Positions 1 through 64,000 of a DNA stretch of 64,000 bases are shown piece by piece. The DNA comes from Pseudacidovorax sp. NFM-22. GTDB taxonomy: Bacteria; Pseudomonadota; Gammaproteobacteria; Burkholderiales; Burkholderiaceae_C. The notes below the pieces were generated by a model. The model was not told the DNA's origin. It saw only the letters and a list, made by a program, of their open reading frames with translations, and did not search any database. Position 1 is the stretch's first letter, and each line of letters opens with the position of its first letter. The stretch lies in NCBI RefSeq assembly GCF_021401245.1, contig NZ_JACBFY010000002.1:124001-188000 (forward strand), written 5' to 3'. The translations under genes and the position numbers were made by a program.

Positions 1-101
1 GCGTCGTAGACGCCGGGGCACAGCAGCGGCTCGGGCCGGGCCAGGCGCGCGGCCAGGCCGGTGCGCCCGGAGGAGGAAGTGGAAGAGCTTGTCTCGGTCA
101 T
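1..101 (-). CDS. isocitrate lyase/PEP mutase-family lyase (partial, N-terminus only)
   Basis: Only the first 33 codons lie in the window; the gene runs off the left edge. The start ATG overlaps the stop of the upstream flavoprotein gene as ATGA, so it is the last visible member of the catabolic operon. After a Ser/Thr-rich leader the protein reads RPEPLLCPGVYDA. This matches the strand-1 motif (PG.YDA, substrate-loop region) of the isocitrate lyase/phosphoenolpyruvate mutase superfamily. Known members cleave or rearrange 2-hydroxy-dicarboxylates and tricarboxylates, such as 2-methylisocitrate, 2,3-dimethylmalate and oxaloacetate. In this operon a lyase splitting a substituted malate would fit, but the substrate is inferred from context and the catalytic Cys loop is not visible. 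Confidence 0.6.
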   Translation of the reverse strand, partial: MTETSSSTSSSGRTGLAARLARPEPLLCPGVYD

Positions 102-1534
102 GCAGGTGTGGATGTGCGCAGGAAGGCCGCCATGTCGTGCGCGGCGATGTAGCCGCCCGCCACGGCGCTGAGCAGGCCGTTGCCCGACAGGTAGCCGCTG
201 ACGTGGTTGCCGGAGACGCCGCGGGCTGCACCGCCCGCCGCCCACAGGTTGGGCAGCGGCGCGCCACCGGCGTCGAGCACGCGGGTGCGGGCATCGATGT
301 CCAGCCCGCCCTGCGTGTGGAAGAGCGCGCCGGTCACCTTGACGGCGTAGAACGGCGCTTCGAGACGGCGCGGCAGGCGGCGACCGAAGGCGTCGGGCTC
401 GCCCGGTGTCCAGGCGCCCAGGGTGGCGGCCAGCACGTCGGCCTCGCAGCCGATGACCTGCGCCAATGCGGCCACCGAATCGGCACGCCGCACGGCACCC
501 GCCGCCTCGGCCTCGACGAAGTCCGGAAAGCCCTGCGCCAGCGCATGCACCGGCGTGTCGAACACGGCCCAGGCGATGCCGCCGGGCTGCGCCACCACAT
601 GCAACGCAGCCTCGGAGTAGCCCTGCGACTCGTCGTGGAAGCGCCGGCCTTCGCGGTTGATCTGCACGCCGCCCTCGACCATCAGCGCCCAGGTCATGAG
701 CACGCCATGCGGCACGGCCCAGGAGCCGTGGCCCTGGTAGGCCCGCATGTCGGCCAGGTGCGCGCCCAGCGCCTCGCCCCAGTGCAGCGCGGTGCCGTCG
801 TTGCCGGTGTGGCCGCCGAAGGTGGCCTCGGCCATCTCGGGAATGAAGCGCTGCACCAGCGCAGGCGCGCCGCCATAGCCGTTGCAGGCCAGCAGCAGCG
901 CCCGGCAGCCCACGGCCTCGACGCTGCCGTCGGGCCGGCGGGCACGCACGCCCAGCACGCGCTGCCCGGCGTCGACCACCAGCTCGGTGGCCTGCGCCTC
1001 GGTCAGCACCGGCACGCCGGCTGCCGCCACCGCGGCCTCCAGCGCCTGCTCCAGCGCCACGCCCGTGCGGGCGGACAGCGTGTGCATGCGGTGGCGGCTG
1101 TGGCCGGGATAGAGAAAGCCCGTGAGCACCTCCCATTGGAGTCCGTGCCGCGCTTCGAGATGGTCGAGCGCCGGCGCGATGGCCTGGGTGTAGGCGGCCA
1201 CCAGGGCCTGGGCCGCGGTGCCGTGGGCCTTGCCCTGGATGTCCTCGGCGAAGCGCTCGGCACTGTCGTCCACGCCCAGCGCGCGTTGCGCGCGCGTGCC
1301 GGCCGCCGGGATGAAGCCGGAAGACAGGCTGGTGGAGCCGCTGGGCTGCGCATCGCGCTCCAGCACCACGGCGTCGACGCCCAGGTCGGCCAGCAGCAGC
1401 GCGGCCGTGAGGCCGCAGGCGCCGGCTCCGACGATGAGCACGTCGGTCTGTACAGGGGCCTCGAAGCCGGGCTCGACCACCACGCGGGCCATGCTGTCCG
1501 GCGCAGCAGCAGCGCCTGCGGCAGCGACGCTCAT
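98..1534 (-). CDS. FAD-dependent oxidoreductase, fumarate reductase/succinate dehydrogenase flavoprotein-like
   Basis: This 478-residue soluble flavoprotein belongs to the FAD_binding_2 family. The N-terminal Rossmann motif VGAGACGLTAA at about residues 35-45 is followed by the acidic ribose-binding end of strand 2 (VVLERD). The family's FAD-contacting motif GSTSLSSG follows at about 65-72. The C-terminus has the typical second FAD segment with NLWAAGGAARGVSGNHVSG. Relatives oxidise or reduce C=C bonds next to carboxylates or ketones (fumarate, urocanate, 3-ketosteroids). There is no signal peptide, heme domain or flavin-transfer FMN domain, so an artificial or NAD-independent acceptor is possible. 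It overlaps the genes on both sides by ATGA. A role reducing or oxidising an unsaturated acid intermediate of the operon is inference. Confidence 0.8.
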   Translation of the reverse strand: MSVAAAGAAAAPDSMARVVVEPGFEAPVQTDVLIVGAGACGLTAALLLADLGVDAVVLERDAQPSGSTSLSSGFIPAAGTRAQRALGVDDSAERFAEDIQGKAHGTAAQALVAAYTQAIAPALDHLEARHGLQWEVLTGFLYPGHSRHRMHTLSARTGVALEQALEAAVAAAGVPVLTEAQATELVVDAGQRVLGVRARRPDGSVEAVGCRALLLACNGYGGAPALVQRFIPEMAEATFGGHTGNDGTALHWGEALGAHLADMRAYQGHGSWAVPHGVLMTWALMVEGGVQINREGRRFHDESQGYSEAALHVVAQPGGIAWAVFDTPVHALAQGFPDFVEAEAAGAVRRADSVAALAQVIGCEADVLAATLGAWTPGEPDAFGRRLPRRLEAPFYAVKVTGALFHTQGGLDIDARTRVLDAGGAPLPNLWAAGGAARGVSGNHVSGYLSGNGLLSAVAGGYIAAHDMAAFLRTSTPA

Positions 1535-2121
1535 GCCAGCACCCGGGCGCCGAAGTCGGCGCTGTCCACTACATGGGCCACGGTGGCCATGTCGGCCAGC
1601 GCCGTGGCATGGGTCTCGGGCTTGAAGGCGGCGCAGCCGTCGGCCACCACCCAGGTGTCGTAGTCACGCATGTGCGCATCGCGCACGGTGCTGGCCACGC
1701 CGCCGTTGGTGACGATGCCGCACACCGCCACGCGCTCGATGCCGTTCTTGCGCAGCAGCCAGTCGAGCTGGGTGTTGAAGAAGGCCGAGTACGCCACCTT
1801 GTGCACTGTGGCGTCGATGGCCGGCTGCAGCAGGTCCACATTGGCCTGGCCCCAGCTGCCGGGCGCGAAGTCGCCCTGGCGCAGGAAGGGCCGCAGCGCC
1901 AGCAGGTGCGGCGAGATCATGGGCGCGCCGCCCACGCCGGGCCACAGCGTGAACTGGCTGGCCACCACCAGGCCGCCGGCCGCCCGCACGGCCTGGGCCA
2001 GCGGCAGCACGCGTTCGGGCAGGACCTGCGCGGCCGGGTTGGCACAGCCGCCGCGGGCGTAGGCGCCGCGAGGGTCGAGGAAGTCGTTCTGCAGGTCGAT
2101 GATGACCAGGGCGGTTTTCAT
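1531..2121 (-). CDS. isochorismatase-superfamily hydrolase with Gly at the nucleophile position
   Basis: The protein has 196 residues and the alpha/beta isochorismatase-like fold. IIDLQNDF places the catalytic Asp at residue 9, and VHKVAYSAFF places the conserved Lys at 108. The third catalytic position is unusual. Cysteine hydrolases of this family (nicotinamidase, N-carbamoylsarcosine amidase, maleamate amidase) carry T-N-x-C-V, but here the sequence is CGIVTNGGVASTVRDA, giving Gly141 instead of Cys. True isochorismatases (PhzD, EntB) also have Gly there and hydrolyse a vinyl ether. The reaction is therefore uncertain: context beside hyuAB suggests an amidase of the N-carbamoylsarcosine type, while the active site suggests otherwise. 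Start ATG overlaps the hyuA stop (ATGA), as elsewhere in the operon. Confidence 0.8.
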   Translation of the reverse strand: MKTALVIIDLQNDFLDPRGAYARGGCANPAAQVLPERVLPLAQAVRAAGGLVVASQFTLWPGVGGAPMISPHLLALRPFLRQGDFAPGSWGQANVDLLQPAIDATVHKVAYSAFFNTQLDWLLRKNGIERVAVCGIVTNGGVASTVRDAHMRDYDTWVVADGCAAFKPETHATALADMATVAHVVDSADFGARVLA

Positions 2122-4163
2122 GGCTGGCGAAGGATGAGGTTGCCCAGGGCATCGACCACGGCCTCGAAGCCGGGTTCGAGCCACACGGTGGTGTCGGCCT
2201 GTTCGAGGATGGCCGGGCCGGCGATGCGCGCGCCCACCGGCAGCTCCAGCCGCGCGTAGCGGCGTGCCTGCACCCAGTCGCCGCCGAAATAGACCGGCTG
2301 CTCGCCCAGCGGCTCGGTGCGGCCTTCGCCGCGCGGTGCCAGCACCGACAGGTCGAACTTGGGCCGCACGCCGATGAGGGCGTAGCGCAGGTTCATCACG
2401 CGCAGGCCGATGCCGTCGAGCACGCGGCCGAACTCGGCGCGGTAGGCGGCCTCGAAGGCGGCGCGCGCCGCGTCGGCATCGAGCGCGTCGGCGCGCACCG
2501 GCACGGCCACCGTGTGGGTCTGGCCCTGATAGAGCATGTCCAGCACCAGTTCCTCGCGCACCGATTCGAAGGCGACGCCGGCGCTGTCCAGCCGGGCGCG
2601 GCAGCGCGACTCGAAGCCGGCGCGCAGTTCGCGCAGCGCGGCGAAGTCGATGGCGGCCAGGTCCTGGTTGAGGGTCTGCACCGCGTCGTGGCGCATGTCG
2701 GCCATCACGCAGCCCAGGGCCGAGGTCACGCCCGGGTAGCGCGGCACGATGCCGGTGACCACGCCCACCTCGCGCATCATGGCGCACACATGCAGGCCGC
2801 CACCACCGCCGAAGGGCATGTAGGCGAAGCGCCGCGGATCGTGGCCGCGCTCGATGGAGACCAGCCGCATCGCGCCAGCCATCTTGGCATTGGCCACCGT
2901 GAGGATGGCCTCGGCCGCGGCCAGCACATCCAGGCCCAGCGGCTTGGCCACGTGGCGGCGGATGGCCTCGCGGGCCTTCTCGACATCCAGCGCGCCCAGC
3001 AGGCCACCGCCGAGCGGGCGCTGTGCCGCGATGCGGCCCAGCAGCACGTTGGCATCGGTGACGGTGGGCCGCTCGTTGCCGCGGCCATAACAGGCCGGGC
3101 CGGGCACGCTGCCGGCGGACTCGGGCCCGACCTGCAGCATGCCGCCGGCATCCACGCTGGCGATGGAGCCGCCACCGGCGCCGATGGTCTCGATCTGGAT
3201 CATGGGCGAGCGCACCACCAGGCCGAAGTCGATGCTGGTCTGCGAGGCCAGCGCCGCCTGCCCGCCCGCGATGAGCGACACGTCGAAGGAGGTGCCGCCG
3301 ATGTCGCCGGTGATCACGTCCGGATGGCCCGCCGCAGTGGCGATGGCCGCGCAGGCGATGACGCCCGCCGCCGGGCCGGAAAGCGCCGTGCGCACCGGCA
3401 GTTCGCCCGCCGTGCGGCGCGACATCACGCCGCCGTTGCTCTGCACGATCAGCAACTCGCCGCCGAAGCCGCGCGCGCGCAGGTCGCCGTCCAGCCGCTC
3501 CAGGTAACGGCCGACCACGGGCTGCAGCGCCGCATTGAGGCTGGCGGTGGAAGCGCGCTCGAACTCGCGGATCTCGGGCAGCACCTCGGCCGCGGCCGTC
3601 ACGTGGTCGTTGGGCCAGAGCGCGCGCACCGCCGCCACGGCGGCCTGCTCGTTGCTCGGGTTGGCATAGGTGTTGATGAAGAACACGCACACGGCCTCGC
3701 AGCCCTGCTCCAGCAGCTGGCGGGCGGCGGCGCGCACCTGGTCCAGGTCCACCGGCGTGTGCACGCGGCCGTCGGCCAGCACGCGCTCGTCCACCTCCAG
3801 ACGCAGGGCACGCTCGATCACCGGCTCGAAGCCGCCGCGCAGGCCCCAGGTCTGGGGCCGGTCACGCCGGCGCATCTCCAGCACGTCGCGGAAGCCGCGG
3901 GTGGTGATCAGGCCCGTGCGGGCCACCTTGCGCTCCAGCAGCGCGTTGGTGCCCACGGTGGTGCCGTGGATGATGGTGGCCAGGCTCTGCGCGCCGCGGT
4001 CGTCCACGCGCGCGATGCCGTTCATGAAGCCCACCGACTCTTCGCCGCGGGTAGAGGGCACCTTGACGATCTCGGCGGTGCCGGCAGCCTCGTCGAGCAC
4101 GAAGAGGTCGGTGAAGGTGCCGCCGACGTCCACGCCGACGACACGGGTGCGCGCGTCGCTCAT
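2118..4163 (-). CDS. hyuA: hydantoinase/oxoprolinase subunit A (HyuA)
   Basis: This 681-residue protein is the ATP-binding subunit of the hydantoinase/5-oxoprolinase/caprolactamase family. The N-terminus VVGVDVGGTFTDLFVLDE is the first phosphate motif of the actin/ASKHA-like domain. IHGTTVGTNALLERK follows at about 70-85, and a second nucleotide motif GDIGGTSFDVSL lies near residue 280. Known relatives use ATP to phosphorylate a cyclic amide (N-methylhydantoin, 5-oxoproline, caprolactam) so that subunit B can open the ring; acetophenone carboxylase is a relative. The start was chosen at the ATG overlapping the hyuB stop; an open frame continues upstream but is only the shadow of hyuB. Two-gene HyuB-HyuA order with ATGA coupling implies an A-B complex. 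The substrate is not evident from the sequence. Confidence 0.9.
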   Translation of the reverse strand: MSDARTRVVGVDVGGTFTDLFVLDEAAGTAEIVKVPSTRGEESVGFMNGIARVDDRGAQSLATIIHGTTVGTNALLERKVARTGLITTRGFRDVLEMRRRDRPQTWGLRGGFEPVIERALRLEVDERVLADGRVHTPVDLDQVRAAARQLLEQGCEAVCVFFINTYANPSNEQAAVAAVRALWPNDHVTAAAEVLPEIREFERASTASLNAALQPVVGRYLERLDGDLRARGFGGELLIVQSNGGVMSRRTAGELPVRTALSGPAAGVIACAAIATAAGHPDVITGDIGGTSFDVSLIAGGQAALASQTSIDFGLVVRSPMIQIETIGAGGGSIASVDAGGMLQVGPESAGSVPGPACYGRGNERPTVTDANVLLGRIAAQRPLGGGLLGALDVEKAREAIRRHVAKPLGLDVLAAAEAILTVANAKMAGAMRLVSIERGHDPRRFAYMPFGGGGGLHVCAMMREVGVVTGIVPRYPGVTSALGCVMADMRHDAVQTLNQDLAAIDFAALRELRAGFESRCRARLDSAGVAFESVREELVLDMLYQGQTHTVAVPVRADALDADAARAAFEAAYRAEFGRVLDGIGLRVMNLRYALIGVRPKFDLSVLAPRGEGRTEPLGEQPVYFGGDWVQARRYARLELPVGARIAGPAILEQADTTVWLEPGFEAVVDALGNLILRQP

Positions 4164-5854
4164 TGCTGTTCTCCTGGGTTGGCCGCGTCTGCCGCGTCGG
4201 CCAGATAGCCGCGGCGGGCATCCACCGCGCGTTCGTCGGCGCTGCGCGCCTCGGGCGGGCCCCAGCCACCGCCGCCGGGGGTCTCGAGCCGCACGCGGTC
4301 GCCGCGCTCCAGAGTGATGCCCAGCATCTTCGACACCATGGGCGGCGTGTGCCACGCGCCCTGCGAATGCCAGCTGAAGCGGTTGGCCTGCGCGTCGCCG
4401 CCACCGGCGATCCCCTTGGGCGCGGACTTGCCGCGCTCGCCGAAGACGAAGGCCTGCGCCTGGCGTTCCAGCAGCTCGATCTCGTAGATGGCGCCCAGGC
4501 CGCCGCGGTGCGTGCCGTCGCCACCCGAGCCGGGGCGCAGCGCCCATTCGGTGAAGCGCACGGGATAGGCGGCCTCCAGGATCTCCAGCGGCGGGATGGT
4601 GGCCGTGGAGATCGGCGCGTTGCCGTGGTTGAGGCCGTCGCCGCCCGCATGGGCGCCGTGGCCGCCGCCGAAGAAGCTGAACATCACCCAGCGCTGGCCG
4701 CTGCGCGCGCCCTCGCTGCGATGGCCGGCGATCGACAGCGCATTGATGGTGCCGTAGGCCTGGGCCACGGCGCGGCGCGGATCGGCCTGCGCCGCGGCAC
4801 TGAAGATGACGTCGATCATGCGCAGGATGGTCTCGGTGTAGCCACCCACCGGCCGCGGCCGCTGCGCCGTGATGACCAGGCCTTCGGGCATGACGAACTC
4901 GACCGCGTCGAGCACGCCGGCATTGGCCGGCACCTCGGGGAACAGGTGCTTGAGTGCCACGTAGCAGGCCGCCACCGCGGTGGCGCGCGAGATGTTGACG
5001 GGGCCCTGGCACTGCGGCGAGCTGCGCGAGAAGTCCAGCACCAGCCGCTCGCCCTGCACCGTCATGTCCAGCGCAATGGTGAGGGGTTCGTCGACCACGC
5101 CATCGTTGTCGAGCACATCCGAGAAGCTGTAGACACCGTCGGGCAGCGAGGCGATCTGCGCCCGCATCAGCCGGCGGGCCCGCTCGCGCAGCGCCTGCAG
5201 GGCCTGCAGCACCACGGCGTCGCCATAGGCATCGAGCAGCTCGGCCAGGCGGCGCGCGCCCAGCTCCAGCGCGGCCAGCTGACCGTTGAGGTCGCCCCAC
5301 AGGCTGTCGGGCAGCCGGGTGTTGGCCCGCAGGATGGCCAGCACGTCGGGGTTGATCTGCCCGCCCTGCACGATGCGCACCGGCGGGATCTGCACCGCCT
5401 CCTGCCAGCATTCGGTGGCCGCCGGGTTGTAGTTGCCCGGCACCGCGCCGCCCACGTCGTGCCAGTGCGCGGCCGAGGCCAGGAAGCACAGCAGCCGGCC
5501 GTCGCGGAACACCGGGCGCACCAGCTTGAAGTCGTTGGCATGGGTGCCGCCCTCGTAGGGGTCGTTGAACAGCCAGACCTCGCCTTCGCGCATGCCGCCC
5601 AGGGCGTCGGCCGCGCGCTTGGCGGCGCGCACGGCAAAGGCCATGGCGCCCACGAACACCGGCAGGCCCGACTTGCCCTGCACCAGCGTGTCACCGCTGT
5701 CGCCGTCGTACAGGCCGTGGCAGGCGTCGTGCGCCTCGGCAATGATGGGATTGAACGCGCTGCGGTAGAGCGTCGCGTCCATCTCGTCGGCGATCTGCTC
5801 GAGTCGCCCCTTGAGCACCGCCAGCGTGACGGGATCGAGTGTGGCTTCAGACAT
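4160..5854 (-). CDS. hyuB: hydantoinase/oxoprolinase subunit B (HyuB)
   Basis: The 564-residue HyuB-family subunit starts MSEATLDPVTLAVLKGRLEQ, typical of the family. It contains RSAFNPIIAEAHDACHGLYD, FNDPYEGGTHANDFKLVRPVF and AHWHDVGGAVPGNY, with the clustered His and Asp residues expected at the metal-containing ring-opening site. A Gly-rich stretch (GSGGDGTHRGGLG) and the C-terminal LETPGGGGWG complete the pattern. Length is within the usual 520-600 range. It should form the catalytic partner of HyuA in ATP-dependent hydrolysis of a cyclic amide or imide in the cytoplasm. It overlaps the LeuD-like gene by 8 bp upstream and hyuA by 4 bp downstream. Carboxylase activity, as in acetophenone carboxylase, is a possible alternative. 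Confidence 0.9.
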   Translation of the reverse strand: MSEATLDPVTLAVLKGRLEQIADEMDATLYRSAFNPIIAEAHDACHGLYDGDSGDTLVQGKSGLPVFVGAMAFAVRAAKRAADALGGMREGEVWLFNDPYEGGTHANDFKLVRPVFRDGRLLCFLASAAHWHDVGGAVPGNYNPAATECWQEAVQIPPVRIVQGGQINPDVLAILRANTRLPDSLWGDLNGQLAALELGARRLAELLDAYGDAVVLQALQALRERARRLMRAQIASLPDGVYSFSDVLDNDGVVDEPLTIALDMTVQGERLVLDFSRSSPQCQGPVNISRATAVAACYVALKHLFPEVPANAGVLDAVEFVMPEGLVITAQRPRPVGGYTETILRMIDVIFSAAAQADPRRAVAQAYGTINALSIAGHRSEGARSGQRWVMFSFFGGGHGAHAGGDGLNHGNAPISTATIPPLEILEAAYPVRFTEWALRPGSGGDGTHRGGLGAIYEIELLERQAQAFVFGERGKSAPKGIAGGGDAQANRFSWHSQGAWHTPPMVSKMLGITLERGDRVRLETPGGGGWGPPEARSADERAVDARRGYLADAADAANPGEQQ

Positions 5855-6383
5855 GGGATTCCTTGGAGAAGCGTTGCTTGAGTTCGTTGAGCAGGCCGCC
5901 CGCGCGCACCCGCGCCATCAGGAAGGCGGGCACGGGTTCGCAGGCGAGCACGCGGCCGTCGGCGGCGCGCACCTGGGGCTGGTCGGGGTCGTCCACGGCC
6001 AGGCCGATGCGCTCGCCTTCCTGCAGGGCGTCCACGTCGGCGCAGGTCAGCAGCAGCAGGCCGACGTTGAAGGCATTGCGGAAGTACAGGCCGCTGTAGC
6101 TGGGCGCGATGACGGCGCGCACGCCCAGGGCCACGAGCACGGACGCGGCCTGCTCGCGCGAGGAGCCGATGCCGAAGCCCGGCCCGGCCACCACCACGTC
6201 GCCGGGGCGCACCTGGGCGGCGAATTCAGGCCGCATCGATTCGAGGCAATGGCGCGCGATGACGTCCATGCCGAACTTCATGGCGTGGCCGGGGGCCAGC
6301 GCGTCGGTGTCGACGTTGGCGCCCAGGCGCCACACGCGGTGGCCGGCCGGCGCTTCGTTGTCGGGGAGAGGAAGCTGGGTCAT
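5847..6383 (-). CDS. aconitase-family hydratase small subunit (LeuD/DmdB-like)
   Basis: The 178-residue swivel-domain subunit of an aconitase-superfamily hydratase starts MTQLPLPDNEAPAG. NVDTDALAPG appears at about 24-33, and the substrate-binding loop GPGFGIGSSREQA at about 69-81 holds the Ser-Ser-Arg that contacts the substrate carboxylate. Proteobacterial leucine-pathway LeuD is longer (about 200-216). This short form resembles the archaeal isopropylmalate/homoaconitase type and the small subunit of dimethylmaleate hydratase. Its partner is the LeuC-like protein encoded directly upstream with an ATGA overlap. Placement among ring-opening and lyase genes rather than leuB argues for a degradative hydratase acting on a maleate-type diacid (inference). 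Confidence 0.85.
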   Translation of the reverse strand: MTQLPLPDNEAPAGHRVWRLGANVDTDALAPGHAMKFGMDVIARHCLESMRPEFAAQVRPGDVVVAGPGFGIGSSREQAASVLVALGVRAVIAPSYSGLYFRNAFNVGLLLLTCADVDALQEGERIGLAVDDPDQPQVRAADGRVLACEPVPAFLMARVRAGGLLNELKQRFSKESHV

Positions 6384-7699
6384 GACGGGGTGCCAGGCGA
6401 TGTCGATGCGGCTTCGGAACCCCGCGCATCTGCCAGCACATCGCGCGGATCGGTGATGCGCCCGCGCAGCGCCGAGGCCGCCACGGTGTAGGGCGAGGCC
6501 AGGAACACCTCGGCCTGCGCCGAGCCCATGCGGCCCTTGAAGTTGCGCGCCGTGCTGGAGATGACCCGCGTCGCGCCCTGGATGGCCTGGCCGTAGCCGG
6601 CGCAGGCGCCGCAGGCGCTGGGCAGCAGCTCGGCGCCCGCGTCGCGCAACACCCGGGCCACGCCCGTGGCCTCGGCGCGCTGCCAGTCGTGCACGCTGGC
6701 CGGCGCCACCAGCAGCCGCATGCCGGCGGCGATGCGGCGGCCGGCCAGCACGCGGGCGGCGGCCTGCAGGTCCTCCAGCTTGGCGCCGGTGCAGGCGCCG
6801 ATGTAGGCGAGCTGTACCGGCTCGCCGGCCACGGCATCGACCGTGCGGCCGTTCTGCGGGCTGTGAGGCAGCGCCACCATGGGCACCAGCTCGCTCGCGT
6901 CGAAGTCGTGGTCGACGCAGGCGGCGCCCTCGTCGGTCTGCCAGCGGGCGAGGTCTTCGTCGCTCACCGTCACGCCCACATTGCGCAGCCAGGCGGCGGT
7001 GGTGGCGTCGGGCGCCACCAGGCCGGCCTGGGCGCCCAGCTCGGCGCTCAGGTTGGACAGCGTCATGCGCTCGGCCATCGAGAGGCCGCGCACCGTGTCG
7101 CCCGCGAACTCCACCGCCTGGTAGTCGCCGCCGTTCATGCCCAGGCGACCGATCATGTGCAGCATCATGTCCTTGGCGCACACGCCGTCGGCCAGCCGGC
7201 CCTGCCAGCGCATGCGCAGGGTGCGCGGCACCTTGACCCAGATCTCGCCGGTGACGACCACGCCCAGCATCTCGGTGCTGCCGATGCCGAACATGTAGCT
7301 GCCGAAAGCGCCGCCGGTGGGCGAATGCGAATCGCCGCCGACGCAGAACAGGCCGGGGCGCAGGTGCCCCTTCTGCGGCAGCACCACATGGCAGATGCCC
7401 TGGCTGTCGTGCACATGAGGCAGGCCCTGCTCGGCCGCCCAGTCGCGCGCGATGCGCACGATGCGCCGCGCATCGTCGTCGGCCTCGGGCACGAAGTGGT
7501 CCATGACCAGCACCACGCGGGACGGGTCCCAGATGCGCGCGCCCAGCTCCTCCAGCATGGGCTTGAGCCGGCGCGGGCCGGAAGAGTCGTGGAACATGGC
7601 CAGGTCCACGCGGCAATTGACGATCTCGCCTTCGCGCACCGCGGGAACGCCGGCGGCGTGCGCGATGAGCTTCTGCGCCAGAGTCTGGGGTGGGTTCAT
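6380..7699 (-). CDS. aconitase-family hydratase large subunit (LeuC/DmdA-like, 4Fe-4S)
   Basis: This 439-residue catalytic subunit carries the three Fe-S cysteines of the aconitase family: IGACTGAKLEDL at about 300-311, and SACGACAGYG at about 362-371 supplying the C-x2-C pair. FCVGGDSHSPTGGAFGSYMFGIGSTE is the family's conserved active-site stretch near residues 120-145. It is shorter than enterobacterial LeuC (about 466) and close to the LeuC2/homoaconitase/dimethylmaleate hydratase group. With the small subunit it should catalyse reversible hydration of a double bond in a di- or tricarboxylate. It is the first enzyme gene after the transporter genes, separated from livF by a 198-bp gap that holds a dispersed repeat. 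A leucine biosynthetic role is not supported by the neighbours. Confidence 0.87.
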   Translation of the reverse strand: MNPPQTLAQKLIAHAAGVPAVREGEIVNCRVDLAMFHDSSGPRRLKPMLEELGARIWDPSRVVLVMDHFVPEADDDARRIVRIARDWAAEQGLPHVHDSQGICHVVLPQKGHLRPGLFCVGGDSHSPTGGAFGSYMFGIGSTEMLGVVVTGEIWVKVPRTLRMRWQGRLADGVCAKDMMLHMIGRLGMNGGDYQAVEFAGDTVRGLSMAERMTLSNLSAELGAQAGLVAPDATTAAWLRNVGVTVSDEDLARWQTDEGAACVDHDFDASELVPMVALPHSPQNGRTVDAVAGEPVQLAYIGACTGAKLEDLQAAARVLAGRRIAAGMRLLVAPASVHDWQRAEATGVARVLRDAGAELLPSACGACAGYGQAIQGATRVISSTARNFKGRMGSAQAEVFLASPYTVAASALRGRITDPRDVLADARGSEAASTSPGTPS

Positions 7700-7897
7700 G
7701 TCAGTGATCCGTGGTGCTGCGCGCCACCCACGCCGCAGGAGACTGGCGCGACGCCAATGATCGAATGGCCGCGGAGCAGGCCACGCCAGGGCACCCGAGG
7801 AACTGGCTTCGCCAGGCCTCGGGGTGCGCCCCCCTCCAAGCCGAAGGCGCAAGAGAGGGGGGAGCCGCGAAAGCGGCATGGGGGGTGCTTCTCCATT
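7700..7897. repeat. intergenic gap with dispersed repeat, copy A (about 7738-7845)
   Basis: This is the only real gap inside the catabolic operon. From about 7738 it carries the element GAGACTGGCGC ... GCGGAGCAGGCCACGCCAGGG, then a hairpin-like GGCTTCGCC core, then GGGTGCGCCCCCCT. Two more copies occur in this window at about 31168-31272 and 32586-32680, with the same block order and 75-85 percent visible similarity. Both other copies lie between genes. No coding capacity is apparent. It may attenuate or process the mRNA between the transporter and enzyme genes. Confidence 0.75.
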
Positions 7898-8658
<761 letters not shown>

Positions 8659-8662
<4 letters not shown>

Positions 8663-9429
8663 GCCTGCACCTCCGCCTGTGCGGCCACGCCGCGCTGCAG
8701 GCGGGCGGCCGTGCCATGGCCCAGGTAGGCCTCGACCACCTTGGGGTCGCGCGTGACGACCTGCGGCGGCCCCTCGGCGATCAGCTCGCCCTGGGCCAGC
8801 ACCCACACATGCTCGGCCAGGTTCATCACGGCCTGCATCACATGCTCGATCATGAGGACGGTGACGCCCTCCTCGCGGATGGCGCGCACCACGGGCAGCA
8901 TCTCGGCGATCTCCTGCGGATTGAGGCCGGCCAGCACCTCGTCGAGCAGCAGCAGGCGTGGCCGCGTGGCCAGTGCCCGCGCCAGCTCCAGCCGCTTGCG
9001 GCCGGCCACGGTCAGGTCGGAGGCGGGCTTGTCCAGCTGCGGCGCCAGGCCCACGCGCTGGGCCACGGCCTCGGCGCTGGCCAGGGCCTCGCGACGGCCG
9101 GCATGGTGCAGGTGGGCACCGACGGCGATGTTCTCGCGCACGGTCTGTGCGGCGAAGGGCTGCACGATCTGGAAGGTGCGGCCCATGCCCATGCGGGCAT
9201 TGAGATGCGGCGCCTGGCCGGTGATGTCGCGCCCGCCCAGGCGCACCCGGCCGGTGTCCGGGCGCTGGAAGCCCGACATCAGCGAGAACAGCGTCGTCTT
9301 GCCGGCGCCGTTGGGGCCGATCAGCGCGGTGAGCGAGCCCGCCGGCACCGCCAGCGAGACCTCGCGCACGGCGCGCAGGCCGCCGAAGGTCTTGGAGACG
9401 CCTTCGACTTCGAGCAGATGTTCAGCCAC
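8659..9429 (-). CDS. livG: branched-chain amino acid-type ABC transporter ATPase LivG
   Basis: This 256-residue ATPase starts at GTG, preceded by GGGAGG at a good ribosome-binding distance; the start lies 8 bp inside the end of livM. Walker A is GPNGAGKTT at about 36-44 and Walker B is LLLLDEVLAGLNP. The signature is divergent: where LSYGQQ is usual it reads LTVAGRKRLELARAL, as in a subset of LivG proteins. The H-loop is LMIEHVMQAV and the C-terminal extension (GPPQVVTRDPKVVEAYLG) is typical of LivG. It forms a heterodimer with LivF on the cytoplasmic face of the permease. An upstream in-frame ATG would add 16 residues unlike the family. Confidence 0.9.
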
Positions 9430-10384
9430 CGCGGCCTCCCTTCCAGAGCCGGCGCACGTTCTGCCCCACGCCGGCAATGCCGCGCGGCAGGAACATCACG
9501 ATCAGCACCAGCACGCAGCCATAGATGACCATGTTGATGCCCGGCAGCTCGCCGAACAGGTTGCGGGTCAGGTCCGCCAGCACATGCAGCGCGAAGGCAC
9601 CCAGCAGCGGGCCCCACACCGTGCCCATGCCACCCACGATGGCGGCCACCAGCGCCTCCACCGAGGCGGTGGAGCCGAAGGCGATGCCCGGGTCGATGTA
9701 CTGGAACACCTGCACATAGAAGGCACCGGCCAGGCCCATGAAGCCGCCCGACAGCACGATGGCGCCGAGCTTGACGCGCAGCGGATCGACCCCGGCTGCG
9801 CGGGCCGCGTCCTCGTTGTCGCGCACCGCCTGCAGGTAGGCGCCGAAGCGCGAGTGCCGCAGCCAGGCACTGACCAGCAGGGCGGCCACCACCATGGACA
9901 GGATCACGTACAGGTAGCCCACCCGCGAGCCGAACTGCATGTTGGCCACCGATTCGCGCAGCGGCACCATCAGGCCGACGCCTGCTCCGGTGAAGGGCAG
10001 CGACAGCGCCAGGATGCGGCACACCTCCGCGAAGGCCAGCGTGACCAGTGCGAAGTACGAGCCCTTGAGGCCATAGCGAAAGCTCAGCGCCCCCACCCCC
10101 AGGCCGACCAGCGCCGAGACGCCGGCCGCGGCCACCAGCGCCACCCAGGGGTTGAAGCCCCACTGCAGCTGCGCGATGGCCTGCACATAGGCGCCGAAGC
10201 CGAAGAACAGCGCATGACCGAAGGAGAACTGTCCGCCGAAGCCGCCCAGGATGTTCCAGGCCTGCGCCAGCAGCCCCGCGTACAGCGCCATCATGACGAA
10301 GTTGAGCCAGACCCCCGAGGTGGTCACGAGCGGGATGGCGCCCACCACGAGGGCGAACACCACGATGAGGAGAACCGATTTCAT
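9422..10384 (-). CDS. livM: branched-chain amino acid-type ABC permease LivM
   Basis: This 320-residue inner-membrane permease has about nine hydrophobic helices. It shows the LivM motifs WNILGGFGGQFSFGHALFFG at about 43-62, the cytoplasmic EAA-like loop AVRDNEDAARAAGVDP at about 183-198, and GGMGTVWGPLLGA near residue 245. The start ATG overlaps the livH stop (ATGA), and a longer reading upstream would run antiparallel to nothing known. The C-terminus is Arg/Gly-rich and overlaps livG. Together with LivH it forms the heterodimeric channel of the importer. Confidence 0.92.
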   Translation of the reverse strand: MKSVLLIVVFALVVGAIPLVTTSGVWLNFVMMALYAGLLAQAWNILGGFGGQFSFGHALFFGFGAYVQAIAQLQWGFNPWVALVAAAGVSALVGLGVGALSFRYGLKGSYFALVTLAFAEVCRILALSLPFTGAGVGLMVPLRESVANMQFGSRVGYLYVILSMVVAALLVSAWLRHSRFGAYLQAVRDNEDAARAAGVDPLRVKLGAIVLSGGFMGLAGAFYVQVFQYIDPGIAFGSTASVEALVAAIVGGMGTVWGPLLGAFALHVLADLTRNLFGELPGINMVIYGCVLVLIVMFLPRGIAGVGQNVRRLWKGGRGG

Positions 10385-11253
10385 GCCTTGCTTCCGAAGA
10401 GGCCCTGGGGACGGAACAGCAGCACCGCGATGAAGATGAGGAAGATGCCGATCTGCCCCAGCGACTCGCCCAGGAAGAGGCCGCCCAGCGACTCGACCAC
10501 GCCGATCAGCAGGCCGCCCACGAGTGCCCCCGTGAAACTGCCCATGCCGCCCAGCACCACGATGGTGAAGGCCACCAGCACGAAGCCGCCGCCCACCTGC
10601 GGGTTGACGTAGTAGGCCGGCAGCAGGAAGCAGGCGGCCGCGCCCAGGCAGGCCAGGCCGATGCCGAAGCTCATCGCGTAGACATGGTCGACGTCGATGC
10701 CCATGAGCCGCGCACCCTGCTTCTCCTTGGCCACCGCGCGGATCGCGCGGCCCAGGTCGGTGGCCTTGACGATCCACAGCAGCACGGCCGCCCCGGCCAG
10801 CGCACCGCCGAAGGCGATGAGCTTGGGCAGCGCGATGAAGGCCGGGCCGATCTGCAGCGTGGTCAGCGTGTAGGGCGTGTCGATGGTGCGCGTGTCGGAG
10901 CGGAAGAACAGCAGCGCCAGGTTCTCCATCACGATCGACAGCCCCAGCGTGACCAGCAGGATGTTCTCGTCCTTGCCGTGGCTGGCGCGGTTGATGATGC
11001 CGCGCTGCAGTGCGTAGCCCAGCGCGAACATGCCCGCCACCACCAGCGGCAGCGCCAGGTAGGGGTCGATGCCGAACTGCGCGCGCAGCCAGTACACGGC
11101 ATAGAGGGCCAGCATCAGCGAGGCCCCGTGCGCGAAGTTGATGATGTGCAGCACGCCGTAGATCAGCGTGAGCCCCAGGGCGATGAGGGCGTACACCGCC
11201 CCGGTGGTGAGTCCGTTCAGCACGGACGGCACCACGATCGACAGATCGAACAT
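10381..11253 (-). CDS. livH: branched-chain amino acid-type ABC permease LivH
   Basis: This 290-residue permease has eight or so hydrophobic segments. The N-terminal motif NGLTTGAVYALIALGLTLIYGVLHIINFAHG is diagnostic of LivH. The cytoplasmic coupling helix region RAVAKEKQGARLMGIDVD is at about 180-197. GGMGSFTGALVGGLLIGVVES near residue 235 matches the LivH/LivM repeat. It follows the binding protein gene by 26 bp and is translationally coupled to livM. Cargo is not determined by permease sequence. Confidence 0.92.
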   Translation of the reverse strand: MFDLSIVVPSVLNGLTTGAVYALIALGLTLIYGVLHIINFAHGASLMLALYAVYWLRAQFGIDPYLALPLVVAGMFALGYALQRGIINRASHGKDENILLVTLGLSIVMENLALLFFRSDTRTIDTPYTLTTLQIGPAFIALPKLIAFGGALAGAAVLLWIVKATDLGRAIRAVAKEKQGARLMGIDVDHVYAMSFGIGLACLGAAACFLLPAYYVNPQVGGGFVLVAFTIVVLGGMGSFTGALVGGLLIGVVESLGGLFLGESLGQIGIFLIFIAVLLFRPQGLFGSKA

Positions 11254-11279
11254 TGGAAGAGGACCCGTGGCGGTGCCGT

Positions 11280-12494
11280 TCAGGCCTTGAGCGGGAAGAG
11301 CGGCTCGACCTCGCGGTATTCGCGCGGGATGATGACCTTGATGTCCTTGTCGATGACCTGCGTCATCAGCGGGCGGCCGCCCTGGTTCTGGCCGTTGACG
11401 AACTTGGTGGGGCCGTAGGGCATGAAGTGGTCGGAGAAGGTGCTCTTCTCCAGCGCGTCGATCAGCGCGGCGCGCTCGCTGGACTTGGCCCGCTCCAGCG
11501 CATCGGCCAGCAGCATCATGCTGGTGTAGGTCATGAAGAGCTCATAGCTGAAGTACAGCTTCTGCGCTTCGGCCCGCTTCTTCAGCGCCTGGGCGCGTGC
11601 GTCCTTGGGGTTGAACCAGTGGTTGCAGTCGATGATGCCGTGCGAGGCATCGGGGAACTCCTGCACGAACTTGTAGCTCGACGCGGCACCGCCCAGCACC
11701 GAGTAGATGGCCTTGGGCACCACGCGCTGCTGCTGCATGGTGCGCACCAGCAGCGCGTACTCGTTGTAGTAGTTGGCCGGGATCACGATGTCCGGGTTGA
11801 CGGACTTGATGCGCAGCACGATGTTGTTGAAGTCGCGCGTCGGGTTGGCGTGCTTGATGACCTCCTTCACCTCGAAGCCATAGCCCGGCAGCTCGCGCGA
11901 CAGCAGGTTGGCCGTGCCGGTGCCGAAGAGCGACTCCTCGTGGATGATCATCACGGTCTTGGCCGGCTTGCCCGCCACGCTGTTGAGCACGTGCAGGTTG
12001 GCCATGGCCAGGTCGGTCACGGCCTTGTAGCCGGGGCCGAAGCGGAAGGTGTTCTTCAGGCCGCGCTCGACGATCTGGTCGGCCACGCCCACGTCCACGA
12101 TGTGCGGCAGGTTGTACTTGGCGGCAGCCTGCGTGGTGGCCAGGCAGATGGCCGAGGCGAAGGCACCGACCACGGCGGACACGCCGGCCTCGTTCATCTT
12201 CTCGACCTCGGCGGCGCCGGCCTGCGGCTGCGACTGGGCATCGCCCAGCAGGGCTTCGAGGCGCGCACCGCCGAGCGACTTGATGCCACCGGCCTTGTTG
12301 ATGTCCTCGATGGCCATGAGCGCGCCGGCCCGGCATTGCTGGCCCGAATAGGCGAGCGCCCCGGTGACCGGGTGCAGCACGCCGACCTTGATGCTGCGCG
12401 GCTGGGCGCCGCCGATGGTCGGCAGGGCCAGGGCGGACGCGGCGGCGGCCGACTGGGCGATGAACTGGCGACGGTTGCGGGTGGGCTGGGTCAC
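11280..12494 (-). CDS. ABC transporter periplasmic substrate-binding protein (Leu/Ile/Val-binding-like), Tat-exported
   Basis: This 404-residue type I periplasmic binding protein of the Peripla_BP_6 family has a twin-arginine leader. RNRRQFIAQSAAAASALALP carries the RR-x-F pattern, so export of the folded protein through Tat is likely. The mature part starts SIKVGVLHPVTGALAYSGQQ, the ligand-pocket first strand and loop. GDAQSQPQAGAAEVEKM follows at about 85-101 and VVGAFASAICLATTQAA at about 110-126. It is the first gene of the importer, 24 bp downstream of the GntR regulator. Relatives bind amides, urea, aromatic acids and branched amino acids, and the ligand here is unknown. Confidence 0.9.
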   Translation of the reverse strand: MTQPTRNRRQFIAQSAAAASALALPTIGGAQPRSIKVGVLHPVTGALAYSGQQCRAGALMAIEDINKAGGIKSLGGARLEALLGDAQSQPQAGAAEVEKMNEAGVSAVVGAFASAICLATTQAAAKYNLPHIVDVGVADQIVERGLKNTFRFGPGYKAVTDLAMANLHVLNSVAGKPAKTVMIIHEESLFGTGTANLLSRELPGYGFEVKEVIKHANPTRDFNNIVLRIKSVNPDIVIPANYYNEYALLVRTMQQQRVVPKAIYSVLGGAASSYKFVQEFPDASHGIIDCNHWFNPKDARAQALKKRAEAQKLYFSYELFMTYTSMMLLADALERAKSSERAALIDALEKSTFSDHFMPYGPTKFVNGQNQGGRPLMTQVIDKDIKVIIPREYREVEPLFPLKA

Positions 12495-12518
12495 GGCGAA
12501 CTCCTTCGTGGGTCGATG

Positions 12519-13298
12519 TCAGGAAAAGCGGGCGGAAGCGTCCTTGCTGACCCACACCTTGGCGTCGATGTCGCCAACGCGGGACAGCTCCATCTGGTAC
12601 TCGTAACGGTCGGGCCGGTACAGGCCGTGCAGCCACTGCACGGGCCGGTCATCCACGTCGTAGATGAGGCGGCGCACGGCCAGCAGCGCCGTGCCGACCG
12701 AGACGTCGAGGTGCTCGGCCATGTGGGCGTCGGCCAGGCGGGCCGAGATGGTCTGGTGGGCCCGGCCCACGCGCACGCCCGACTCTTCCAGCAGCAGCAG
12801 GATGGGCTTGCGCGCCAGCTCGCGGCGGCCGAAGCCCTTGGCCAGCGCCTGGGGCACGTAGGTGGTGATGAGCGACAGCGGCCCTTCGCGCGTGCTGCGC
12901 ACCCGCACGGCCTTCTGCACCTCGGCCCCGACCGGAATGGCCAGCGCCTGCGCCACCGCCTCGGAGGCGGTGATGCCCGCCACGTCGAGCACCTTCACCG
13001 AGGTCTTCAGGCCCATGGTGACGAGGTTCTCGAGCAGGCCGGTGAGCGGCGTGCGGTCGGGCGCGGCGACGGAGGCATTGGCCGTGGTGGGTCGGGTGCC
13101 GCGGCCGGGCTCGCGTTTGATGAGGCCCTCGTCGGACAGGCGCTCCAGCGCCTTGCGCACCGTGACGCGGGAGACCTCGAACTGCCCCATCAACGCATGC
13201 TCGCCCGGCAGTCCCGCTTCGAAGGCGCCCTCCTCCAGCTGCTGCCGGAGCACGAGGTAGATGCGGTGGTACTTGGGAAGCGGCAGCGCCGAGGACAT
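12519..13298 (-). CDS. GntR-family transcriptional regulator, HutC subfamily (UTRA domain)
   Basis: This 259-residue regulator has an N-terminal winged helix (YHRIYLVLRQQLEEGAF ... LPGEHALMGQFEVSRVTVRKALERL) at about 10-65. A UTRA ligand-binding domain follows, ending in LHGLYRPDRYEYQMELSR, the family's conserved C-terminal strand. The start chosen is the ATG at 13298; the frame stays open upstream but those codons show no family similarity. It is the first gene of the catabolic operon and probably autoregulates it, with an intermediate as inducer, as HutC does with urocanate. An inverted repeat and a consensus-like -35 lie just upstream. No Shine-Dalgarno precedes the ATG, so a leaderless or very short-leader mRNA is possible. 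Confidence 0.88.
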   Translation of the reverse strand: MSSALPLPKYHRIYLVLRQQLEEGAFEAGLPGEHALMGQFEVSRVTVRKALERLSDEGLIKREPGRGTRPTTANASVAAPDRTPLTGLLENLVTMGLKTSVKVLDVAGITASEAVAQALAIPVGAEVQKAVRVRSTREGPLSLITTYVPQALAKGFGRRELARKPILLLLEESGVRVGRAHQTISARLADAHMAEHLDVSVGTALLAVRRLIYDVDDRPVQWLHGLYRPDRYEYQMELSRVGDIDAKVWVSKDASARFS

Positions 13299-13699
13299 GG
13301 GAAAAGATCGTAGGAGCCGTTTTATTGTTCTGTCAATAAGACATTTAACGGCGAGACGCTGCGCTGGCGTGTTCAGTGATCGAGGCAGGCGCAGCGCGCG
13401 AGGCCCGCCCTGCATGCAGGACTCGTGCCCGTCCATGGTCCCGTGCGCGTGGGTGACCAGGCACCTGCTTGCACGGCATGAGGGCGGCGTACCGGACGAG
13501 CGGCCCCACGGCGGGGCACGGCGCACGCGAAGGGGGCGGGGCTGCGAAGCATCGGGAAACGCCCGGCCTGGTGCAGGCGCCGGTCAGTGCCCGGTCGGCC
13601 ACCTGTCCATTCCGGCTGACGGGCACAGTGCCGCTGCGCCGAGCGCGGTGTCGCCGCCGCCTCACGAGACTGCGGCCATCGCAACGCACCAGGGCCCGC
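13299..13699. other. 401-bp intergenic region between the GntR operon and the GMC oxidoreductase
   Basis: The left 45 bp is AT-rich and holds the candidate promoter and operator of the gntR-led operon, described separately. The remaining 350 bp is GC-rich. The frame of the GMC gene is open upstream to 13469 but reads Arg/Gly-rich text with no domain. I see no other gene, terminator or repeat. A promoter for the GMC gene must lie here but I could not pick one. Confidence 0.6.
13307..13339 (-). promoter_or_regulatory. candidate promoter and inverted-repeat operator of the catabolic operon
   Basis: On the minus strand TTGACA (13331-13336) is followed after 18 bp by TACGAT (13307-13312, four of six matches to TATAAT). 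The predicted transcription start would fall almost on the gntR ATG. TTATTG and CAATAA (13322-13327 and 13334-13339) form a perfect 6-bp inverted repeat with a 6-bp spacer. The repeat overlaps the -35 hexamer, a suitable position for repression by a GntR/HutC dimer. Confidence 0.5.
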
Positions 13700-15271
13700 A
13701 TGACTTCGCCGCATTCGCACTACGACCTCATCGTCATCGGCAGCGGCCCCGGCGGCGCCAGCCTGGCGCATCGGCTGGCCGCCACCGGGAAGCGCATCCT
13801 GGTCCTCGAACGCGGCCAGTACCTGCGGCGCGAGGAAGCCAACTGGAGCCCCCAGGCCGTGTTCGTCGAGGGACGCTACCAGGCCCGCGAATCCTGGGTG
13901 GACCGCGATGGCCACCGCTTCGCGCCGCAGCTGCACTACTGCGTGGGCGGCAACTCGAAGGTCTACGGCGCCGCGCTGCTGCGCCTGCGCGAGCGCGACT
14001 TCGGCGAGGTGCAGCACCACGGTGGCCTCTCGCCCGCCTGGCCGCTGACCTCTGCGGACTTCGCGCCCTGGTACGACGAGGCGGAGGCCCTCTTCCACGT
14101 GCACGGCCTGCGCGGCGACGACCCGCTGGACCCCGGCACGACGCCGTACCCCTTCCCGCCCGTCCAGCACGAGCCCAAGATCGCCGAGCTGAGCGAACGC
14201 CTGCGCGCACAGGGACTGAACCCGTTCCACCTGCCGCTGGGGATCCTGCTCGACCAGCAGGCCGACGGCTTCGCCACGCCGACCAGCACCTGCATGCGCT
14301 GCTCCTACTTCGACGGCTTTCCCTGCCTGCTCAACGGCAAGGCCGATGCGCAGGTGGTGTGCATCGACCCCATGCTGCGCGACCACGCCAATGTCACGCT
14401 GCTCACCGGCGCCTATGTGGAGCGGCTAGAGACCGATGCCCGCGGCCGCCGCGTGAGCGAGGTGGTGGTGCGGCGCAATGGCGGCGAAGAGCGCTTTTCG
14501 GCGGGCACGGTGGTGGTGGCCTGCGGCGCCCTCTCGTCGGCCCTGCTGCTGCTGCGCTCGGCCAGCGACCGCCATCCGCGCGGGCTGGCCAACGGCTCCG
14601 ACCAGGTGGGACGCAACTACATGCGCCACGAGATGTCGGTGGTCATGGCGGTCATGAAGGAGGTCAACGACACCGTCTTCCAGAAGACGCTGGCCCTCGG
14701 CGACTTCTACTTCGGCAGCGACGACTGGGAGCATCCCCTCGGCCTGATCCAGATGTGCGCCACCAGCCATGCCGACCAGATCAAGGGCGAGGCGCCGCTG
14801 CCTGGCCTGATGAAGCACCTGCCCGAGATGCCCTTCGACGAGCTGGCCCGCCATTCCATGGACTTCTGGCTGCAGGCCGAAGACCTGCCCGACCCCGACA
14901 ACCGCGTGTACTACCGCGACGGCCAGGTGCACCTGGATGTGCGTCCCACCAACGCCGAGGCACTTCGGCGCCTGAAGGCCAAGCTGGAGCAGGTGCTGTC
15001 GGCCATCGGCTGGCCGGCGGTGCTGGTGGAGCGCTCGCTGCACCTGGGCAAGGACATCCCCTTGTCGGGCACCGCTCACCAGGCCGGCACCTGCCGCTTC
15101 GGCACCGACCCGGCCACCTCAGTGCTGGACCTGGACTGCCGCGCGCACGAGGTGGACAACCTCTACGTCACCGACGCCAGCTTCTTCCCCAGCATCGGCG
15201 CGGTGAATCCCACGCTCACCCTCATCGCCAACGCGCTGCGCGTGGCCGACCGGCTGAAGGACCGGCTGTGA
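13700..15271 (+). CDS. GMC-family oxidoreductase
   Basis: This 523-residue FAD enzyme starts MTSPHSHYDLIVIGSGPGGASLAHRLA, with the GxGxxG Rossmann motif at about 14-19 and ERGQYLRREE following. FAD-contacting YCVGGNSKVYGAALLR is at about 80-95. The C-terminal GMC domain contains SGTAHQAGTCRFG, with the catalytic His in H-Q-A-G-T, and GAVNPTLTLIANALR near the end with the conserved Asn-Pro. A cysteine-rich CMRCSYFDGFPC segment near 198-209 is like that in membrane-associated sugar and polyol dehydrogenases. It should oxidise an alcohol to an aldehyde or ketone. The start has AGGG upstream. It overlaps a DoxX membrane protein gene by GTGA, suggesting the two act together, perhaps passing electrons to quinone (inference). 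Confidence 0.85.
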   Translation: MTSPHSHYDLIVIGSGPGGASLAHRLAATGKRILVLERGQYLRREEANWSPQAVFVEGRYQARESWVDRDGHRFAPQLHYCVGGNSKVYGAALLRLRERDFGEVQHHGGLSPAWPLTSADFAPWYDEAEALFHVHGLRGDDPLDPGTTPYPFPPVQHEPKIAELSERLRAQGLNPFHLPLGILLDQQADGFATPTSTCMRCSYFDGFPCLLNGKADAQVVCIDPMLRDHANVTLLTGAYVERLETDARGRRVSEVVVRRNGGEERFSAGTVVVACGALSSALLLLRSASDRHPRGLANGSDQVGRNYMRHEMSVVMAVMKEVNDTVFQKTLALGDFYFGSDDWEHPLGLIQMCATSHADQIKGEAPLPGLMKHLPEMPFDELARHSMDFWLQAEDLPDPDNRVYYRDGQVHLDVRPTNAEALRRLKAKLEQVLSAIGWPAVLVERSLHLGKDIPLSGTAHQAGTCRFGTDPATSVLDLDCRAHEVDNLYVTDASFFPSIGAVNPTLTLIANALRVADRLKDRL

Positions 15272-15753
15272 CGGCGGTGGACTGGGCCACGCTGGGCGCC
15301 CGGTGCGCGATGGTGCTGCCCTTCCTGCCCTTCAGCGCGCTCGACAAGCTGCTGGGCTTCGGCCATGCCGTGCAGCAGGCGCAGGAGGTCTTCCGCCCGC
15401 GCTGGCTGGCCCGCGCGGCCATCGCGGTGGGCCTGGCGGTCGAGGTGCTGTGCAGCCTGGGCGTGGTGACGGGCGTGGCCGACCGGGCAGCCGCCCTGCT
15501 GCTCGCGGCGTACTGCGTGGCCACGGCTGTGCTGTTCAAACGCTTCTGGCAGCCGGGCGACTTCTGGCGCCACGCCGATGGCCGCGCGCGCAGCCTGTTC
15601 TGGGACTTTCTCAAGAACCTGTCGCTGGGCGCCGGCTTCGTGCTGCTGGCGCTGGGGCCGGACGGGCGCGGATGGCAGGCCGTCGTCGACGCGCCGCTGG
15701 CGGCCGGCATGGCGGCGGCCGCTTCGGGCGCTGCGGCCGGCCCTGTCCGGTGA
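15268..15753 (+). CDS. DoxX-family membrane protein
   Basis: This 161-residue integral membrane protein starts at a GTG that overlaps the GMC stop (GTGA). Four hydrophobic segments are visible: around CAMVLPFLPFSALDKLLGF, ARAAIAVGLAVEVLCSLGVV, AALLLAAYCVATAVLF and LSLGAGFVLLALG. DNFL-like variants of the DoxX motif appear as FRFWQPGDFWRH-type text after helix 3 and FLKNLSLGAG before helix 4, which is the usual DoxX signature region. DoxX relatives include the quinone-reducing subunit of thiosulfate:quinone oxidoreductase and many proteins of unknown role. Coupling to a GMC dehydrogenase suggests a membrane anchor or quinone-linked partner. Confidence 0.75.
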   Translation: MTAVDWATLGARCAMVLPFLPFSALDKLLGFGHAVQQAQEVFRPRWLARAAIAVGLAVEVLCSLGVVTGVADRAAALLLAAYCVATAVLFKRFWQPGDFWRHADGRARSLFWDFLKNLSLGAGFVLLALGPDGRGWQAVVDAPLAAGMAAAASGAAAGPVR

Positions 15754-15763
15754 GCGAAGCCCT

Positions 15764-16849
15764 TCAGGCGGCGCGCGCAAGTCCGAGCATGGTCTGCAGC
15801 ATCACCACCCGCGCCTGGCCGAGCACCATGCCCTTCCAGGCATCGTCGTCGCAGTAGAAGGCGTCCCGCACATCGCGGCGGATGGCGCGGCGCTGCACGT
15901 CGTCGGCTTCGGGATGCCGGTGCAGCCAGCAGTCGGCCCGCAGGCGGTCCAGCACCTGCTGGTCCGGCAGCGTTCCGAACTCCAGACCCATGGGCGCGAA
16001 GAGGGCCTGCGGGCATTCGTCGTAGGCGGCACTCACCACCGGCCCGGACACGTCCGGCGACGCCGACCCGGCCTCGAACATGGCCAGCACGTCCGCGCCC
16101 CACAGCGACCGCGCCAGCGGCAGGCCGGCCGCACGGCCGGGGAAGATCTTCTCGCCATGCCCCCACGGGCCCAGGCCCGTGTGCACGTCGATCCAGGCCA
16201 GGTACGTGGCCGTGGCCGCATGCTCGCGCAGCAGCGCGCGGATCGTGCGGTTGCTCCAGCTGGGTCCCGTGCCGCCGTAGAACAGGCCGTCCAGCACCGT
16301 GTACTGGCCGCGGCTGAGGGCCGCGCGATAGGCCGCCATCCCATGCTGGGCGATGTAGTCCGCCAGGGCGGCGTCCTGCTCGGCCGTGGGCGGCCAGTTG
16401 GGCGGAAGGGCGAGCGCATCGACGGCTGCGTAGTCGGCATTGACCGGCAGCGGCCGCGCAAAGTCCACATGGTTGCGGTTGAGGTCGATGTTGTCCTCGT
16501 TGACCCGCCGCAGGTGCGAGAAGCCATGGGGATTGACGGCATGCACCAGCAGCAGCCCCAGGCCCGATTCGTCCAGCCGCCGCAGCAGGTCGTCGTCCCG
16601 CAGCAGCGCGACCTGGCAGCCGGAGCCGCAGAAGCCCTCCGGCCCGTGGGTGCCGGCGCTGACGATGATCAGACGGCTCGCCTGCGCCGGTCCGAGCCGC
16701 GCCACGTCCATGGCCAGCACCTCGCCCAGGGCACCTCGGTGGCCGGGCAGTTCGATGGACTGGATGCGCGCCTTCCGGTCCTGCGCGGCATCCAAGAACT
16801 TGCGGCGGGCTTCGGCATAGCTGCCGGAGAAATGGGAGGCGATGGGCAT
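15764..16849 (-). CDS. DUF2817 / M14-like metallopeptidase-family protein
   Basis: This 361-residue protein matches the DUF2817 group of zinc carboxypeptidase-like proteins. The putative metal-binding motif HGPEGFCGSG (His and Glu) is at about 66-75, a third ligand may be His in WIDVHTGLGPWGHGE near 215, and NEDNIDLNRNHVDF matches the family's substrate-binding Asn-Arg. Function in the family is poorly known; hydrolysis of a C-terminal amino acid or amide is plausible. The start at 16849 was preferred over an in-frame ATG 66 bp upstream because the first residues MPIASHFSGSYAEARRKFL match the family start. It converges on the DoxX gene, leaving 10 bp. Confidence 0.75.
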   Translation of the reverse strand: MPIASHFSGSYAEARRKFLDAAQDRKARIQSIELPGHRGALGEVLAMDVARLGPAQASRLIIVSAGTHGPEGFCGSGCQVALLRDDDLLRRLDESGLGLLLVHAVNPHGFSHLRRVNEDNIDLNRNHVDFARPLPVNADYAAVDALALPPNWPPTAEQDAALADYIAQHGMAAYRAALSRGQYTVLDGLFYGGTGPSWSNRTIRALLREHAATATYLAWIDVHTGLGPWGHGEKIFPGRAAGLPLARSLWGADVLAMFEAGSASPDVSGPVVSAAYDECPQALFAPMGLEFGTLPDQQVLDRLRADCWLHRHPEADDVQRRAIRRDVRDAFYCDDDAWKGMVLGQARVVMLQTMLGLARAA

Positions 16850-16954
16850 GCGGCCATTGTGACGACGTCGCTCGGCCCGTGGCCACGCTGCCGCAAGGCG
16901 ACGCGGAGCAGCCATCGGCCCCCGGCAGTCGAGGCGGTCGATCGGAAGACCTTC

Positions 16955-17866
16955 CTAAGGCCGACCGAACATCTCTTCCAGGAAGGCGACGAAGGCTTTC
17001 ACGTTGGGATGTCCCCGCCGGCTCTCGGGCCAGACGGCGGTGATGACCGAGCTCTCGACGGCATGCTCCGTCAGCAGCGGCACAAGGGCGCCGCGCCGGA
17101 CGTGCGGCGCGGCGATCCACGAAGCAGCCATGCCGATACCGCCCCCTGCGGTGAGCACCTCCACCACGGCATCGCTCACGTCCACCACGATGCCGGCCTC
17201 GGGCGTGAGCTCCACGGTCCGGCCGCCCACGCGGAAGCTCCAGCGCATGACCTGGCCCGAGGTCTGGTAGCGGAAGTTCACGCAGTCGTGCTGGGACAGA
17301 TCTTCAGGCCTGAGGGGCGTGCCCCGGGCCTGCAGATAGGCCGGCGATGCGTAGGCCTGCAGCCGCACCGGCGCCAGGGTGCGGGCCACGAGGCGCGAGT
17401 CGGCCAGCGGCCCGATGCGGATCGCCACATCGATGCCCTCTTCGACGAGGTTGATGAAGTGGTCGCTCAACCGCAGGTCGATGGCGACCTTCGGATGGCG
17501 CCGACGGAACTCGGGCAAGGCGGGCGCGAGAAGACGCGTGCCGATGGGCAGCGACGCCGCGATCTTCAGCGTGCCGGAAGGCTCGGATTGGGCGGCTGCG
17601 GCCGACTGGACCACGTCCTCCACCGCCTGCAGCAGACGCAGTGCCTTGTCGTGGAGGTCGCGGCCCTCGGGCGTCAGCGCCAGTGATCGCGTCGTGCGGG
17701 TGAACAGGCGCAATCCCAACTGCTGCTCCAGCCGCTGGATCGTCTTGCCCACGGCCGATGGCGACACGGACAGGGCCCTGGCCGCCGCCGAGAAGCTGCC
17801 GAGCGAGCCCGCTTTCGCGGACGCCACGATGCCCGTCAGCCGCTCCAGGCTCAGTTGTTCCGTCAT
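16955..17866 (-). CDS. LysR-family transcriptional regulator
   Basis: This 303-residue LysR protein has a winged helix (GSFSAAARALSVSPSAVGKTIQRLEQQLGLRLFTRTTRSLALT) at about 22-64 and a periplasmic-binding-like effector domain starting at GTLKIAAS near residue 97. It belongs to the DmlR-like subgroup. It is divergent from the NADPH:quinone oxidoreductase-like gene at 17977, with 110 bp between the starts, and probably regulates it. The start at 17866 gives the standard N-terminus; an ATG 54 bp upstream is in frame but unlike the family. Confidence 0.87.
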   Translation of the reverse strand: MTEQLSLERLTGIVASAKAGSLGSFSAAARALSVSPSAVGKTIQRLEQQLGLRLFTRTTRSLALTPEGRDLHDKALRLLQAVEDVVQSAAAAQSEPSGTLKIAASLPIGTRLLAPALPEFRRRHPKVAIDLRLSDHFINLVEEGIDVAIRIGPLADSRLVARTLAPVRLQAYASPAYLQARGTPLRPEDLSQHDCVNFRYQTSGQVMRWSFRVGGRTVELTPEAGIVVDVSDAVVEVLTAGGGIGMAASWIAAPHVRRGALVPLLTEHAVESSVITAVWPESRRGHPNVKAFVAFLEEMFGRP

Positions 17867-17976
17867 GGCACTTTTGAAGTGATTTCGTGCGGGATTATCA
17901 AACCCACGTCGCTGTTCCACACTGAGCCTTCCCTCCCACGCATTCCGTTCGAAGCAAACGGTGAAAGGACATCACC

Positions 17977-18996
17977 ATGACGACCCAAACGATGAAGGCC
18001 ATCCAGCTCCACGGGTTCGGCGGCCCCGACGTACTTCGATACGAGGACGCGCCCATGCCGCAGCTCCAGGCCGGCGAAGTGCTGATCCAGGTCCACGCCG
18101 TGGGCCTCAATCCCCCCGACTGGTACCTGCGCGAGGGCTACAAGACGCTCCCGCCGGAGTGGCGGCCGAAGGTGAGCTTTCCCCTGATCCTGGGCACCGA
18201 CGTGTCGGGCACCGTGGCCGCCGTTGCCAGCGATGTCACCGACTTCGCCGTGGGCGACGAGGTCTACGCGATGGTGCGATTCCCGAGTGGGCTGGCGGGC
18301 ACGAGCCGGGCCTATGCGGAGTACGTCAATGCAGCGGCCTCGGAGGTCGCGATCAAGCCTGCGGACGTGGATCATCTGCACGCCGCCGGCGCGCCGATGT
18401 CCTTGCTGACCGCCTGGCAGTTCCTGATCGGGCAGGGCCACGACGAGCCCAACCCGCTTCAGCCGCATCGGCATGAACCCGTGCCGCTGGCGGGCCGGAC
18501 CGTGGTCGTGAACGGCGCAGCAGGCGGGGTCGGCCATTTCGCGGTGCAGCTCGCCAAGTGGAAAGGCGCGCGGGTGATCGCCGTGGCTTCCGGCCGGCAC
18601 GAGCAGCTGCTGCGCGAAATGGGGGCCGACGAATTCATCGACTACCGGAAGTCCAACGCCGAAGACGTCGTCCACGATGTGGATCTGGTGGTCGACGCGG
18701 TGGGCGGCCCCGGCACGGGCCGGTTCCTTCGGACGCTTCGAAAAGGCGGCGCCCTGTTTCCCATCTTCCCGCTGGGCTACTCGGGCGCGGACGAGGCGGC
18801 CCGGCTGGGCGTCACCGTGTCGACGACGCAGGTGCGCTCCAGTGGCGCCCAGCTGGCCGAACTGGCCGCGCTGCTGGATGCCGGGGCGGTGCGCGTCCAC
18901 ATCGACAGCAGCTATGCGCTGGCCGATGCGCGGCTGGCGCACGAGCGCGCGGCCGCCGGCCACATCGCCGGCAAGATCGTGCTGCAGGTGCGATGA
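17977..18996 (+). CDS. zinc-independent MDR alcohol dehydrogenase / NADPH:quinone oxidoreductase-like
   Basis: This 339-residue medium-chain dehydrogenase/reductase has the N-terminal GroES-like fold (MKAIQLHGFGGPDVLRYED, VHAVGLNPPDW) and an NADP-binding Rossmann motif VNGAAGGVGHFAVQLAKW at about 174-191. It lacks the catalytic and structural zinc cysteine clusters, as in the quinone oxidoreductase/enone reductase branch. A GAAAGGA ribosome-binding site precedes the ATG. Divergent LysR control suggests a stress- or xenobiotic-inducible NADPH-dependent reductase of quinones or alpha,beta-unsaturated carbonyls. Confidence 0.85.
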   Translation: MTTQTMKAIQLHGFGGPDVLRYEDAPMPQLQAGEVLIQVHAVGLNPPDWYLREGYKTLPPEWRPKVSFPLILGTDVSGTVAAVASDVTDFAVGDEVYAMVRFPSGLAGTSRAYAEYVNAAASEVAIKPADVDHLHAAGAPMSLLTAWQFLIGQGHDEPNPLQPHRHEPVPLAGRTVVVNGAAGGVGHFAVQLAKWKGARVIAVASGRHEQLLREMGADEFIDYRKSNAEDVVHDVDLVVDAVGGPGTGRFLRTLRKGGALFPIFPLGYSGADEAARLGVTVSTTQVRSSGAQLAELAALLDAGAVRVHIDSSYALADARLAHERAAAGHIAGKIVLQVR

Positions 18997-19160
18997 GTCG
19001 CCTGCAGGCAGCCATCGCCGACCTGCTCGACCGCCGACTCACCGCCGACGAAGCGGCGGACCGGCATTTCGCCCCGGACGTTCGCCAGCGCGCCGCACGA
19101 TGCGCAAGGACGGTTTGGCGCATCGAGGAGGCGACGTTCCCGCTGCGTCCGAGGGCGTGA
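18993..19160 (+). CDS. possible small protein (55 aa), unknown
   Basis: An ATG overlapping the stop of the MDR gene (ATGA) opens a 55-codon frame: MSRLQAAIADLLDRRL, TADEAADRHFAPDVRQRA, then an Arg-rich end. The phrase RHFAPDVRQR recalls the first helix-loop of NTF2/SnoaL-like proteins, so it may be a truncated remnant of such a gene or a genuine small protein. No other support. It could equally be chance. Confidence 0.25.
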   Translation: MSRLQAAIADLLDRRLTADEAADRHFAPDVRQRAARCARTVWRIEEATFPLRPRA

Positions 19161-19213
19161 TGGGGGCGACTAAGATGTCCGGCCCCCGGGAAGCCGCGAC
19201 AGCCGTGCGCCAC

Positions 19214-19231
19214 GCGCACGACAACGTGCGC
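19214..19231. terminator. perfect GC-rich hairpin upstream of 19318 gene
   Basis: GCGCACG and CGTGCGC form perfect 7-bp arms around an ACAA tetraloop. It lies between the MDR gene/small frame and the next gene. No T-tract follows, so termination is uncertain. Confidence 0.35.
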
Positions 19232-19317
19232 TCCTCCGCGCCGGCCCTGCCGCACACCCCTCTGCGTGGCTGCTTCGTGGCGGCGCCCCACCCTCTTGCC
19301 CGACCTTCGCTGTGCCC

Positions 19318-19794
19318 ATGACCGAACCCACCGCCCCCATCCAGCAGCCCACGCTATGGAGCGACGAACGCTGGACCGCGCGCGTGATCAAGAACGAAGA
19401 CGACGACGGCTGGGCGGTGTCGATGACGCGGCAGGGCGATGCGGAGCCGGCGCTGGTCGGCCCCTGGACCATGGGCCGCGACAAGAAGAACCCCAAGCCC
19501 CTGGACACGGCCGCCTTCCATACCCTGGTCAAGACCGCCAACGAAGTGCTGCGCCGGCACGAGCAGCAACTGCATGCCCGGCTGAACAAGAGCGTGAGCG
19601 TCGGCGCGGGCTCCGAGCGCATCCGGGTGTCGCTGCAGATCGTGCCGGACGAGGACAACCCGTACGCCATCCTGCGCGCGATGGACGAGGCAGGCGACGC
19701 GCTGGGCGAAGCGCGCGTGCCGCCGACCTTCAAGCTGACCATCGACAGCGCCGCCGCGTGGATCGAAGGCGGCTACCAGCGGCCCTCGCGCTGA
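19318..19794 (+). CDS. conserved hypothetical protein
   Basis: This 158-residue soluble protein has no signal peptide, membrane segment or motif I can name. The N-terminus is WSDERWTARVIKNEDDDGWAVSMTRQGD; the middle GPWTMGRDKKNPKPLDTAAFHTLVKTANEVLRRHEQQLHA is probably helical and charged; the C-terminus predicts strands. Codon use matches the neighbours, so it is likely real and chromosomal. It is single-gene, with about 157 bp of upstream DNA, and followed convergently by a GntR gene. Function unknown. Confidence 0.65.
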   Translation: MTEPTAPIQQPTLWSDERWTARVIKNEDDDGWAVSMTRQGDAEPALVGPWTMGRDKKNPKPLDTAAFHTLVKTANEVLRRHEQQLHARLNKSVSVGAGSERIRVSLQIVPDEDNPYAILRAMDEAGDALGEARVPPTFKLTIDSAAAWIEGGYQRPSR

Positions 19795-19940
19795 TGTGAG
19801 GGCGCAAGGCGGGGCCCTCTGCGCCTCGCCCGCCGGCAGGCACGAAGCCGCTGACGGTCAGGCTGGCGCGGCACCGGGCGGTGCCGTCATCACATCACTT
19901 GACGGAAGCCGACGCGGGAACGGGACATCGATGCGCGCGT

Positions 19941-20630
19941 CTACGTCTCGCCACGCGGCGTGGCGGCAGCCCGGGTGCGCGCACGCGCGAATTCGTCGCG
20001 GTGCTTCATGAAGCGGTGGTAGGACATCCGCAGGTGCAGTTGCATGACCTGCCGCGCCAGCTCTCCATCGCGTGCAATGACCGCCAGCGTGAGGTCGCGG
20101 TGGTGATGCAGGCTCTGCTCCAGTTCGGCGGTGGTGTAGATGTAGAACGAACGGACGATGACCGGCATGTCGATCATCGTCTCCAGCATCGCGCGCAGCC
20201 GCGATGAACCGGAGGCCTCCAGCAAGGCCCGGTGGAATGTGCGATTGGCGTCCTGGATGGTGGCGATGTGCTGCGCATCGCCAGCGGCAATGGCGGCCGC
20301 CATGCGGTCGTTGCTCTCGGTAAGCCGGGCGACCAGTGCGTCGCCACCGCGTTGCGCCGCGAGCGACGAGGCGTAGGGCTCGAGCAGCATCCGCAGCTGG
20401 AACGTCTCCTCGATGTCCCATTCGGACCACTCCGCCACGTGGATCCCCTGCCCGGCGCTGTCGGTGGCCAGGCCATCTGCCACCAGGCGCCTGAGCGCCG
20501 TCCGCACGGGGGTACGGCTCAATCCCAGCTCGCGCGCGAGCGGCTCTTCCTTGAGTTGAGTGCCCGGGCTGTAGTGGCCGCCGACCAGGCGCTGCCTGAG
20601 GACCTCGTATGCCTTGTCTCTGCCTTGCAT
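19941..20630 (-). CDS. GntR-family transcriptional regulator, FadR/FCD subfamily
   Basis: This 229-residue regulator has an N-terminal winged helix (AYEVLRQRLVGGHYSPGTQLKEEPLARELGLSRTPVRTALRRL) at about 7-50. An all-helical FCD effector domain follows with the metal- or ligand-binding residues in NRTFHRALLEASG (Asp/His region) and LHHHRDLTLAVIARD. It is divergent from the DUF1932 dehydrogenase gene, with a 198-bp AT-rich interval carrying two TGTACTTT repeats, so it is the likely local repressor. The start at 20630 gives a standard N-terminus; longer frames exist but are Arg-rich and unsupported. Confidence 0.87.
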   Translation of the reverse strand: MQGRDKAYEVLRQRLVGGHYSPGTQLKEEPLARELGLSRTPVRTALRRLVADGLATDSAGQGIHVAEWSEWDIEETFQLRMLLEPYASSLAAQRGGDALVARLTESNDRMAAAIAAGDAQHIATIQDANRTFHRALLEASGSSRLRAMLETMIDMPVIVRSFYIYTTAELEQSLHHHRDLTLAVIARDGELARQVMQLHLRMSYHRFMKHRDEFARARTRAAATPRGET

Positions 20631-20708
20631 GTCCGGGATTGTCGTTGGGCGCGGGATTCTAGACACCCGCCTCCAACGCCCGCGCACGACGCACGAACTC
20701 CGGAGATA

Positions 20709-20813
20709 TGTACTTTTTTTGTTCTCCCCGGAGCGCAGCATCATAGCTTTCCTAGGTGAAACCCTCGAATGCATTGCCGCCCATTTTCTTTATTTGTATT
20801 ATTTTTGTACTTT
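20709..20813. promoter_or_regulatory. promoter (20774-20802, + strand) and paired TGTACTTT sites in the GntR divergon
   Basis: TTGCCG at 20774-20779 and TATTAT at 20797-20802, 17 bp apart, form a good sigma70-type promoter reading into the gene at 20829. TGTACTTT occurs at 20806-20813, just where transcription should start, and again at 20709-20716 near the gntR side. The interval is clearly AT-rich compared with its surroundings. The downstream site overlaps the promoter start, as expected for a GntR repressor. Binding is inferred, not shown. Confidence 0.5.
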
Positions 20814-20828
20814 CAAGGAACCGCCTTC

Positions 20829-21698
20829 ATGCGCATTGCAATCATTGGCCTGGGCGAAGTCGGCCGCTGCTTCGCAGCCCCGCTCCATGCCGCCGGCTTC
20901 GAACTCAGCGTCTGCGAGGCCCGGCCTTCGGCCGCGGCCCACGCACTCGCCGCCACCCTGGGCGTGCCCATCCATCCCGGTCCGGGCGCATGGCTGGGCG
21001 AGGCGCAATGGGTGTTCTCCTGCGTCACCGGCACGACGGCACTGCCGGCGCTGGAAGCGGCCTTGCCGCATCTGGCAGACGGCGCATCGGTCGCGGACTT
21101 CACGACCGCCAGTCCTGCCGTCAAGCGCGAGGCCGCATCGAAGGCCGCGGCGTCCGGCGTCCAGTACGTCGACACGGCCATCATGAGCGCCATCTCGTTG
21201 AACAGGGTCCGCACGCCGCTGCTGGTGTCCGGCGCGGGAGCGGCCGACTTCAAGGCCATCCTGGAGCAGGCCGGCGGCCGTGTGCAGGTGATCGAGAGGG
21301 CCAAGGCCGGCGACGCCATCTCGCTCAAGATCCTGCGCAGCGTCTTCACCAAAGGCCTGGAAGCGCTGTGTGTCGAGCTGCTGACCAGCGCCGAGAAACA
21401 GGGCGTGCGCAGCGAGCTGTACGCCCAGTTGGCCGACATCGACCAGACCCCCCTGCGATCGTTCATGGACATGCTGGTGCGAACGCACGTGGTGCATGCC
21501 CGGCGGCGGGCGCATGAGGTCCACGACGCGCAGGGCGAGTTGAGCGCGCAGGGCCTGCCCTCCGTCGTTCTGCCGGGTGTGGCGCAACGCTTCGAGGCCA
21601 CGGTCGCGGCACTCGAGAAGACGCCGCTGCCTGCCGCCGATCCGACCGTCGAACAGGCGCTCGACTGGCTGCTCGCCACCGCCACCGCCACCGCTTAG
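20829..21698 (+). CDS. NAD(P)-dependent dehydrogenase of the 3-hydroxyisobutyrate/6-phosphogluconate type with DUF1932 domain
   Basis: This 289-residue protein begins MRIAIIGLGEVG, the GxGxxG dinucleotide-binding motif. The substrate-binding region reads VSGAGAADF, and the catalytic Lys region KAGDAISLKILRSVFTKGLEALCVELL matches the DUF1932 helical domain that follows the Rossmann domain in this subgroup. Such proteins oxidise beta-hydroxy acids or reduce the corresponding semialdehydes. It is the first gene of a cluster with an RraA/CHA-type aldolase and a LigI-like hydrolase, so an aromatic-derived hydroxy acid substrate is plausible (inference). Upstream promoter and possible operator are clear. 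Confidence 0.8.
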   Translation: MRIAIIGLGEVGRCFAAPLHAAGFELSVCEARPSAAAHALAATLGVPIHPGPGAWLGEAQWVFSCVTGTTALPALEAALPHLADGASVADFTTASPAVKREAASKAAASGVQYVDTAIMSAISLNRVRTPLLVSGAGAADFKAILEQAGGRVQVIERAKAGDAISLKILRSVFTKGLEALCVELLTSAEKQGVRSELYAQLADIDQTPLRSFMDMLVRTHVVHARRRAHEVHDAQGELSAQGLPSVVLPGVAQRFEATVAALEKTPLPAADPTVEQALDWLLATATATA

Positions 21699-21781
21699 CG
21701 AACCCCTTTCTCTTTCCTGCGGACTGGATGCCGACGGCGCCCGGTCCGCCCGTTTTCGCCCCTATCTTTTTGGAGAACATC

Positions 21782-22420
21782 TTGGCCACCCAAGACCAGA
21801 TCAAGCAGCTTCGCGACCTCGGCGCCGCCACCGTGTACGAGGCCCAGGGCGCCAAAGGCGCGCTCGACCAGGGCATCAAGCCGATCGATCCCACGACCCG
21901 CCTGGCGGGGCCGGCACTGACCGTCGATTGCCGGCCCGCCGACAACCTCATGCTGCACTACGCCGTGCAGAAGGCCAGCCCGGGCGACGTGCTCGTGGTC
22001 GACGCCAAGGGCTTCATGGAGGCCGGCCCCTGGGGCGACGTGCTGACGATCCAGGCCATGAAGGTCGGCATCGCCGGCCTGGTCATCAACGGCTGCGTGC
22101 GCGACGCGAACCTCATCATCGAGCTGGGCTTTCCCGTCTTCTGCCGCGGCCTGTCGATCAAGGGGACGGGCAAGAACCAGCCCGGCAAGCTCAACGTGCC
22201 CGTCACCTTCGGCGACGTTCTCATCCACCCCGGCGACATCATCGTGGGCGACCGCGACGGCATCGCCGTGGTGCCCAAGGACGAGGTGGCCTCGGCCATC
22301 CACAGCAGCCTGGCGCGCGAGGAAAAGGAAGCCGGCCAGCGCAAGGCCATCGAGCAGGGCGCGATGACGGCGGACCTGCTCAACCTGACGGACGCCCTGA
22401 AGCGCCTCGGCCTCGTCTGA
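21782..22420 (+). CDS. RraA-family class II aldolase, 4-carboxy-4-hydroxy-2-oxoadipate/HMG aldolase-like
   Basis: This 212-residue protein is chosen to start at TTG (21782), preceded by GGAGA at proper spacing; that start yields MATQDQIKQLRDLGAATVYEAQG, as in the family. An in-frame ATG 54 bp upstream would add unrelated residues. The family active site GDVLTIQAMKVGIAGLVINGCVRDA contains the conserved Arg-Asp that positions pyruvate enolate and divalent metal. HPGDIIVGDRDGIAVVP is the second signature. Known members (GalC, LigK, ProA) cleave CHA to oxaloacetate and pyruvate at the end of the 4,5-cleavage pathways of protocatechuate and gallate. It is not RraA itself, given this context. Confidence 0.83.
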   Translation: MATQDQIKQLRDLGAATVYEAQGAKGALDQGIKPIDPTTRLAGPALTVDCRPADNLMLHYAVQKASPGDVLVVDAKGFMEAGPWGDVLTIQAMKVGIAGLVINGCVRDANLIIELGFPVFCRGLSIKGTGKNQPGKLNVPVTFGDVLIHPGDIIVGDRDGIAVVPKDEVASAIHSSLAREEKEAGQRKAIEQGAMTADLLNLTDALKRLGLV

Positions 22421-22449
22421 GCGCTTTCCATCACCACGGAGACAACCCC

Positions 22450-23424
22450 ATGCGCAAGTTCCTCACCCTGGCGCTGTCCTGCGCCGCCCTCCTGTTGCCC
22501 CTGTCGCACGCTCAGGCGGCCGACGATTACCCCTCGAAGCCCATCCGCATGGTGGTGGCATTCGCCGCCGGCGGCTCGGCCGACATCAACGCCCGCATCG
22601 TGGCGCAGGAACTGGGCAGGCAGTTGCGCGGCACCGTCGTGGTCGACAACAAGGGCGGGGCCGGCGGCAACCTCGGCGCGGTGGAGGCCAAGCGGGGCGC
22701 GCCGGACGGCTACACGATGTTCTATGCGACCTCGGCCGTCGTGCTCGCGCCCTCGCTGTACGCCAAGCCGGGCTTCGACCCCTATGCCGACTACACGCCC
22801 ATCTCGCTCACCGCGACGATCCCGCTGCTGCTGGTGGTGAACCCCAAGGTGCCCGCGCAGAGCGTCGGCGAGTTCGTTGCGCTGGCCAGGACGAAGCCGG
22901 GTGAAATGAACTACGGCTCCTCGGGCTCCGGCGCGCTCCTGCATCTGGGCGCCGCACTCTTCGCCAAGGAGACGGGCATCCAGGCCACGCATGTGGCCTA
23001 CAAGGGCAGTGCGCCCGCCGTGGCCGACCTGCTCGCCGGCACCACGCAGTTCATGTTCCTGCCCATCAACGAAGCCATCGCACATGTGAAGAGCGGCGCC
23101 CTGCGCGCCCTGGCGATCACGAGCGAGAAGCGCTCGGCCCTGGCGCCGGAGGTTCCCACGATCCGCGAGGCGACGGGCAAGACGACCATGGACATGGGCG
23201 CCTGGCAGGGGCTGATGCTGCCCAAGGGCGCCTCCCGGGAGGTGGTGGACGCGGTGAGCGTGGCGCTCAGGAAGACGCTGGCCGACAAGCCGACGCAGGA
23301 GCGGCTCACCGCGCAGGGTTCGGTCGTCCTCGGCGGCAGCGCCGACGAATACCTGGATTACATGAAGCGCGAAGGGGACCGCTGGGCCAAGGTCATCAAG
23401 GACACCGGCGCCAAGGTCGACTGA
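22450..23424 (+). CDS. Bug/TctC-family tripartite tricarboxylate transporter substrate-binding protein
   Basis: This 324-residue secreted protein has a Sec signal peptide (MRKFLTLALSCAALLLPLSHAQA, cleavage after AQA). The mature start DDYPSKPIRMVVAFAAGGSADINARI is the Bug signature, followed by VVVDNKGGAGGNLGA and PDGYTMFY. HVAYKGSAPAVADLLAG and the C-terminal half are typical of the family. Bug proteins bind carboxylates or aromatic acids in the periplasm; no tctA/tctB membrane genes lie nearby, as is common in Burkholderiales. It follows the aldolase by 29 bp with a GGAG ribosome-binding site, so it probably captures the pathway substrate or senses it. Confidence 0.9.
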   Translation: MRKFLTLALSCAALLLPLSHAQAADDYPSKPIRMVVAFAAGGSADINARIVAQELGRQLRGTVVVDNKGGAGGNLGAVEAKRGAPDGYTMFYATSAVVLAPSLYAKPGFDPYADYTPISLTATIPLLLVVNPKVPAQSVGEFVALARTKPGEMNYGSSGSGALLHLGAALFAKETGIQATHVAYKGSAPAVADLLAGTTQFMFLPINEAIAHVKSGALRALAITSEKRSALAPEVPTIREATGKTTMDMGAWQGLMLPKGASREVVDAVSVALRKTLADKPTQERLTAQGSVVLGGSADEYLDYMKREGDRWAKVIKDTGAKVD

Positions 23425-23462
23425 CACCCTGCATCGGAACACAACACAAGGAGACATCACCC

Positions 23463-24416
23463 ATGCTGAACAAGAGAACCCTGATCGTGGGCGCCATGGC
23501 GGCCCTCATGGCGGCAGCCGCCGGCGCGCAGGACTTCAAGAACCCCATCCGGATCGTCGTGCCCTTCGCACCCGGCGGAGCCACGGATGCGCTCGCGCGC
23601 CTGCTGGGACCCAGGCTGAGCAAGGAACTGAACCAGACCGTCATCGTGGACAACCGGCCCGGCGCGAGCGGGCTGATCGGCACCGCGGCCGTCAAGGCGG
23701 CACCGGCCGACGGCTCGACGTTTCTGCTGGCGCTGGACCATTCGGTGGTGGTCGTTCCCCTGATCACGCCGACAGCCGGCTACGACGCGGTGCGCGACTT
23801 CGTGCCGGTGGGCCAGGTGGCGCGCTTCCAGTGGACGTTCGCCGTCCCGCTGACCAGCCCGGCCAGGACGCTGCCCGAGTTCGTCGAGCTGGTCCGCAAG
23901 GACCCGCAGCAGGGCAACTACGGGGTGCCGCTGCAGGGTGGCGTGCCGGACATCATCGGCGCCGCCATCACGCGCAAGGCCAACGTGAAGATGGAGGCCA
24001 TCGCCTTCGGCGGCTCGGCGCAGATGATGCCCCAGCTCATCGGCGGGCAGCTCGCGTCCGGCGTCACCGGCGAACCGGAAGGTGTGCAGATGGCGCAGGG
24101 CGGCAAGGTCCGCATCCTGGCCATCTCGGGCGGCAAGCGCTCGTCGCTGCTGCCCGACGTGCCGACCTTCGAAGAGCTGGGCTTCACGGGCGTCAACGTC
24201 AACAGCTTCAATGCCTTCTTCGCGCCCAAAGGGCTGTCGCCGGCGCTGGCCCAAAAGTTCAATGCCGCCTTGCGTACCGTGCTCAAGGATGCCGAGGTGC
24301 AGGCGCGGATCAAGGAGATGTCGCTCGATCTGGCGCCCACCGACCTGCCCCAGTCCAGCGCCGAACTGGCCAAGTCGTACGCCTTCTGGAACGACGCAGC
24401 CAAGCTGAAGAAATGA
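23463..24416 (+). CDS. Bug/TctC-family substrate-binding protein (second of a tandem pair)
   Basis: This 317-residue protein has a signal peptide (LIVGAMAALMAAAAGAQ). The mature Bug core starts NPIRIVVPFAPGGATDALARLLGPRLS, with VIVDNRPGASGLIGT following. It is clearly homologous to the preceding Bug gene but diverged, so it is not a recent duplicate; residues in the pocket region (LQGGVPDIIGAAITRKANVKMEAIAFGG) differ from the first copy. It is translationally coupled to the LigI-like gene by an ATGA overlap. Two dissimilar binders in one cluster suggest two related ligands. Confidence 0.9.
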   Translation: MLNKRTLIVGAMAALMAAAAGAQDFKNPIRIVVPFAPGGATDALARLLGPRLSKELNQTVIVDNRPGASGLIGTAAVKAAPADGSTFLLALDHSVVVVPLITPTAGYDAVRDFVPVGQVARFQWTFAVPLTSPARTLPEFVELVRKDPQQGNYGVPLQGGVPDIIGAAITRKANVKMEAIAFGGSAQMMPQLIGGQLASGVTGEPEGVQMAQGGKVRILAISGGKRSSLLPDVPTFEELGFTGVNVNSFNAFFAPKGLSPALAQKFNAALRTVLKDAEVQARIKEMSLDLAPTDLPQSSAELAKSYAFWNDAAKLKK

Positions 24417-25300
24417 ACCCGGCCTCCAGCGCGCCCGAACAGCACGATGGGCTGAACGCACCCTTCTCGACCGGCGCTGCCCGACCGGCCTTTGCCGTGC
24501 CGCAGGGCGCCTGCGACTGCCACATGCATCTGTTCGACAACGCGTGGCCGTACGTCGGCCCCGGCGTGCTGACCCACCCGGACGCGACACCGCAAGACTA
24601 CCGGGCGCTTCAGCGGCGCCTGGGCCTGTCCCGCAACGTCGTGGTGCAGCCGTCCAGCTACGGGCTGGACCATCGTGTGCTGGTGGCCGGCTTGAAGGCC
24701 CTGGGCGGCAGCGCCAGAGGCGTTGCGGTCATCGATCCGACGACCACGCCGGCGCAGTTGCGCGAGCTGGAGGAAGCGGGCGTCGTGGGCGTGCGGTTCA
24801 ACCTCGTACAGGCCGGCGCCACGCATGAGCGCATGCTCGAAGCCGTGGCCGCGCTGATCCGCCCTCTGGGCTGGCATGTCCAGATCCATGCACAGGCGCG
24901 CACACTGGTGGACTTGGCCGACCGACTGGCCCGCTTGCCGGTGCCTGTCGTCATCGACCATTACGCCCATCTGGACACGGATCCGGAACTGCGGCCCGCC
25001 ATCGAAGCGTTGCTCATCCGCCTGCTTTCCACCGGCCGAATCTGGCTCAAGCTGTCGGCCCCCTACATCGCCTCTCCCCACTCGGCCGATTTCGAGGAAC
25101 TCGGCGCATGCGTGCAAAGGCTGGCCGCGCGGTTCGTCGACCGCCTGGTCTGGGGCACCGACTGGCCCCACGTGACCGAGGGCGCCCGCAAGCCGGACGA
25201 TGGGGCCCTGTTGGAACTGCTGTCGCAGTGGTTCTCGGCGGAAGAGAGGCACCGGATCCTGGTGGAGAACCCCCGCGCCTTGTACGGCTTCGGCATGTAG
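24413..25300 (+). CDS. amidohydrolase-family protein, 2-pyrone-4,6-dicarboxylate lactonase (LigI)-like
   Basis: This 295-residue TIM-barrel amidohydrolase has the first-strand motif CDCHMHLFD at about 35-43, where two His sit as in LigI; a conserved His in IHAQART and VVIDHYAHLD; and WGTDWPHVTEG near 250, with the catalytic Asp. LigI and close relatives hydrolyse 2-pyrone-4,6-dicarboxylate or sugar lactones without needing metal. The start overlaps the Bug stop. With the CHA-type aldolase upstream, a 4,5-cleavage-like lower pathway is suggested, but ring-cleavage dioxygenase and hydratase genes are not in the window. A lactonase for another aromatic or sugar-acid lactone is the main alternative. 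Confidence 0.78.
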   Translation: MNPASSAPEQHDGLNAPFSTGAARPAFAVPQGACDCHMHLFDNAWPYVGPGVLTHPDATPQDYRALQRRLGLSRNVVVQPSSYGLDHRVLVAGLKALGGSARGVAVIDPTTTPAQLRELEEAGVVGVRFNLVQAGATHERMLEAVAALIRPLGWHVQIHAQARTLVDLADRLARLPVPVVIDHYAHLDTDPELRPAIEALLIRLLSTGRIWLKLSAPYIASPHSADFEELGACVQRLAARFVDRLVWGTDWPHVTEGARKPDDGALLELLSQWFSAEERHRILVENPRALYGFGM

Positions 25301-26069
25301 GCAGCCGAAACCGGCAACTGCAGCCTCTGGTAGACGCGCTGGTCGCGGCACTCAGGGTGGCGACCGGCGCTGCGCGCCGACGAAACGCGGGTGGTCATGC
25401 TCACGCCCAGCCACAGGCGCGCCGGCCCTCACTGGGAAGCTACCGCAGCACGATGTTCAGCACCATACAAGCCGTAGTGCTCGACTTCGCCGACAGCCGC
25501 GGCGGCCGGCTGGCCCGCATGTCTTCAATCGGACGGTCAACTCCAGGCCGCTGGCTTACCACCGTAACCCCTGTCGAATTTGCTGGGCCTGACGACCTGA
25601 AGCCCTTCGCCTCGTGCGGGAGGAGTTCGCCACCGCAGGCAAGGCCAACATCTACGACACGCCTGCACCCAGCGGCGGGACTGGGAGAACACCGCGGCTG
25701 AGACACGGGCCGACCAGGGGTCGAGTGAGACATCGACCATGACAGCCAGCCGCCCCAGGGGCGACAGGCGCTTCATCGCCGCCATGCACGGCTTCCAAGC
25801 TCCGTGCCATGGCCGAGCCAGATCAACCGGCACGGGTGGTCAGGCCAACCCTAGGCTTGCTCAATGAGTACGGCCCTGGTTCTGGCAGCCGGCGAGCAGG
25901 ACGTGTTCGGTATGTTGTGGGTCTCGTCCTGTCCAGGACGATCTGCAGGCGAATACTTGGGGGCAGCGTGTACGGCCGCAGGAGCCGCTTGAATGGGTCG
26001 AGGCCGTCGAAGTGTTGGCACGAGCTATGGACAGTACGCTCCTGACGAGAGTGTTCCAGACTTGCCCCC
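25301..26069. other. 769-bp gene-free stretch, probably degenerate DNA
   Basis: I find no ORF with convincing codon use here on either strand; frames are broken by stops every 30-90 codons, and the DNA is visibly less GC-rich than the flanks. Fragments such as REEFATAGKANIYDTPAPSG (near 25610) and EWVEAVEVLARAMDSTLLTRV (near 26000) read like remnants of coding DNA, but I cannot name the family. An 18-bp near-palindrome (8-bp arms, 25924-25941) lies inside. It separates the LigI-like cluster from glmS and may be the scar of an old insertion. Confidence 0.5.
25924..25941. repeat. 18-bp palindrome TCGTCCTG-TC-CAGGACGA
   Basis: Perfect 8-bp arms separated by two bases lie inside the gene-free scar region. 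The tight loop is more like a protein-binding palindrome or recombination-site remnant than a terminator. No partner copy was seen in the window. Confidence 0.5.
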
Positions 26070-27947
<1,878 letters not shown>

Positions 27948-28103
27948 GGGGAGGTCTCCAGGAGGTGGGAGCAGCAGGCGTGCTGCCGAGGTGGACGATG
28001 CTAGGCGAGGCAGAATGAACGTTGCTTTCGTTTTTCTGCATTGATTGACTGTTTATTCCGTTACCTCAGGGGAGTGGATTAAACCTTCATTCGAGCATCG
28101 ATC

Positions 28104-28574
28104 ATGGAATTTTTGAACCTCGATGCCATTGACCGGCGTCTGCTGGAGGCCCTGCAGCGCGATGCCTCCCGCACCAACCAGCAGCTGGCGGCCGACCTGC
28201 ACCTGTCGCCCCCCACCTGTCTGCGGCGCGTGCAGCGCCTGCGCCAGTCGGGCCTGATTGCGCGCCAAGTGGCATTGCTGGACGCCGACCGCCTGGGCGC
28301 CACGCTCACGGCCATCGTGGAGATCTCGCTGGACCGGCAGGACGAGCAATCCCTGACCGCCTTCGAGGCGCGCGTTGCCCCGGACGAGGCGGTGCAGCAG
28401 TGCTACCGCGTCTCGCCCGGCCCGGATTTCGTGCTCATCGTCACCGTGCGCGACATGCCCGCCTACCAGGCGCTGGCACAGCGTCTGTTCACCAGCGATG
28501 CGAACGTGCGCAACGTGAAGGCCTTCTTCAGCGTGCGCCGGGCCAAGTTCGAGCCGCGGGTGCCGCTGGAATAG
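28104..28574 (+). CDS. Lrp/AsnC-family transcriptional regulator
   Basis: This 156-residue regulator has an AsnC-type helix-turn-helix (LDAIDRRLLEALQRDASRTNQQLAADLHLSPPTCLRRVQRL) at about 5-46. A RAM effector domain follows with CYRVSPGPDFVLIVTVRDMPAYQALAQRLF, where the G-P-D-F segment is the ligand-loop signature. It is divergent from glmS across an AT-rich 156-bp interval. Target and effector are unknown; members commonly sense an amino acid and control a divergent transporter or enzyme, so glmS control is possible but unproven. Confidence 0.88.
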   Translation: MEFLNLDAIDRRLLEALQRDASRTNQQLAADLHLSPPTCLRRVQRLRQSGLIARQVALLDADRLGATLTAIVEISLDRQDEQSLTAFEARVAPDEAVQQCYRVSPGPDFVLIVTVRDMPAYQALAQRLFTSDANVRNVKAFFSVRRAKFEPRVPLE

Positions 28575-28602
28575 GGCATGTCCGTTGCATTGGCGCGGCA
28601 AA

Positions 28603-28718
28603 CCCCTCTCCCCGCGCGCCAGGGGATTGGAGGAGAGGGGCGGATGCTTCGCCTCAGTCGAGCCGGGCGCCCGCATTGCGGCCCCCTCTCCCCCGCCCTC
28701 TCCCGCGAGGGGAGAGGG
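28603..28718. repeat. pair of CCCCTCTCC-type hairpins between the Lrp gene and glmU
   Basis: The first hairpin has perfect 9-bp arms CCCCTCTCC (28603-28611) and GGAGAGGGG (28632-28640). The second has arms CCCTCTCCC (28696-28704) and GGGAGAGGG (28710-28718) with a 5-base loop. They fill the interval between two convergent genes and are likely to act as a bidirectional terminator or mRNA-end stabiliser. Hairpins of this wording are common dispersed elements in GC-rich proteobacteria. Confidence 0.75.
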
Positions 28719-28732
28719 AGTCGGTCATGCCG

Positions 28733-30166
28733 TCAGGGCTTCTTCGCGCCCTTCACCGGCCGCTTCCAGTTCGCGAAGCTCACCTGCCGCGCCCGGGCCA
28801 CCGTCAACGCACCGGGCTCGGTGCTCTTGCCGATGGTCGAGCCGCCGCCGATGGTGCCGCCGGCACCGATCGTCACCGGCGCGATCAGCACGCAGTTGCT
28901 GCCCACGTGCACGTCGTCGCCGATCACCGTGCGGTGCTTGTTGGCGCCGTCGTAGTTGGCGGTGATGCTGCCGGCGCCGTAGTTGACGCGCTCGCCCACC
29001 GTGGCGTCGCCTAGGTAGGCCAGGTGGTTGGCCTTGGCGCCGTCGGCCAGGGTCGAGTTCTTCACCTCAACGAAGTTGCCGATGTGCACCTCGCGGCCCA
29101 GTTGCGCGCCGGGGCGCAGGCGGGCATAGGGGCCGATGAGCGCGCCCGCGCCCACGACCACGCCGGCCGCTTCGCCGGCGATGTGGGTGTAGGGATGGAT
29201 CACCGCACCGGCCTCGATGCGCGCATCCGAGATGACGCAGTGCGCGCCGATGCGCACGCCCTCGCCCAGGCTCACGCGGCCTTCGAAGATGCAGTTGATG
29301 TCGATCTCGACATCGGCGGCGCAGTCCAGCTCGCCACGCAGGTCGAAGCGCGCCGGGTCGGCCAGGCGCACGCCGGCGTCCATCAGGCGCTCGGCCTGGC
29401 GGCGCTGCCAGTCGCGCTCCAGCGCGGCCAGTTGCGCGGGGCTGTTGATGCCGGCCACCTGCAGCGCGTCGGTGGTCTTCTGCGCCACCACGGGCAGGCC
29501 CTCGGCCACGGCCATGCCGACCACGTCGGGCAGGTAGTACTCGCCCTGGGCGTTGTCGTTGGACAGCCGCGCCAGCCAGCCGGCCAGCGCGCGGGCTGGC
29601 GCCGCCATCACGCCCGAATAGATCTCGCGCACCTGGCGCTGGGCCTCGGTCGCATCCTTGTGCTCGACGATGGCCCGCACGCCGCCGCTCGTGTCGCGCA
29701 GCACTCGGCCATAGCCGGTGGGATCGGGCAGGTCGATGGTGAGCAAGGCCAGACGCTCGCCGCCGCTGGCCTCGACCAGGGCGCGCAGCGTGTCCTCGCC
29801 GATCAGGGGCACGTCGCCCGACAGCACCAGCACCACGCCGTCGCCGGCCAGCGCCGGCACGGCCTGCTGCACGGCGTGGCCCGTGCCCAGTTGCGGCGAC
29901 TGGCGCACGCAGCGCACGTCGGCGCCCAATTGCCAGGCGGGGATGGCGGCCTCGACCTCGTCTGCGCCGTGGCCGGTGACCACCACCACGCGCCGCGCGC
30001 CCAGGCCGGCGGCCGTACGCAGCACATGGGCAAGCAGCGGCCTGCCGGCCAATCGATGCAACACTTTAGGAAGGCGACTCTTCATGCGCGTGCCCTTGCC
30101 GGCGGCCATGACGACGACATCGACGGCGATCGAGGAAAGGCTGGACGTGGTGGGTGCAATGGTCAT
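28733..30166 (-). CDS. glmU: bifunctional UDP-GlcNAc pyrophosphorylase / glucosamine-1-phosphate acetyltransferase
   Basis: GlmU performs the last two steps to UDP-GlcNAc. This 477-residue protein has the N-terminal uridyltransferase motif VVVMAAGKGTRMKSRLPKVLH at about 17-37, and GDVPLIGEDT with the metal-binding Asp. The C-terminal left-handed beta-helix acetyltransferase has hexapeptide repeats and NFVEVKNSTLADGAKANHLAYLGDATVGERVNYGAG near residues 365-400. The N-terminus is about 13 residues longer than usual; a downstream ATG would delete the nucleotide-binding strand, so the ATG at 30166 was kept. It is a monocistronic minus-strand gene, unlinked to glmS by 1 kb. Confidence 0.97.
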   Translation of the reverse strand: MTIAPTTSSLSSIAVDVVVMAAGKGTRMKSRLPKVLHRLAGRPLLAHVLRTAAGLGARRVVVVTGHGADEVEAAIPAWQLGADVRCVRQSPQLGTGHAVQQAVPALAGDGVVLVLSGDVPLIGEDTLRALVEASGGERLALLTIDLPDPTGYGRVLRDTSGGVRAIVEHKDATEAQRQVREIYSGVMAAPARALAGWLARLSNDNAQGEYYLPDVVGMAVAEGLPVVAQKTTDALQVAGINSPAQLAALERDWQRRQAERLMDAGVRLADPARFDLRGELDCAADVEIDINCIFEGRVSLGEGVRIGAHCVISDARIEAGAVIHPYTHIAGEAAGVVVGAGALIGPYARLRPGAQLGREVHIGNFVEVKNSTLADGAKANHLAYLGDATVGERVNYGAGSITANYDGANKHRTVIGDDVHVGSNCVLIAPVTIGAGGTIGGGSTIGKSTEPGALTVARARQVSFANWKRPVKGAKKP

Positions 30167-30251
30167 GGTCGGTGCTGCTGCGGCAGCGAGCGAAGGAGCG
30201 GAAGGCGGCCTGCAACGAGGGCCGCGTAGCGGCGCCGGAGGCCTGCGAAAA

Positions 30252-31103
30252 GTGGCGCGGATTATCGGCGCGCTGCTGCTGGCTTTCGTGCTCGGCGGCT
30301 GCAGCGCGGTGCGCCTGGCCTACAACAACCTGCCCGAGATCAGCTACTGGTGGCTGGACGGCTACCTGGACTTCGACGGCGCCCAGAGCCTGCAGGTGAA
30401 GGCGGCCCTGGCCGGGTTGCAGGAGTGGCACCGCCGCGAGGAACTGCCCCGCTTCGTCGCCCTGGCCGCTCAGGCCCGGGACCTGGCACGCGGCGACATC
30501 ACGGCCGCGCAGGTCTGCGCCATGTCGGAGGCCGTACAGGCGCGCCTGCTGGCGCTGGCCATGCGCGCCGAGCCCGAGGCGACCACGCTGGCCCAGAGCC
30601 TGTCGCCCGCCCAGTTGCAGGTGCTGGAGCGCAAGTTCACCCGCATCAACGGCGAGTTCCGCCGCGAGTGGCTGCGCCTGCTGCCGGCCGAGGTGCAGGA
30701 CAAGCGCTACGACACCTTCCTGGACCGCTACGAGGACTTCTACGGCCCCTTGGACTCGCGCCAGCGTGAACTGCTGCGGCAGGCGGTGCGCCAATCGGCC
30801 TTCAGCCTCCAGAAGCTGGACAACGTGCGCCGTGCGCGCCAAGCCGAAGTGATGGCGTTGCTGCGAGGTCTGCAACAGCAGCCCGGCCTGCCGGCCGCCG
30901 AGGCGCAGCAACGCGTGCATGCGCTGGTGATGCGCGTCTTCGAGCCGCCCCCGGGCGAATGGCGCACGCAGCAGGACGCGCTGACGCAGGAAGGCTGCCG
31001 CAACACCGCCCAGCTCCACGCGGCGATGAGCCCCGCGCAACGCGAACGGGCGGCGCAGCGCATCGAAAGCTACCGCCAGGACCTCATCGCGCTCACGCCT
31101 TGA
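30252..31103 (+). CDS. DUF6279-family lipoprotein
   Basis: From GTG at 30252 this is a 283-residue lipoprotein: MARIIGALLLAFVLGGC gives a short signal ending in the lipobox LGGC. In-frame ATGs at 30159 and 30165 would put about 30 extra residues ahead of the signal, so the GTG was preferred despite a weak ribosome-binding site. The mature part is helical and charged, beginning SAVRLAYNNLPEISYWWLDGYLDFD, the family signature, followed by long amphipathic helices rich in Arg, Glu and Gln. It is probably anchored in the outer membrane facing the periplasm. Function of the family is unknown. Confidence 0.75.
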   Translation: MARIIGALLLAFVLGGCSAVRLAYNNLPEISYWWLDGYLDFDGAQSLQVKAALAGLQEWHRREELPRFVALAAQARDLARGDITAAQVCAMSEAVQARLLALAMRAEPEATTLAQSLSPAQLQVLERKFTRINGEFRREWLRLLPAEVQDKRYDTFLDRYEDFYGPLDSRQRELLRQAVRQSAFSLQKLDNVRRARQAEVMALLRGLQQQPGLPAAEAQQRVHALVMRVFEPPPGEWRTQQDALTQEGCRNTAQLHAAMSPAQRERAAQRIESYRQDLIALTP

Positions 31104-31167
31104 GGCTGCAGCGGGCTGCACAGCGTGTCAGTTTTCCACGGCAGTGACGCACCGCCCACACGGCTAT

Positions 31168-31272
31168 GAGACTGGCGCCGCCACCCCGATCAAAGGGCCG
31201 CGGAGCAGGCCACGCCAGTGCACCCGCGGAACGGGCTTCGCCCGGCCGCCGGGTGCGCCCCTTGAGGGGGAT
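31168..31272. repeat. dispersed intergenic repeat, copy B
   Basis: This copy has the same block order as copy A in the 7.7 kb gap: GAGACTGGCGCC, then GCGGAGCAGGCCACGCCAGTG, a GGGCTTCGCCC hairpin core and GGGTGCGCCCCTTGAGGGGG. It lies between the convergent DUF6279 lipoprotein and the Crp/Fnr gene. The rest of the 211-bp gap holds nothing else recognisable. Confidence 0.78.
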
Positions 31273-31314
31273 GGGACTTCCACACGCAGTGAGGAAGTCC
31301 AAACGGGGTGAGCT

Positions 31315-32064
31315 TTAAAGCAACGGGACCGGCCGCATCGGCCGCTCGAAGTAGTCGCCCAGCGCCGCCAGCGCGTGGGGCTCCAGGATCTCCAGCCAGC
31401 CACCTTCCAGCCGGTGCAGGCCCAGGCGCTGCAGCTTGCGCAGCGTCTTGTTGGTGTGCACCAGCGACAGGCCGAGCGCATCGGCGATGTGCTGCTGCTG
31501 GAACGGGAACTCCACCTTGTCGCCTTCCGTCATGCCCAGGTGCTGGGCACGGCGGTACAGATGCATCAACAGCATCGCGACGCGCTCAGCCGCCGTGCGG
31601 CGGCCGGTGGTGACGAGGTTGTCGTCCACCATCTTCTCCTCGCGCGCGGCCAGCCAGGTGATGTCGTAGCCCAGCTTGGGATGCTGCAGAAAGAAGTCCC
31701 ACAGCCGGTCACGGGGAAAGGTGCACAGCACCACGTCCGAGGCGGCCTCCACCCCATGGGTGCGGCCATCGGCAAACTCGTCCTGCAGGCCGAGCAGGTC
31801 GCCCGGCAAGAGGAAGTTCAGGATCTGCCGCCGCCCATCGCCGAGCGTCTTGTAGCGGAAGGCCCAGCCGGAGTAGAGCGTGTAGAGCTGGTCGCTGCGC
31901 AGGTGCTCGGCAATGATGCGTTCGCCAGCGGCAGCGCGGCGGCTTCCGGTCCGCCATTCGGCGACGGCGTGGCGCTCGGGCTCGGAAAGGGCAAGAAAGG
32001 CGGGAAGGCTGCGCAGGCGGCATTCGCTGCACGGATGGCCACAGGCCGAATGGGACACCGACAT
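31315..32064 (-). CDS. Crp/Fnr-family transcriptional regulator with N-terminal cysteine cluster
   Basis: This 249-residue regulator begins MSVSHSACGHPCSECRLRSLPAF: Cys8, Cys12 and Cys15 form C-x3-C-x2-C, reminiscent of the Fe-S cysteines of FNR though with different spacing. A cyclic-nucleotide-like jelly roll follows (LYSGWAFRYKTLGDGRRQILNFLLPGDLLGL at about 58-88) with one further Cys in VVLCTFPRDR. The C-terminal HTH reads QQQHIADALGLSLVHTNKTLRKLQRLG. The start at 32064 was preferred to an upstream ATG whose residues overlap the divergent promoter. It is divergent from a BLUF photoreceptor gene, suggesting joint control of light and redox responses. Whether the cysteines bind a cluster is not shown. 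Confidence 0.87.
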   Translation of the reverse strand: MSVSHSACGHPCSECRLRSLPAFLALSEPERHAVAEWRTGSRRAAAGERIIAEHLRSDQLYTLYSGWAFRYKTLGDGRRQILNFLLPGDLLGLQDEFADGRTHGVEAASDVVLCTFPRDRLWDFFLQHPKLGYDITWLAAREEKMVDDNLVTTGRRTAAERVAMLLMHLYRRAQHLGMTEGDKVEFPFQQQHIADALGLSLVHTNKTLRKLQRLGLHRLEGGWLEILEPHALAALGDYFERPMRPVPLL

Positions 32065-32078
32065 CGGGCAGATGCAAG

Positions 32079-32135
32079 GGTTGGAGGTCGCCCAATATAG
32101 ACAGTCGCCCTGTGTCTTTTGACATTCGTCCAACC
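32079..32135. promoter_or_regulatory. nested inverted repeats and -10 between the Crp/Fnr and BLUF genes
   Basis: GGTTGGA (32079-32085) and TCCAACC (32129-32135) form perfect outer arms, and AGACA (32099-32103) and TGTCT (32113-32117) form inner arms; their centres agree within one base. On the minus strand TATATT (32094-32099) is a good -10 for the regulator gene. The arrangement fits autoregulatory binding controlling both divergent genes. No consensus FNR or CRP half-sites were found. Confidence 0.4.
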
Positions 32136-32172
32136 CCGCTGGACGTCGGCCGGCGCCCTAAAGTGGGTGGCG

Positions 32173-32580
32173 ATGCCTGCTGACGCCCACAGCCTTTACG
32201 AGTTCTTCTACACCAGCCAACTCGATCCCCAGACCTCCCCCACCGTGGTGGGACAGATCCTGTCGACGGCCCGGCCGCACAACGCGCGGATGGGCGTGAG
32301 CGGATTGCTGGTCTTCGATGGCCTGCGCTTCTTCCAGCACCTCGAAGGCCCACGCGCGGCGCTCGAGCCGTTGATGGGCCGCATCGTCGGCGACATTCGT
32401 CACCAGGACGTGCGCATCCTGCACGAAGGCGTGCTGCTGCAACGGCGCTACCACCGCTTCGACATGGGCTATGCGCAGACCGACGACCTCGATGCGCTTG
32501 CTGCATTGATCAGCCTCTCAGGCGTCCCGGCGGTGGAGCGCTTCCTGCACATGCGCGCCGGCTTCGACATTCAAGCCTGA
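32173..32580 (+). CDS. BLUF-domain blue-light photoreceptor
   Basis: The 135-residue single-domain BLUF protein binds FAD. Conserved Tyr13 (EFFYTSQ), Asn37 (RPHNARMGVSG) and Gln55 (FFQHLEG), which form the photoactive hydrogen-bond network, are present, as is the Met in FDMGY. The nearby Trp of many BLUF proteins is replaced by Phe (HRFDMG). No effector domain is fused, so signalling is by protein-protein contact, like short BLUF proteins. The start at 32173 gives MPADAHSLYEFFY; the frame is open upstream to 32119 but the added residues are not BLUF-like. It is divergent from the Crp/Fnr regulator and a partner relationship is possible. Confidence 0.9.
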   Translation: MPADAHSLYEFFYTSQLDPQTSPTVVGQILSTARPHNARMGVSGLLVFDGLRFFQHLEGPRAALEPLMGRIVGDIRHQDVRILHEGVLLQRRYHRFDMGYAQTDDLDALAALISLSGVPAVERFLHMRAGFDIQA

Positions 32581-32585
32581 GAGCG

Positions 32586-32680
32586 CGCCGCAGGCCACGC
32601 GGGAACATCCGCGGAACCGGCTTCGCCGGGCCGCAGGATGTGCCCCCTGAAAGGGGGTGGGCGGCGCGCGAAGCGCAGAG
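32586..32680. repeat. dispersed intergenic repeat, copy C
   Basis: This is a shorter or more diverged copy: GCAGGCCACGCGGGAACATCC, then GGAACCGGCTTCGCCGGGCC, then ATGTGCCCCCTGAAAGGGGGTG with a perfect CCCCCT/AGGGGG stem. It fills the gap between the convergent BLUF and DUF2917 genes. The hairpins could serve as a bidirectional terminator. Confidence 0.75.
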
Positions 32681-32688
32681 CCTGGGGG

Positions 32689-33003
32689 TTAGTCTTGATC
32701 CCAGGTGTAGGTCGCGCCGAAGCCGTCCCAGGGCTCCATCACGATGCGCTGGCCGGCCTCGACCACCAGCGATTCGCCGGGACCGACGACCAGGTCTTCG
32801 CTGCCCCATTGGGCCGTGGCATCGCGGGTGACCCACACGCGGCCCTGCCGCAGCCGCAGCACGCTGCGGCTCTGTGCCCGCAGGCTGATGGCCTGCCCCG
32901 CCTTGAGCTGCCAGGCGCCGCGTCGCACGGCCGGCGGAATCGCGGCGGCGGGCGCGGCGATCAGAGCTTCGCGGGTCGTGGGGCTCAGGGTGGCGGCGGT
33001 CAT
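32689..33003 (-). CDS. DUF2917-domain protein
   Basis: This 104-residue protein contains the small beta-rich DUF2917 domain: WQLKAGQAISLRAQSRSVLRLRQGRVWVTRDATAQWGSEDLVVGPGESLVVEAGQRIVMEPWD. The fold resembles a half cupin but no metal His cluster is present. Function is unknown. It is divergent from a LysR regulator, a pairing I recall from related genomes. The start at 33003 was taken, since an in-frame ATG upstream adds Arg/Thr-rich residues unlike the family. Confidence 0.75.
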   Translation of the reverse strand: MTAATLSPTTREALIAAPAAAIPPAVRRGAWQLKAGQAISLRAQSRSVLRLRQGRVWVTRDATAQWGSEDLVVGPGESLVVEAGQRIVMEPWDGFGATYTWDQD

Positions 33004-33162
33004 GGCGGTTCTCCTCGTCGCGCAGCGTGTCGCCCATTGCGCCACGTCTGCGTCGGGAACCGATCATCCGCAGCAAGGCGCGGCCGGTCCAATGAAAACG
33101 CGCTAGGCTACTGATGCCGGCGACGCATCAATCGCCATTGGCTCATCCGGCTCGTCCCCCCC

Positions 33163-34146
33163 ATGCAGCACTCCCAGACCCACCTGCGCACCCGGCCCAT
33201 CGGCGCCGGCTACCTGCGCGCCTTCGAGGCCGTGGCCCGGCACCTGAACTTCCGCGCCGCAGCCGAGGAGATGGCGCTGACCCAGTCCGCGGTCAGCCGC
33301 CAGATCCAGTCGCTGGAGGAGGAAGTGGGCGTGCCGCTCTTCCTGCGCCACACCCGGGCCGTGGAGCTGACCAGTGCGGGGGCGCAGCTGCTGCTGGCCA
33401 CGCAGCAGGCGCTGCCGCGCATCGACGGCGCGGTGCGGCTCATCCGCCAGAGCGCCGGCCGCAAGAGCGTGGCGCTGACCACTTTCGCCTCTTTCGCATC
33501 GATGTGGCTGATCCCGCGGCTGGAGGCCTTCCAGCAGGAGCATCCGGACATCGACATCCGCATCGATGCCAGCGACGTGGCGGTGGACCTGGAGCTGGTC
33601 GACATCGACATGGCGCTGCGCTACGGCCCCGCCGAGGCCATGCCGGCGGGCGCGGTGCGCCTCTTCGGCGAGACGCTGATGCCAGTGGCCAGCCCCTGGC
33701 TCATCAAGAGCAGCCCGGCCATCCGCGAGCCGGCCGACATCGCCCGCTTCACGCTGATCGAGGCCGGCGACGCACATCGCTCGCACCTGGAGTGGCTGAC
33801 CTGGCGCCGCTGGTTCGAGACCAACGGCCTGGCCCGCACCCAGCCGCGGCGCTGGCTGTACTTCAACTATGCCTACCAGATGGTGCAGGCCGCCCTGTCG
33901 GGCCAGGGCGTGGTGCTGGCGCGCAGCCCGCTCATCGCGGAGAGCCTGGCCAGCGGTGACCTGGTGGAGGTGCTGCCGCGCCAGCGCATGGATTCGCCCA
34001 TGGCGTACTGGCTGCTGGTGGCACCGCGCAGCACCGCGCGGCCGGAGATCCGCGCCTTCTGCGACTGGCTGCGCGGGCAGGCCGCGATCACGCGCAAGAC
34101 CATCGGCGACGGGCCGGACCCGGACACGCTCACGGAACTGGACTGA
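33163..34146 (+). CDS. LysR-family transcriptional regulator (GcvA-like)
   Basis: This 327-residue LysR has the winged helix LRAFEAVARHLNFRAAAEEMALTQSAVSRQIQSLEEEVGVPLF at about 18-60 with RAVELTSAG following, typical of the GcvA branch. The effector domain begins SVALTTFASFASMWLIPRL, another GcvA-like phrase. It is divergent from the DUF2917 gene across 159 bp and may control it. The C-terminus ends in a short Asp/Thr-rich tail. Confidence 0.88.
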   Translation: MQHSQTHLRTRPIGAGYLRAFEAVARHLNFRAAAEEMALTQSAVSRQIQSLEEEVGVPLFLRHTRAVELTSAGAQLLLATQQALPRIDGAVRLIRQSAGRKSVALTTFASFASMWLIPRLEAFQQEHPDIDIRIDASDVAVDLELVDIDMALRYGPAEAMPAGAVRLFGETLMPVASPWLIKSSPAIREPADIARFTLIEAGDAHRSHLEWLTWRRWFETNGLARTQPRRWLYFNYAYQMVQAALSGQGVVLARSPLIAESLASGDLVEVLPRQRMDSPMAYWLLVAPRSTARPEIRAFCDWLRGQAAITRKTIGDGPDPDTLTELD

Positions 34147-34233
34147 ACACCGGCCGCGCGGCACGTCTGCGCGGTCGGCGACATCGCCCGTCCAGCGAAA
34201 CCGAGGCGCCCCTACGCCCCCCCGGGCGGACGG

Positions 34234-34851
34234 TCAGCCGACCGGCCAGACCACGCCGTTGTCGTTGAGGATCGCGTCCAGCGGCACGTCGTGCGCCTCG
34301 GGCTCGAAGTCGTCGACGAAGCCGTTGGCAAAGCCCAGGCCCACGGTGAAGGGCCGCGGCTCCAGCGCCGCCAGCGTGCGGTCGTAGAAGCCGCCGCCAT
34401 AGCCCAGCCGATAGCCACCGGCGCTGTAGCCCAGGCAGGGCACGAACAGCAGCGTGGGCACGATCAGCTCGGTGTCCTTGGGCTTGGGGATGTCGTAGGC
34501 GTCGTTCTCCATCGGGCAGCCCGGGTACCAGACATGGAAGGTGAGCGTCTTGGTCTCGCGGTCCACCACCGGCAGGCCGATGCGGCGGCGCTGGGGCTCC
34601 TCCATCAGCTCGCCGTCCTCCTTCCAGCGGTGCAGCGCCGGCAGGGGATCGAACTCGCCCTTGATGGGCCAGTAGGCGCCGATCACCGTGTCGGGCCGGC
34701 CCACCAGCCAGAAGCGCATCACGCGCTGCAGCAGGTCGGCGCGCTGTAGGCGGTCGGGCATCGCCAGGCGTTGCTCGATGAGCGCCGCGCGGACCTGGGA
34801 CTTGAGAAAGGCCGCCGTGCCCGCGCGTTCTTCACCGTGTGCTTTGTCCAT
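34234..34851 (-). CDS. 5-formyltetrahydrofolate cyclo-ligase family protein
   Basis: This 205-residue protein matches the MTHFS/YgfA family, which uses ATP to convert 5-formyl-THF to 5,10-methenyl-THF. YWPIKGEFDPLPALHRW at about 65-82 and the C-terminal VPCLGYSAGGYRLGYGGGFYDRTLA, the nucleotide-binding glycine motif, are clear. The start at 34851 (MDKAHGEER) was preferred over a TTG 21 bp upstream. It faces the lytic transglycosylase gene with only 9 bp between start codons, so the two promoters must lie inside each other's coding regions or leaders. Confidence 0.92.
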   Translation of the reverse strand: MDKAHGEERAGTAAFLKSQVRAALIEQRLAMPDRLQRADLLQRVMRFWLVGRPDTVIGAYWPIKGEFDPLPALHRWKEDGELMEEPQRRRIGLPVVDRETKTLTFHVWYPGCPMENDAYDIPKPKDTELIVPTLLFVPCLGYSAGGYRLGYGGGFYDRTLAALEPRPFTVGLGFANGFVDDFEPEAHDVPLDAILNDNGVVWPVG

Positions 34852-34860
34852 AATCCTTCG

Positions 34861-36858
34861 ATGCAGTTTCAAGGCATTTTGTCACCCCGCCGCGGCTGGC
34901 TCGCCGCCCTGGCCCTGGTGGCCGCCACCCTCGCACCGCCGGCCTGCGCGCAGGCCAACCGTAACGACGATGTGCTGCTGCAGATGAAGCAGGCCTTCCA
35001 GCGCGGCGACAAGGCCCGCCTCACGGCCCTGCTGCCGCAGGCCCGCGGCCATGCGCTCGAACCCTGGGCCGCCTACTGGGAGCTGAAGGCGCGCCTGGGC
35101 GACGCCAGCAGCGACGAGGTCAACGCCTTCTTTGCCCGCTATCCCGGCACCTACCAGGAAGACCGCCTGCGCAACGACTGGCTGCTGCTGATGGGCCAGC
35201 GCCGCGCGTGGGACGAGTTCGCCGCCGCGCATGCGGCCTTCCGCATGAACGACGACCGCGAGGTGCAGTGCTATGCCGTGCTGGTCGATGCGCTGCGCAG
35301 CGGCCGCGCCACCACGGCGCAGGTCGAGCAGGTGCGCCGCAACTGGCTGGCGCAACGTGATCTGGACGACGGTTGCCTCACCGCCGCCGACCGGCTGATC
35401 GCCGCGGGCGCCATGCCGAAGTCCGACGCCTGGAAGAAGGCGCGCATCGCCATGGAGGCCAATCGCCCCGGCGCCGCCCGCGCCGCCATCAACCTCGTCG
35501 CGCTCGAGGCGCTGCCCACCTTCGACCAGGTCAATGCCAGCGCGGTCAAGTTCCTGCTTGGCGCGGCCTCGGCCGCCTCGCGCGGCCGCAAGGAGATGGT
35601 CGTGCTGGCGCTGCTGCGCATGGCCGTGGCCGATCCCGACACCGCCGCCGCGCAGCTCGACAGCAAATGGGGCCCGATGCTCAGCCCCGAAGAGCGCAAC
35701 TGGGTCTGGGGCAGCATCGGCCGCCAGGCCGCGCAGAAGCTCTCGCCGCAGGCCTTCGGCTACTTCGCCAACGTCAGCAAGAACGCTGACCTCACCGACG
35801 ACATGCTCGGCTGGAAGGTGCGCGCATCGCTGCGCATGGGCCAGTGGAAAGAGGTCGACGCCGCCGTCCGCGCCATGAGCGAAGACGCGCAGCAGGACCC
35901 GACCTGGACCTACTGGCGCGCCCGCGCCCTGCTGGCCCAGGGCGGCGAACGCCGCCAGCAGGAGGCCCGCACGCTGCTGGAGACCATCGCCGGCACGCGC
36001 GGCTTCTACGAGCTGCTCGCGCTCGAAGAACTGGGCCAGCGCGCCCAGGTGCCCACGCCACCCGCGCCCCTCACGCCCGAGGAGCGCGCCGCCGCGCAGA
36101 ACAACCCCTCGCTGCAACGCGGCCTCTACGCCATCGCCATGGGCCTGCGCCCCGAGGGCGTGCGCGAGTGGAACTACGCCACCAACCTGCACGACCGCGG
36201 CGGCATGGACGACCGCGCGCTGCTGGCCGCCGCCGACCTGGCTTGCCAGCGCGAGGTGTGGGACCGCTGCATCAACACCAGCGAGCGCACCAAGGGCGTC
36301 ATCGACGCGGTGCAGCGCTTTCCCATGCCCTTCCACGACACGGTGCTGCGCAAGAGCCAGGACATCGGCCTGGACCCGGCCTACGTCTACGGCCTGATCC
36401 GCCAGGAAAGCCGCTTCATCATGGATGCGCGCTCGGGCGTCGGCGCCTCGGGCCTGATGCAGGTGATGCCCGCCACCGCACGCTGGACCGCCCGCAAGAT
36501 CGGCCTGCCCTACTCGCCGGACATGATCACCGACCGCGAGACCAACATCACCATCGGCACCAACTACCTCAAGCTGGCGCTGGACGACTTCGACGGCTCC
36601 ATGGCGCTGGCCGCGGCCGCCTACAACGCCGGCCCGGGCCGGCCGCGCAACTGGCGCAATGGGCCGGTGCTCGACGCCGCCATCTGGGCCGAGAACATCC
36701 CCTTTGCCGAGACGCGCGATTACGTGAAGAAGGTGATCGCCAACACCACCAACTACGCGGCGCTGATCTACGGCCGGCCGCAGTCCATCAAGGACCGCCT
36801 GGGCAGCGTGGGCCCGCGCAACCCGACGGAGCCCGAACCCAACAAGGACCTGCCCTGA
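34861..36858 (+). CDS. slt: soluble lytic murein transglycosylase (Slt70-like)
   Basis: This 665-residue periplasmic enzyme cleaves the MurNAc-GlcNAc glycosidic bond, producing 1,6-anhydro ends, during cell wall remodelling. It has a signal peptide (GWLAALALVAATLAPPACA), a long all-helical superhelix of TPR-like repeats, and a C-terminal catalytic SLT domain. In that domain IRQESRFIMDARSGVGASGLMQVMPATA at about residues 514-541 contains the catalytic Glu, and ALAAAAYNAGPGRPRNWR is the second motif. Length fits Slt70 (about 645). The first gene to the right is mgtC-like after 23 bp. Confidence 0.95.
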   Translation: MQFQGILSPRRGWLAALALVAATLAPPACAQANRNDDVLLQMKQAFQRGDKARLTALLPQARGHALEPWAAYWELKARLGDASSDEVNAFFARYPGTYQEDRLRNDWLLLMGQRRAWDEFAAAHAAFRMNDDREVQCYAVLVDALRSGRATTAQVEQVRRNWLAQRDLDDGCLTAADRLIAAGAMPKSDAWKKARIAMEANRPGAARAAINLVALEALPTFDQVNASAVKFLLGAASAASRGRKEMVVLALLRMAVADPDTAAAQLDSKWGPMLSPEERNWVWGSIGRQAAQKLSPQAFGYFANVSKNADLTDDMLGWKVRASLRMGQWKEVDAAVRAMSEDAQQDPTWTYWRARALLAQGGERRQQEARTLLETIAGTRGFYELLALEELGQRAQVPTPPAPLTPEERAAAQNNPSLQRGLYAIAMGLRPEGVREWNYATNLHDRGGMDDRALLAAADLACQREVWDRCINTSERTKGVIDAVQRFPMPFHDTVLRKSQDIGLDPAYVYGLIRQESRFIMDARSGVGASGLMQVMPATARWTARKIGLPYSPDMITDRETNITIGTNYLKLALDDFDGSMALAAAAYNAGPGRPRNWRNGPVLDAAIWAENIPFAETRDYVKKVIANTTNYAALIYGRPQSIKDRLGSVGPRNPTEPEPNKDLP

Positions 36859-36881
36859 TCCGCTGACCCGCCCGAAGCGCC

Positions 36882-37469
36882 ATGGACTGGATGGACGTCG
36901 TCGCCGACACGCTGGCCACCGAGTTCTCGGACGTGCCCGACCTGGCCCAGCTGGTGCGCATCGTGGTGCGGCTGCTGCTGGCGGCGCTGCTGGGCCTGCT
37001 GCTGGGCTTCGAGCGCGAGTACGAGGGCAAGGCCGCCGGGGTGCGCACGCACATGCTGGTGGCCATCGGCTCGGCGCTGTTCGTGCTGGTGCCGCAGCAG
37101 GCCGGCATCGAACCGGCCGACATGAGCCGCGTGATCCAGGGCCTCGTCGCCGGGGTCGGCTTCCTGTGCGCCGGCACCATCCTCAAGCGAGGCCGCGACG
37201 AGGAGCATGTGGAAGGCCTGACCACCGCCGCCGGCCTGTGGATGACGGCCGCCATCGGCATGGCCTGCGGACTGGGGCGCGAGGTGACGGCCATCCTGAG
37301 CGCATTGCTCGGCCTCGCCGTCTTGCAGGCCATGCCGCGGCTGGTGATCTGGGTGAGCCGCAGGGCCGGGCCGCCCCGCGGCAACGATCGCGCCAACACG
37401 ACGACGAGGCCGACTGCGGGCGGCGATCCCAAGGCCCGCGCGGAGCGGGGTCGCCCACCAAGGAACTGA
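36882..37469 (+). CDS. MgtC/SapB-family membrane protein
   Basis: This 195-residue inner-membrane protein has the family core LLLAALLGLLLGFEREYEGKAAGVRTHMLVAIGSALFVLVPQ at about 31-70. A second block, VIQGLVAGVGFLCAGTILKRG, and EHVEGLTTAAGLWMTAAIGMACGLG follow; the R-T-H and E-G-L-T-T-A-A-G-L-W phrases are diagnostic. About five membrane segments. The C-terminal cytoplasmic domain of virulence MgtC is absent; the tail is short, Arg/Gly/Thr-rich and low complexity. Family members help survival at low magnesium or modulate the F-ATPase; here the role is not evident. It sits 23 bp behind slt and may be co-transcribed. Confidence 0.9.
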   Translation: MDWMDVVADTLATEFSDVPDLAQLVRIVVRLLLAALLGLLLGFEREYEGKAAGVRTHMLVAIGSALFVLVPQQAGIEPADMSRVIQGLVAGVGFLCAGTILKRGRDEEHVEGLTTAAGLWMTAAIGMACGLGREVTAILSALLGLAVLQAMPRLVIWVSRRAGPPRGNDRANTTTRPTAGGDPKARAERGRPPRN

Positions 37470-37617
37470 ATGGCGCCCACGCGCCGGAGGCATCCAGGCA
37501 ACGGCGGCGACACGGCACGGCACGCATCAATCGCCGTCGTTTTTTGCATCGATGCGCGCGGGGATCGCCCCTAGCATGGCTGCCGCCCCGCTTTCTCTCA
37601 CCCCCTCGGAGGTCCCC

Positions 37618-38310
37618 GTGTCCACGCTCCAGCTCTACATCGGCAACAAGAACTACTCGTCCTGGTCCATGCGCCCCTGGGTGCTGATGAAGCAGGCCGG
37701 CATCGCCTTCGAGGAGGTGATGGTGCGCTTCGACAGCTTCGAGGCCGACTCGCGCTTCAAGGCCGTGGTCGGCGCCCTCAACCCGACCGGCAAGGTGCCG
37801 GTGCTGGTCGACGGGCCCATCGTCGTGTGGGACACGCTGGCCATCGCCGAGTACCTGGCCGAGCGCTTTCCCGAGAAGCAACTCTGGCCGGCCGAAACCG
37901 CGGCCCGGGCGCATGCCCGCAGCCTCTGCGCCGAGATGCACGCCGGTTTTGGCGCCTTGCGCAACCACTGCGGCATGAACATCGAGGCCTCGCTGCCCGA
38001 GGTGGGTGCCCGCCTGATGCGCGAGGAGCCAGGCGTCGCCGCCGACCTGGCGCGCATCTGCCAGATGTGGGAAGGCCTGCTGCAGCGGCACGGCGGTCCC
38101 ATGCTCTTTGGCGACTTCGGCATCGCCGATGCGTACTACGCGCCGATGGCCACGCGCCTCCGCACCTATGCGCTGCCCGTACCCGCCGCCGTCGATGCCT
38201 ACATCGACCGCCTCTACGCGCTGCCCGGCGTGAAGGCCTGGATCGACGAGGCGCTGGCCGAACACGACTTCGTCCCGATGGACGAGCCCTACCGCACCTC
38301 GCGCAGCTGA
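37618..38310 (+). CDS. glutathione S-transferase family protein
   Basis: The frame starts at GTG (37618), preceded by CGGAGG; an upstream in-frame ATG adds unrelated residues. The 230-residue protein has an N-terminal thioredoxin-fold GST domain: LYIGNKNYSSWSMRPWVLMKQAG with the SSWS catalytic Ser region, NPTGKVPVLVDG with the cis-Pro, and VWDTLAIAEYLAERFPE with the glutathione-contacting Asp-Thr. A C-terminal helical domain follows. The NYSSWSMRPW phrase marks a bacterial branch similar to YfcF/YghU-like or zeta-like proteins. It probably conjugates or reduces electrophiles with glutathione. No obvious operon partner; cca starts 88 bp downstream. Confidence 0.9.
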   Translation: MSTLQLYIGNKNYSSWSMRPWVLMKQAGIAFEEVMVRFDSFEADSRFKAVVGALNPTGKVPVLVDGPIVVWDTLAIAEYLAERFPEKQLWPAETAARAHARSLCAEMHAGFGALRNHCGMNIEASLPEVGARLMREEPGVAADLARICQMWEGLLQRHGGPMLFGDFGIADAYYAPMATRLRTYALPVPAAVDAYIDRLYALPGVKAWIDEALAEHDFVPMDEPYRTSRS

Positions 38311-38397
38311 GCCACTCAGCCGCTGAGCGACAGAGCGACCCAGCGGGCAGGCGGCAGCGCCACCGATCAGCGATGCGCCCGCCCCTACACTGCCCCG

Positions 38398-39648
38398 ATG
38401 CAGAAGTTTCTTGTGGGCGGCGCCATCCGCGATGCGCTGCGGGGGCGGCCGGGCAGCGACCGCGACTGGGTGGTCGTCGGCGCCACGCCGCAGCAGATGC
38501 TGGACGATGGCTACCTGCCAGTGGGCCGTGACTTCCCGGTCTTCCTCCATCCCGACACGCGGGAGGAATACGCCCTCGCCCGCACCGAGCGAAAGAGCGG
38601 TCCGGGCTACCGCGGCTTCGTGGTCCATGCCGCGCCCGAGGTCACGCTGGACGAGGACCTGGCCCGCCGCGACCTGACCATCAATGCCATCGCCCTGCCG
38701 GCCGATCTGGCCGACATCGAGCCACTTCGCACCGACGCGCTCGTCGACCCCTTCCACGGCCAGCGCGACCTGCAGCAGAAGGTGCTGCGCCATGTGACCG
38801 ACGCCTTCCGCGAAGACCCAGTACGCATCCTGCGCCTGGCGCGCTTCGCGGCCAAGCTGCCCGACTTCAGTGTGGCGCCCGAAACCCTGGCGCTGATGCG
38901 CGGCATGGTCGAGGCCGGCGAGGCCGATGCGCTGGTGCCCGAGCGCGTCTGGCAGGAACTGGCCCGCGGCCTGATGGAACCCAAGCCCTCGCGCATGTTC
39001 GAGGTGCTGCGCGACTGCGGCGCGCTGCGCGTGCTGCTGCCCGAGGTGGACCGCCTGTGGGGCGTGCCCCAGCGCGCCGAGCACCATCCCGAGGTCGACA
39101 CCGGCGTGCACCTGATGATGGTGCTGGACATGAGCGCCCGGCTGCAGGCCCCACTGCCCGTGCGCTTCGCCTGCCTCACGCACGACCTGGGCAAGGGCAC
39201 CACGCCCGCCGACGTGCTGCCGCGCCACATCGGCCACGAACAGCGCAGCGCCCGCCTGCTGACCGGCCTGTGCGAGCGCTGGCGCGTGCCCACCGAGGTG
39301 CGCGAGCTGGCCGACGTGGTCGCGCGCGAGCACGGCAACATCCACCGCAGCGGCGAGCTGGGCCCCGCCGCCCTGCTGCGCCTGCTGGAGCGCTGCGACG
39401 CCCTGCGCCGGCCCGAGCGCTTCGCGGACGCCCTGCTGGCCTGCGAATGCGATGCGCGCGGCCGCCTGGGCTTCGAGGAGCGGCCCTATGCCCCGCGCGA
39501 GCGCCTGCTGGCCGTGCTGGCCGCCGTGCAGGCCGTGGCCACCGAGCCCATCGCCCGAGAAGCCCTGGCCCGCGGCGCCAAGGGCCCGCAGATCGGGCAG
39601 GCGGTGCAGGCGGCGCGCGAGGCGGCGATTTCAGGGATGACGGGCTGA
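38398..39648 (+). CDS. cca: CCA tRNA nucleotidyltransferase with HD domain
   Basis: This multifunctional enzyme adds CCA to tRNA 3' ends. The 416-residue protein starts [28 protein letters not shown], with the GG-DR active-site Asp motif, followed by [12 protein letters not shown] and [15 protein letters not shown] of the class II nucleotidyltransferase. The C-terminal HD phosphohydrolase domain [12 protein letters not shown] ... HEQRS with His/Asp metal ligands gives 2',3'-cyclic phosphodiesterase and phosphatase activity, as in gammaproteobacterial and betaproteobacterial CCA enzymes. It ends 18 bp inside the end of a convergent membrane protein gene. Confidence 0.95.
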
Positions 39649-40743
39649 TCCCGAGGGTGGTGCGGCAACGTCGGGCATGGGGCGCAGCACAAGCTCCACG
39701 GCACTGTCCGCCACCGACACCCGCGGCGCTGCGGGCTCCGCGTCCCAGCCGTTGATGCTGTGCACCTGCAGCACCCAGCGGCCGCCGCCGCGCAGATCGA
39801 CGCGGGCCGTCACGGCATTGCCGTACTCGCGGCAGCCCGCGCCGGCCGCTTCGTCGGCCAGCTTGAAGGGCGAGTCGCCCTTGCGCACGGGCACCGCAGA
39901 CAGCAGCGTCAGGCAGGCCGCGCGGTTGACCCGCAGCTGCGATTCGCCGTCGATCCTCAGGCCGACCGCCGTGGCGGCACTCTTGGCAATGAAGCCGGAT
40001 CGGCCAGCAACCCCGATCACAACAAGCCCGACGACCACCAGGGCGGCACTGACGAAAGCAGCGTTTTTTCCCAGCCCAGGGAGGGCGTTGATCACGATGA
40101 TCAGGCCCAGTACTGCCAACGTCGCGAGCCAGAAACCCCACGCAGGCACCTCAGGGTCAAACACGCCGAGTTTCAGAATCACGATCAACGCCCCGAGTGC
40201 AGGCGCACAGCCCATACCAGCCGCCAGCACACCGAGGCCGGCGCGGCGCCATCCCGCTCCCTTTGCCCGCACGAGGCTGACCAGCACACCAGCCAACACG
40301 ACAAGGGCAATGGCCAAGCCCACGATCCATTCCCACGCGGAGGGCGTGCTCGTGGCGATGGCCCATACGAAGAGGCTCAGGAATGCCACGCTTTGCGTGA
40401 CTACGGCCTCCTTGAAGCCCAGGCGCGGGAGTTCGTACAGGGGAGGCATCCAGGCCGGCGCTTGCAGAAGAATCCCCAGGCTTACCAAGCCAAGCAGCAC
40501 GACCAGCGCAACAGCCGCCCCGAAGCTGATCGACACGCTCGCCTCCGGGCCGTAGCCGATCAAGACGCAATAGCGGTGCACCATCGCAGCGCCCGCCATG
40601 ACAGACAGCGCGCTCAGTGCCGCGATCGGCACTTCCTGGAGCGTGGCAAAGAGTTTGCGCACGACGGGCCACCAAAGTGATCGCGAAGGCCCCTGCACAC
40701 CACGCCTTCGCGCGGCCACCCGCGTGAGTGGCTTGATGGACAT
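39631..40743 (-). CDS. uncharacterised seven-helix membrane protein
   Basis: This 370-residue protein has about seven hydrophobic helices between residues 40 and 250 (for example [75 protein letters not shown]). A soluble C-terminal domain of about 110 residues follows, including [27 protein letters not shown] and a Cys that may be disulfide-bonded. The soluble domain begins after a Lys/Arg stretch and could be periplasmic. It matches no family I know. It overlaps cca convergently by 18 bp and is divergent from otsB across 159 bp. Codon use is slightly less GC3-biased than its neighbours. Confidence 0.6.
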
Positions 40744-40902
40744 GGGGCGGTTTCCAGCAGCTTTCACAGACTCCCTCCTCACTGACGGACTGGTATCGGA
40801 CTGCGCCCATTGGCGCGAGGGCAGATCATCGTCCCTGCGCCCTCAGCACCGCGCGGCATTGGCCGACGCAGCCCCCGTCCCTTGGCTGCTAAGGTCCAGT
40901 CG

Positions 40903-41652
40903 ATGCAAATGCCTTTCCTGCCAGGGCGCGACGCCGCCCTGTTCCTGGACTTCGACGGCACATTGGTCGGCATCGCGGAGACACCCGAGGCCGTCAAGGT
41001 GCCGGACGGCCTGGTGCCGCTGCTGGCCCAGTTGCACGACGCCCTGGAGGGCGCCGTGGCCATCGTCTCCGGCCGGCCTGTCGATGTGCTCGACCGCTTT
41101 CTCGCCCCCCTGCGTCTGCCCACCGCCGGTGAGCACGGCGCGCACCGGCGCGATGCCGAGGGGCAGTTGATGGAACGTGCGCCCACCGACCTGTCCGAAG
41201 TCATTGCCGCAGCCAACGCGCTGGCCAACCGCCACACCGGCCTGCTGGTCGAGCGCAAGCAGGCTGCGGTGGCGCTGCACTACCGCCTCGCGCCTGAGTT
41301 GGAGCAACTCTGCCTGGACACCATGGCCGAAACCGTCGGCGACCGGCCGGAGTTCGAGCTGCTGCACGGCAAGTGCGTGGTCGAGATCAAGCCGGCCGGT
41401 ACCAACAAGGGCACGGCCATCACCGCGTACCTGAAGGAAGCACCCTTCCTCGATCGCAAGCCCTTCTTCTTCGGCGACGACACCACCGACGAGAGCGGCT
41501 TCGCGGTGGCCCAGGCCTACGGCGGGCTGGGTATCAAGGTGGGACCGGGCAGCACGCGCGCCACGGCGCGGGTCGATGGTCCGGCTGCCGTGTACGAATG
41601 GCTCAAGCAGGCGGCCGACGCGCTGGCCGGCCCAGGGACGGCGCCCCGCTGA
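40903..41652 (+). CDS. otsB: trehalose-6-phosphate phosphatase
   Basis: OtsB removes phosphate from trehalose-6-phosphate, the last step of osmotic trehalose synthesis. The 249-residue HAD-family protein has motif I LFLDFDGTLVGI at about 13-24 with the nucleophile Asp, motif II VSGRPVDVLDRF near 60, GEHGAHRRD near 76, and the C-terminal FFGDDTTDESGF, the motif IV metal-binding Asp pair. AAGG stands 8 bp upstream of the ATG. It precedes otsA by 35 bp in the same orientation; otsB-otsA order is the reverse of some operons but common in Burkholderiales. Confidence 0.95.
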   Translation: MQMPFLPGRDAALFLDFDGTLVGIAETPEAVKVPDGLVPLLAQLHDALEGAVAIVSGRPVDVLDRFLAPLRLPTAGEHGAHRRDAEGQLMERAPTDLSEVIAAANALANRHTGLLVERKQAAVALHYRLAPELEQLCLDTMAETVGDRPEFELLHGKCVVEIKPAGTNKGTAITAYLKEAPFLDRKPFFFGDDTTDESGFAVAQAYGGLGIKVGPGSTRATARVDGPAAVYEWLKQAADALAGPGTAPR

Positions 41653-41687
41653 GGCGCTGCACAACCGACGAGGAGAAGCAAAGAGAC

Positions 41688-43073
41688 ATGGCAAGACTGG
41701 TCGTGATTTCCAACCGCGTGGCAGACCCGCGCAAGGTGGCCGCAGGCGGCCTGGCAGTGGCCTTGGGCGAATCCCTGCAGCAGACAGGCGGCCTCTGGTT
41801 CGGCTGGAGCGGCACCATCGTCGAGGACGGGCCCACCGGCGAAGGCGAGATGCACCGCCACCAGGCCGGCAAGGTGACGCTGGCCACGCTGGACCTGTGC
41901 CGCGAGGACCACGACGCCTACTACCTCGGCTACAGCAACAAGGTGCTCTGGCCGGTGTTCCACAACCGGCTGGACTTGGCGAACTTCGATGCCGGCTTCA
42001 TCGGCGGCTACCGCCGCGTGAACCAGCTGTTCGCGCGCAAGCTGATGCCGCTGCTGCAGGAGGACGACATCCTCTGGGTGCACGACTACCACCTGATCCC
42101 GCTGGCGGCGGAACTGCGCGCCATGGGCTGCAAGCAGAAGATCGGCTTCTTCCTGCACATCCCCCTGCCGCCGCAGATCATCCTGGCGGCGATCCCGCAG
42201 CACGAGTGGCTGATGCGCTCGCTGTTCGCCTATGACGTGGTGGGCTTCCAGGCGCAGCAGGACGTGCAGCACTTCGAGCGCTACGTGAGCAACGAGGCGC
42301 ATGGCGAGGCACTGGGGAACGACAACTTCCGCGCCTGGGGCCAGACGGTGCGGGCCAGCGCCTTTCCCATCGGCATCGACGTGGACGAGTTCCTGGCCCT
42401 CACGCATGCCAAGGAAGCGCGCGACATGCACGAGACGGTGCGGCGCGAGTATTCGCAGCGCCGCTTGCTGCTGGGCATCGACCGGCTCGACTACTCGAAG
42501 GGCATCCCGCAGCGGGCGCGGGCCTTCCGTGAGCTGCTGGCGCGCTATCCCGAGAACCACCGCAGCGCGACGCTGATCCAGATCGCCTCGCCAACACGCG
42601 AGGATGTCGACGCCTACGGCGACATCCGGCGCGAGCTGGAATCGCTGTGCGGCGCCATCAATGGCGACTACGGCGAGCTGGACTGGATGCCGGTGCGCTA
42701 CATCCACCGCACGGTGGCCCGCAAGCGGGTGCCCGGCCTGTGTCGCGCCGCGGCCGTGGGCCTGGTGACGCCGCTTCGCGACGGCATGAACCTGGTGGCC
42801 AAGGAATACATCGCTGCCCAGGATCCGGCCGACCCGGGCGTGCTCGTGCTCTCGCGCTTCGCGGGCGCCGCGGAGCAGCTGAAGGAAGCGTTGCTGGTCA
42901 ACCCCTACGACACCCACGGCACGGCCGAGACCATCCAGCAGGCGCTGCACATGCCGCTGGAAGAGCGCCGCGCCCGCCACCAGAAGCTGCTGTCGCGCAT
43001 CCGCGAGCAGGACGTGCACTGGTGGCGCCGGACCTTCCTGGACGCGCTGCGCGACGCGCCGGGCGTGGGCTGA
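41688..43073 (+). CDS. otsA: trehalose-6-phosphate synthase
   Basis: OtsA (GT20) joins UDP-glucose and glucose-6-phosphate to trehalose-6-phosphate in the cytoplasm. The 461-residue protein begins [16 protein letters not shown], the family start, and has the glucose-6-phosphate and UDP-glucose binding motifs: [42 protein letters not shown] and [14 protein letters not shown] near residue 365. A GAGGAGAAG ribosome-binding site is upstream. Adjacent otsB supplies the phosphatase. It probably protects against osmotic, heat or desiccation stress. Confidence 0.96.
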
Positions 43074-43076
43074 TCG

Positions 43077-43094
43077 CCGCCCCGCACGGGGCGG
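43077..43094. terminator. perfect bidirectional hairpin between otsA and the convergent LysR gene
   Basis: CCGCCCCG (43077-43084) and CGGGGCGG (43087-43094) form perfect 8-bp GC arms around a 2-base loop, directly after the otsA stop and before the LysR stop. There is no T-tract on either side, so it may rely on Rho or act as a blocking structure. Confidence 0.55.
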
Positions 43095-44018
43095 TCAGGG
43101 GCGACGGGCCGCGTCGTCCTCGGCCAGGGCCTGGCCGACCAGGCCGGCCAGCCAGTCCATGAAAACCTGCAGCCGGCGCGGCACCTGCCGCCGGTGCGCA
43201 TAGAGCAGCGTGATCGGCAGCGGCGGCGCGGGCCATTCGGGCAGCACCTCCACCAGTTCTCCGCGCGCCAGCGCGTCCCGGTGGCCCAGCACCGGCGCCT
43301 GGATCAGCCCCAGGCCGGCCCGGCACGCGGCCTCGTAGGCCAGCGTGTTGTTCACCGTGATCACCGCCGGCATCTCGAAGCTGCGCGGCTCACCGTCCTC
43401 CTCGTATTCCCACACGGCCGGCCAGCCCGCCAGGCGCGATGAATAGCGCACCAACCGGTGGCCCTGGCGCAGATCGTCCAGGCTGCGCGGGTGGCCGTGC
43501 TTTGCCAGGTAGGCGGGCGAGGCCAGGTTGGCCTGCACCATCTGCCCGACCGGCCGCGCCACCAGCCCCGACTCCTGCAGCACGCCGACGCGCAGCACGC
43601 AGTCGAAGCCGTCGTGCACCAGGTCCACCCGGCGGTCGGTGCTGCCCAGGTCCACCTCCAGCAGGGGATGGACGGCCAGGAAGGCGGGCAGGTTCGGCAG
43701 CACCACGCGTGCGCCCAGTTGCAGCGGCACATCGACACGGATGCGCCCGCGCAGCGACCCGGGCTGGCGGTTGAACAGCGACTGCAGGTCCTCCGCCTCC
43801 GCCAGCAGCGCCTGCGCCCGCTCCAGGAAGGCTTCGCCATCGGGCGAGACGCGCACGGTGCGGGTCGTGCGCTGCAGCAGCCGGGTGCCCAGCGTCGCCT
43901 CCAGCTGCTGCACGACGGCCGACACGCGCGCCCGCGTCAGGCCCAGTCGCTCGGCCGCTCGGGTGAAGCTGGCCAGTTCGGCCACCTGGACATACACACG
44001 CAGGGAATTGAGGTCCAT
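43095..44018 (-). CDS. LysR-family transcriptional regulator
   Basis: This 307-residue LysR begins MDLNSLRVYVQVAELASFTRAAERLGLTRARVSAVVQQLEATLGTRLLQRTTRTVRVS, the DmlR/CrgA-like N-terminus. The effector domain starts GRIRVDVPLQLGARVVLP. It is divergent from a short-chain dehydrogenase gene with 108 bp between starts, and a perfect 7-bp inverted repeat lies 9 bp before its ATG. By analogy with similar LysR/SDR pairs it should activate the SDR gene in response to an electrophile or quinone. Confidence 0.88.
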   Translation of the reverse strand: MDLNSLRVYVQVAELASFTRAAERLGLTRARVSAVVQQLEATLGTRLLQRTTRTVRVSPDGEAFLERAQALLAEAEDLQSLFNRQPGSLRGRIRVDVPLQLGARVVLPNLPAFLAVHPLLEVDLGSTDRRVDLVHDGFDCVLRVGVLQESGLVARPVGQMVQANLASPAYLAKHGHPRSLDDLRQGHRLVRYSSRLAGWPAVWEYEEDGEPRSFEMPAVITVNNTLAYEAACRAGLGLIQAPVLGHRDALARGELVEVLPEWPAPPLPITLLYAHRRQVPRRLQVFMDWLAGLVGQALAEDDAARRP

Positions 44019-44026
44019 TGGTCACC

Positions 44027-44053
44027 CAGAAAAGACAGTGAAGTCATTTTCTG
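44027..44053. promoter_or_regulatory. inverted repeat CAGAAAA-N13-TTTTCTG in the LysR/SDR divergon
   Basis: Perfect 7-bp arms separated by 13 bp lie 9 bp upstream of the LysR start codon and 74 bp from the SDR start. The symmetry and position fit a LysR recognition-binding site, where the regulator would repress itself while activating the divergent gene. Confidence 0.5.
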
Positions 44054-44126
44054 CGGCTTTTTCCGGCGATTGCATCTTCTTAAAGTGCCAGTCATCCCAT
44101 CCACCTCTCCCCACAAGGAAGCAGCC

Positions 44127-44906
44127 ATGACCGACACCACCACCACTTCGACGCCCCGCATCGCCCTCATCACCGGCGGCAGCCGCGGCCTGGGCAAGAG
44201 CGCCGCCCTGCACCTCGCCCGCGACGGCGTCGACCTGCTGATCACCTACCGCAGCCGCGCCGACGAGGCCGAGGCCGTGGTGCGCGAGGTGCAGGCCCTG
44301 GGCCGGCGCGCCGTGGCCCTGCCGCTGGACGTATCGCGGGCCGACACCTTCGCCGGCTTTGCCGCCGCCGTGCGCGAAACGCTCGCCGCCACGTGGGGCC
44401 GCACGCAGTTCGACATCCTGCTCAACAACGCCGGCATGGGCATCCACGCCAGCTTCGAGGCCACCACCGAGGCGCAGTTCGACGAGCTGATGGCCACGCA
44501 TCTGAAGGGCCCCTTCTTCCTCACGCAGGCGCTGCTGCCGCTGCTGGCCGACGGGGGCAATGTGCTGAACGTGTCCTCGGGCCTGGCGCGCTTCTCGCTG
44601 CCGGGCTATGCGGCCTACGCCGCCATGAAAGGCGGCATCGAGGTGCTGACGCGCTACCTGGCCAAGGAACTGGGCCCGCGCCGCATCGCCGTGAACACGA
44701 TTGCTCCGGGCGCCATCGCGACCGACTTCGGCGATGGCCTCGTGCGCGACAACGCGCAGATGAATGCCGCCATCGCCACGCAGACCGCGCAGGGTCGCGT
44801 CGGCCTGCCCGACGACATCGGCGGCGCCGTGGCCGCGCTGCTGCGGCCGGGCAACCACTGGATGACGGCGCAGCGCGTCGAAGTCTCGGGCGGGATGTTC
44901 ATCTGA
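44127..44906 (+). CDS. short-chain dehydrogenase/reductase
   Basis: This 259-residue classical SDR has the NAD(P) motif ALITGGSRGLGKSAALHL at about 13-30, LLNNAGMG near 95, the catalytic Ser in NVSSGLARFS and the Tyr-x3-Lys as YAAYAAMKGGIE near residue 158. An Arg in TYRSRADE at the end of strand 2 suggests NADPH. The C-terminal VSGGMFI is typical. It is divergently paired with LysR. The stop overlaps the next convergent gene by 8 bp. Substrate unknown. Confidence 0.9.
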   Translation: MTDTTTTSTPRIALITGGSRGLGKSAALHLARDGVDLLITYRSRADEAEAVVREVQALGRRAVALPLDVSRADTFAGFAAAVRETLAATWGRTQFDILLNNAGMGIHASFEATTEAQFDELMATHLKGPFFLTQALLPLLADGGNVLNVSSGLARFSLPGYAAYAAMKGGIEVLTRYLAKELGPRRIAVNTIAPGAIATDFGDGLVRDNAQMNAAIATQTAQGRVGLPDDIGGAVAALLRPGNHWMTAQRVEVSGGMFI

Positions 44907-45267
44907 GCGCACCGAGCGCACCCGGGCGCGCCAGCCGCCCGAGGGCGGAACGCCACAGCGCGTGGAGCCGGGCCACGAAGCCCGTTTCGTCCTCCGGCGG
45001 CGCCAGCTGCACGACGCGCGCCGCGGCGCCCTCCAGCGCCATCACCTGCGCCCAGCCCTCCGCATCCACCTGATGCGCCTGGCCGGGCGCCAGGTTCTGC
45101 GACACGGCCAGCATCTGCTCCGCCACCCAGCGCGGCGCCTCCACCACCCGCACATGGCCTTCGACGGCGAAGAGCAGCGTGCCGCGGCTCACCGGCAACA
45201 GCAGGCATTCGCCCGGGGCGATGCGGGCCGGATCGGCGGCAGAAAAGGCGGCGGGGCGGGCGGTCAT
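44899..45267 (-). CDS. hypothetical protein, possibly cupin-like, divergent from a MocR regulator
   Basis: This 122-residue soluble protein has an N-terminal beta-rich part, GECLLLPVSRGTLLFAVEGHVRVVEAPRWVAEQM, that looks like a short cupin barrel; HQVDAEGWAQVMALEGAAARVVQLAPP could be the second half. The C-terminus is helical with WRSALGRLARPG. It shares an 8-bp convergent overlap with the SDR gene. Its start is 181 bp from the MocR gene and the operator-like inverted repeat lies between them, so it is the likely MocR target. Function unknown. Confidence 0.6.
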   Translation of the reverse strand: MTARPAAFSAADPARIAPGECLLLPVSRGTLLFAVEGHVRVVEAPRWVAEQMLAVSQNLAPGQAHQVDAEGWAQVMALEGAAARVVQLAPPEDETGFVARLHALWRSALGRLARPGALGALR

Positions 45268-45349
45268 GGCAGGTCCTCGGTCGGTGCGTTGAAGTGGCCT
45301 CCAGCGTAGGCCTGACACTGCCTGCAAAACAGGCACACCCGTCGCGGAC

Positions 45350-45394
45350 ATCGACCACAACAGCTGCGCCGAAAAGCGTTCTGTTATGGTCGAT
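45350..45394. promoter_or_regulatory. 14-bp inverted repeat upstream of the MocR gene
   Basis: ATCGACCACAACAG (45350-45363) and CTGTTATGGTCGAT (45381-45394) match as an inverted repeat at 13 of 14 positions, with a 17-bp spacer. The right arm contains TATGGT, a weak -10 for the MocR gene. A smaller GCCTG-CAAAA-CAGGC palindrome lies 16 bp further left (45320-45334). This is a strong operator candidate for the dimeric MocR regulator. Confidence 0.6.
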
Positions 45395-45448
45395 TCGCCG
45401 CCCAACTGCATCTGTTCCGATATGCGCCGGCGACGCACCATCGCAGCC

Positions 45449-46909
45449 ATGTCCCCCCTGCCCCGCTACCGCCAGCTGGCCCAGCACTACACCCAGGCCA
45501 TCCGCGACGGCACGCTCCAGCCCGGCGAGCGCCTGCCCTCGTTGCGAGAGCTGATGAAGCTGCACGGCGTGAGCCTGTCCACCGCGCTGCAGGTCTGCCG
45601 CACGCTCGAAGGCGACGGCTTTGCCGAGGCGCGCGAGCGCTCGGGCTATTTCGTGCGCCAGCCGCGCCGCCTGGCCATGGTGCCCATGGACGAGCCCACC
45701 GCCGACCGGCCGCCCGATCCGGCGCAGTTCGTCGGCATCCACCAGACGGTGTCGGACTTCGTGACCCGCCGCCGCTGGGGCGAGGTGCATCTGGACCTGT
45801 CTTCCGCCCGCGCCTCGCCCGAGCTCTACCCGGCCGAGGCCCTGCGCACGGCCATGATGCGCAGCCTGCGCCAGCGGCCGCAGCTGCTGACGCAGGCCTC
45901 GCCCTCGCGCAGCCGCACGCCCTTTCGCGAGGCGGTGGCTCGGCGGGCGCTGCGCGGCGGCATGCACTTGGCGCCCGAGGAGGTGCTGCCCACCAACGGC
46001 TGCATCGAGGCGCTCAACCTGGCCTTGCGCGCCGTCGCCCAGCCCGGCGACACGGTGGCCGTCGAGTCGCCCACCTTCTATGGCCTGCTGCAGGCGCTCG
46101 AAAGCCTGGGCATGCGCGCGCTGGAGATTCCCACCAGCCCGCAGACCGGCCTGTCGCTGGAGGCGCTGGAGCTGGCCCTGCGCACCTACGAGCGCATCCG
46201 GGCCGTGGTGGTGGTGCCGCACCTGCAGAACCCACTGGGCAGCGTCATGCCCGACACCCACAAGCAACGGCTGGTGCAGCTGTGCCGCGCGCACGGCACC
46301 GCGCTGATCGAGGACGACACCTACACCGAGCTGCTGGACGCGGACGCCGTGCCGCGCGCCATCCAGTCCTTCGACACCGAGGGCGGCGTGATCCATTGCG
46401 CCTCGATGCACAAGGTGCTGGCGCCCGGGCTGCGGCTGGGCTGGATCCACGCCGGCCGCTGGCATGCGCGGGTGGAGATGCTCAAGTTCGCCCAGACGCG
46501 GATGAACGAGGAGCTGTCGCAATGGGCCGTGGGCGAGTTCATGGCCACGAGCGCCTACGACCGCCACCTGCGCCGCCTGCGCGAGACGCTGCGGCTGCAG
46601 CGCGAGCGCACGGCCGATGCCATCGCCGCGCACTTCCCGGCCGGCACGCGCATCAACCTGCCGCCCGGCGGGCTCCAGCTGTGGGTGGAGCTGCCGCCCG
46701 GCACGCAGGCCCAGGCGCTGTTCGACGCGGCGCTGGCCGAGCACATCCTCGTGGCGCCGGGCACGCTGTTCTCCAACAGCGCGCGCTGCGACGGGCATGT
46801 GCGCATCAACTGCGGCCTGCCCTGGTCGCCGGCGCTGGCCGCGGGCCTGAAGCGGTTGGGCGAGCTGGCGCACGCCGTCGCTGTACCGCGGGCGCGGCGC
46901 GCGGCCTGA
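45449..46909 (+). CDS. MocR-family regulator: GntR winged helix fused to PLP aminotransferase-like domain
   Basis: This 486-residue protein joins an N-terminal GntR winged helix (LPRYRQLAQHYTQAIRDGTLQPGERLPSLRELMKLHGVSLSTALQVCRTLE at about 4-55) to a type I aminotransferase-like domain with the pyridoxal-phosphate lysine in CASMHKVLAPGLRLGWI and NPLGSVMP. MocR proteins sense vitamin B6 compounds or amino acids. An in-frame ATG 27 bp upstream would add nine Arg-rich residues and is less likely. It faces a hypothetical gene across an inverted repeat. Frequently regulates pyridoxal synthesis or an amino acid exporter, but neither is adjacent. Confidence 0.9.
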   Translation: MSPLPRYRQLAQHYTQAIRDGTLQPGERLPSLRELMKLHGVSLSTALQVCRTLEGDGFAEARERSGYFVRQPRRLAMVPMDEPTADRPPDPAQFVGIHQTVSDFVTRRRWGEVHLDLSSARASPELYPAEALRTAMMRSLRQRPQLLTQASPSRSRTPFREAVARRALRGGMHLAPEEVLPTNGCIEALNLALRAVAQPGDTVAVESPTFYGLLQALESLGMRALEIPTSPQTGLSLEALELALRTYERIRAVVVVPHLQNPLGSVMPDTHKQRLVQLCRAHGTALIEDDTYTELLDADAVPRAIQSFDTEGGVIHCASMHKVLAPGLRLGWIHAGRWHARVEMLKFAQTRMNEELSQWAVGEFMATSAYDRHLRRLRETLRLQRERTADAIAAHFPAGTRINLPPGGLQLWVELPPGTQAQALFDAALAEHILVAPGTLFSNSARCDGHVRINCGLPWSPALAAGLKRLGELAHAVAVPRARRAA

Positions 46910-47018
46910 CAGTCGACCGACACCGGCTGTGGCCATCGGTCCGGCGGTCGCGATCCACCGCTAGAGTGGCACGCTGCGGCCGGCATCCGCCGGGCTTTCC
47001 CACACAGAAAGGACGACC

Positions 47019-47438
47019 ATGAAAGGCCAATGCCTCTGCGGCGCCGTGCGCGTCGACGCGCCGGACGCCCGCGAAATCGGTGCCTGCCATTGCGGCTACT
47101 GCCGCCGCTGGGGCGGCGGCGGGCCGATGCTGGCGGTGCACTGCGGCACCGGCGTGCGCTTCGAGGGCGCCGACCAGATCGGCGTCTTCGCCTCGTCCGA
47201 CTGGGCCGAGCGCGCCTTCTGCCACCGCTGCGGCACGCACCTGTACTACAAGCTGCTGCCCACGGGCGAGTTCTTCGTGCCGGCCGGCCTGTTCGACACG
47301 GACGACTTCGAGATCACGCAGCAGATCTACATCGACAAGAAACCGGACTTCTACGACCTGGCCAACCAGACGCCGGTGATGACCGAGGCGCAGGTGCTGG
47401 CACAGTTTGCGCCACCCGGGGACGCCACGGCCGGTTGA
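47019..47438 (+). CDS. GFA-family (glutathione-dependent formaldehyde-activating-like) zinc protein
   Basis: This 139-residue protein carries three cysteine pairs typical of the GFA/CENP-V domain: QCLCGAV at about 4-10, ACHCGYCRRW at about 23-32 and FCHRCGTHLYY near 68. These bind structural and exposed zinc ions. True formaldehyde activation is shown for few members, so the role may be different. It is a lone gene upstream of a repeat-rich gap. AAAGGA is placed before the ATG. Confidence 0.9.
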   Translation: MKGQCLCGAVRVDAPDAREIGACHCGYCRRWGGGGPMLAVHCGTGVRFEGADQIGVFASSDWAERAFCHRCGTHLYYKLLPTGEFFVPAGLFDTDDFEITQQIYIDKKPDFYDLANQTPVMTEAQVLAQFAPPGDATAG

Positions 47439-47501
47439 GGGCGGGGTTGCGGGCGCTGAAGACGACCCGCTGGCCCCATGCAGTCGGTTGCCTGTTCGGC
47501 C

Positions 47502-47584
47502 GTTCTGCCGTTCTGCCGTTCTGCCGTTCGCCCTGAGCTTGTCGAAGGGCTTGCGCCAGGCTTCGACAAGCTCAGCCCGAACGG
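47502..47584. repeat. GTTCTGCC octamer array and REP-like palindrome
   Basis: Positions 47502-47529 hold three and a half tandem copies of GTTCTGCC. Directly after, CCGTTCGCCCTGAGCTTGTC ... and its inverse GACAAGCTCAGCCCGAACGG (47524-47584) form a long inverted repeat with a 10-base spacer; one base differs in the CCCTGAGC/GCTCAGCC region. The palindrome is a widespread dispersed element in GC-rich proteobacteria. The rest of this 237-bp gap (47585-47675) holds a run of GGCTGC-like repeats and no gene. Confidence 0.8.
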
Positions 47585-47675
47585 ACTTTGGTGAACCCCC
47601 GGCATTGGCCAATCGGACGCTTTTGCTGGCTGCCGGCTGCTGGCTGTTGGCTGCTGTCGGACGCGGTTCGCCGGT

Positions 47676-48602
47676 TCAGTCGACGAGCGCCAGCGCCGCG
47701 TAGTCGCCGACCTTGTCGCCCAGGCCTGCGGCGACCAGTTGCACGCCGTCGGTGAGCGAGGGCAGGCGGCCCTCCAGCTGCGCCTGCAGGCGCGGCAGCA
47801 GAAAGTCACGGTTGTGCCAGAACACGCTGCCCCCCAGGCTGATGCGCGACAGGTCCAGCGCGGCCACCAGGTTGTAGAGCAGCCGGCCCATGACGCGGCA
47901 CAGCGCGTCCACGGTGGCCAGGGCCTTCGCATCGCCCTGCTGGGCGGCGCCGAAGAGCGCCGCGGCGTCAACGCCGAAGCGTCGGGCGATGGCGTTGCCG
48001 GCCACGAGCGATTCGACGTCGCCGCGGTTGCCGCAGCCGCACAGGGCCTCGTTGTCGTCATCGCTCACAAACAGATGGCCGGCATGCCCGGCGTTGCCGT
48101 TCTTGCCGCGCAGCGTGCGGCCGTCCACGCACAGGCCCACGCCCACGCCGGTGCTCCAGGTGACGTAGGCGCAGTGGTCCTGGCCCTGCAGCGCACCCCA
48201 GCGGCGCTCGGCCTCCAGCGCGGCCACGGCGTCGTTCTCCACCCGCACGCGGCCGAAGCGGGCGGCCAGCGGCGCCTCGATGGGCGCGAAGGTCCAGTCG
48301 TTGGGCAGGCCGCGGTCGGGGCCGGCCAGACCGCCGCAGATGTTGGGCGTGGCCAGGGCGATGGCGCCGCCCTGCAGCACGAAGGGGCCGGCCGACGACA
48401 CGCCCACCTGGTCCACCTCGGGAACCGGCACACCGGCCTCGGCGCAGGCGGCCTCGATGAGTTGCATCACCTGCCGCGCCACGGCCTCGTTGTCGCCGGT
48501 CTTGGCCGTCGGCGCGTTCTGCCGGGCGATCAGGTCGGTACTGCCAGCTTTGGCCAGGCTCACCGCCACCTTGGTGCCGCCGATGTCGACGCAGGCTTTC
48601 AT
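47676..48602 (-). CDS. ROK-family sugar kinase
   Basis: This 308-residue protein begins MKACVDIGGTKVAVSLA, the phosphate-1 ATP motif of ROK sugar kinases. The active-site Asp is in ENDAVAALEAERRWG near 124. The zinc-binding ROK signature reads GHAGHLFVSDDDNEALCGCGNRGDVES near residues 160-186 (CGCGNRG). Such enzymes phosphorylate glucose, fructose or N-acetyl sugars. It leads a minus-strand run with DUF2905, an IMPase-type phosphatase and a MidA-like methyltransferase. The exact sugar is not determined by sequence. Confidence 0.88.
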   Translation of the reverse strand: MKACVDIGGTKVAVSLAKAGSTDLIARQNAPTAKTGDNEAVARQVMQLIEAACAEAGVPVPEVDQVGVSSAGPFVLQGGAIALATPNICGGLAGPDRGLPNDWTFAPIEAPLAARFGRVRVENDAVAALEAERRWGALQGQDHCAYVTWSTGVGVGLCVDGRTLRGKNGNAGHAGHLFVSDDDNEALCGCGNRGDVESLVAGNAIARRFGVDAAALFGAAQQGDAKALATVDALCRVMGRLLYNLVAALDLSRISLGGSVFWHNRDFLLPRLQAQLEGRLPSLTDGVQLVAAGLGDKVGDYAALALVD

Positions 48603-48642
48603 GCGCGGGGTTTCCTTGGATCGTTGAAAGAGAAGAGGAGGC

Positions 48643-48837
48643 TCAGAGCAAGCGCGCCACGCCGGCCGCGATCATGCTCAGCACCACGGTGCTCGCGATG
48701 GGCAGTTGCCACGTGCGGCCAAAGAGCTTGAATTCGAAATCGCCCGGCAGCCGACCGAAGCCCAGCTTGCGCAGCCAGCCCGTGAGGCCCTGCAGCAGCA
48801 GCAGGGCCAGCATGGTGACGAGCAGCCAGCGCAGCAT
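48643..48837 (-). CDS. DUF2905-family small membrane protein
   Basis: This 64-residue protein has two hydrophobic helices (MLRWLLVTMLALLLLQGLTGWL and LPIASTVVLSMIAAGVARLL) joined by the conserved DUF2905 linker GFGRLPGDFEFKLFGRTW. It is an inner-membrane protein of unknown function, conserved in many bacteria. It lies 21 bp downstream of the HisN-like gene on the minus strand. Confidence 0.88.
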   Translation of the reverse strand: MLRWLLVTMLALLLLQGLTGWLRKLGFGRLPGDFEFKLFGRTWQLPIASTVVLSMIAAGVARLL

Positions 48838-48858
48838 CCGCGAGCAGGCGTGACGGGC

Positions 48859-49620
48859 TCAGCCGGCCAGGGCCGCGAGGGCCTGCCGGTGCAGCTCGGG
48901 CGTGGCGGCGGCCACGACGCGGCCGTCGGAATGCAGGCCCAGCGGCTGGCCCGCCCAGTCGGTGATGACGCCGCCCGCGGCCTCCACCAGGCCGGCGGGG
49001 CCCAGGTAGTCGTAGGGCTGCAGGCCGGCCTCGACCACCAGGTCGATGGTGCCGCCGGCCAGTTGCGCATAGCTGTAGCAGTCGCCGCCGAAGCGGCGCA
49101 TGGCGCACTGGCGGCTCAGGCGGTCGAAGGCGGCCCAGTCCGCGGCCGAGAAGATGTCGGGCGAGGTGGTGAAGATGCGCGCGTCCGCCAGCTGCGTGCA
49201 GTCGCGCACGCGCACCGGCTGGCCGTTTCGCATGGCCACGCCGTCCTGGCCCACCCAGCGCTCGCCAAGCACCGGCATGTCCACCAGGCCCAGCACCACC
49301 CGGCCGCCTTCGAGGGCGCCGATCAGCGTGCCCCACAGCGGCGAGCCGGTGATGAAGCTGCGCGTGCCGTCGATCGGGTCCAGCACCCACACGCGGGCCG
49401 CGTCCAGGTTCTGCTGGCCGTGTTCCTCGCCGTAGATGCCGTCCTGCGGCAGGGCCTGCGCCAGGATGTCGCGCATGGCCTGCTCGGCGGCGCGGTCGGC
49501 CAGGGTGACCGGGCTTTCGTCGGCCTTGGTGATGATGTCCAGCGGCTGGCGGAAATGCGCCATCGACTGGGCGGCGGCGGCGTCGGCCAGGGCGTGGGCG
49601 GTACGGAGCAGGTCGTTCAT
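48859..49620 (-). CDS. histidinol-phosphatase-like inositol monophosphatase family enzyme
   Basis: This 253-residue Mg-dependent phosphatase has IMPase motifs: YGEEHG near 63 with the metal-binding Glu, VLDPIDGTRSFITGSPLWGTLIGALEGG at about 80-107, and GGDCYSYAQLAGGTIDLVVEAGLQPYD near residues 175-205 with the second metal-binding Asp. The wording DPIDGTRSFITG is that of the HisN subgroup, whose members hydrolyse histidinol-phosphate in organisms lacking the bifunctional HisB. Inositol phosphatase or PAP phosphatase activity is a possible alternative. Confidence 0.85.
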   Translation of the reverse strand: MNDLLRTAHALADAAAAQSMAHFRQPLDIITKADESPVTLADRAAEQAMRDILAQALPQDGIYGEEHGQQNLDAARVWVLDPIDGTRSFITGSPLWGTLIGALEGGRVVLGLVDMPVLGERWVGQDGVAMRNGQPVRVRDCTQLADARIFTTSPDIFSAADWAAFDRLSRQCAMRRFGGDCYSYAQLAGGTIDLVVEAGLQPYDYLGPAGLVEAAGGVITDWAGQPLGLHSDGRVVAAATPELHRQALAALAG

Positions 49621-49673
49621 GGGCGGGCGGACAGGCGCGGTGCGGTCAAGGGAGATGGAAAGAGGGATCAGGA

Positions 49674-50804
49674 TCAGAGCGTATGGCTGCGGTCGCCCTG
49701 GCGGAAGCCGACGGCATCCCACGATTCGCCGGCGGCGAAGGCGAGCACCTTGAACAGCTCGCCCATCTCGTGCTCGTGGATCAGGCGGGCAGCCAGGGCG
49801 CGCTCGGCCAGCGGCGCTGCCATCATGCGCTCGGCCAGGCCGCAGTCGAGCAGGAAGCGCGCCTGGCTGGTGTAGCCCAGCACCTCCAGCCCGGCGTCCT
49901 GACCGGCCAGGGCCACGCCGGTGAAATCGACGTGGGCGGTGATGTCCTTGTCGCCCACGGCCACCAGCGGGTTGTCGTCGGAGCGGTGGGCCTGGTGGCA
50001 CATCAGCGTGCCCATGTGGCGCTGGGGGTGGTAGTACTCGGACTCGGGAAAGCCGTAGTCCAGGAAGTAGGCGGCGCCACGCTTGAGGCGCTCGGCCAGC
50101 GTGGCAATGAAGGCGCGGGCCTGCGGATGCACCTCGGTCAGGTAGTCCTGCGGGCCATCGGGCTCGACGGGCGGGCGCAACGCGGTCGGGCGGTCCTCCC
50201 AGCCGAAGGTGCCGTCGGGCTGCACGGTCACGCCGCGCTCCAGCCACTGGCCGGCGCGCCGCACCAGCAGCTGGACCGGCATGGCATCCAGCACCTCGTT
50301 GCCGACCACCACGCCTTCGATGGCATCGGGCAGCGCATCGACCCAGCGCACGCGGCCGGCCCAGGGCGCGAGGCGCTCCTGCTGGCGGGCACGCAGCGCG
50401 CCGGAGAGGTCGACGATCGTGTAGCGCGCCACGCGCTCGCCCAGGCTTTCCAGCAGCTGCGCGGCCAGCGCGCCGCTGCCGGCGCCGAACTCCCACACTT
50501 CGTCCGTGCCGGTGTGGTCGAAGGCGTCGGCAACGGCCACGGCCAGGCTCTGGCCGAACAGCGGCGACAACTCGGGTGCCGTCACGAAGTCGCTGCCCGA
50601 CTGCGGCAGGTGGCCGAACTTGCGGCTGCCGTGCGCGTAGTAGCCGAGGCCGGGCGCGTAGAGGGCCAGCGCCATGAAGCGGTCGAAGGGCAGCCAGCCG
50701 CCGTCCCGCTCGATGGCGCGCCTCACCAGCGCTGCACAGGCAGCAGAGGAGGAAGAGGCGGTCGGTACACTGGGCGGGGTCGTCGGGGTGCTCACGGCAC
50801 CCAT
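49674..50804 (-). CDS. class I SAM-dependent methyltransferase, MidA/NDUFAF7 family
   Basis: This 376-residue protein has a SAM-dependent methyltransferase fold with WEFGAGSGALAAQLLESLG (motif I) at about 104-122. The MidA-specific phrases are FMALALYAPGLGYYAHGSRKFG (about 43-64), SDFVTAPELSPLFGQSLA and the C-terminal GALFLDYGFPE-like segment (AAYFLDYGFPESEYYH). The mitochondrial relative methylates an Arg in complex I. Role in bacteria is not established. It is divergent from a pteridine reductase-like gene, 94 bp away. Confidence 0.88.
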   Translation of the reverse strand: MGAVSTPTTPPSVPTASSSSAACAALVRRAIERDGGWLPFDRFMALALYAPGLGYYAHGSRKFGHLPQSGSDFVTAPELSPLFGQSLAVAVADAFDHTGTDEVWEFGAGSGALAAQLLESLGERVARYTIVDLSGALRARQQERLAPWAGRVRWVDALPDAIEGVVVGNEVLDAMPVQLLVRRAGQWLERGVTVQPDGTFGWEDRPTALRPPVEPDGPQDYLTEVHPQARAFIATLAERLKRGAAYFLDYGFPESEYYHPQRHMGTLMCHQAHRSDDNPLVAVGDKDITAHVDFTGVALAGQDAGLEVLGYTSQARFLLDCGLAERMMAAPLAERALAARLIHEHEMGELFKVLAFAAGESWDAVGFRQGDRSHTL

Positions 50805-50898
50805 TCTCCCTGCAACGCGCGGGCGGTCCGGCGCCGGTGGACTTGCCGTCCTGCCGCGCCTGCCAGGACGCCCGCTCCACTTTCATCGCCCCCCATCC

Positions 50899-51675
50899 AT
50901 GAGTGCCCTTCCCCCTGCCAGTGAACCGCGTACCGTGCTGGTGACCGGCGCCGGCCGCCGGCTCGGCCGCGAGATCGCCCTGGCCCTGGCGGCGGGAGGC
51001 TGGCAGGTGGCGGTGCACTACCGCAGCTCGCGCGAGGAGGCCCAGGCCACCGCCGCCGACTGCGCCCGGCTCTCAGGCCGCGCCGCCATCATCAGCGCCG
51101 AGCTGGAGGACGAGGCCGCCGTGCGCGCCATGGTGCCGCAGGTGGTGGCCGAGTTCGGCCGGCTCGACGCCGTGGTGCACAGCGCGTCGCGCTTCGAGCA
51201 CGACGATGCCGCCAGCTTCGGCTATGCCGCGATGGAGGCCCATCTGCGCAGCAATACCGGGGCCGCCATCCTGCTGGCCCAGGCCCTGCGCCAGCACCTG
51301 GACGAACGCGACGGCCACGGCGCCGTGGTCCACCTGCTGGACCAGAAGCTGTGGAACCCGAACCCCGACTTCCTGAGCTACACGCTGTCGAAGGCCGCGC
51401 TGGAAGCGGCCACGCCGCTACTGGCGCTGGCGCTGGCGCCACGCGTGCGCGTCGTCGGCGTGGCGCCGGGCCTCACGCTCACGAGCCACATGCTGAGCGA
51501 CGAGCGCTTCCAGCAATTGCACCGCCTGTCACCGCTGGGCCGCTCCTCGACGCCGCAGGACGTGGCGGCCACGGTGCGCTTCGCGCTCGAAAACAACTCG
51601 ATGACGGGCACCACGCTGCTGGTCGATGGCGGCCAGCACCTGATGCGCTTCGAGCGCGACTTCTCCTTGATGTGA
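50899..51675 (+). CDS. short-chain dehydrogenase, pteridine reductase/FolM-like
   Basis: This 258-residue SDR begins with TVLVTGAGRRLGREIALALA: the TGAxRRLG motif is characteristic of pteridine reductases and FolM (dihydromonapterin reductase). HYRSSREEA suggests NADPH use. The catalytic Tyr-x3-Lys is in YTLSKAALE near residue 162. It precedes folB by 11 bp, and the folB-linked position supports a role in reduced-pterin or folate supply. Its ATG is preceded by CCCCCCATCC, which offers little ribosome-binding sequence. Confidence 0.85.
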   Translation: MSALPPASEPRTVLVTGAGRRLGREIALALAAGGWQVAVHYRSSREEAQATAADCARLSGRAAIISAELEDEAAVRAMVPQVVAEFGRLDAVVHSASRFEHDDAASFGYAAMEAHLRSNTGAAILLAQALRQHLDERDGHGAVVHLLDQKLWNPNPDFLSYTLSKAALEAATPLLALALAPRVRVVGVAPGLTLTSHMLSDERFQQLHRLSPLGRSSTPQDVAATVRFALENNSMTGTTLLVDGGQHLMRFERDFSLM

Positions 51676-51686
51676 CGAGCACCTCC

Positions 51687-52061
51687 ATGACCGCCCCCCT
51701 CCTCGGCCAGCAGCGCCTGACGCTCACGGGCCTGCGCTTCGATGCCAACCTGGGCATCCTCGACAGCGAGAAGACCGCGCCGCAGCCGATCCGCGTCGAT
51801 GCCGAACTCAACCTGGGCCCGCAGCCGCTGGCGCCGCAGGACGACGACATCTTCCACGTGCTCGACTACCGCAAGGTGCGCAAGATCATCATCGAGGAGT
51901 GCACCGCGCACCATGTGAACCTGCTGGAAAGCCTGATCGGCCAGGTTGCCGGCCGGCTGATGCAGCTGCCCGGCGTGCTGGGTGTGCGCGTGAAGATCGC
52001 CAAGCTGGAAATCTTCGACGACTGCGAGGTCGCGATCCGCGTCGAGACCGGCCACTGGTGA
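51687..52061 (+). CDS. folB: dihydroneopterin aldolase
   Basis: FolB cleaves 7,8-dihydroneopterin to 6-hydroxymethyl-dihydropterin and glycolaldehyde in folate synthesis. The 124-residue protein has LTLTGLRFDANLGILDSEKTAPQPIRVDAEL near the start, a dimer-strand HVLDYRKVRKIIIEECT, and the conserved Glu in NLLESLIGQVAGRLMQLP. The ATG at 51687 was chosen; a GTG at 51672 overlapping the upstream stop (GTGA) is a real alternative that adds five residues. It is coupled to the FolM-like SDR. Confidence 0.9.
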   Translation: MTAPLLGQQRLTLTGLRFDANLGILDSEKTAPQPIRVDAELNLGPQPLAPQDDDIFHVLDYRKVRKIIIEECTAHHVNLLESLIGQVAGRLMQLPGVLGVRVKIAKLEIFDDCEVAIRVETGHW

Positions 52062-52160
52062 GCTCGGGCGAAGGCCACTGAGCCGGCAAGACCCGCGCGG
52101 CCGGAACAAGAAGAAGGCCGGCCACCGGCAGCACACTTCGGCGGCGGCCTCCCACTCACC

Positions 52161-52754
52161 TCATGCCCTGGCAATGGGCAATGAAGCGCCTGTGGCGGGC
52201 GCAGGTGTCTGGGCAGCGTTCATGACCATCGCCAGCAGGCTGTAGTAGCCGACGGTGCCGACCAGGTCCATGACGCCCTGCTCTCCCCACAGGGCGACGG
52301 ACGCTGCCCAGGTGGCGTCCTTCAGCGCCCTGTCCCGCAGGATCTCGGTGCAGACCTCGTAGACCACCTGCTCGTCCCGCGGCATTGCAGAGGGGGTTGC
52401 GTGGTGAGCGATGGCGTCGATCGTTGCACTGTCGACGCCTTCGCTTTGCGCAATCGGGGCGTGGATCGCCCACTCTGCGCCCTGGTCCCAGAAGCGCGCG
52501 GTGACCAATATCGCCAGCTCGGTCAGCCGCTGTCCGATGGTGTTCCGGTAGCGCAGGTATTCGCCCATGCGCTGGCAGTGGCCCATGAGTTCCGGGCTTC
52601 GCAGAAGCGGGACAAAGGGAGAGATCAGCTTGCCGCGCGGGCCCGCGATGATCTCTTGCGCCTGCGCCCGCTGCGCGTCCGTCCATTGCGCCTCGGGAAG
52701 CGGCGGCAGCCGGTCTTCCCGCGCTTCGGTCTTGTGGGATTCCATCGTGCTCAT
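52161..52754 (-). CDS. carboxymuconolactone decarboxylase-family protein
   Basis: This 197-residue helical CMD/AhpD-family protein contains the core RLTELAILVTARFWDQGAEWAIHAPIAQSEGVD at about 80-112. The redox Cys-x-x-Cys of AhpD is absent, so it belongs to the decarboxylase-type branch (PcaC-like), which decarboxylates or isomerises ring-cleavage lactones. Its start overlaps the Bug gene's stop (ATGA). With the PcaD-like hydrolase two genes upstream, a ring-fission lower pathway is suggested, though substrate is unknown. Length is longer than PcaC (about 130) owing to N- and C-terminal extensions. Confidence 0.8.
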   Translation of the reverse strand: MSTMESHKTEAREDRLPPLPEAQWTDAQRAQAQEIIAGPRGKLISPFVPLLRSPELMGHCQRMGEYLRYRNTIGQRLTELAILVTARFWDQGAEWAIHAPIAQSEGVDSATIDAIAHHATPSAMPRDEQVVYEVCTEILRDRALKDATWAASVALWGEQGVMDLVGTVGYYSLLAMVMNAAQTPAPATGASLPIARA

Positions 52755-53740
52755 TCCGGCTGGATTCCGGCGCGCTTCGCGAGCATGCCGTAGCGGCTGA
52801 TGTCGCTGTGCAGGAGCTCCGCGAGCTGACCCGGCTCGCCGCCCACCGGCACCAAGCCCTGCTGCGCCAGGACCTGACGCATGCCCGGATCACCGAGCGC
52901 GGCTCGCACGTCGGCATTCAGGGCGGCGATGACGGCGTCCGGGGTTCCGCGTGGGGCAAAGAGGCCGTACCACAGCGTCATCTCCAGCCCCTGCAGACCG
53001 CTTTCGGCAAAAGTAGGAACGTTCGGGAATTCCGCACTCCGGCGCTTGGCCGCGAATGCCAGGGCCCTCAGGCGACCCGCCTGCAACTGCGGCCCGACGC
53101 TGGGCGCCGAGCCGATCAGGAACTGCACGTCTCCGGCCATCAGTGCGGTGACGGCCTCTCCTGCGCCTTTGTAGGGAACATGGACCGCCTGCACGCCGGC
53201 GACATTGAGGAAGTTCTCGGCGGCCAGGTGAAAGGCGTTCCCCACACCGGGAGAGGCATAGGCCAGCTTGGCGCCCGGCCGCTTGGCCGCCGCGATGAAG
53301 TCGGCGAGCGTCTTGGCGGGGTTCGCCGCATTGACGACGAACAGCATGCCTTCGGCCGCACAGACTTCCACCACCGGCCGCAGGTCGCGTTCCGTATCGA
53401 ACGGGAGCTTCTTGTAGATGCTGGGGTTGATGGCCAGGGAAGGACCATGCAGGAGCAGGGCATGACCATCCGGCGGCGCCTTGGCCACGATGTCGGCACC
53501 GATGTTTCCATTGGCGCCCGCACGGTTCTCGACGATGAAGGTCTTTGCCGTCCGCTGATCCAGGACGTTGGCCAGGAGGCGGGCGACGATGTCGGGCGCA
53601 CCGCCCGTACCGAAGGGAACGATGATGCGCGTCACCCGGTTGTCGCGCTCCTGCGCCAGCACCGGCGGCACGCCGCCCAGGCAGGCTGCGGCGGCCAGTG
53701 TGAAGAGGAAGGACTTTCTGCTGATTCCAGAGTTGGACAT
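52751..53740 (-). CDS. Bug/TctC-family substrate-binding protein (third in window)
   Basis: This 329-residue secreted binding protein has a signal peptide (SFLFTLAAAACLGGVPPVLA). The mature Bug core starts VTRIIVPFGTGGAPDIVARLLANVL, with VENRAGANGNIGADIVA following. HVPYKGAGEAVTALMAGDVQFLIG is typical. It differs substantially from the two at 22-24 kb and so probably binds another carboxylate. It is transcribed with the CMD protein and sits 64 bp behind an alpha/beta hydrolase, so capture of the module's substrate is likely. Confidence 0.9.
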   Translation of the reverse strand: MSNSGISRKSFLFTLAAAACLGGVPPVLAQERDNRVTRIIVPFGTGGAPDIVARLLANVLDQRTAKTFIVENRAGANGNIGADIVAKAPPDGHALLLHGPSLAINPSIYKKLPFDTERDLRPVVEVCAAEGMLFVVNAANPAKTLADFIAAAKRPGAKLAYASPGVGNAFHLAAENFLNVAGVQAVHVPYKGAGEAVTALMAGDVQFLIGSAPSVGPQLQAGRLRALAFAAKRRSAEFPNVPTFAESGLQGLEMTLWYGLFAPRGTPDAVIAALNADVRAALGDPGMRQVLAQQGLVPVGGEPGQLAELLHSDISRYGMLAKRAGIQPE

Positions 53741-53804
53741 GGTGTCTCCAATGGGGGGTCCGCCATGCCTGGCGGCCTCTTTCTGCGCCCGGTGGGCCGG
53801 TACT

Positions 53805-54575
53805 TCAAGGTTGCAGGAAGGCGTCCAGCGTCTCGGTGAACGTCGCCGCCTGCTCGACATGGCTCATGTGCGCGGCGTCGCCCATCAACCGGAACTCGGC
53901 CCCCGGGATGCCCGCGGCCAGCGCTTGCGAGACCGCCGGGGAAACAGCCATGTCCTTCTGCCCCGCGATGACGAGCGTCGGCATCTGCAACCGCGCCAGC
54001 GACGCGACGTGGTCCAGGCCGCAGATGGCATGGACGGCCGCGATGTAGCCCGCCAGAGCGGTGTCGGCGACCATGCGGCCAATCCAGTCGCTCGCCGCGG
54101 GCGCACGGCCCAGGAAGTCCGGCGTGAACCAGCGGTCCAGCGTCGGACGGACTTGCTGCGCCATGCCGCCGGCCTGTGCGTCCGCCACCCGCTGCTGCCA
54201 GAGGGCGATCACCGGCGCAGGTGTCACCGCGCCGCAATGGGCAAGCACCAGTCGGCGGATCCGGGACGGGGCCACGAGCGCCATCGCCTGGGCCACCATG
54301 CCTCCGAACGACAGGCCTGCCACGGAAAACTCGTTCAGGCCGAAGGGTTCGAGTGCGCCCAGGACCGCAGCGGCGTAGTCATGCAACGCCGCCCCCGGCG
54401 GCAGCGGCGCAGAGCCGCCATGTCCGGGCAAATCCGGAACGATGACCCGGAAGCGCCGCGCCAGGATCGGAACCTGCAGGCCCCACACCTCGGCGCGGGT
54501 CGCGATGGGATGGAGCAGGACGATGGCTGGCGCGGACTCCGCGCCGAAGACCTCCAGCTTGAGCGACCCGGTCAT
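53805..54575 (-). CDS. alpha/beta hydrolase, 3-oxoadipate enol-lactonase (PcaD)-like
   Basis: This 256-residue alpha/beta hydrolase has the nucleophile elbow GLSFGGMVAQAMAL at about 94-107, the oxyanion HP motif LLHPIATRAEVW, the acid Asp in GQKDMAVSP and the catalytic His in MGDAAHMSHVEQ. PcaD and related lactonases have the same pattern and length. Its start overlaps the upstream hydrolase stop (ATGA). Together with the CMD protein this would echo the PcaC/PcaD couple of the beta-ketoadipate pathway, but substrate identity is inference. Confidence 0.82.
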   Translation of the reverse strand: MTGSLKLEVFGAESAPAIVLLHPIATRAEVWGLQVPILARRFRVIVPDLPGHGGSAPLPPGAALHDYAAAVLGALEPFGLNEFSVAGLSFGGMVAQAMALVAPSRIRRLVLAHCGAVTPAPVIALWQQRVADAQAGGMAQQVRPTLDRWFTPDFLGRAPAASDWIGRMVADTALAGYIAAVHAICGLDHVASLARLQMPTLVIAGQKDMAVSPAVSQALAAGIPGAEFRLMGDAAHMSHVEQAATFTETLDAFLQP

Positions 54576-55729
54576 CCCGCAACCCCCAGTTGCCCCGCCA
54601 GCCAGGAGACGATGGTGGGCAAGGTCTGCGGCGTCAGGCCCATGTGCCCGCCCGGAAACAGGCGCACATGCTTGGGATTGCCGTGTTCGGTCAGCAAGTG
54701 CAGATCCTCGATCGGGCATTGCTTGTCCTCGCGCCCGTTGACCAGCAGCAACGGTGCGCTGCGGCGGTCGAGCAGGCCCTGGTCGAGCAAGGACAGGCGC
54801 TTGAAGAACGCCAGGTACTCGTCGTCGTTGCGGGCACCCAGCATGCGGCAGCGGGTCTCCACGAGCCCCATCAGGTAGCTGTCCGGGTAGCGCGAGGCGC
54901 CGATCCAGTCGGGCTGGAACATGTAGTGCGCGCCGCCGCCCCAATTCACCGCGCCCCGCAGCCTGTCGGGGTAAAGCAGGGCCAGCTTGGTGGCCCAGTA
55001 GCCGCCGAAGGAACGACCCAGGCACGCAAGGCGCTGGCCGTCGAGGTCGGACTGGGTGGCGATCCAGTCGAACACCGTCGTGAACTGCCGCTCGGCGTCC
55101 TGCACACCCTTGACCGGCGACTCCCCCGTGCCGGCGTTGTCCATCGCGACCGTCGCGATACCCAAGGCCAGCAGGGCGTCGCAGGCCTGGGTCATCTGCT
55201 CCTTCCAGGCATCGACACCTCCCCACATGACCACGACGGGAGGACGCTCGACATTCGCGGGCCTGCGCAGCAATGCGGTGATCGTGTCGCCCTCGCCCGC
55301 CCTGCCCGCGAATGGAATGCGCACCACCTGCACCGGCAGCTTCCAGAGGCGGGCGGCCCTCAGGTAGGTTTCACGCTCGAGCTCGGCGCAGCGCAGCTTG
55401 GCTGGGTGATCCGGGCATGGGAAACGTCCCATGAAGTAGAGGCCGCTCGCCTTCATGAACAGTCGGCAGGCCTCGTCCAGCGACCCCGCCTGCTCGGCCC
55501 TTTCAGCGGATGCGCTGCAGGCATCGCCGGCCTCGCGCCAATGAGCAGCCCACTCGGCGCCGCCGAGTCCGGGCAGGCGGTCGATCAAGTCGATGCCTTC
55601 GTCCGCATCCAGCGCGTTCATCGGGTGGGTCCGGGAGCGCAGTCGGGTCTTCATCCAGATGCGCGCCTCGGCCAGCGTCTTGGGACGGCCCTGGATATCG
55701 CCGTCCGGCTTTTGCTGCTCATCCTGCAT
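54572..55729 (-). CDS. alpha/beta hydrolase with N-terminal helical domain (FrsA / 2,6-dihydropseudooxynicotine hydrolase-like)
   Basis: This 385-residue hydrolase has about 130 N-terminal residues that are helical and charged, ahead of an alpha/beta hydrolase core. VVVMWGGVDAWKEQM at about 168-182 is characteristic of the FrsA/DHPON hydrolase group, which cleaves C-C bonds in diketones. The nucleophile elbow is CLGRSFGGYWATKLAL near 239, and the His in FPGGHMGLTPQ near residue 365 completes the triad. It is the first gene of the module, opposite a LysR regulator with a LysR box between. A C-C bond hydrolase acting on a ring-derived ketone is plausible. Confidence 0.75.
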   Translation of the reverse strand: MQDEQQKPDGDIQGRPKTLAEARIWMKTRLRSRTHPMNALDADEGIDLIDRLPGLGGAEWAAHWREAGDACSASAERAEQAGSLDEACRLFMKASGLYFMGRFPCPDHPAKLRCAELERETYLRAARLWKLPVQVVRIPFAGRAGEGDTITALLRRPANVERPPVVVMWGGVDAWKEQMTQACDALLALGIATVAMDNAGTGESPVKGVQDAERQFTTVFDWIATQSDLDGQRLACLGRSFGGYWATKLALLYPDRLRGAVNWGGGAHYMFQPDWIGASRYPDSYLMGLVETRCRMLGARNDDEYLAFFKRLSLLDQGLLDRRSAPLLLVNGREDKQCPIEDLHLLTEHGNPKHVRLFPGGHMGLTPQTLPTIVSWLAGQLGVAG

Positions 55730-55813
55730 GGGGTCTCCTGTTCAATCGACGTTCTTCGGGACGGGACTGTGCCAGCGGGCGGCCATAAACAAAAACTGTT
55801 CTTTTGGATTCGA

Positions 55814-55834
55814 ACTATTTGTCTGTCCTATAGT
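55814..55834. promoter_or_regulatory. LysR box ACTAT-N11-ATAGT
   Basis: Perfect 5-bp arms separated by 11 bp, ACTAT (55814-55818) and ATAGT (55830-55834), fit the T-N11-A LysR consensus. The box lies 6 bp upstream of the LysR start codon and 84 bp from the hydrolase start in the divergent gene. It is the best-formed regulator site in the window. Confidence 0.6.
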
Positions 55835-55840
55835 TCTCGG

Positions 55841-56773
55841 ATGCGCATCAACCGGCTGGACCTCAATCTGCTTGCATGCCTGGACGCCTTGCTGGCCCAC
55901 CGGAACGTCAGCAGGGCCGCAAAGCAGATGCACCTCAGCCAGCCCGCCACCAGTGCCGCGCTGGCCAGGCTCAGGGACTACTTCCAGGACCCCTTGCTGC
56001 TGCGGGAGGGCCGGCACTACGTGCTGTCGCCATTCGCGCAGTCCCTGATCGACCCCGTGCGGGACATCCTTTCGCGCGCGCAGGCGCTGACACAGCTGCG
56101 GCCCGAGACGGACCCTCTGCGCATGGAGCGGAACATCACGATCGTGGCGTCAGACTATGTGTTCAGTACCGTCCTGGTGCCTTTGTTCCGGATCGCCGAG
56201 ACGGCCGCGCCCCGGCTCACATTCGCCGTCCGGCCGGTCTCGGGGTACGACTCGCCCGAACTGGAAGACCAGCATGTCGACCTGGTGCTGCTGGGCGCCT
56301 CCGCCGTCGCCAGCCATCACCCGAGCGAGCTGCTTCTGTCGGATTCGTTCTGCTGCATCGCGTGGGCGGAGAACCCCTTGATCGGCCGGACCCTCTCGCT
56401 GAAGGCCTTCCAGAAGGTGGGGCACGTCGTGCCACTGCTCGGCGACGGAAGATTGCCGACCCTGGATCAGGTCGCGTACGAGATGCAGGGCGTCGTGCGA
56501 CGGATCGCGATGCGGGTCCCGACCTTTTCGGCCGTGGCGGAATGCGTGGTCGGCACCTCGCACATCGCCACCCTTCCGAAATCCTTCGCCAAGGGCCTGT
56601 TGAAGACCCTGCCGCTGCGGCTGATGACATGCCCCATCCACATACCACCCGTGCGCATCGCGATGCAGTGGCACCGGCATCAGGCGGACGACCCGGTGCT
56701 GCGCTGGGTGCGGCGCAACCTGCAGGAGGTGGCGGTGCAGCAGGGCTTCGTCCGCCCGCACTCTCCGTCGTAG
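55841..56773 (+). CDS. LysR-family transcriptional regulator (NahR/NodD-like)
   Basis: This 310-residue LysR begins MRINRLDLNLLACLDALLAHRNVSRAAKQMHLSQPATSAALARLRDYFQDPLLLREGR; this wording is that of the NahR/NodD/PnbR branch, whose members respond to aromatic compounds. The effector half has TIVASDYVFSTVLVPLF and LLLSDSFCCIAWAENPLIGRTLSLKAFQ. It is divergent from the hydrolase/Bug/CMD module and most likely its activator, responding to an aromatic inducer (inference). Confidence 0.9.
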   Translation: MRINRLDLNLLACLDALLAHRNVSRAAKQMHLSQPATSAALARLRDYFQDPLLLREGRHYVLSPFAQSLIDPVRDILSRAQALTQLRPETDPLRMERNITIVASDYVFSTVLVPLFRIAETAAPRLTFAVRPVSGYDSPELEDQHVDLVLLGASAVASHHPSELLLSDSFCCIAWAENPLIGRTLSLKAFQKVGHVVPLLGDGRLPTLDQVAYEMQGVVRRIAMRVPTFSAVAECVVGTSHIATLPKSFAKGLLKTLPLRLMTCPIHIPPVRIAMQWHRHQADDPVLRWVRRNLQEVAVQQGFVRPHSPS

Positions 56774-56905
56774 GCATTGGCGGCGGGTGCCCGGCGAAGT
56801 CGACGGCTGAATCGGCGCTGGAGGCACCCCTGCGCTCTTGGGCATGACGACACCGAAGGTCCGCGCTGCCATGAGGATGTGGCGCCCCGGGCAAAATCGC
56901 GGCCC

Positions 56906-57847
56906 ATGAACGCCGTCTGGACCGAACCCGAAGCCCCCGCACCCGCCGCCGCCAGCCACCAGGCCGCCGCGAAGATCGAGCGCGAGACGCACAAGCTCGA
57001 AAAGCGCCTGTGCCGCGAGGTCGGCCGCGCCATCACCGACTACAACATGATCGAAGAGGGCGACAAGGTCATGGTGTGCCTCTCGGGCGGCAAGGACAGC
57101 TACGGCATGCTGGACATCCTGCTCAAGCTCAAGGCCCGGGCGCCGGTGCATTTCGACCTCATCGCCGTCAACCTCGACCAGAAGCAGCCCGGCTTCCCGG
57201 AGGACGTGCTGCCCGCCTACCTGAAGCAGGTGGGCGTGCCCTTCCACATCGAGGAGCAGGACACCTACAGCATCGTCAAGCGCGTGGTGCCCGAGGGCAA
57301 GACCACCTGCGGCCTGTGCTCGCGGCTGCGCCGGGGCATCCTGTACCGCGTGGCCGACGAGCTGGGGGCCACCAAGATCGCGCTGGGCCACCACCGCGAC
57401 GACATCCTGGCCACCTTCTTCCTCAACATGTTCTTCGCCGCCAAGCTCAAGGCCATGCCGCCCAAGCTGGTGAGCGACGACGGCCGGCATGTGGTGATCC
57501 GCCCGCTGGCCTACGTGGCCGAGAAGGACCTGGTGCGCTGGGCCCAGCACCGCGGCTTCCCCATCATTCCGTGCAACCTCTGCGGCAGCCAGGAGAACCT
57601 GCAGCGCCAGGTGGTCGGCGACATGCTGCGCGACTGGGAGCGCAAGCACCCCGGCCGGCTGGAGAACATGCTGCACAGCCTGCAGAACGTGGCGCCCTCA
57701 CACCTGCTGGACGGAACCCTGCACGACTTCAAGGGTCTGAAGCCGACCGGCGTGGCCAGCGAGGACGGCGACCGGGCCTTCGATCCGCCCGAACTGCCGC
57801 CCGTGCCCGCCATGCCCTCGGCGGTGCAGGTGTTCAGCCTCGGCTGA
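56906..57847 (+). CDS. ttcA: tRNA 2-thiocytidine(32) synthetase
   Basis: TtcA thiolates C32 of certain tRNAs with ATP and an Fe-S cluster. The 313-residue protein has the PP-loop [17 protein letters not shown] at about 58-74, a first Cys pair in [12 protein letters not shown] near 132-143 and a second in [14 protein letters not shown] near 222. The N-terminus has about 20 extra Ala/Pro-rich residues before the usual start. It follows the LysR gene by 132 bp. Its neighbour folB lies 4.8 kb away, beyond a catabolic module. Confidence 0.96.
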
Positions 57848-57949
57848 CGCGCGCTTCCCGCCGATTTCCAGCCACGACGCGCCGCCGCGCGTCCAGCCGA
57901 TGCGACAACGACACAGGGGCCGGCCAACGGTCCCAGGGATGACGACGAC

Positions 57950-58666
57950 ATGCAAGGCGCATTGCGACTCTTAGGCCTGGCCGCCGTGACGGCCGTGGCC
58001 ATCGGCCTGGCGGGCTGCGCCACCTCGTACGTGGTGGACAACAACGTCCAGAGCTATGCCAAGGCCCCGATTCCGCCGGGCGCCACCTACCGCTTCGAAC
58101 GCCTGCCCTCGCAGCAAGCGAACGACGCGGCCCAGACCGACCTGGAAACCCTGGCCGAGCCCTCGCTGGCCGCCGCCGGCCTCCGGCGCGACGACGCCAA
58201 TCCGCGCTATGCCGTGCAGGTGAGCGCCCGCTCGCAGCTGGAACTGTCGCCCTGGGCCGACCCGTGGTTCGATGGTCCGGGCTGGGGCCCTGGCTGGGGT
58301 CCGCGCTGGGGCGTGGGCCTGGGTTATGGCCGCCCCGGCTGGTACGGCGGCGGCTGGTGGGGCCCGGGCGCCCTGCCGCCCAACCAGACCTGGTACGGCC
58401 GCGAGGTGTCGATCGTGATGCGCTCGCTGCCCGACCGGCAGGTCGTCTACGAAACCCATGCACGCCACGACGGCCCCTACCCGGACACGCGGCGGATCCT
58501 GCCGGTGATGTTCCATGCGGCGCTGCAGGGCTTTCCCAACCCGCCGCAGGCCGTGCGGCGGGTGGATGTGACCGTCGAGACGAAGCCGCCCGTGTCCACG
58601 CAGGCCGCCCCGCAGCCAGCAACGGCCGCGCCGGCTGCCGCGACGCCGACGCCCGCGCGCCCTTGA
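57950..58666 (+). CDS. DUF4136-domain lipoprotein with Gly/Trp-rich insert
   Basis: This 238-residue lipoprotein has a signal ending IGLAGC, the lipobox. The DUF4136 domain reads TYRFERLPSQQANDAAQTDLETLAEPSLAAAGLRRDDANPRYAVQVSARSQ, and SIVMRSLPDRQVVYETHARHDGPYPDTRRILPVMFHAALQGFP follows. Between these lies an unusual Gly/Trp-rich segment, with phrases such as GPGWGPGWGPRWG and WYGGGWWGPG, at about residues 103-140. The C-terminus is Pro/Ala/Thr-rich. It is likely an outer-membrane lipoprotein of unknown function. AGGGATGAC is present before the ATG. Confidence 0.82.
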   Translation: MQGALRLLGLAAVTAVAIGLAGCATSYVVDNNVQSYAKAPIPPGATYRFERLPSQQANDAAQTDLETLAEPSLAAAGLRRDDANPRYAVQVSARSQLELSPWADPWFDGPGWGPGWGPRWGVGLGYGRPGWYGGGWWGPGALPPNQTWYGREVSIVMRSLPDRQVVYETHARHDGPYPDTRRILPVMFHAALQGFPNPPQAVRRVDVTVETKPPVSTQAAPQPATAAPAAATPTPARP

Positions 58667-58728
58667 ACGCCGCGTGGGGAGCGGGCAGGCGCCCCGCCCA
58701 CCGCCGCGTTCTCGGTGACACTTGCCCG

Positions 58729-59376
58729 ATGGACATCACCCGCCTGATCGCCGTGCGCCACGGCGAGACGCTCTGGAACGTCGACACCCGCATCCAGGGC
58801 CAACTCGACATCCCGCTCAACGACGAAGGCCAGTGGCAGGCGCAGCAGGCGGGCCGCGCGCTGGCCGAGGAGCCCGTCGCCGCCATCTACGCCAGCGACC
58901 TGGCACGGGCCTGGCAGACGGCCAGCGCCATCGCCGAGGCGCATCCCGACGCGCCCCCACTCATCGCCGAGCCCCGGCTGCGCGAGCGCGGCTTCGGCAT
59001 CTTCGAGGGTCGCACCTTCGCCGAGATCGAGGCGGAGCTCCCCGAGCAGGCGCTCAAGTGGCGCAAGCGCGTGCCCGACTTCGCACCCGAGGGCGGCGAG
59101 AACCTGCTGGTCTTCCGCGACCGCATCGTGGCCGTCGCCGCCGAACTGGCGGCGCGGCATCCCGGCGAGCTGGTGGTGCTGGTGGCCCATGGCGGCGTGA
59201 TGGACGTGCTCTACCGCGCCGCCACCGGCCAGGACCTGCAGGCGCCGCGCACCTGGGAGCTGCGCAATGCCGCCATCAACCGCCTGCTGTGGACGCCCGA
59301 AGGCTTCTCGCTCGTCGGCTGGGCGGACACCGGCCACCTGAGCCGCGACCTGGCGCGGGACGAGACCAGCACCTGA
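58729..59376 (+). CDS. histidine phosphatase-family protein
   Basis: This 215-residue protein has the RHG motif VRHGETLWN at about 8-16 with the catalytic His. YASDLARAWQTA near 61 holds the conserved Arg, ERGFGIFEG near 88 the Glu proton donor region, and VAHGGVMDVLYRA near 151 the second His. These are the motifs of phosphoglycerate mutase-like phosphatases such as CobC, PhoE and GpmB-like. The substrate may be a sugar phosphate or cobalamin intermediate. The gene stands 62 bp behind the DUF4136 lipoprotein. Confidence 0.87.
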   Translation: MDITRLIAVRHGETLWNVDTRIQGQLDIPLNDEGQWQAQQAGRALAEEPVAAIYASDLARAWQTASAIAEAHPDAPPLIAEPRLRERGFGIFEGRTFAEIEAELPEQALKWRKRVPDFAPEGGENLLVFRDRIVAVAAELAARHPGELVVLVAHGGVMDVLYRAATGQDLQAPRTWELRNAAINRLLWTPEGFSLVGWADTGHLSRDLARDETST

Positions 59377-59422
59377 GCGCAGACGCCCCCGCCACCTAGA
59401 ATCCGCGCTCGCCAGCCTCTGG

Positions 59423-59866
59423 ATGAACCCCATGAACCGCTGCAGCCTCCCACATTTCCTGCTTGCCGCCGCCCTGAGCTGTCTGGGCGCCGCGACCCTT
59501 CTCTCGCCCCTGCCTGCGCAGGCCCAGACCCAGAACGAAGCGGCCGTCGGCGGCCGCAACTTCCCCGACGGCACATTGCGCGGTCGCCTGCGCATGCTCG
59601 ACTTTCCGCAGGCCGACCTCGACGGCCGGCTGGAAGTGCTGGCCCCCGGCACGCGCATCCGCAATGCCCAGAACATGGTCGTGACCGGCAGCATGCTGCT
59701 GGGCCAGGACCTGGCGGTGAACTACCTGCGCGATGCTGCCGGGCAGGTGCAGCAGATCTGGATCCTCTCGCCCGACGAGGCTGCCACCGACCGCGCGACG
59801 GCCAGTGGCAAGCCGCTGCTCAACATCTGGCCCTTCGTCACTCGGGCCGACAACGAAGGCAGCTGA
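59423..59866 (+). CDS. hypothetical secreted protein
   Basis: This 147-residue protein has a signal peptide ([24 protein letters not shown]). The mature part, with [68 protein letters not shown] and NIWPFVT, predicts a beta-rich fold. I do not recognise a named family. It is placed 46 bp after the phosphatase gene and 121 bp before miaB. Confidence 0.65.
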
Positions 59867-59987
59867 GCGCGCCGCCCCAGCGCCCAGCCCGCGGGGCACG
59901 GCCGGCCACCGCTGCGCTACGCCTCTCCATCCGATTCCAGCCTCCGGCGCCCCCCGGCAGGCCCCCTTTGCACAGAAAGCCCCCACC

Positions 59988-61355
59988 ATGTCCCGCAAAG
60001 TCTTCATCAAGACCTTCGGCTGCCAGATGAACGAGTACGACTCGGACAAGATGGCCGACGTCCTCGCCGCCGCCGACGGCTACGAGCCCACCCAGAACGT
60101 GGACGAGGCCGACCTGATCCTCTTCAACACCTGCTCGGTGCGCGAGAAGGCGCAGGAGAAGGTCTTCTCCGACCTCGGCCGCGTGCAGCACCTCAAGGCC
60201 AAGGGCGTGAAGATCGGCGTCGGCGGCTGCGTCGCCAGCCAGGAGGGCGAGGCCATCATCGCCCGCGCGCCCTACGTGGACGTGGTCTTCGGCCCGCAGA
60301 CGCTGCACCGCCTGCCCGAGCTGCTGGCCCGCCGCGAGGCCGAGCGCCGGCCGCAGGTGGACATCTCCTTCCCCGAGATCGAGAAGTTCGACCACCTGCC
60401 GCCGGCGCGCGTCGAGGGCGCCACGGCCTACGTGTCGATCATGGAAGGCTGCTCCAAGTACTGCAGCTACTGCGTGGTGCCCTACACCCGCGGCGAGGAG
60501 GTCAACCGCCCGCTCGACGACGTGCTGGTCGAGGTCGCCGGCCTGGCCGACCAGGGCGTGCGCGAAGTCACGCTGCTGGGCCAGAACGTGAACGCCTACC
60601 GCGGCAGGATGGGCGACACCGCCGAGATCGCCGACTTCGCCACGCTGATCGAGTACATCGCCGAGATCCCGGGCATCGAGCGCATCCGCTACACCACGAG
60701 CCACCCGAACGAGTTCACGCCGCGGCTGATCGAGACCTATGCCAAGGTGCCGCAGCTGGTGAGCCACCTGCACCTGCCGGTGCAGCACGGCAGCGACCGC
60801 ATCCTGATGGCGATGAAGCGCGGCTACACCGCCATGGAATACAAGAGCACCATCCGCAAGCTGCGCGCCATCCGGCCGCAGCTGGCCCTGTCCAGCGACT
60901 TCATCGTCGGCTTCCCGGGTGAGACCGAGGACGACTTCGCGAAGATGATGAAGCTGATCGAGGACGTGGGCTTCGACGCCAGCTTCAGCTTCATCTTCAG
61001 CCCGCGGCCCGGCACGCCCGCCGCCGCGCTGCACGACGACACGCCGCACCAGGTCAAGCTCGCGCGCCTGCAGCACCTGCAGAAGACCATCGACGACAAC
61101 GTCCGGCGGCTGTCCGATGCGCTGGTCGGCACCACGCAGCGGCTGCTGGTCGAAGGGCCTTCCAAAAAGAACCCGGCCGAACTGATGGGCCGCACCGACT
61201 GCTTCCGCGTCGTCAACTTCGAGGCGCCCGCCCGCCTGGTGGGCCAGATGGTGGACGTGACGATCACCCAGGCCCTGTCGCACACCCTGCGCGGCGAGGT
61301 GCTGACGCACGAGCATGACGGAGCCGGCGCCACGCGCGCCGCGCAGGCCGCCTGA
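59988..61355 (+). CDS. miaB: tRNA-2-methylthio-N6-dimethylallyladenosine synthase
   Basis: MiaB methylthiolates i6A37 in tRNAs. The 455-residue radical SAM enzyme begins [20 protein letters not shown], the UPF0004 domain, with further cluster-1 Cys in NTCSVREKA near 47 and GVGGCVAS near 82. The radical SAM motif [19 protein letters not shown] near residues 155-173 provides Cys-x3-Cys-x2-Cys for the second cluster. The C-terminal TRAM domain ends the protein. Its stop shares one base with the kinase ATG (TGATG), so the downstream two-component genes are coupled to miaB translation. Confidence 0.97.
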
Positions 61356-62782
61356 TGTCGGCCGGCCGGCCACGCGCCCGCGGCTCCTTCCAGCAGTTGA
61401 TGCTGGCCGCCTTTCTGGTGGTCACGGCGCTGGTGGTGGGCGTCGCGCTGCGCGCCGTCTTCCAGTACGACCAGCTCATCACCCAGAGCCGCGAGGCGGC
61501 GCGCCGGGCGCTGCTGCTCTCGGGCGCCGCCCAGTCGCTGGCCGAGCGCAGCGCGGCCATGGAACGCTCGGGCCGCCAGTCGCTGGTGCTCAACGACGCC
61601 GTGCTGCGCCGCCGCTTCGCCGACGCGCAGAAGGACGCGCAGAACGTGGTGCAGCGGCTGGTCGACAACGGGCTGCTCCCGCAATCGGCTCAGCAATGGC
61701 GTGCCCAGATGGCCACCATCGAGGATCTGATGAACGGCGCGCCCGAGACGGCCCTGGCCCGCGAGGGCTCGATGGCGCTGCAGTTCCGCGAGCTGGATGC
61801 GCTCAACACCCAACTCGCCCAGCAGGCGCAGATGCTGATCGAGGCCCAGAACAACGCCCTGGCCGACCGGCTGGAGGCCGCGCGGCGCCGGCTGACGCTG
61901 CAGGTGGTGGCCGCCAGCGGACTGGCGGCGGCGCTGGCGCTGGCCTTCGGCATCTGGCTGGCGCGGCCCTTCAAGCGGCTGGAGCGCGCCATCGTGCGCC
62001 TGGGCGAGAACCGGCTGGACGAGCCCATCGACATCCGCGGCCCGGCCGACGTGCGGCGCGTGTCGCAGCAGCTGGACTGGCTGCGCCTGCGGCTGATGGA
62101 GCTGGACGCCGACAAGGCGCGCTTCCTGCGCCATGTGTCGCACGAGCTCAAGACGCCGCTGGCGGCGCTGCGTGAAGGCGTGTCGCTGCTGGAGGACGGC
62201 GTGACCGGCGAACTCAACCCGGCCCAGCGCGAGGTGGCGCAAATCCTGCAACAGAACGCCGTGTCGCTCCAAAGCCAGATCGAGGCGCTGCTGCGCTTCA
62301 ATGCCGCCGCCTTCGAGGCCCGCCAGCTCAAGCGCGAGCGCTGCAATCTGGTCAAGCTGGTGCAGGAGCAGATCGACGCCCAGCGGCTGCAGTGGCAGTC
62401 GCACGGCCTCACCGTGCGCGTGGAGGGCGAGCCGGTGACGGTGATGGCCGATCCGGCCAAGCTGGGCACGGCGGTGGCCAACCTGCTGTCCAACGCGATC
62501 CGCTTCTCGGCCCGCGGCGGCACCATCGCGCTGGTCGTCTCCAGCACCGGCGACACCGCCAGCATCGAGATCAGCGACGCCGGCCCCGGCATCGCGCCGG
62601 ACGACCGCGACCGGGTGTTCGAGCCCTTCTTCCGCGGCGAGCGCCAGCCGGAGCACACGGTCAAAGGCACAGGCATCGGCCTGTCCATCGTGCAGGAGTA
62701 CATTGCAGCCCATGGTGGCCGCATTGCGCTGCTGCCCACCGGCCCCGGCGCGCGATTCCGCATCGACCTGCCGCGCGGCTGA
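61355..62782 (+). CDS. sensor histidine kinase (GlrK/QseE-like)
   Basis: This 475-residue membrane kinase has two transmembrane helices, FQQLMLAAFLVVTALVVGVAL at about 12-32 and LTLQVVAASGLAAALALAFGIWLA near 177-200, flanking a periplasmic helical domain. A HAMP segment follows. The phospho-acceptor reads RFLRHVSHELKTPLAALREG near residue 256. The ATPase domain has LLSNAIRFSARGG (N box), SDAGPGIAPDDRDRVFEPFFRG and GTGIGLSIVQEYIAAHGG. Together with the following lipoprotein and sigma54 response regulator the layout is that of QseE/GlrK-QseG-GlrR. Signal unknown; the E. coli counterpart responds to envelope cues. Confidence 0.87.
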   Translation: MSAGRPRARGSFQQLMLAAFLVVTALVVGVALRAVFQYDQLITQSREAARRALLLSGAAQSLAERSAAMERSGRQSLVLNDAVLRRRFADAQKDAQNVVQRLVDNGLLPQSAQQWRAQMATIEDLMNGAPETALAREGSMALQFRELDALNTQLAQQAQMLIEAQNNALADRLEAARRRLTLQVVAASGLAAALALAFGIWLARPFKRLERAIVRLGENRLDEPIDIRGPADVRRVSQQLDWLRLRLMELDADKARFLRHVSHELKTPLAALREGVSLLEDGVTGELNPAQREVAQILQQNAVSLQSQIEALLRFNAAAFEARQLKRERCNLVKLVQEQIDAQRLQWQSHGLTVRVEGEPVTVMADPAKLGTAVANLLSNAIRFSARGGTIALVVSSTGDTASIEISDAGPGIAPDDRDRVFEPFFRGERQPEHTVKGTGIGLSIVQEYIAAHGGRIALLPTGPGARFRIDLPRG

Positions 62783-62802
62783 CCCCTCCCGACCCCACGC
62801 CC

Positions 62803-63474
62803 ATGACGACCTTGTCCGTCCGCAGCCCTCTCCTTGCCGTTGCCCTGGTCCTGGCCGGGGTGCTGGCAGGCTGCGCCACCCCAGCGCCCACGCCGAGCGT
62901 GCCGGCCCCTGCGCCGGCCACCACGGCCAACCCACCCGTGCCGGCCACCCGGCCGGCCGTCCAGCCGGTGGAAGTGCAACCCGTCGCCCCAGCCACCCAG
63001 ATGCAGCCGGCCGGCAACGGCATGGCAGCCAGTGGCTACGGCAGTGCCAGCAGCGAAGCGCTGTCCCGCATGCTGGCCTACGCCGACCGGGCCCGCAGCC
63101 TGCAGTCTGGCGAGGCGGCCGCGGAGATCGCCCGCATCGGCGACCCCGGCGACTCGGCCCCCCTGCAGATGCAGCTCGCCCTGGCGCTGGCGCAGACCCG
63201 CAACCCCGCCGATCTGGCGCGCGCCACGGCCCTGATGCAGCGTGTCGCCGGCAGCGCGCAGGCCGAGGCCCAGCCGCTGCAGCCACTGGCACGGGTGCTG
63301 GCCGCCCGCTATCTGGAGCAGCGGCGCGTCGAGGACGACCGCGACCGGCAGGTGGCGCAGCTCAAGGAGGCGCAGCGGCGCATCGACCACCTCAATGACC
63401 GCATCGAGGCGCTGCGCGCCATCGAACGCAGCTTCGGCCGCCCGTCCAACGGCGCGGCGCGTCCCTCGCCCTGA
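62803..63474 (+). CDS. lipoprotein between kinase and response regulator (QseG-like position)
   Basis: This 223-residue lipoprotein has a signal ending VLAGCATPAP, the lipobox LAGC. The mature N-terminus is a 60-residue Pro/Ala/Thr/Val-rich stretch; a C-terminal helical, coiled-coil-like region (VEDDRDRQVAQLKEAQRRIDHLNDRIEALRAIE) follows. It is encoded between the sensor kinase and sigma54 regulator, the same slot as QseG in E. coli, which activates the kinase. Sequence identity to QseG is not evident beyond layout, so the function is inferred from position. Confidence 0.7.
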   Translation: MTTLSVRSPLLAVALVLAGVLAGCATPAPTPSVPAPAPATTANPPVPATRPAVQPVEVQPVAPATQMQPAGNGMAASGYGSASSEALSRMLAYADRARSLQSGEAAAEIARIGDPGDSAPLQMQLALALAQTRNPADLARATALMQRVAGSAQAEAQPLQPLARVLAARYLEQRRVEDDRDRQVAQLKEAQRRIDHLNDRIEALRAIERSFGRPSNGAARPSP

Positions 63475-63515
63475 ACCGGCCGGCCCGGCCGCACCCACCC
63501 GATCCAGGCAAGCCC

Positions 63516-64000
63516 ATGAGCGACACCGCCAAAGCCGCCGCCACCGGCGCCCGCATCCTGGTCGTGGACGACGATGCCGACATGCTGCGGCTGCTGTCGC
63601 TGCGCTTGGCTGCGGCGGGCTACCAGGTCACGGCCGTCACCTCGGCCGAGTCGGCGCTGACGCAGCTGGAGATCGAGCATCCGCGGCTGGTGCTCAGCGA
63701 CGTGCGCCTGCCCGGACGCGACGGGCTGCAGCTGTTCGACGAGATCCGCAAGCGCCATCCGACGCTGCCGGTGATCCTGCTCACGGCGCACGGCACCATT
63801 CCCGACGCGGTGGAGGCGACATCCCGCGGCGTCTTCACCTACCTCACCAAACCCTACGACGCCCGCGAGCTGCTCGACAAGATCGGCCAGGCGATGGCCC
63901 TGGGCGCCCCCGCCGCCACGCCGGCCGCAGGCGGCGACGAGAGCTGGCGCGCCGAGATCGTCAGCCGCTCCAGCCGGATGGCCGAGGTGCTGGCCGAAGC
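63516..64000 (+). CDS. NtrC-type response regulator, GlrR-like (partial at window end)
   Basis: The gene runs past the window; 161 codons are visible. The N-terminal receiver domain reads ARILVVDDDADMLRLLSLRL with the acidic pair. The phospho-acceptor Asp is in LVLSDVRLPGRDG (about residue 62), the Thr in VILLTAHGT and the Lys in YLTKPYDARELL. After a Pro/Ala linker, the start of the AAA+ domain (SWRAEIVSRSSRMAEVLAEA) is seen, matching sigma54-dependent activators such as GlrR. It is the partner of the kinase two genes upstream. The DNA-binding domain is outside the window. Confidence 0.87.
   Translation, partial: MSDTAKAAATGARILVVDDDADMLRLLSLRLAAAGYQVTAVTSAESALTQLEIEHPRLVLSDVRLPGRDGLQLFDEIRKRHPTLPVILLTAHGTIPDAVEATSRGVFTYLTKPYDARELLDKIGQAMALGAPAATPAAGGDESWRAEIVSRSSRMAEVLAE

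Follow-up and report, generated by a model that had tools for sequence, protein, structure and literature searches.

The window analysed here is a stretch of 64,000 nt from the soil bacterium Pseudacidovorax sp. NFM-22 (GCF_021401245.1, contig NZ_JACBFY010000002.1, positions 124,001-188,000 of the forward strand). At positions 52161-55729, where the initial annotation had located four genes, we confirmed four minus-strand open reading frames in the order HYD, PcaD-like, Bug and CMD. The features of the locus are the following:

52161..52754, minus strand: CMD/AhpD-fold protein of 197 aa, with conserved Glu79, Glu94 and His98 and without CxxC
52751..53740, minus strand: Bug (TctC) periplasmic solute-binding protein of 329 aa, orphan
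53805..54575, minus strand: PcaD-like alpha/beta hydrolase of 256 aa, below the PcaD equivalog cut-off
54572..55729, minus strand: HYD, two-domain alpha/beta hydrolase of 385 aa, Ayg1/DHPON-hydrolase type, predicted C-C hydrolase
55812..55836, no strand: candidate LysR-type operator GAACTAT-N11-ATAGTTC, between the LysR gene and HYD
55841..56773, plus strand: LysR regulator, divergent from HYD
52062..56853, no strand: cassette LysR-HYD-PcaD-Bug (with CMD in some strains), found in 4 of 15 genomes of the genus

ATGA overlaps join HYD to the PcaD-like gene, whose start lies inside the HYD overlap, and Bug to CMD. The Pfam queries for the PcaD-like, Bug and LysR proteins were slightly longer frames than the final genes.

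HYD matches the Pfam FrsA-like family (1.2e-17) and does not reach the NCBIfam FrsA equivalog (83.1 bits; cut-off, 477). Structure comparison of its AlphaFold model (pLDDT 92.0) yielded matches to PDB 8qd7 (Z 47.4 over 373 residues) and to DHPON hydrolase, PDB 2jbw (Z 38.3 over 339 residues), and the model is predicted to combine a helical N-domain with an alpha/beta hydrolase domain, as in C-C hydrolases of the Ayg1/DHPON type. Residues Ser240, Asp335 and His362 are invariant across 44 aligned sequences and align, at a 17-residue chain offset counted by hand, with Afyg1p Ser257, Asp352 and His380, the residues named in PMC11165489. The initial annotation had singled out loss of the catalytic triad and a grouping with unrelated esterases as grounds for doubt; the triad residues are present, and HYD nests within a clade linked to LigB, a class III extradiol dioxygenase subunit, on a tree of 59 rows inferred by a quick search with SH-aLRT support only, in which seven rows are flagged as long branches and the outgroup does not form one side of any branch. 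That tree leaves out locus L041 (97% identical to the window), the truncated L072 and three loci without HYD, and it carries L064 as lacking LigB, the actual cause being a contig end. On sequence and modelled fold, HYD is predicted to be a C-C hydrolase, closest in resemblance to the Ayg1-type and DHPON C-C hydrolases.

The HYD family also includes polyketide-trimming enzymes, and the PcaD-like gene is under weaker constraint (pairwise dN/dS 0.14-0.28) than HYD (0.06-0.07). Both observations would suit a changed function, in which HYD, away from its former neighbours, would have turned into a plain esterase or amidase acting on compounds of plants or on polyketide-like ones, with the PcaD-like and CMD proteins as its helpers. 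The invariance of the triad and the high identity of HYD to LigAB-linked homologs (77-82%) argue against such a change, which we consider improbable.

The PcaD-like protein matches Pfam Abhydrolase_1 (6.1e-25) and the NCBIfam PcaD model (1.2e-55), yet its score of 188.7 bits falls below the equivalog cut-off of 255.85, and another gene in the same genome scores higher on this model (242.5 bits), also below the cut-off. The CMD protein lies barely above the Pfam CMD cut-off (5.7e-05; 23.5 bits versus 23), finds a CMD-family protein as its first Foldseek match (3.5e-04) and has no NCBIfam match at 0.001. Although the PcaD and CMD-family matches could point to a canonical protocatechuate/beta-ketoadipate lower pathway with true PcaD and PcaC, these scores speak against it, as does the extradiol, not intradiol, nature of the linked dioxygenase, and we regard that pathway as very improbable. 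Canonical PcaD and PcaC identities were rejected on the model cut-offs. AhpD peroxidases carry a CxxC redox pair, which is absent from the CMD protein. Its previous description as Cys-less applies to the active-site position and not to the whole protein, because two cysteines (C60 and C135, the only ones, common to only some relatives) are present outside any CxxC.

The Bug protein carries a TctC domain (Pfam, 2.7e-72), and the operon holds no permease gene for it. Its N-terminus is hydrophobic, as judged by eye only. The nearest solved relatives of the LysR regulator include entries titled 'PCP degradation transcriptional activation protein' and 'LysR-type regulatory protein', the latter of which we take to be DntR, in keeping with its earlier designation as aromatic-type. 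In three sister strains both arms of the candidate operator are altered jointly, to AAACTAT/ATAGTTT, and a genome-wide search allowing up to 1 mismatch in the core recovers this candidate alone.

The initial annotation had reported no ring-opening oxygenase. This holds within the window but not for the genome, which encodes an orthologous set of flavin monooxygenase (FMO), LigA and LigB just left of it. LigB ends 836 bases before the first base of the window, approximately 53 kb from the operon, and is preceded by LigA; LigB and FMO are 62% and 56% identical, respectively, to those of a Herbaspirillum set. The LigB of this genome retains His12, DDH, GGISH and EEIRNW. With up to 3 mismatches allowed, the cassette palindrome has no counterpart at the LigAB locus, and a shared operator for the two loci was rejected on this absence and on the single occurrence in the genome.

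Outside Pseudacidovorax, HYD is followed by LigA in all 26 orthologue loci (56-82% identity to HYD), tallied over flanks of up to 9 kb at identity and coverage cut-offs of our choosing. LigB comes after LigA in 25 of them, the remaining locus (L064) encoding the first 96 LigB residues before its contig ends; an FMO gene lies close by in 25, a PcaD-like gene is present in 21, and molybdenum hydroxylase genes occur in 6. Four loci (L053, L057, L060 and L068) display the order HYD-LigA-LigB-PcaD-Bug-CMD, that is, the operon of the window plus LigAB. Locus L072 (50% to HYD), where a contig end truncates HYD, was left out of this tally. Relatives of HYD on contigs were sought with peptide patterns from a 5-sequence alignment (50 of 122 stretches confirmed), and the scan favours close relatives since the patterns derive from so few sequences. 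In comparison with Delftia, Curvibacter and Pseudorhodoferax, HYD and the genes now distant from it show similar degrees of divergence, with identities of 77-82% for HYD, 75-77% for FMO, 78-80% for LigB and 71-82% for LigA. Genome G170 presents LigA-LigB-FMO with no HYD within the 3.8 kb examined. A Rhodococcus plasmid bears a 44% HYD homologue that is flanked by a Rieske dioxygenase/SDR set on one side and, on the other, by a gene of the VOC family, to which the type I extradiol enzymes belong. For Novosphingobium humi and R. tropici, the records hold no usable annotation of the region.

Pfam and NCBIfam assignments for LigA, LigB and FMO refer to the Herbaspirillum copies (locus L045) only. 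Among the matches listed, FMO passes only the cut-off of PRK06847 ('hypothetical protein'), with the HpxO and 3-hydroxybenzoate models far below theirs and NicC no more than the top solved match. The best solved matches of LigB are gallate and protocatechuate 4,5-dioxygenases. The earlier proposal that a ring-fission product is the probable target of the hydrolases gains support from the triad and fold of HYD and from the extradiol dioxygenase gene beside its orthologues in 26 of 26 loci, one at a contig end. A pyridine-related substrate, as suggested by the initial annotation, is possible, and the six loci with molybdenum hydroxylase genes mildly favour an N-heteroarene.

Within the genus, CMD accompanies the cassette in two of the four genomes that carry it. 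In a genome without the cassette (G005) its flanks lie 12 bases apart, indicating a clean absence; G+C content is 0.677 in the cassette and 0.707-0.715 in its surroundings, and direct repeats at the borders amount to nothing beyond 8 bases of GC-rich sequence. A LigA/LigB/FMO set related to the HYD-linked ones is present in only two of the 15 genomes, that of the window and G010, both among the four with HYD (p 0.057, computed by hand), and LigAB does not lie next to HYD in any of the three Pseudacidovorax loci. The other two cassette genomes, G006 and G011, gave neither a LigB match at E<=1e-40 nor an FMO match at E<=1e-60; P. intermedius DSM 21352 is a strain that carries the cassette and for which no LigAB orthologue was found. 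HYD seems to have been kept there without these partners, because it is conserved between the two under purifying selection (pairwise dN/dS 0.059).

This retention, the clean absence from G005 and the possession of a regulator, palindrome and periplasmic binder of its own are what a stand-alone scavenging operon, a refinement of the initial annotation, might display, in which Bug imports a diketone or ring-fission product of outside origin and the cassette hydrolyses it without LigAB. Against this, HYD adjoins LigA and LigB in each of the 26 further orthologue loci, the operon offers Bug no permease gene, and other dioxygenases below threshold in G006 and G011 could serve instead; we judge a purely scavenging role unlikely, if conceivable. 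Uptake of a ring-fission product is possible mainly for the two cassette strains without LigAB orthologues.

The best explanation, to which we assign a probability of roughly 0.6, is that the operon represents one half, the hydrolytic one, of a hydroxylase/LigAB meta-cleavage unit and has become detached from it as a cassette under LysR control. FMO would hydroxylate an aromatic or N-heteroaromatic compound, giving a vicinal diol, whose ring would be opened by an extradiol dioxygenase of the two-subunit LigAB type. HYD, as a serine hydrolase of the Ayg1/DHPON type, would cleave the beta-diketone-like (vinylogous) product of ring fission at a C-C bond, and the PcaD-like enzyme may hydrolyse one more bond, of lactone, ester or amide type. 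Here the unit would be divided between FMO//LigA-LigB and, some 53 kb off, HYD-PcaD-Bug-CMD. The observations behind this reading are gene content, sequence relationship, synteny, triad residues, predicted fold, palindrome and selection; from them we infer each reaction and the order, that the two loci co-operate in trans, what Bug and LysR bind and the role of the CMD-fold protein. The two cassette strains without LigB or FMO orthologues at the thresholds used, and the lack of a shared operator, argue against simple completeness of the unit. The narrow co-occurrence within the genus and the HYD-less G170 locus also count against this reading. More tentatively, and with considerably less confidence, FMO-HYD-LigA-LigB-PcaD might constitute an undescribed ring-cleavage pathway whose substrate would probably be a hydroxylated N-heteroarene. 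An Ayg1-type enzyme would stand in for the usual BphD-type meta-cleavage hydrolase, a molybdenum hydroxylase and a VanA-type Rieske oxygenase would be interchangeable at the entry step, and Pseudacidovorax would hold two cassettes, some strains keeping the lower one only and living off the ring-fission products of others.

Under the preferred reading, an operon whose purpose was obscure becomes a half-pathway open to testing, whose partner in the genome can be named, and the 26 other loci indicate a conserved, apparently uncharacterised ring-cleavage unit. Cassette strains in which no LigAB orthologues were found provide a natural setting for testing ring-fission product scavenging among bacteria. 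A literature search for the substrate, made mostly outside the subscription literature, returned analogous clusters, none recognised as the HYD-LigAB unit, which within that scope is apparently undescribed.

HYD shares its two-domain fold (Z 47, 371-373 aligned residues) and an aligned Ser-Asp-His triad with the polyketide-shortening hydrolases Ayg1 and Wdyg1p (8qd1, 8qd7), whose chemistry is C-C hydrolysis next to a ketone. These serve fungal melanin biosynthesis, whereas HYD is 27-30% identical to them and lies in bacterial clusters with LigAB. It belongs to the same fold family (Z 38) as 2,6-dihydroxypseudooxynicotine hydrolase (2jbw), which performs C-C hydrolysis in nicotine breakdown, but at approximately 21% identity. 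The pathway of that enzyme also has a molybdenum hydroxylase and a flavin monooxygenase, and is not known to include an extradiol dioxygenase. According to PMC11069340, the daidzein-induced isoflavone (ifc) hotspot of Variovorax, beside which the Herbaspirillum naringenin (fde) pathway is named as a comparison, combines a flavin monooxygenase, a ring-opening candidate and a DHPON-hydrolase-like alpha/beta hydrolase (59470, 25%); likened by description only, that candidate is a putative glyoxalase (59430, FdeC-like), not LigAB. The 4-hydroxypyridine (kpi) and mimosine (pyd) pathways, as presented in PMC7356986, pair a FAD_binding_3 monooxygenase with extradiol opening of a dihydroxypyridine and an alpha/beta hydrolase, but KpiC is a dioxygenase of the amidohydrolase family. 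PydA, from the LigB family, has the motifs DDHFENH and EWICGM (PMC3637104); the LigB of the cluster has neither, and homology to PydA was rejected. The cluster LigB belongs to the LigB Pfam family, like the class III extradiol dioxygenases LigAB and DesB, and differs from them in that all 11 NCBIfam matches of the Herbaspirillum copy lie below cut-off and that its neighbour is a predicted C-C hydrolase. Should this assignment hold, Ayg1/DHPON-type enzymes would form a second class of meta-cleavage-product hydrolases, beside the BphD class.

The initial annotation's four-gene operon was confirmed on the minus strand, in the order HYD (the predicted C-C hydrolase, a two-domain alpha/beta protein), PcaD-like, Bug and CMD, with ATGA overlaps at the HYD/PcaD and Bug/CMD junctions and the LysR gene divergent from it. 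The genome is Pseudacidovorax-like and, judged by the operon, its nearest named relative is P. intermedius DSM 21352 (HYD 97%). Between LysR and HYD lies a perfect T-N11-A palindrome:

window 55812-55836: candidate operator, GAACTAT-N11-ATAGTTC

This palindrome is unique in the 6.4 Mb genome (search at up to one mismatch in the core), and 0 of 100 window shuffles contained a match at up to two mismatches. In the three sister strains it reads AAACTAT/ATAGTTT, both arms being altered together, as expected for an operator.

A scan of genome contigs yielded 50 HYD relatives, among which the closest full loci number 29 (L041-L069, 56-97%); three are Pseudacidovorax and the other 26 were tallied. 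LigA follows HYD in 26/26, and LigB, the second extradiol dioxygenase subunit, follows in 25, L064 showing its first 96 residues before the contig ends. The flavin monooxygenase (FMO) gene lies inside the locus in 25 cases and a PcaD-like gene in 21, while CMD homologues (8/26) and molybdenum hydroxylases (6/26) complete the tally together with some Bug gene (15/26), a count that alone carries little weight because Bug genes are abundant in these genomes. The order HYD-LigA-LigB-PcaD-Bug-CMD in L053, L057, L060 and L068 is that of the window with LigAB added. Pfam searches confirmed LigB and FAD_binding_3 in the Herbaspirillum copies, LigA falling slightly below cut-off (24.8 vs 25.3 bits), and an annotated Rhizobium plasmid carries consecutively HYD, a 'subunit of meta cleavage enzyme', LigB, an FAD monooxygenase, an alpha/beta hydrolase and a molybdenum hydroxylase. 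On a Rhodococcus plasmid, a 44% HYD homologue has a Rieske dioxygenase/SDR set on one side and, on the other, a VOC-family gene that would fit an extradiol enzyme with a different fold; if it is one, the involvement of two unrelated dioxygenase families would argue that ring fission itself is what HYD serves.

Several further neighbourhoods were observed. Relatives of the window's LysR occur in two LigAB-bearing clusters (L052:4769-5674, 49%; L054:12045-12959, 55%), the latter immediately following the PcaD-like gene. In a Rhizobium rosettiformans plasmid, a '3-keto-5-aminohexanoate cleavage protein' gene (L127:9112-9960) immediately precedes HYD, with CoA-transferase genes close by, which hints at a beta-keto acid formed downstream. 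L109:375-3501 (genome G170) holds LigA-LigB-FMO beside a frame that is GntR-like by eye, HYD being absent within the stretch examined; this genome's own HYD relative (36%) is on a separate contig. A Candidatus Eremiobacterota MAG carries a tandem pair of HYD-like genes (L089:1203-3388), and three contigs titled 'Bordetella parapertussis' (L078, L085, L088) bear environmental isolate codes and look like MAG naming errors.

The initial annotation had proposed a short pathway for an imported ring-fission product, with no ring-opening oxygenase present. The pathway is partly supported; the missing oxygenase is corrected by two features on the window's own contig (C14):

C14:122337-123155, frame extending to 123164: LigB, 62% to Herbaspirillum LigB
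C14:120527-121642: FMO, 56% to Herbaspirillum FMO

LigB, with LigA ahead of it, ends 836 bases short of the window, and the operon's near end lies ~53 kb beyond. Against Delftia, Curvibacter and Pseudorhodoferax, HYD shows 77-82% identity and the separated FMO, LigA and LigB 71-82%, as expected for parts of one ancestral unit. In a 59-row tree, the Pseudacidovorax HYDs group with those same three genera (SH-aLRT 99) within the LigB-linked clade. We favor, at a probability of roughly 0.6, the reading that HYD is the hydrolase half of a split hydroxylase/LigAB unit. Next to the FMO are an MFS transporter gene and a VanA-type Rieske oxygenase (L106:11334-12386, left of the window); relatives of the latter adjoin FMO in three Herbaspirillum clusters (31-33%) and occur in L050 (44%), suggesting a possible entry enzyme alternative to the molybdenum hydroxylase.

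HYD is present in 4/15 genus genomes, the window's included, and LigB at 97-100% in two, G008 holding just a 39% relative. In addition to the window genome's copy, FMO occurs in G010 at 95%; G009 and G014, both without HYD, hold 46% relatives. Both LigAB genomes also carry HYD, a weak co-occurrence (2/2 among 4/15, p 0.057 by hand). Pairwise dN/dS between the window genome and G010 is 0.061 for LigB and 0.083 for LigA, similar to HYD values (0.068-0.073 against the window's copy). The HYD-bearing G006 and G011 have no LigB or FMO partner at the thresholds used. Their HYD is nevertheless maintained (dN/dS 0.059 between them), which slightly shifts weight from the split unit to stand-alone scavenging, with the cassette working without LigAB, a reading we consider less probable. 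The cassette (LysR to Bug or CMD) was likely acquired as one unit: where it is lacking, its flanks stand 12 bases apart (G005) or 771 bases occupy its place (G008), and its G+C is 0.677 vs 0.707-0.715 around, with 2.4% of 593 equal-sized window stretches equally low. A search for border repeats at the cassette ends found none.

By sequence, the solved proteins nearest to HYD are fungal Ayg1-type hydrolases (1.1e-47, 4.2e-45), then DHPON hydrolase (2e-11). The predicted model (mean pLDDT 92.0) ranks likewise by fold (Foldseek, VIA-align), with Wdyg1p/Afyg1p at the top (Z 47), ahead of DHPON hydrolase and FrsA (Z 38). Ser240, Asp335 and His362 are invariant across 44 sequences and match the Afyg1p triad positions (17-residue chain offset counted by hand on the alignment), as named in PMC11165489. 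Two more distant relatives (L013:1172-2353, L014:1423-2604) have N-termini resembling an export signal by eye, and the family may include a secreted branch. The CMD-fold protein (model pLDDT 83.3) bears a weak structural resemblance to CMD/AhpD proteins (best match 3.5e-04); Glu79, Glu94 and His98 are constant across 11 aligned sequences, in which no redox cysteine pair was found, and its gene is missing from G006 and G010, two of the four cassette-bearing strains. Bug's nearest solved protein is Bug27, slightly ahead of a putative exported protein and the terephthalate binder, which reflects family more than ligand. FrsA/DHPON-type hydrolases often adjoin Bug genes, as do both paralogues in this genome (L033, L034; contigs C17, C19) and 15 of 20 relatives' loci (L013-L032), counting homologues within ~1.5 kb flanks; two related genomes (G131, G178) contribute many of these 20 loci, and Bug genes are themselves plentiful.

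Judged from protein families, the split unit would most likely work as follows: FMO produces a diol, LigAB opens its ring, HYD breaks a C-C bond in the resulting compound, and a further bond is hydrolysed by the PcaD-like enzyme. In the Pusillimonas cluster, the molybdenum hydroxylase matches CO dehydrogenase, quinoline 2-oxidoreductase and 6-hydroxypseudooxynicotine dehydrogenase. Among solved proteins, the Herbaspirillum FMO comes closest to 6-hydroxynicotinate 3-monooxygenase, followed closely by a flavoprotein monooxygenase, HpxO, which acts on urate. Because of these matches, an N-heteroarene substrate is mildly favored.

The system is real and conserved, and what is apparently new is the LigAB-linked unit and its splitting more than the four genes alone. 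The naringenin pathway is described as proceeding by FMO hydroxylation and then A-ring fission (PMC8552027). A precedent for the proposed pathway is kpi, in which dihydroxypyridine ring opening is followed by an alpha/beta hydrolase (PMC7356986). Another is the Variovorax ifc hotspot for isoflavones, which combines a DHPON-hydrolase-like protein with an FMO and a putative glyoxalase (PMC11069340).
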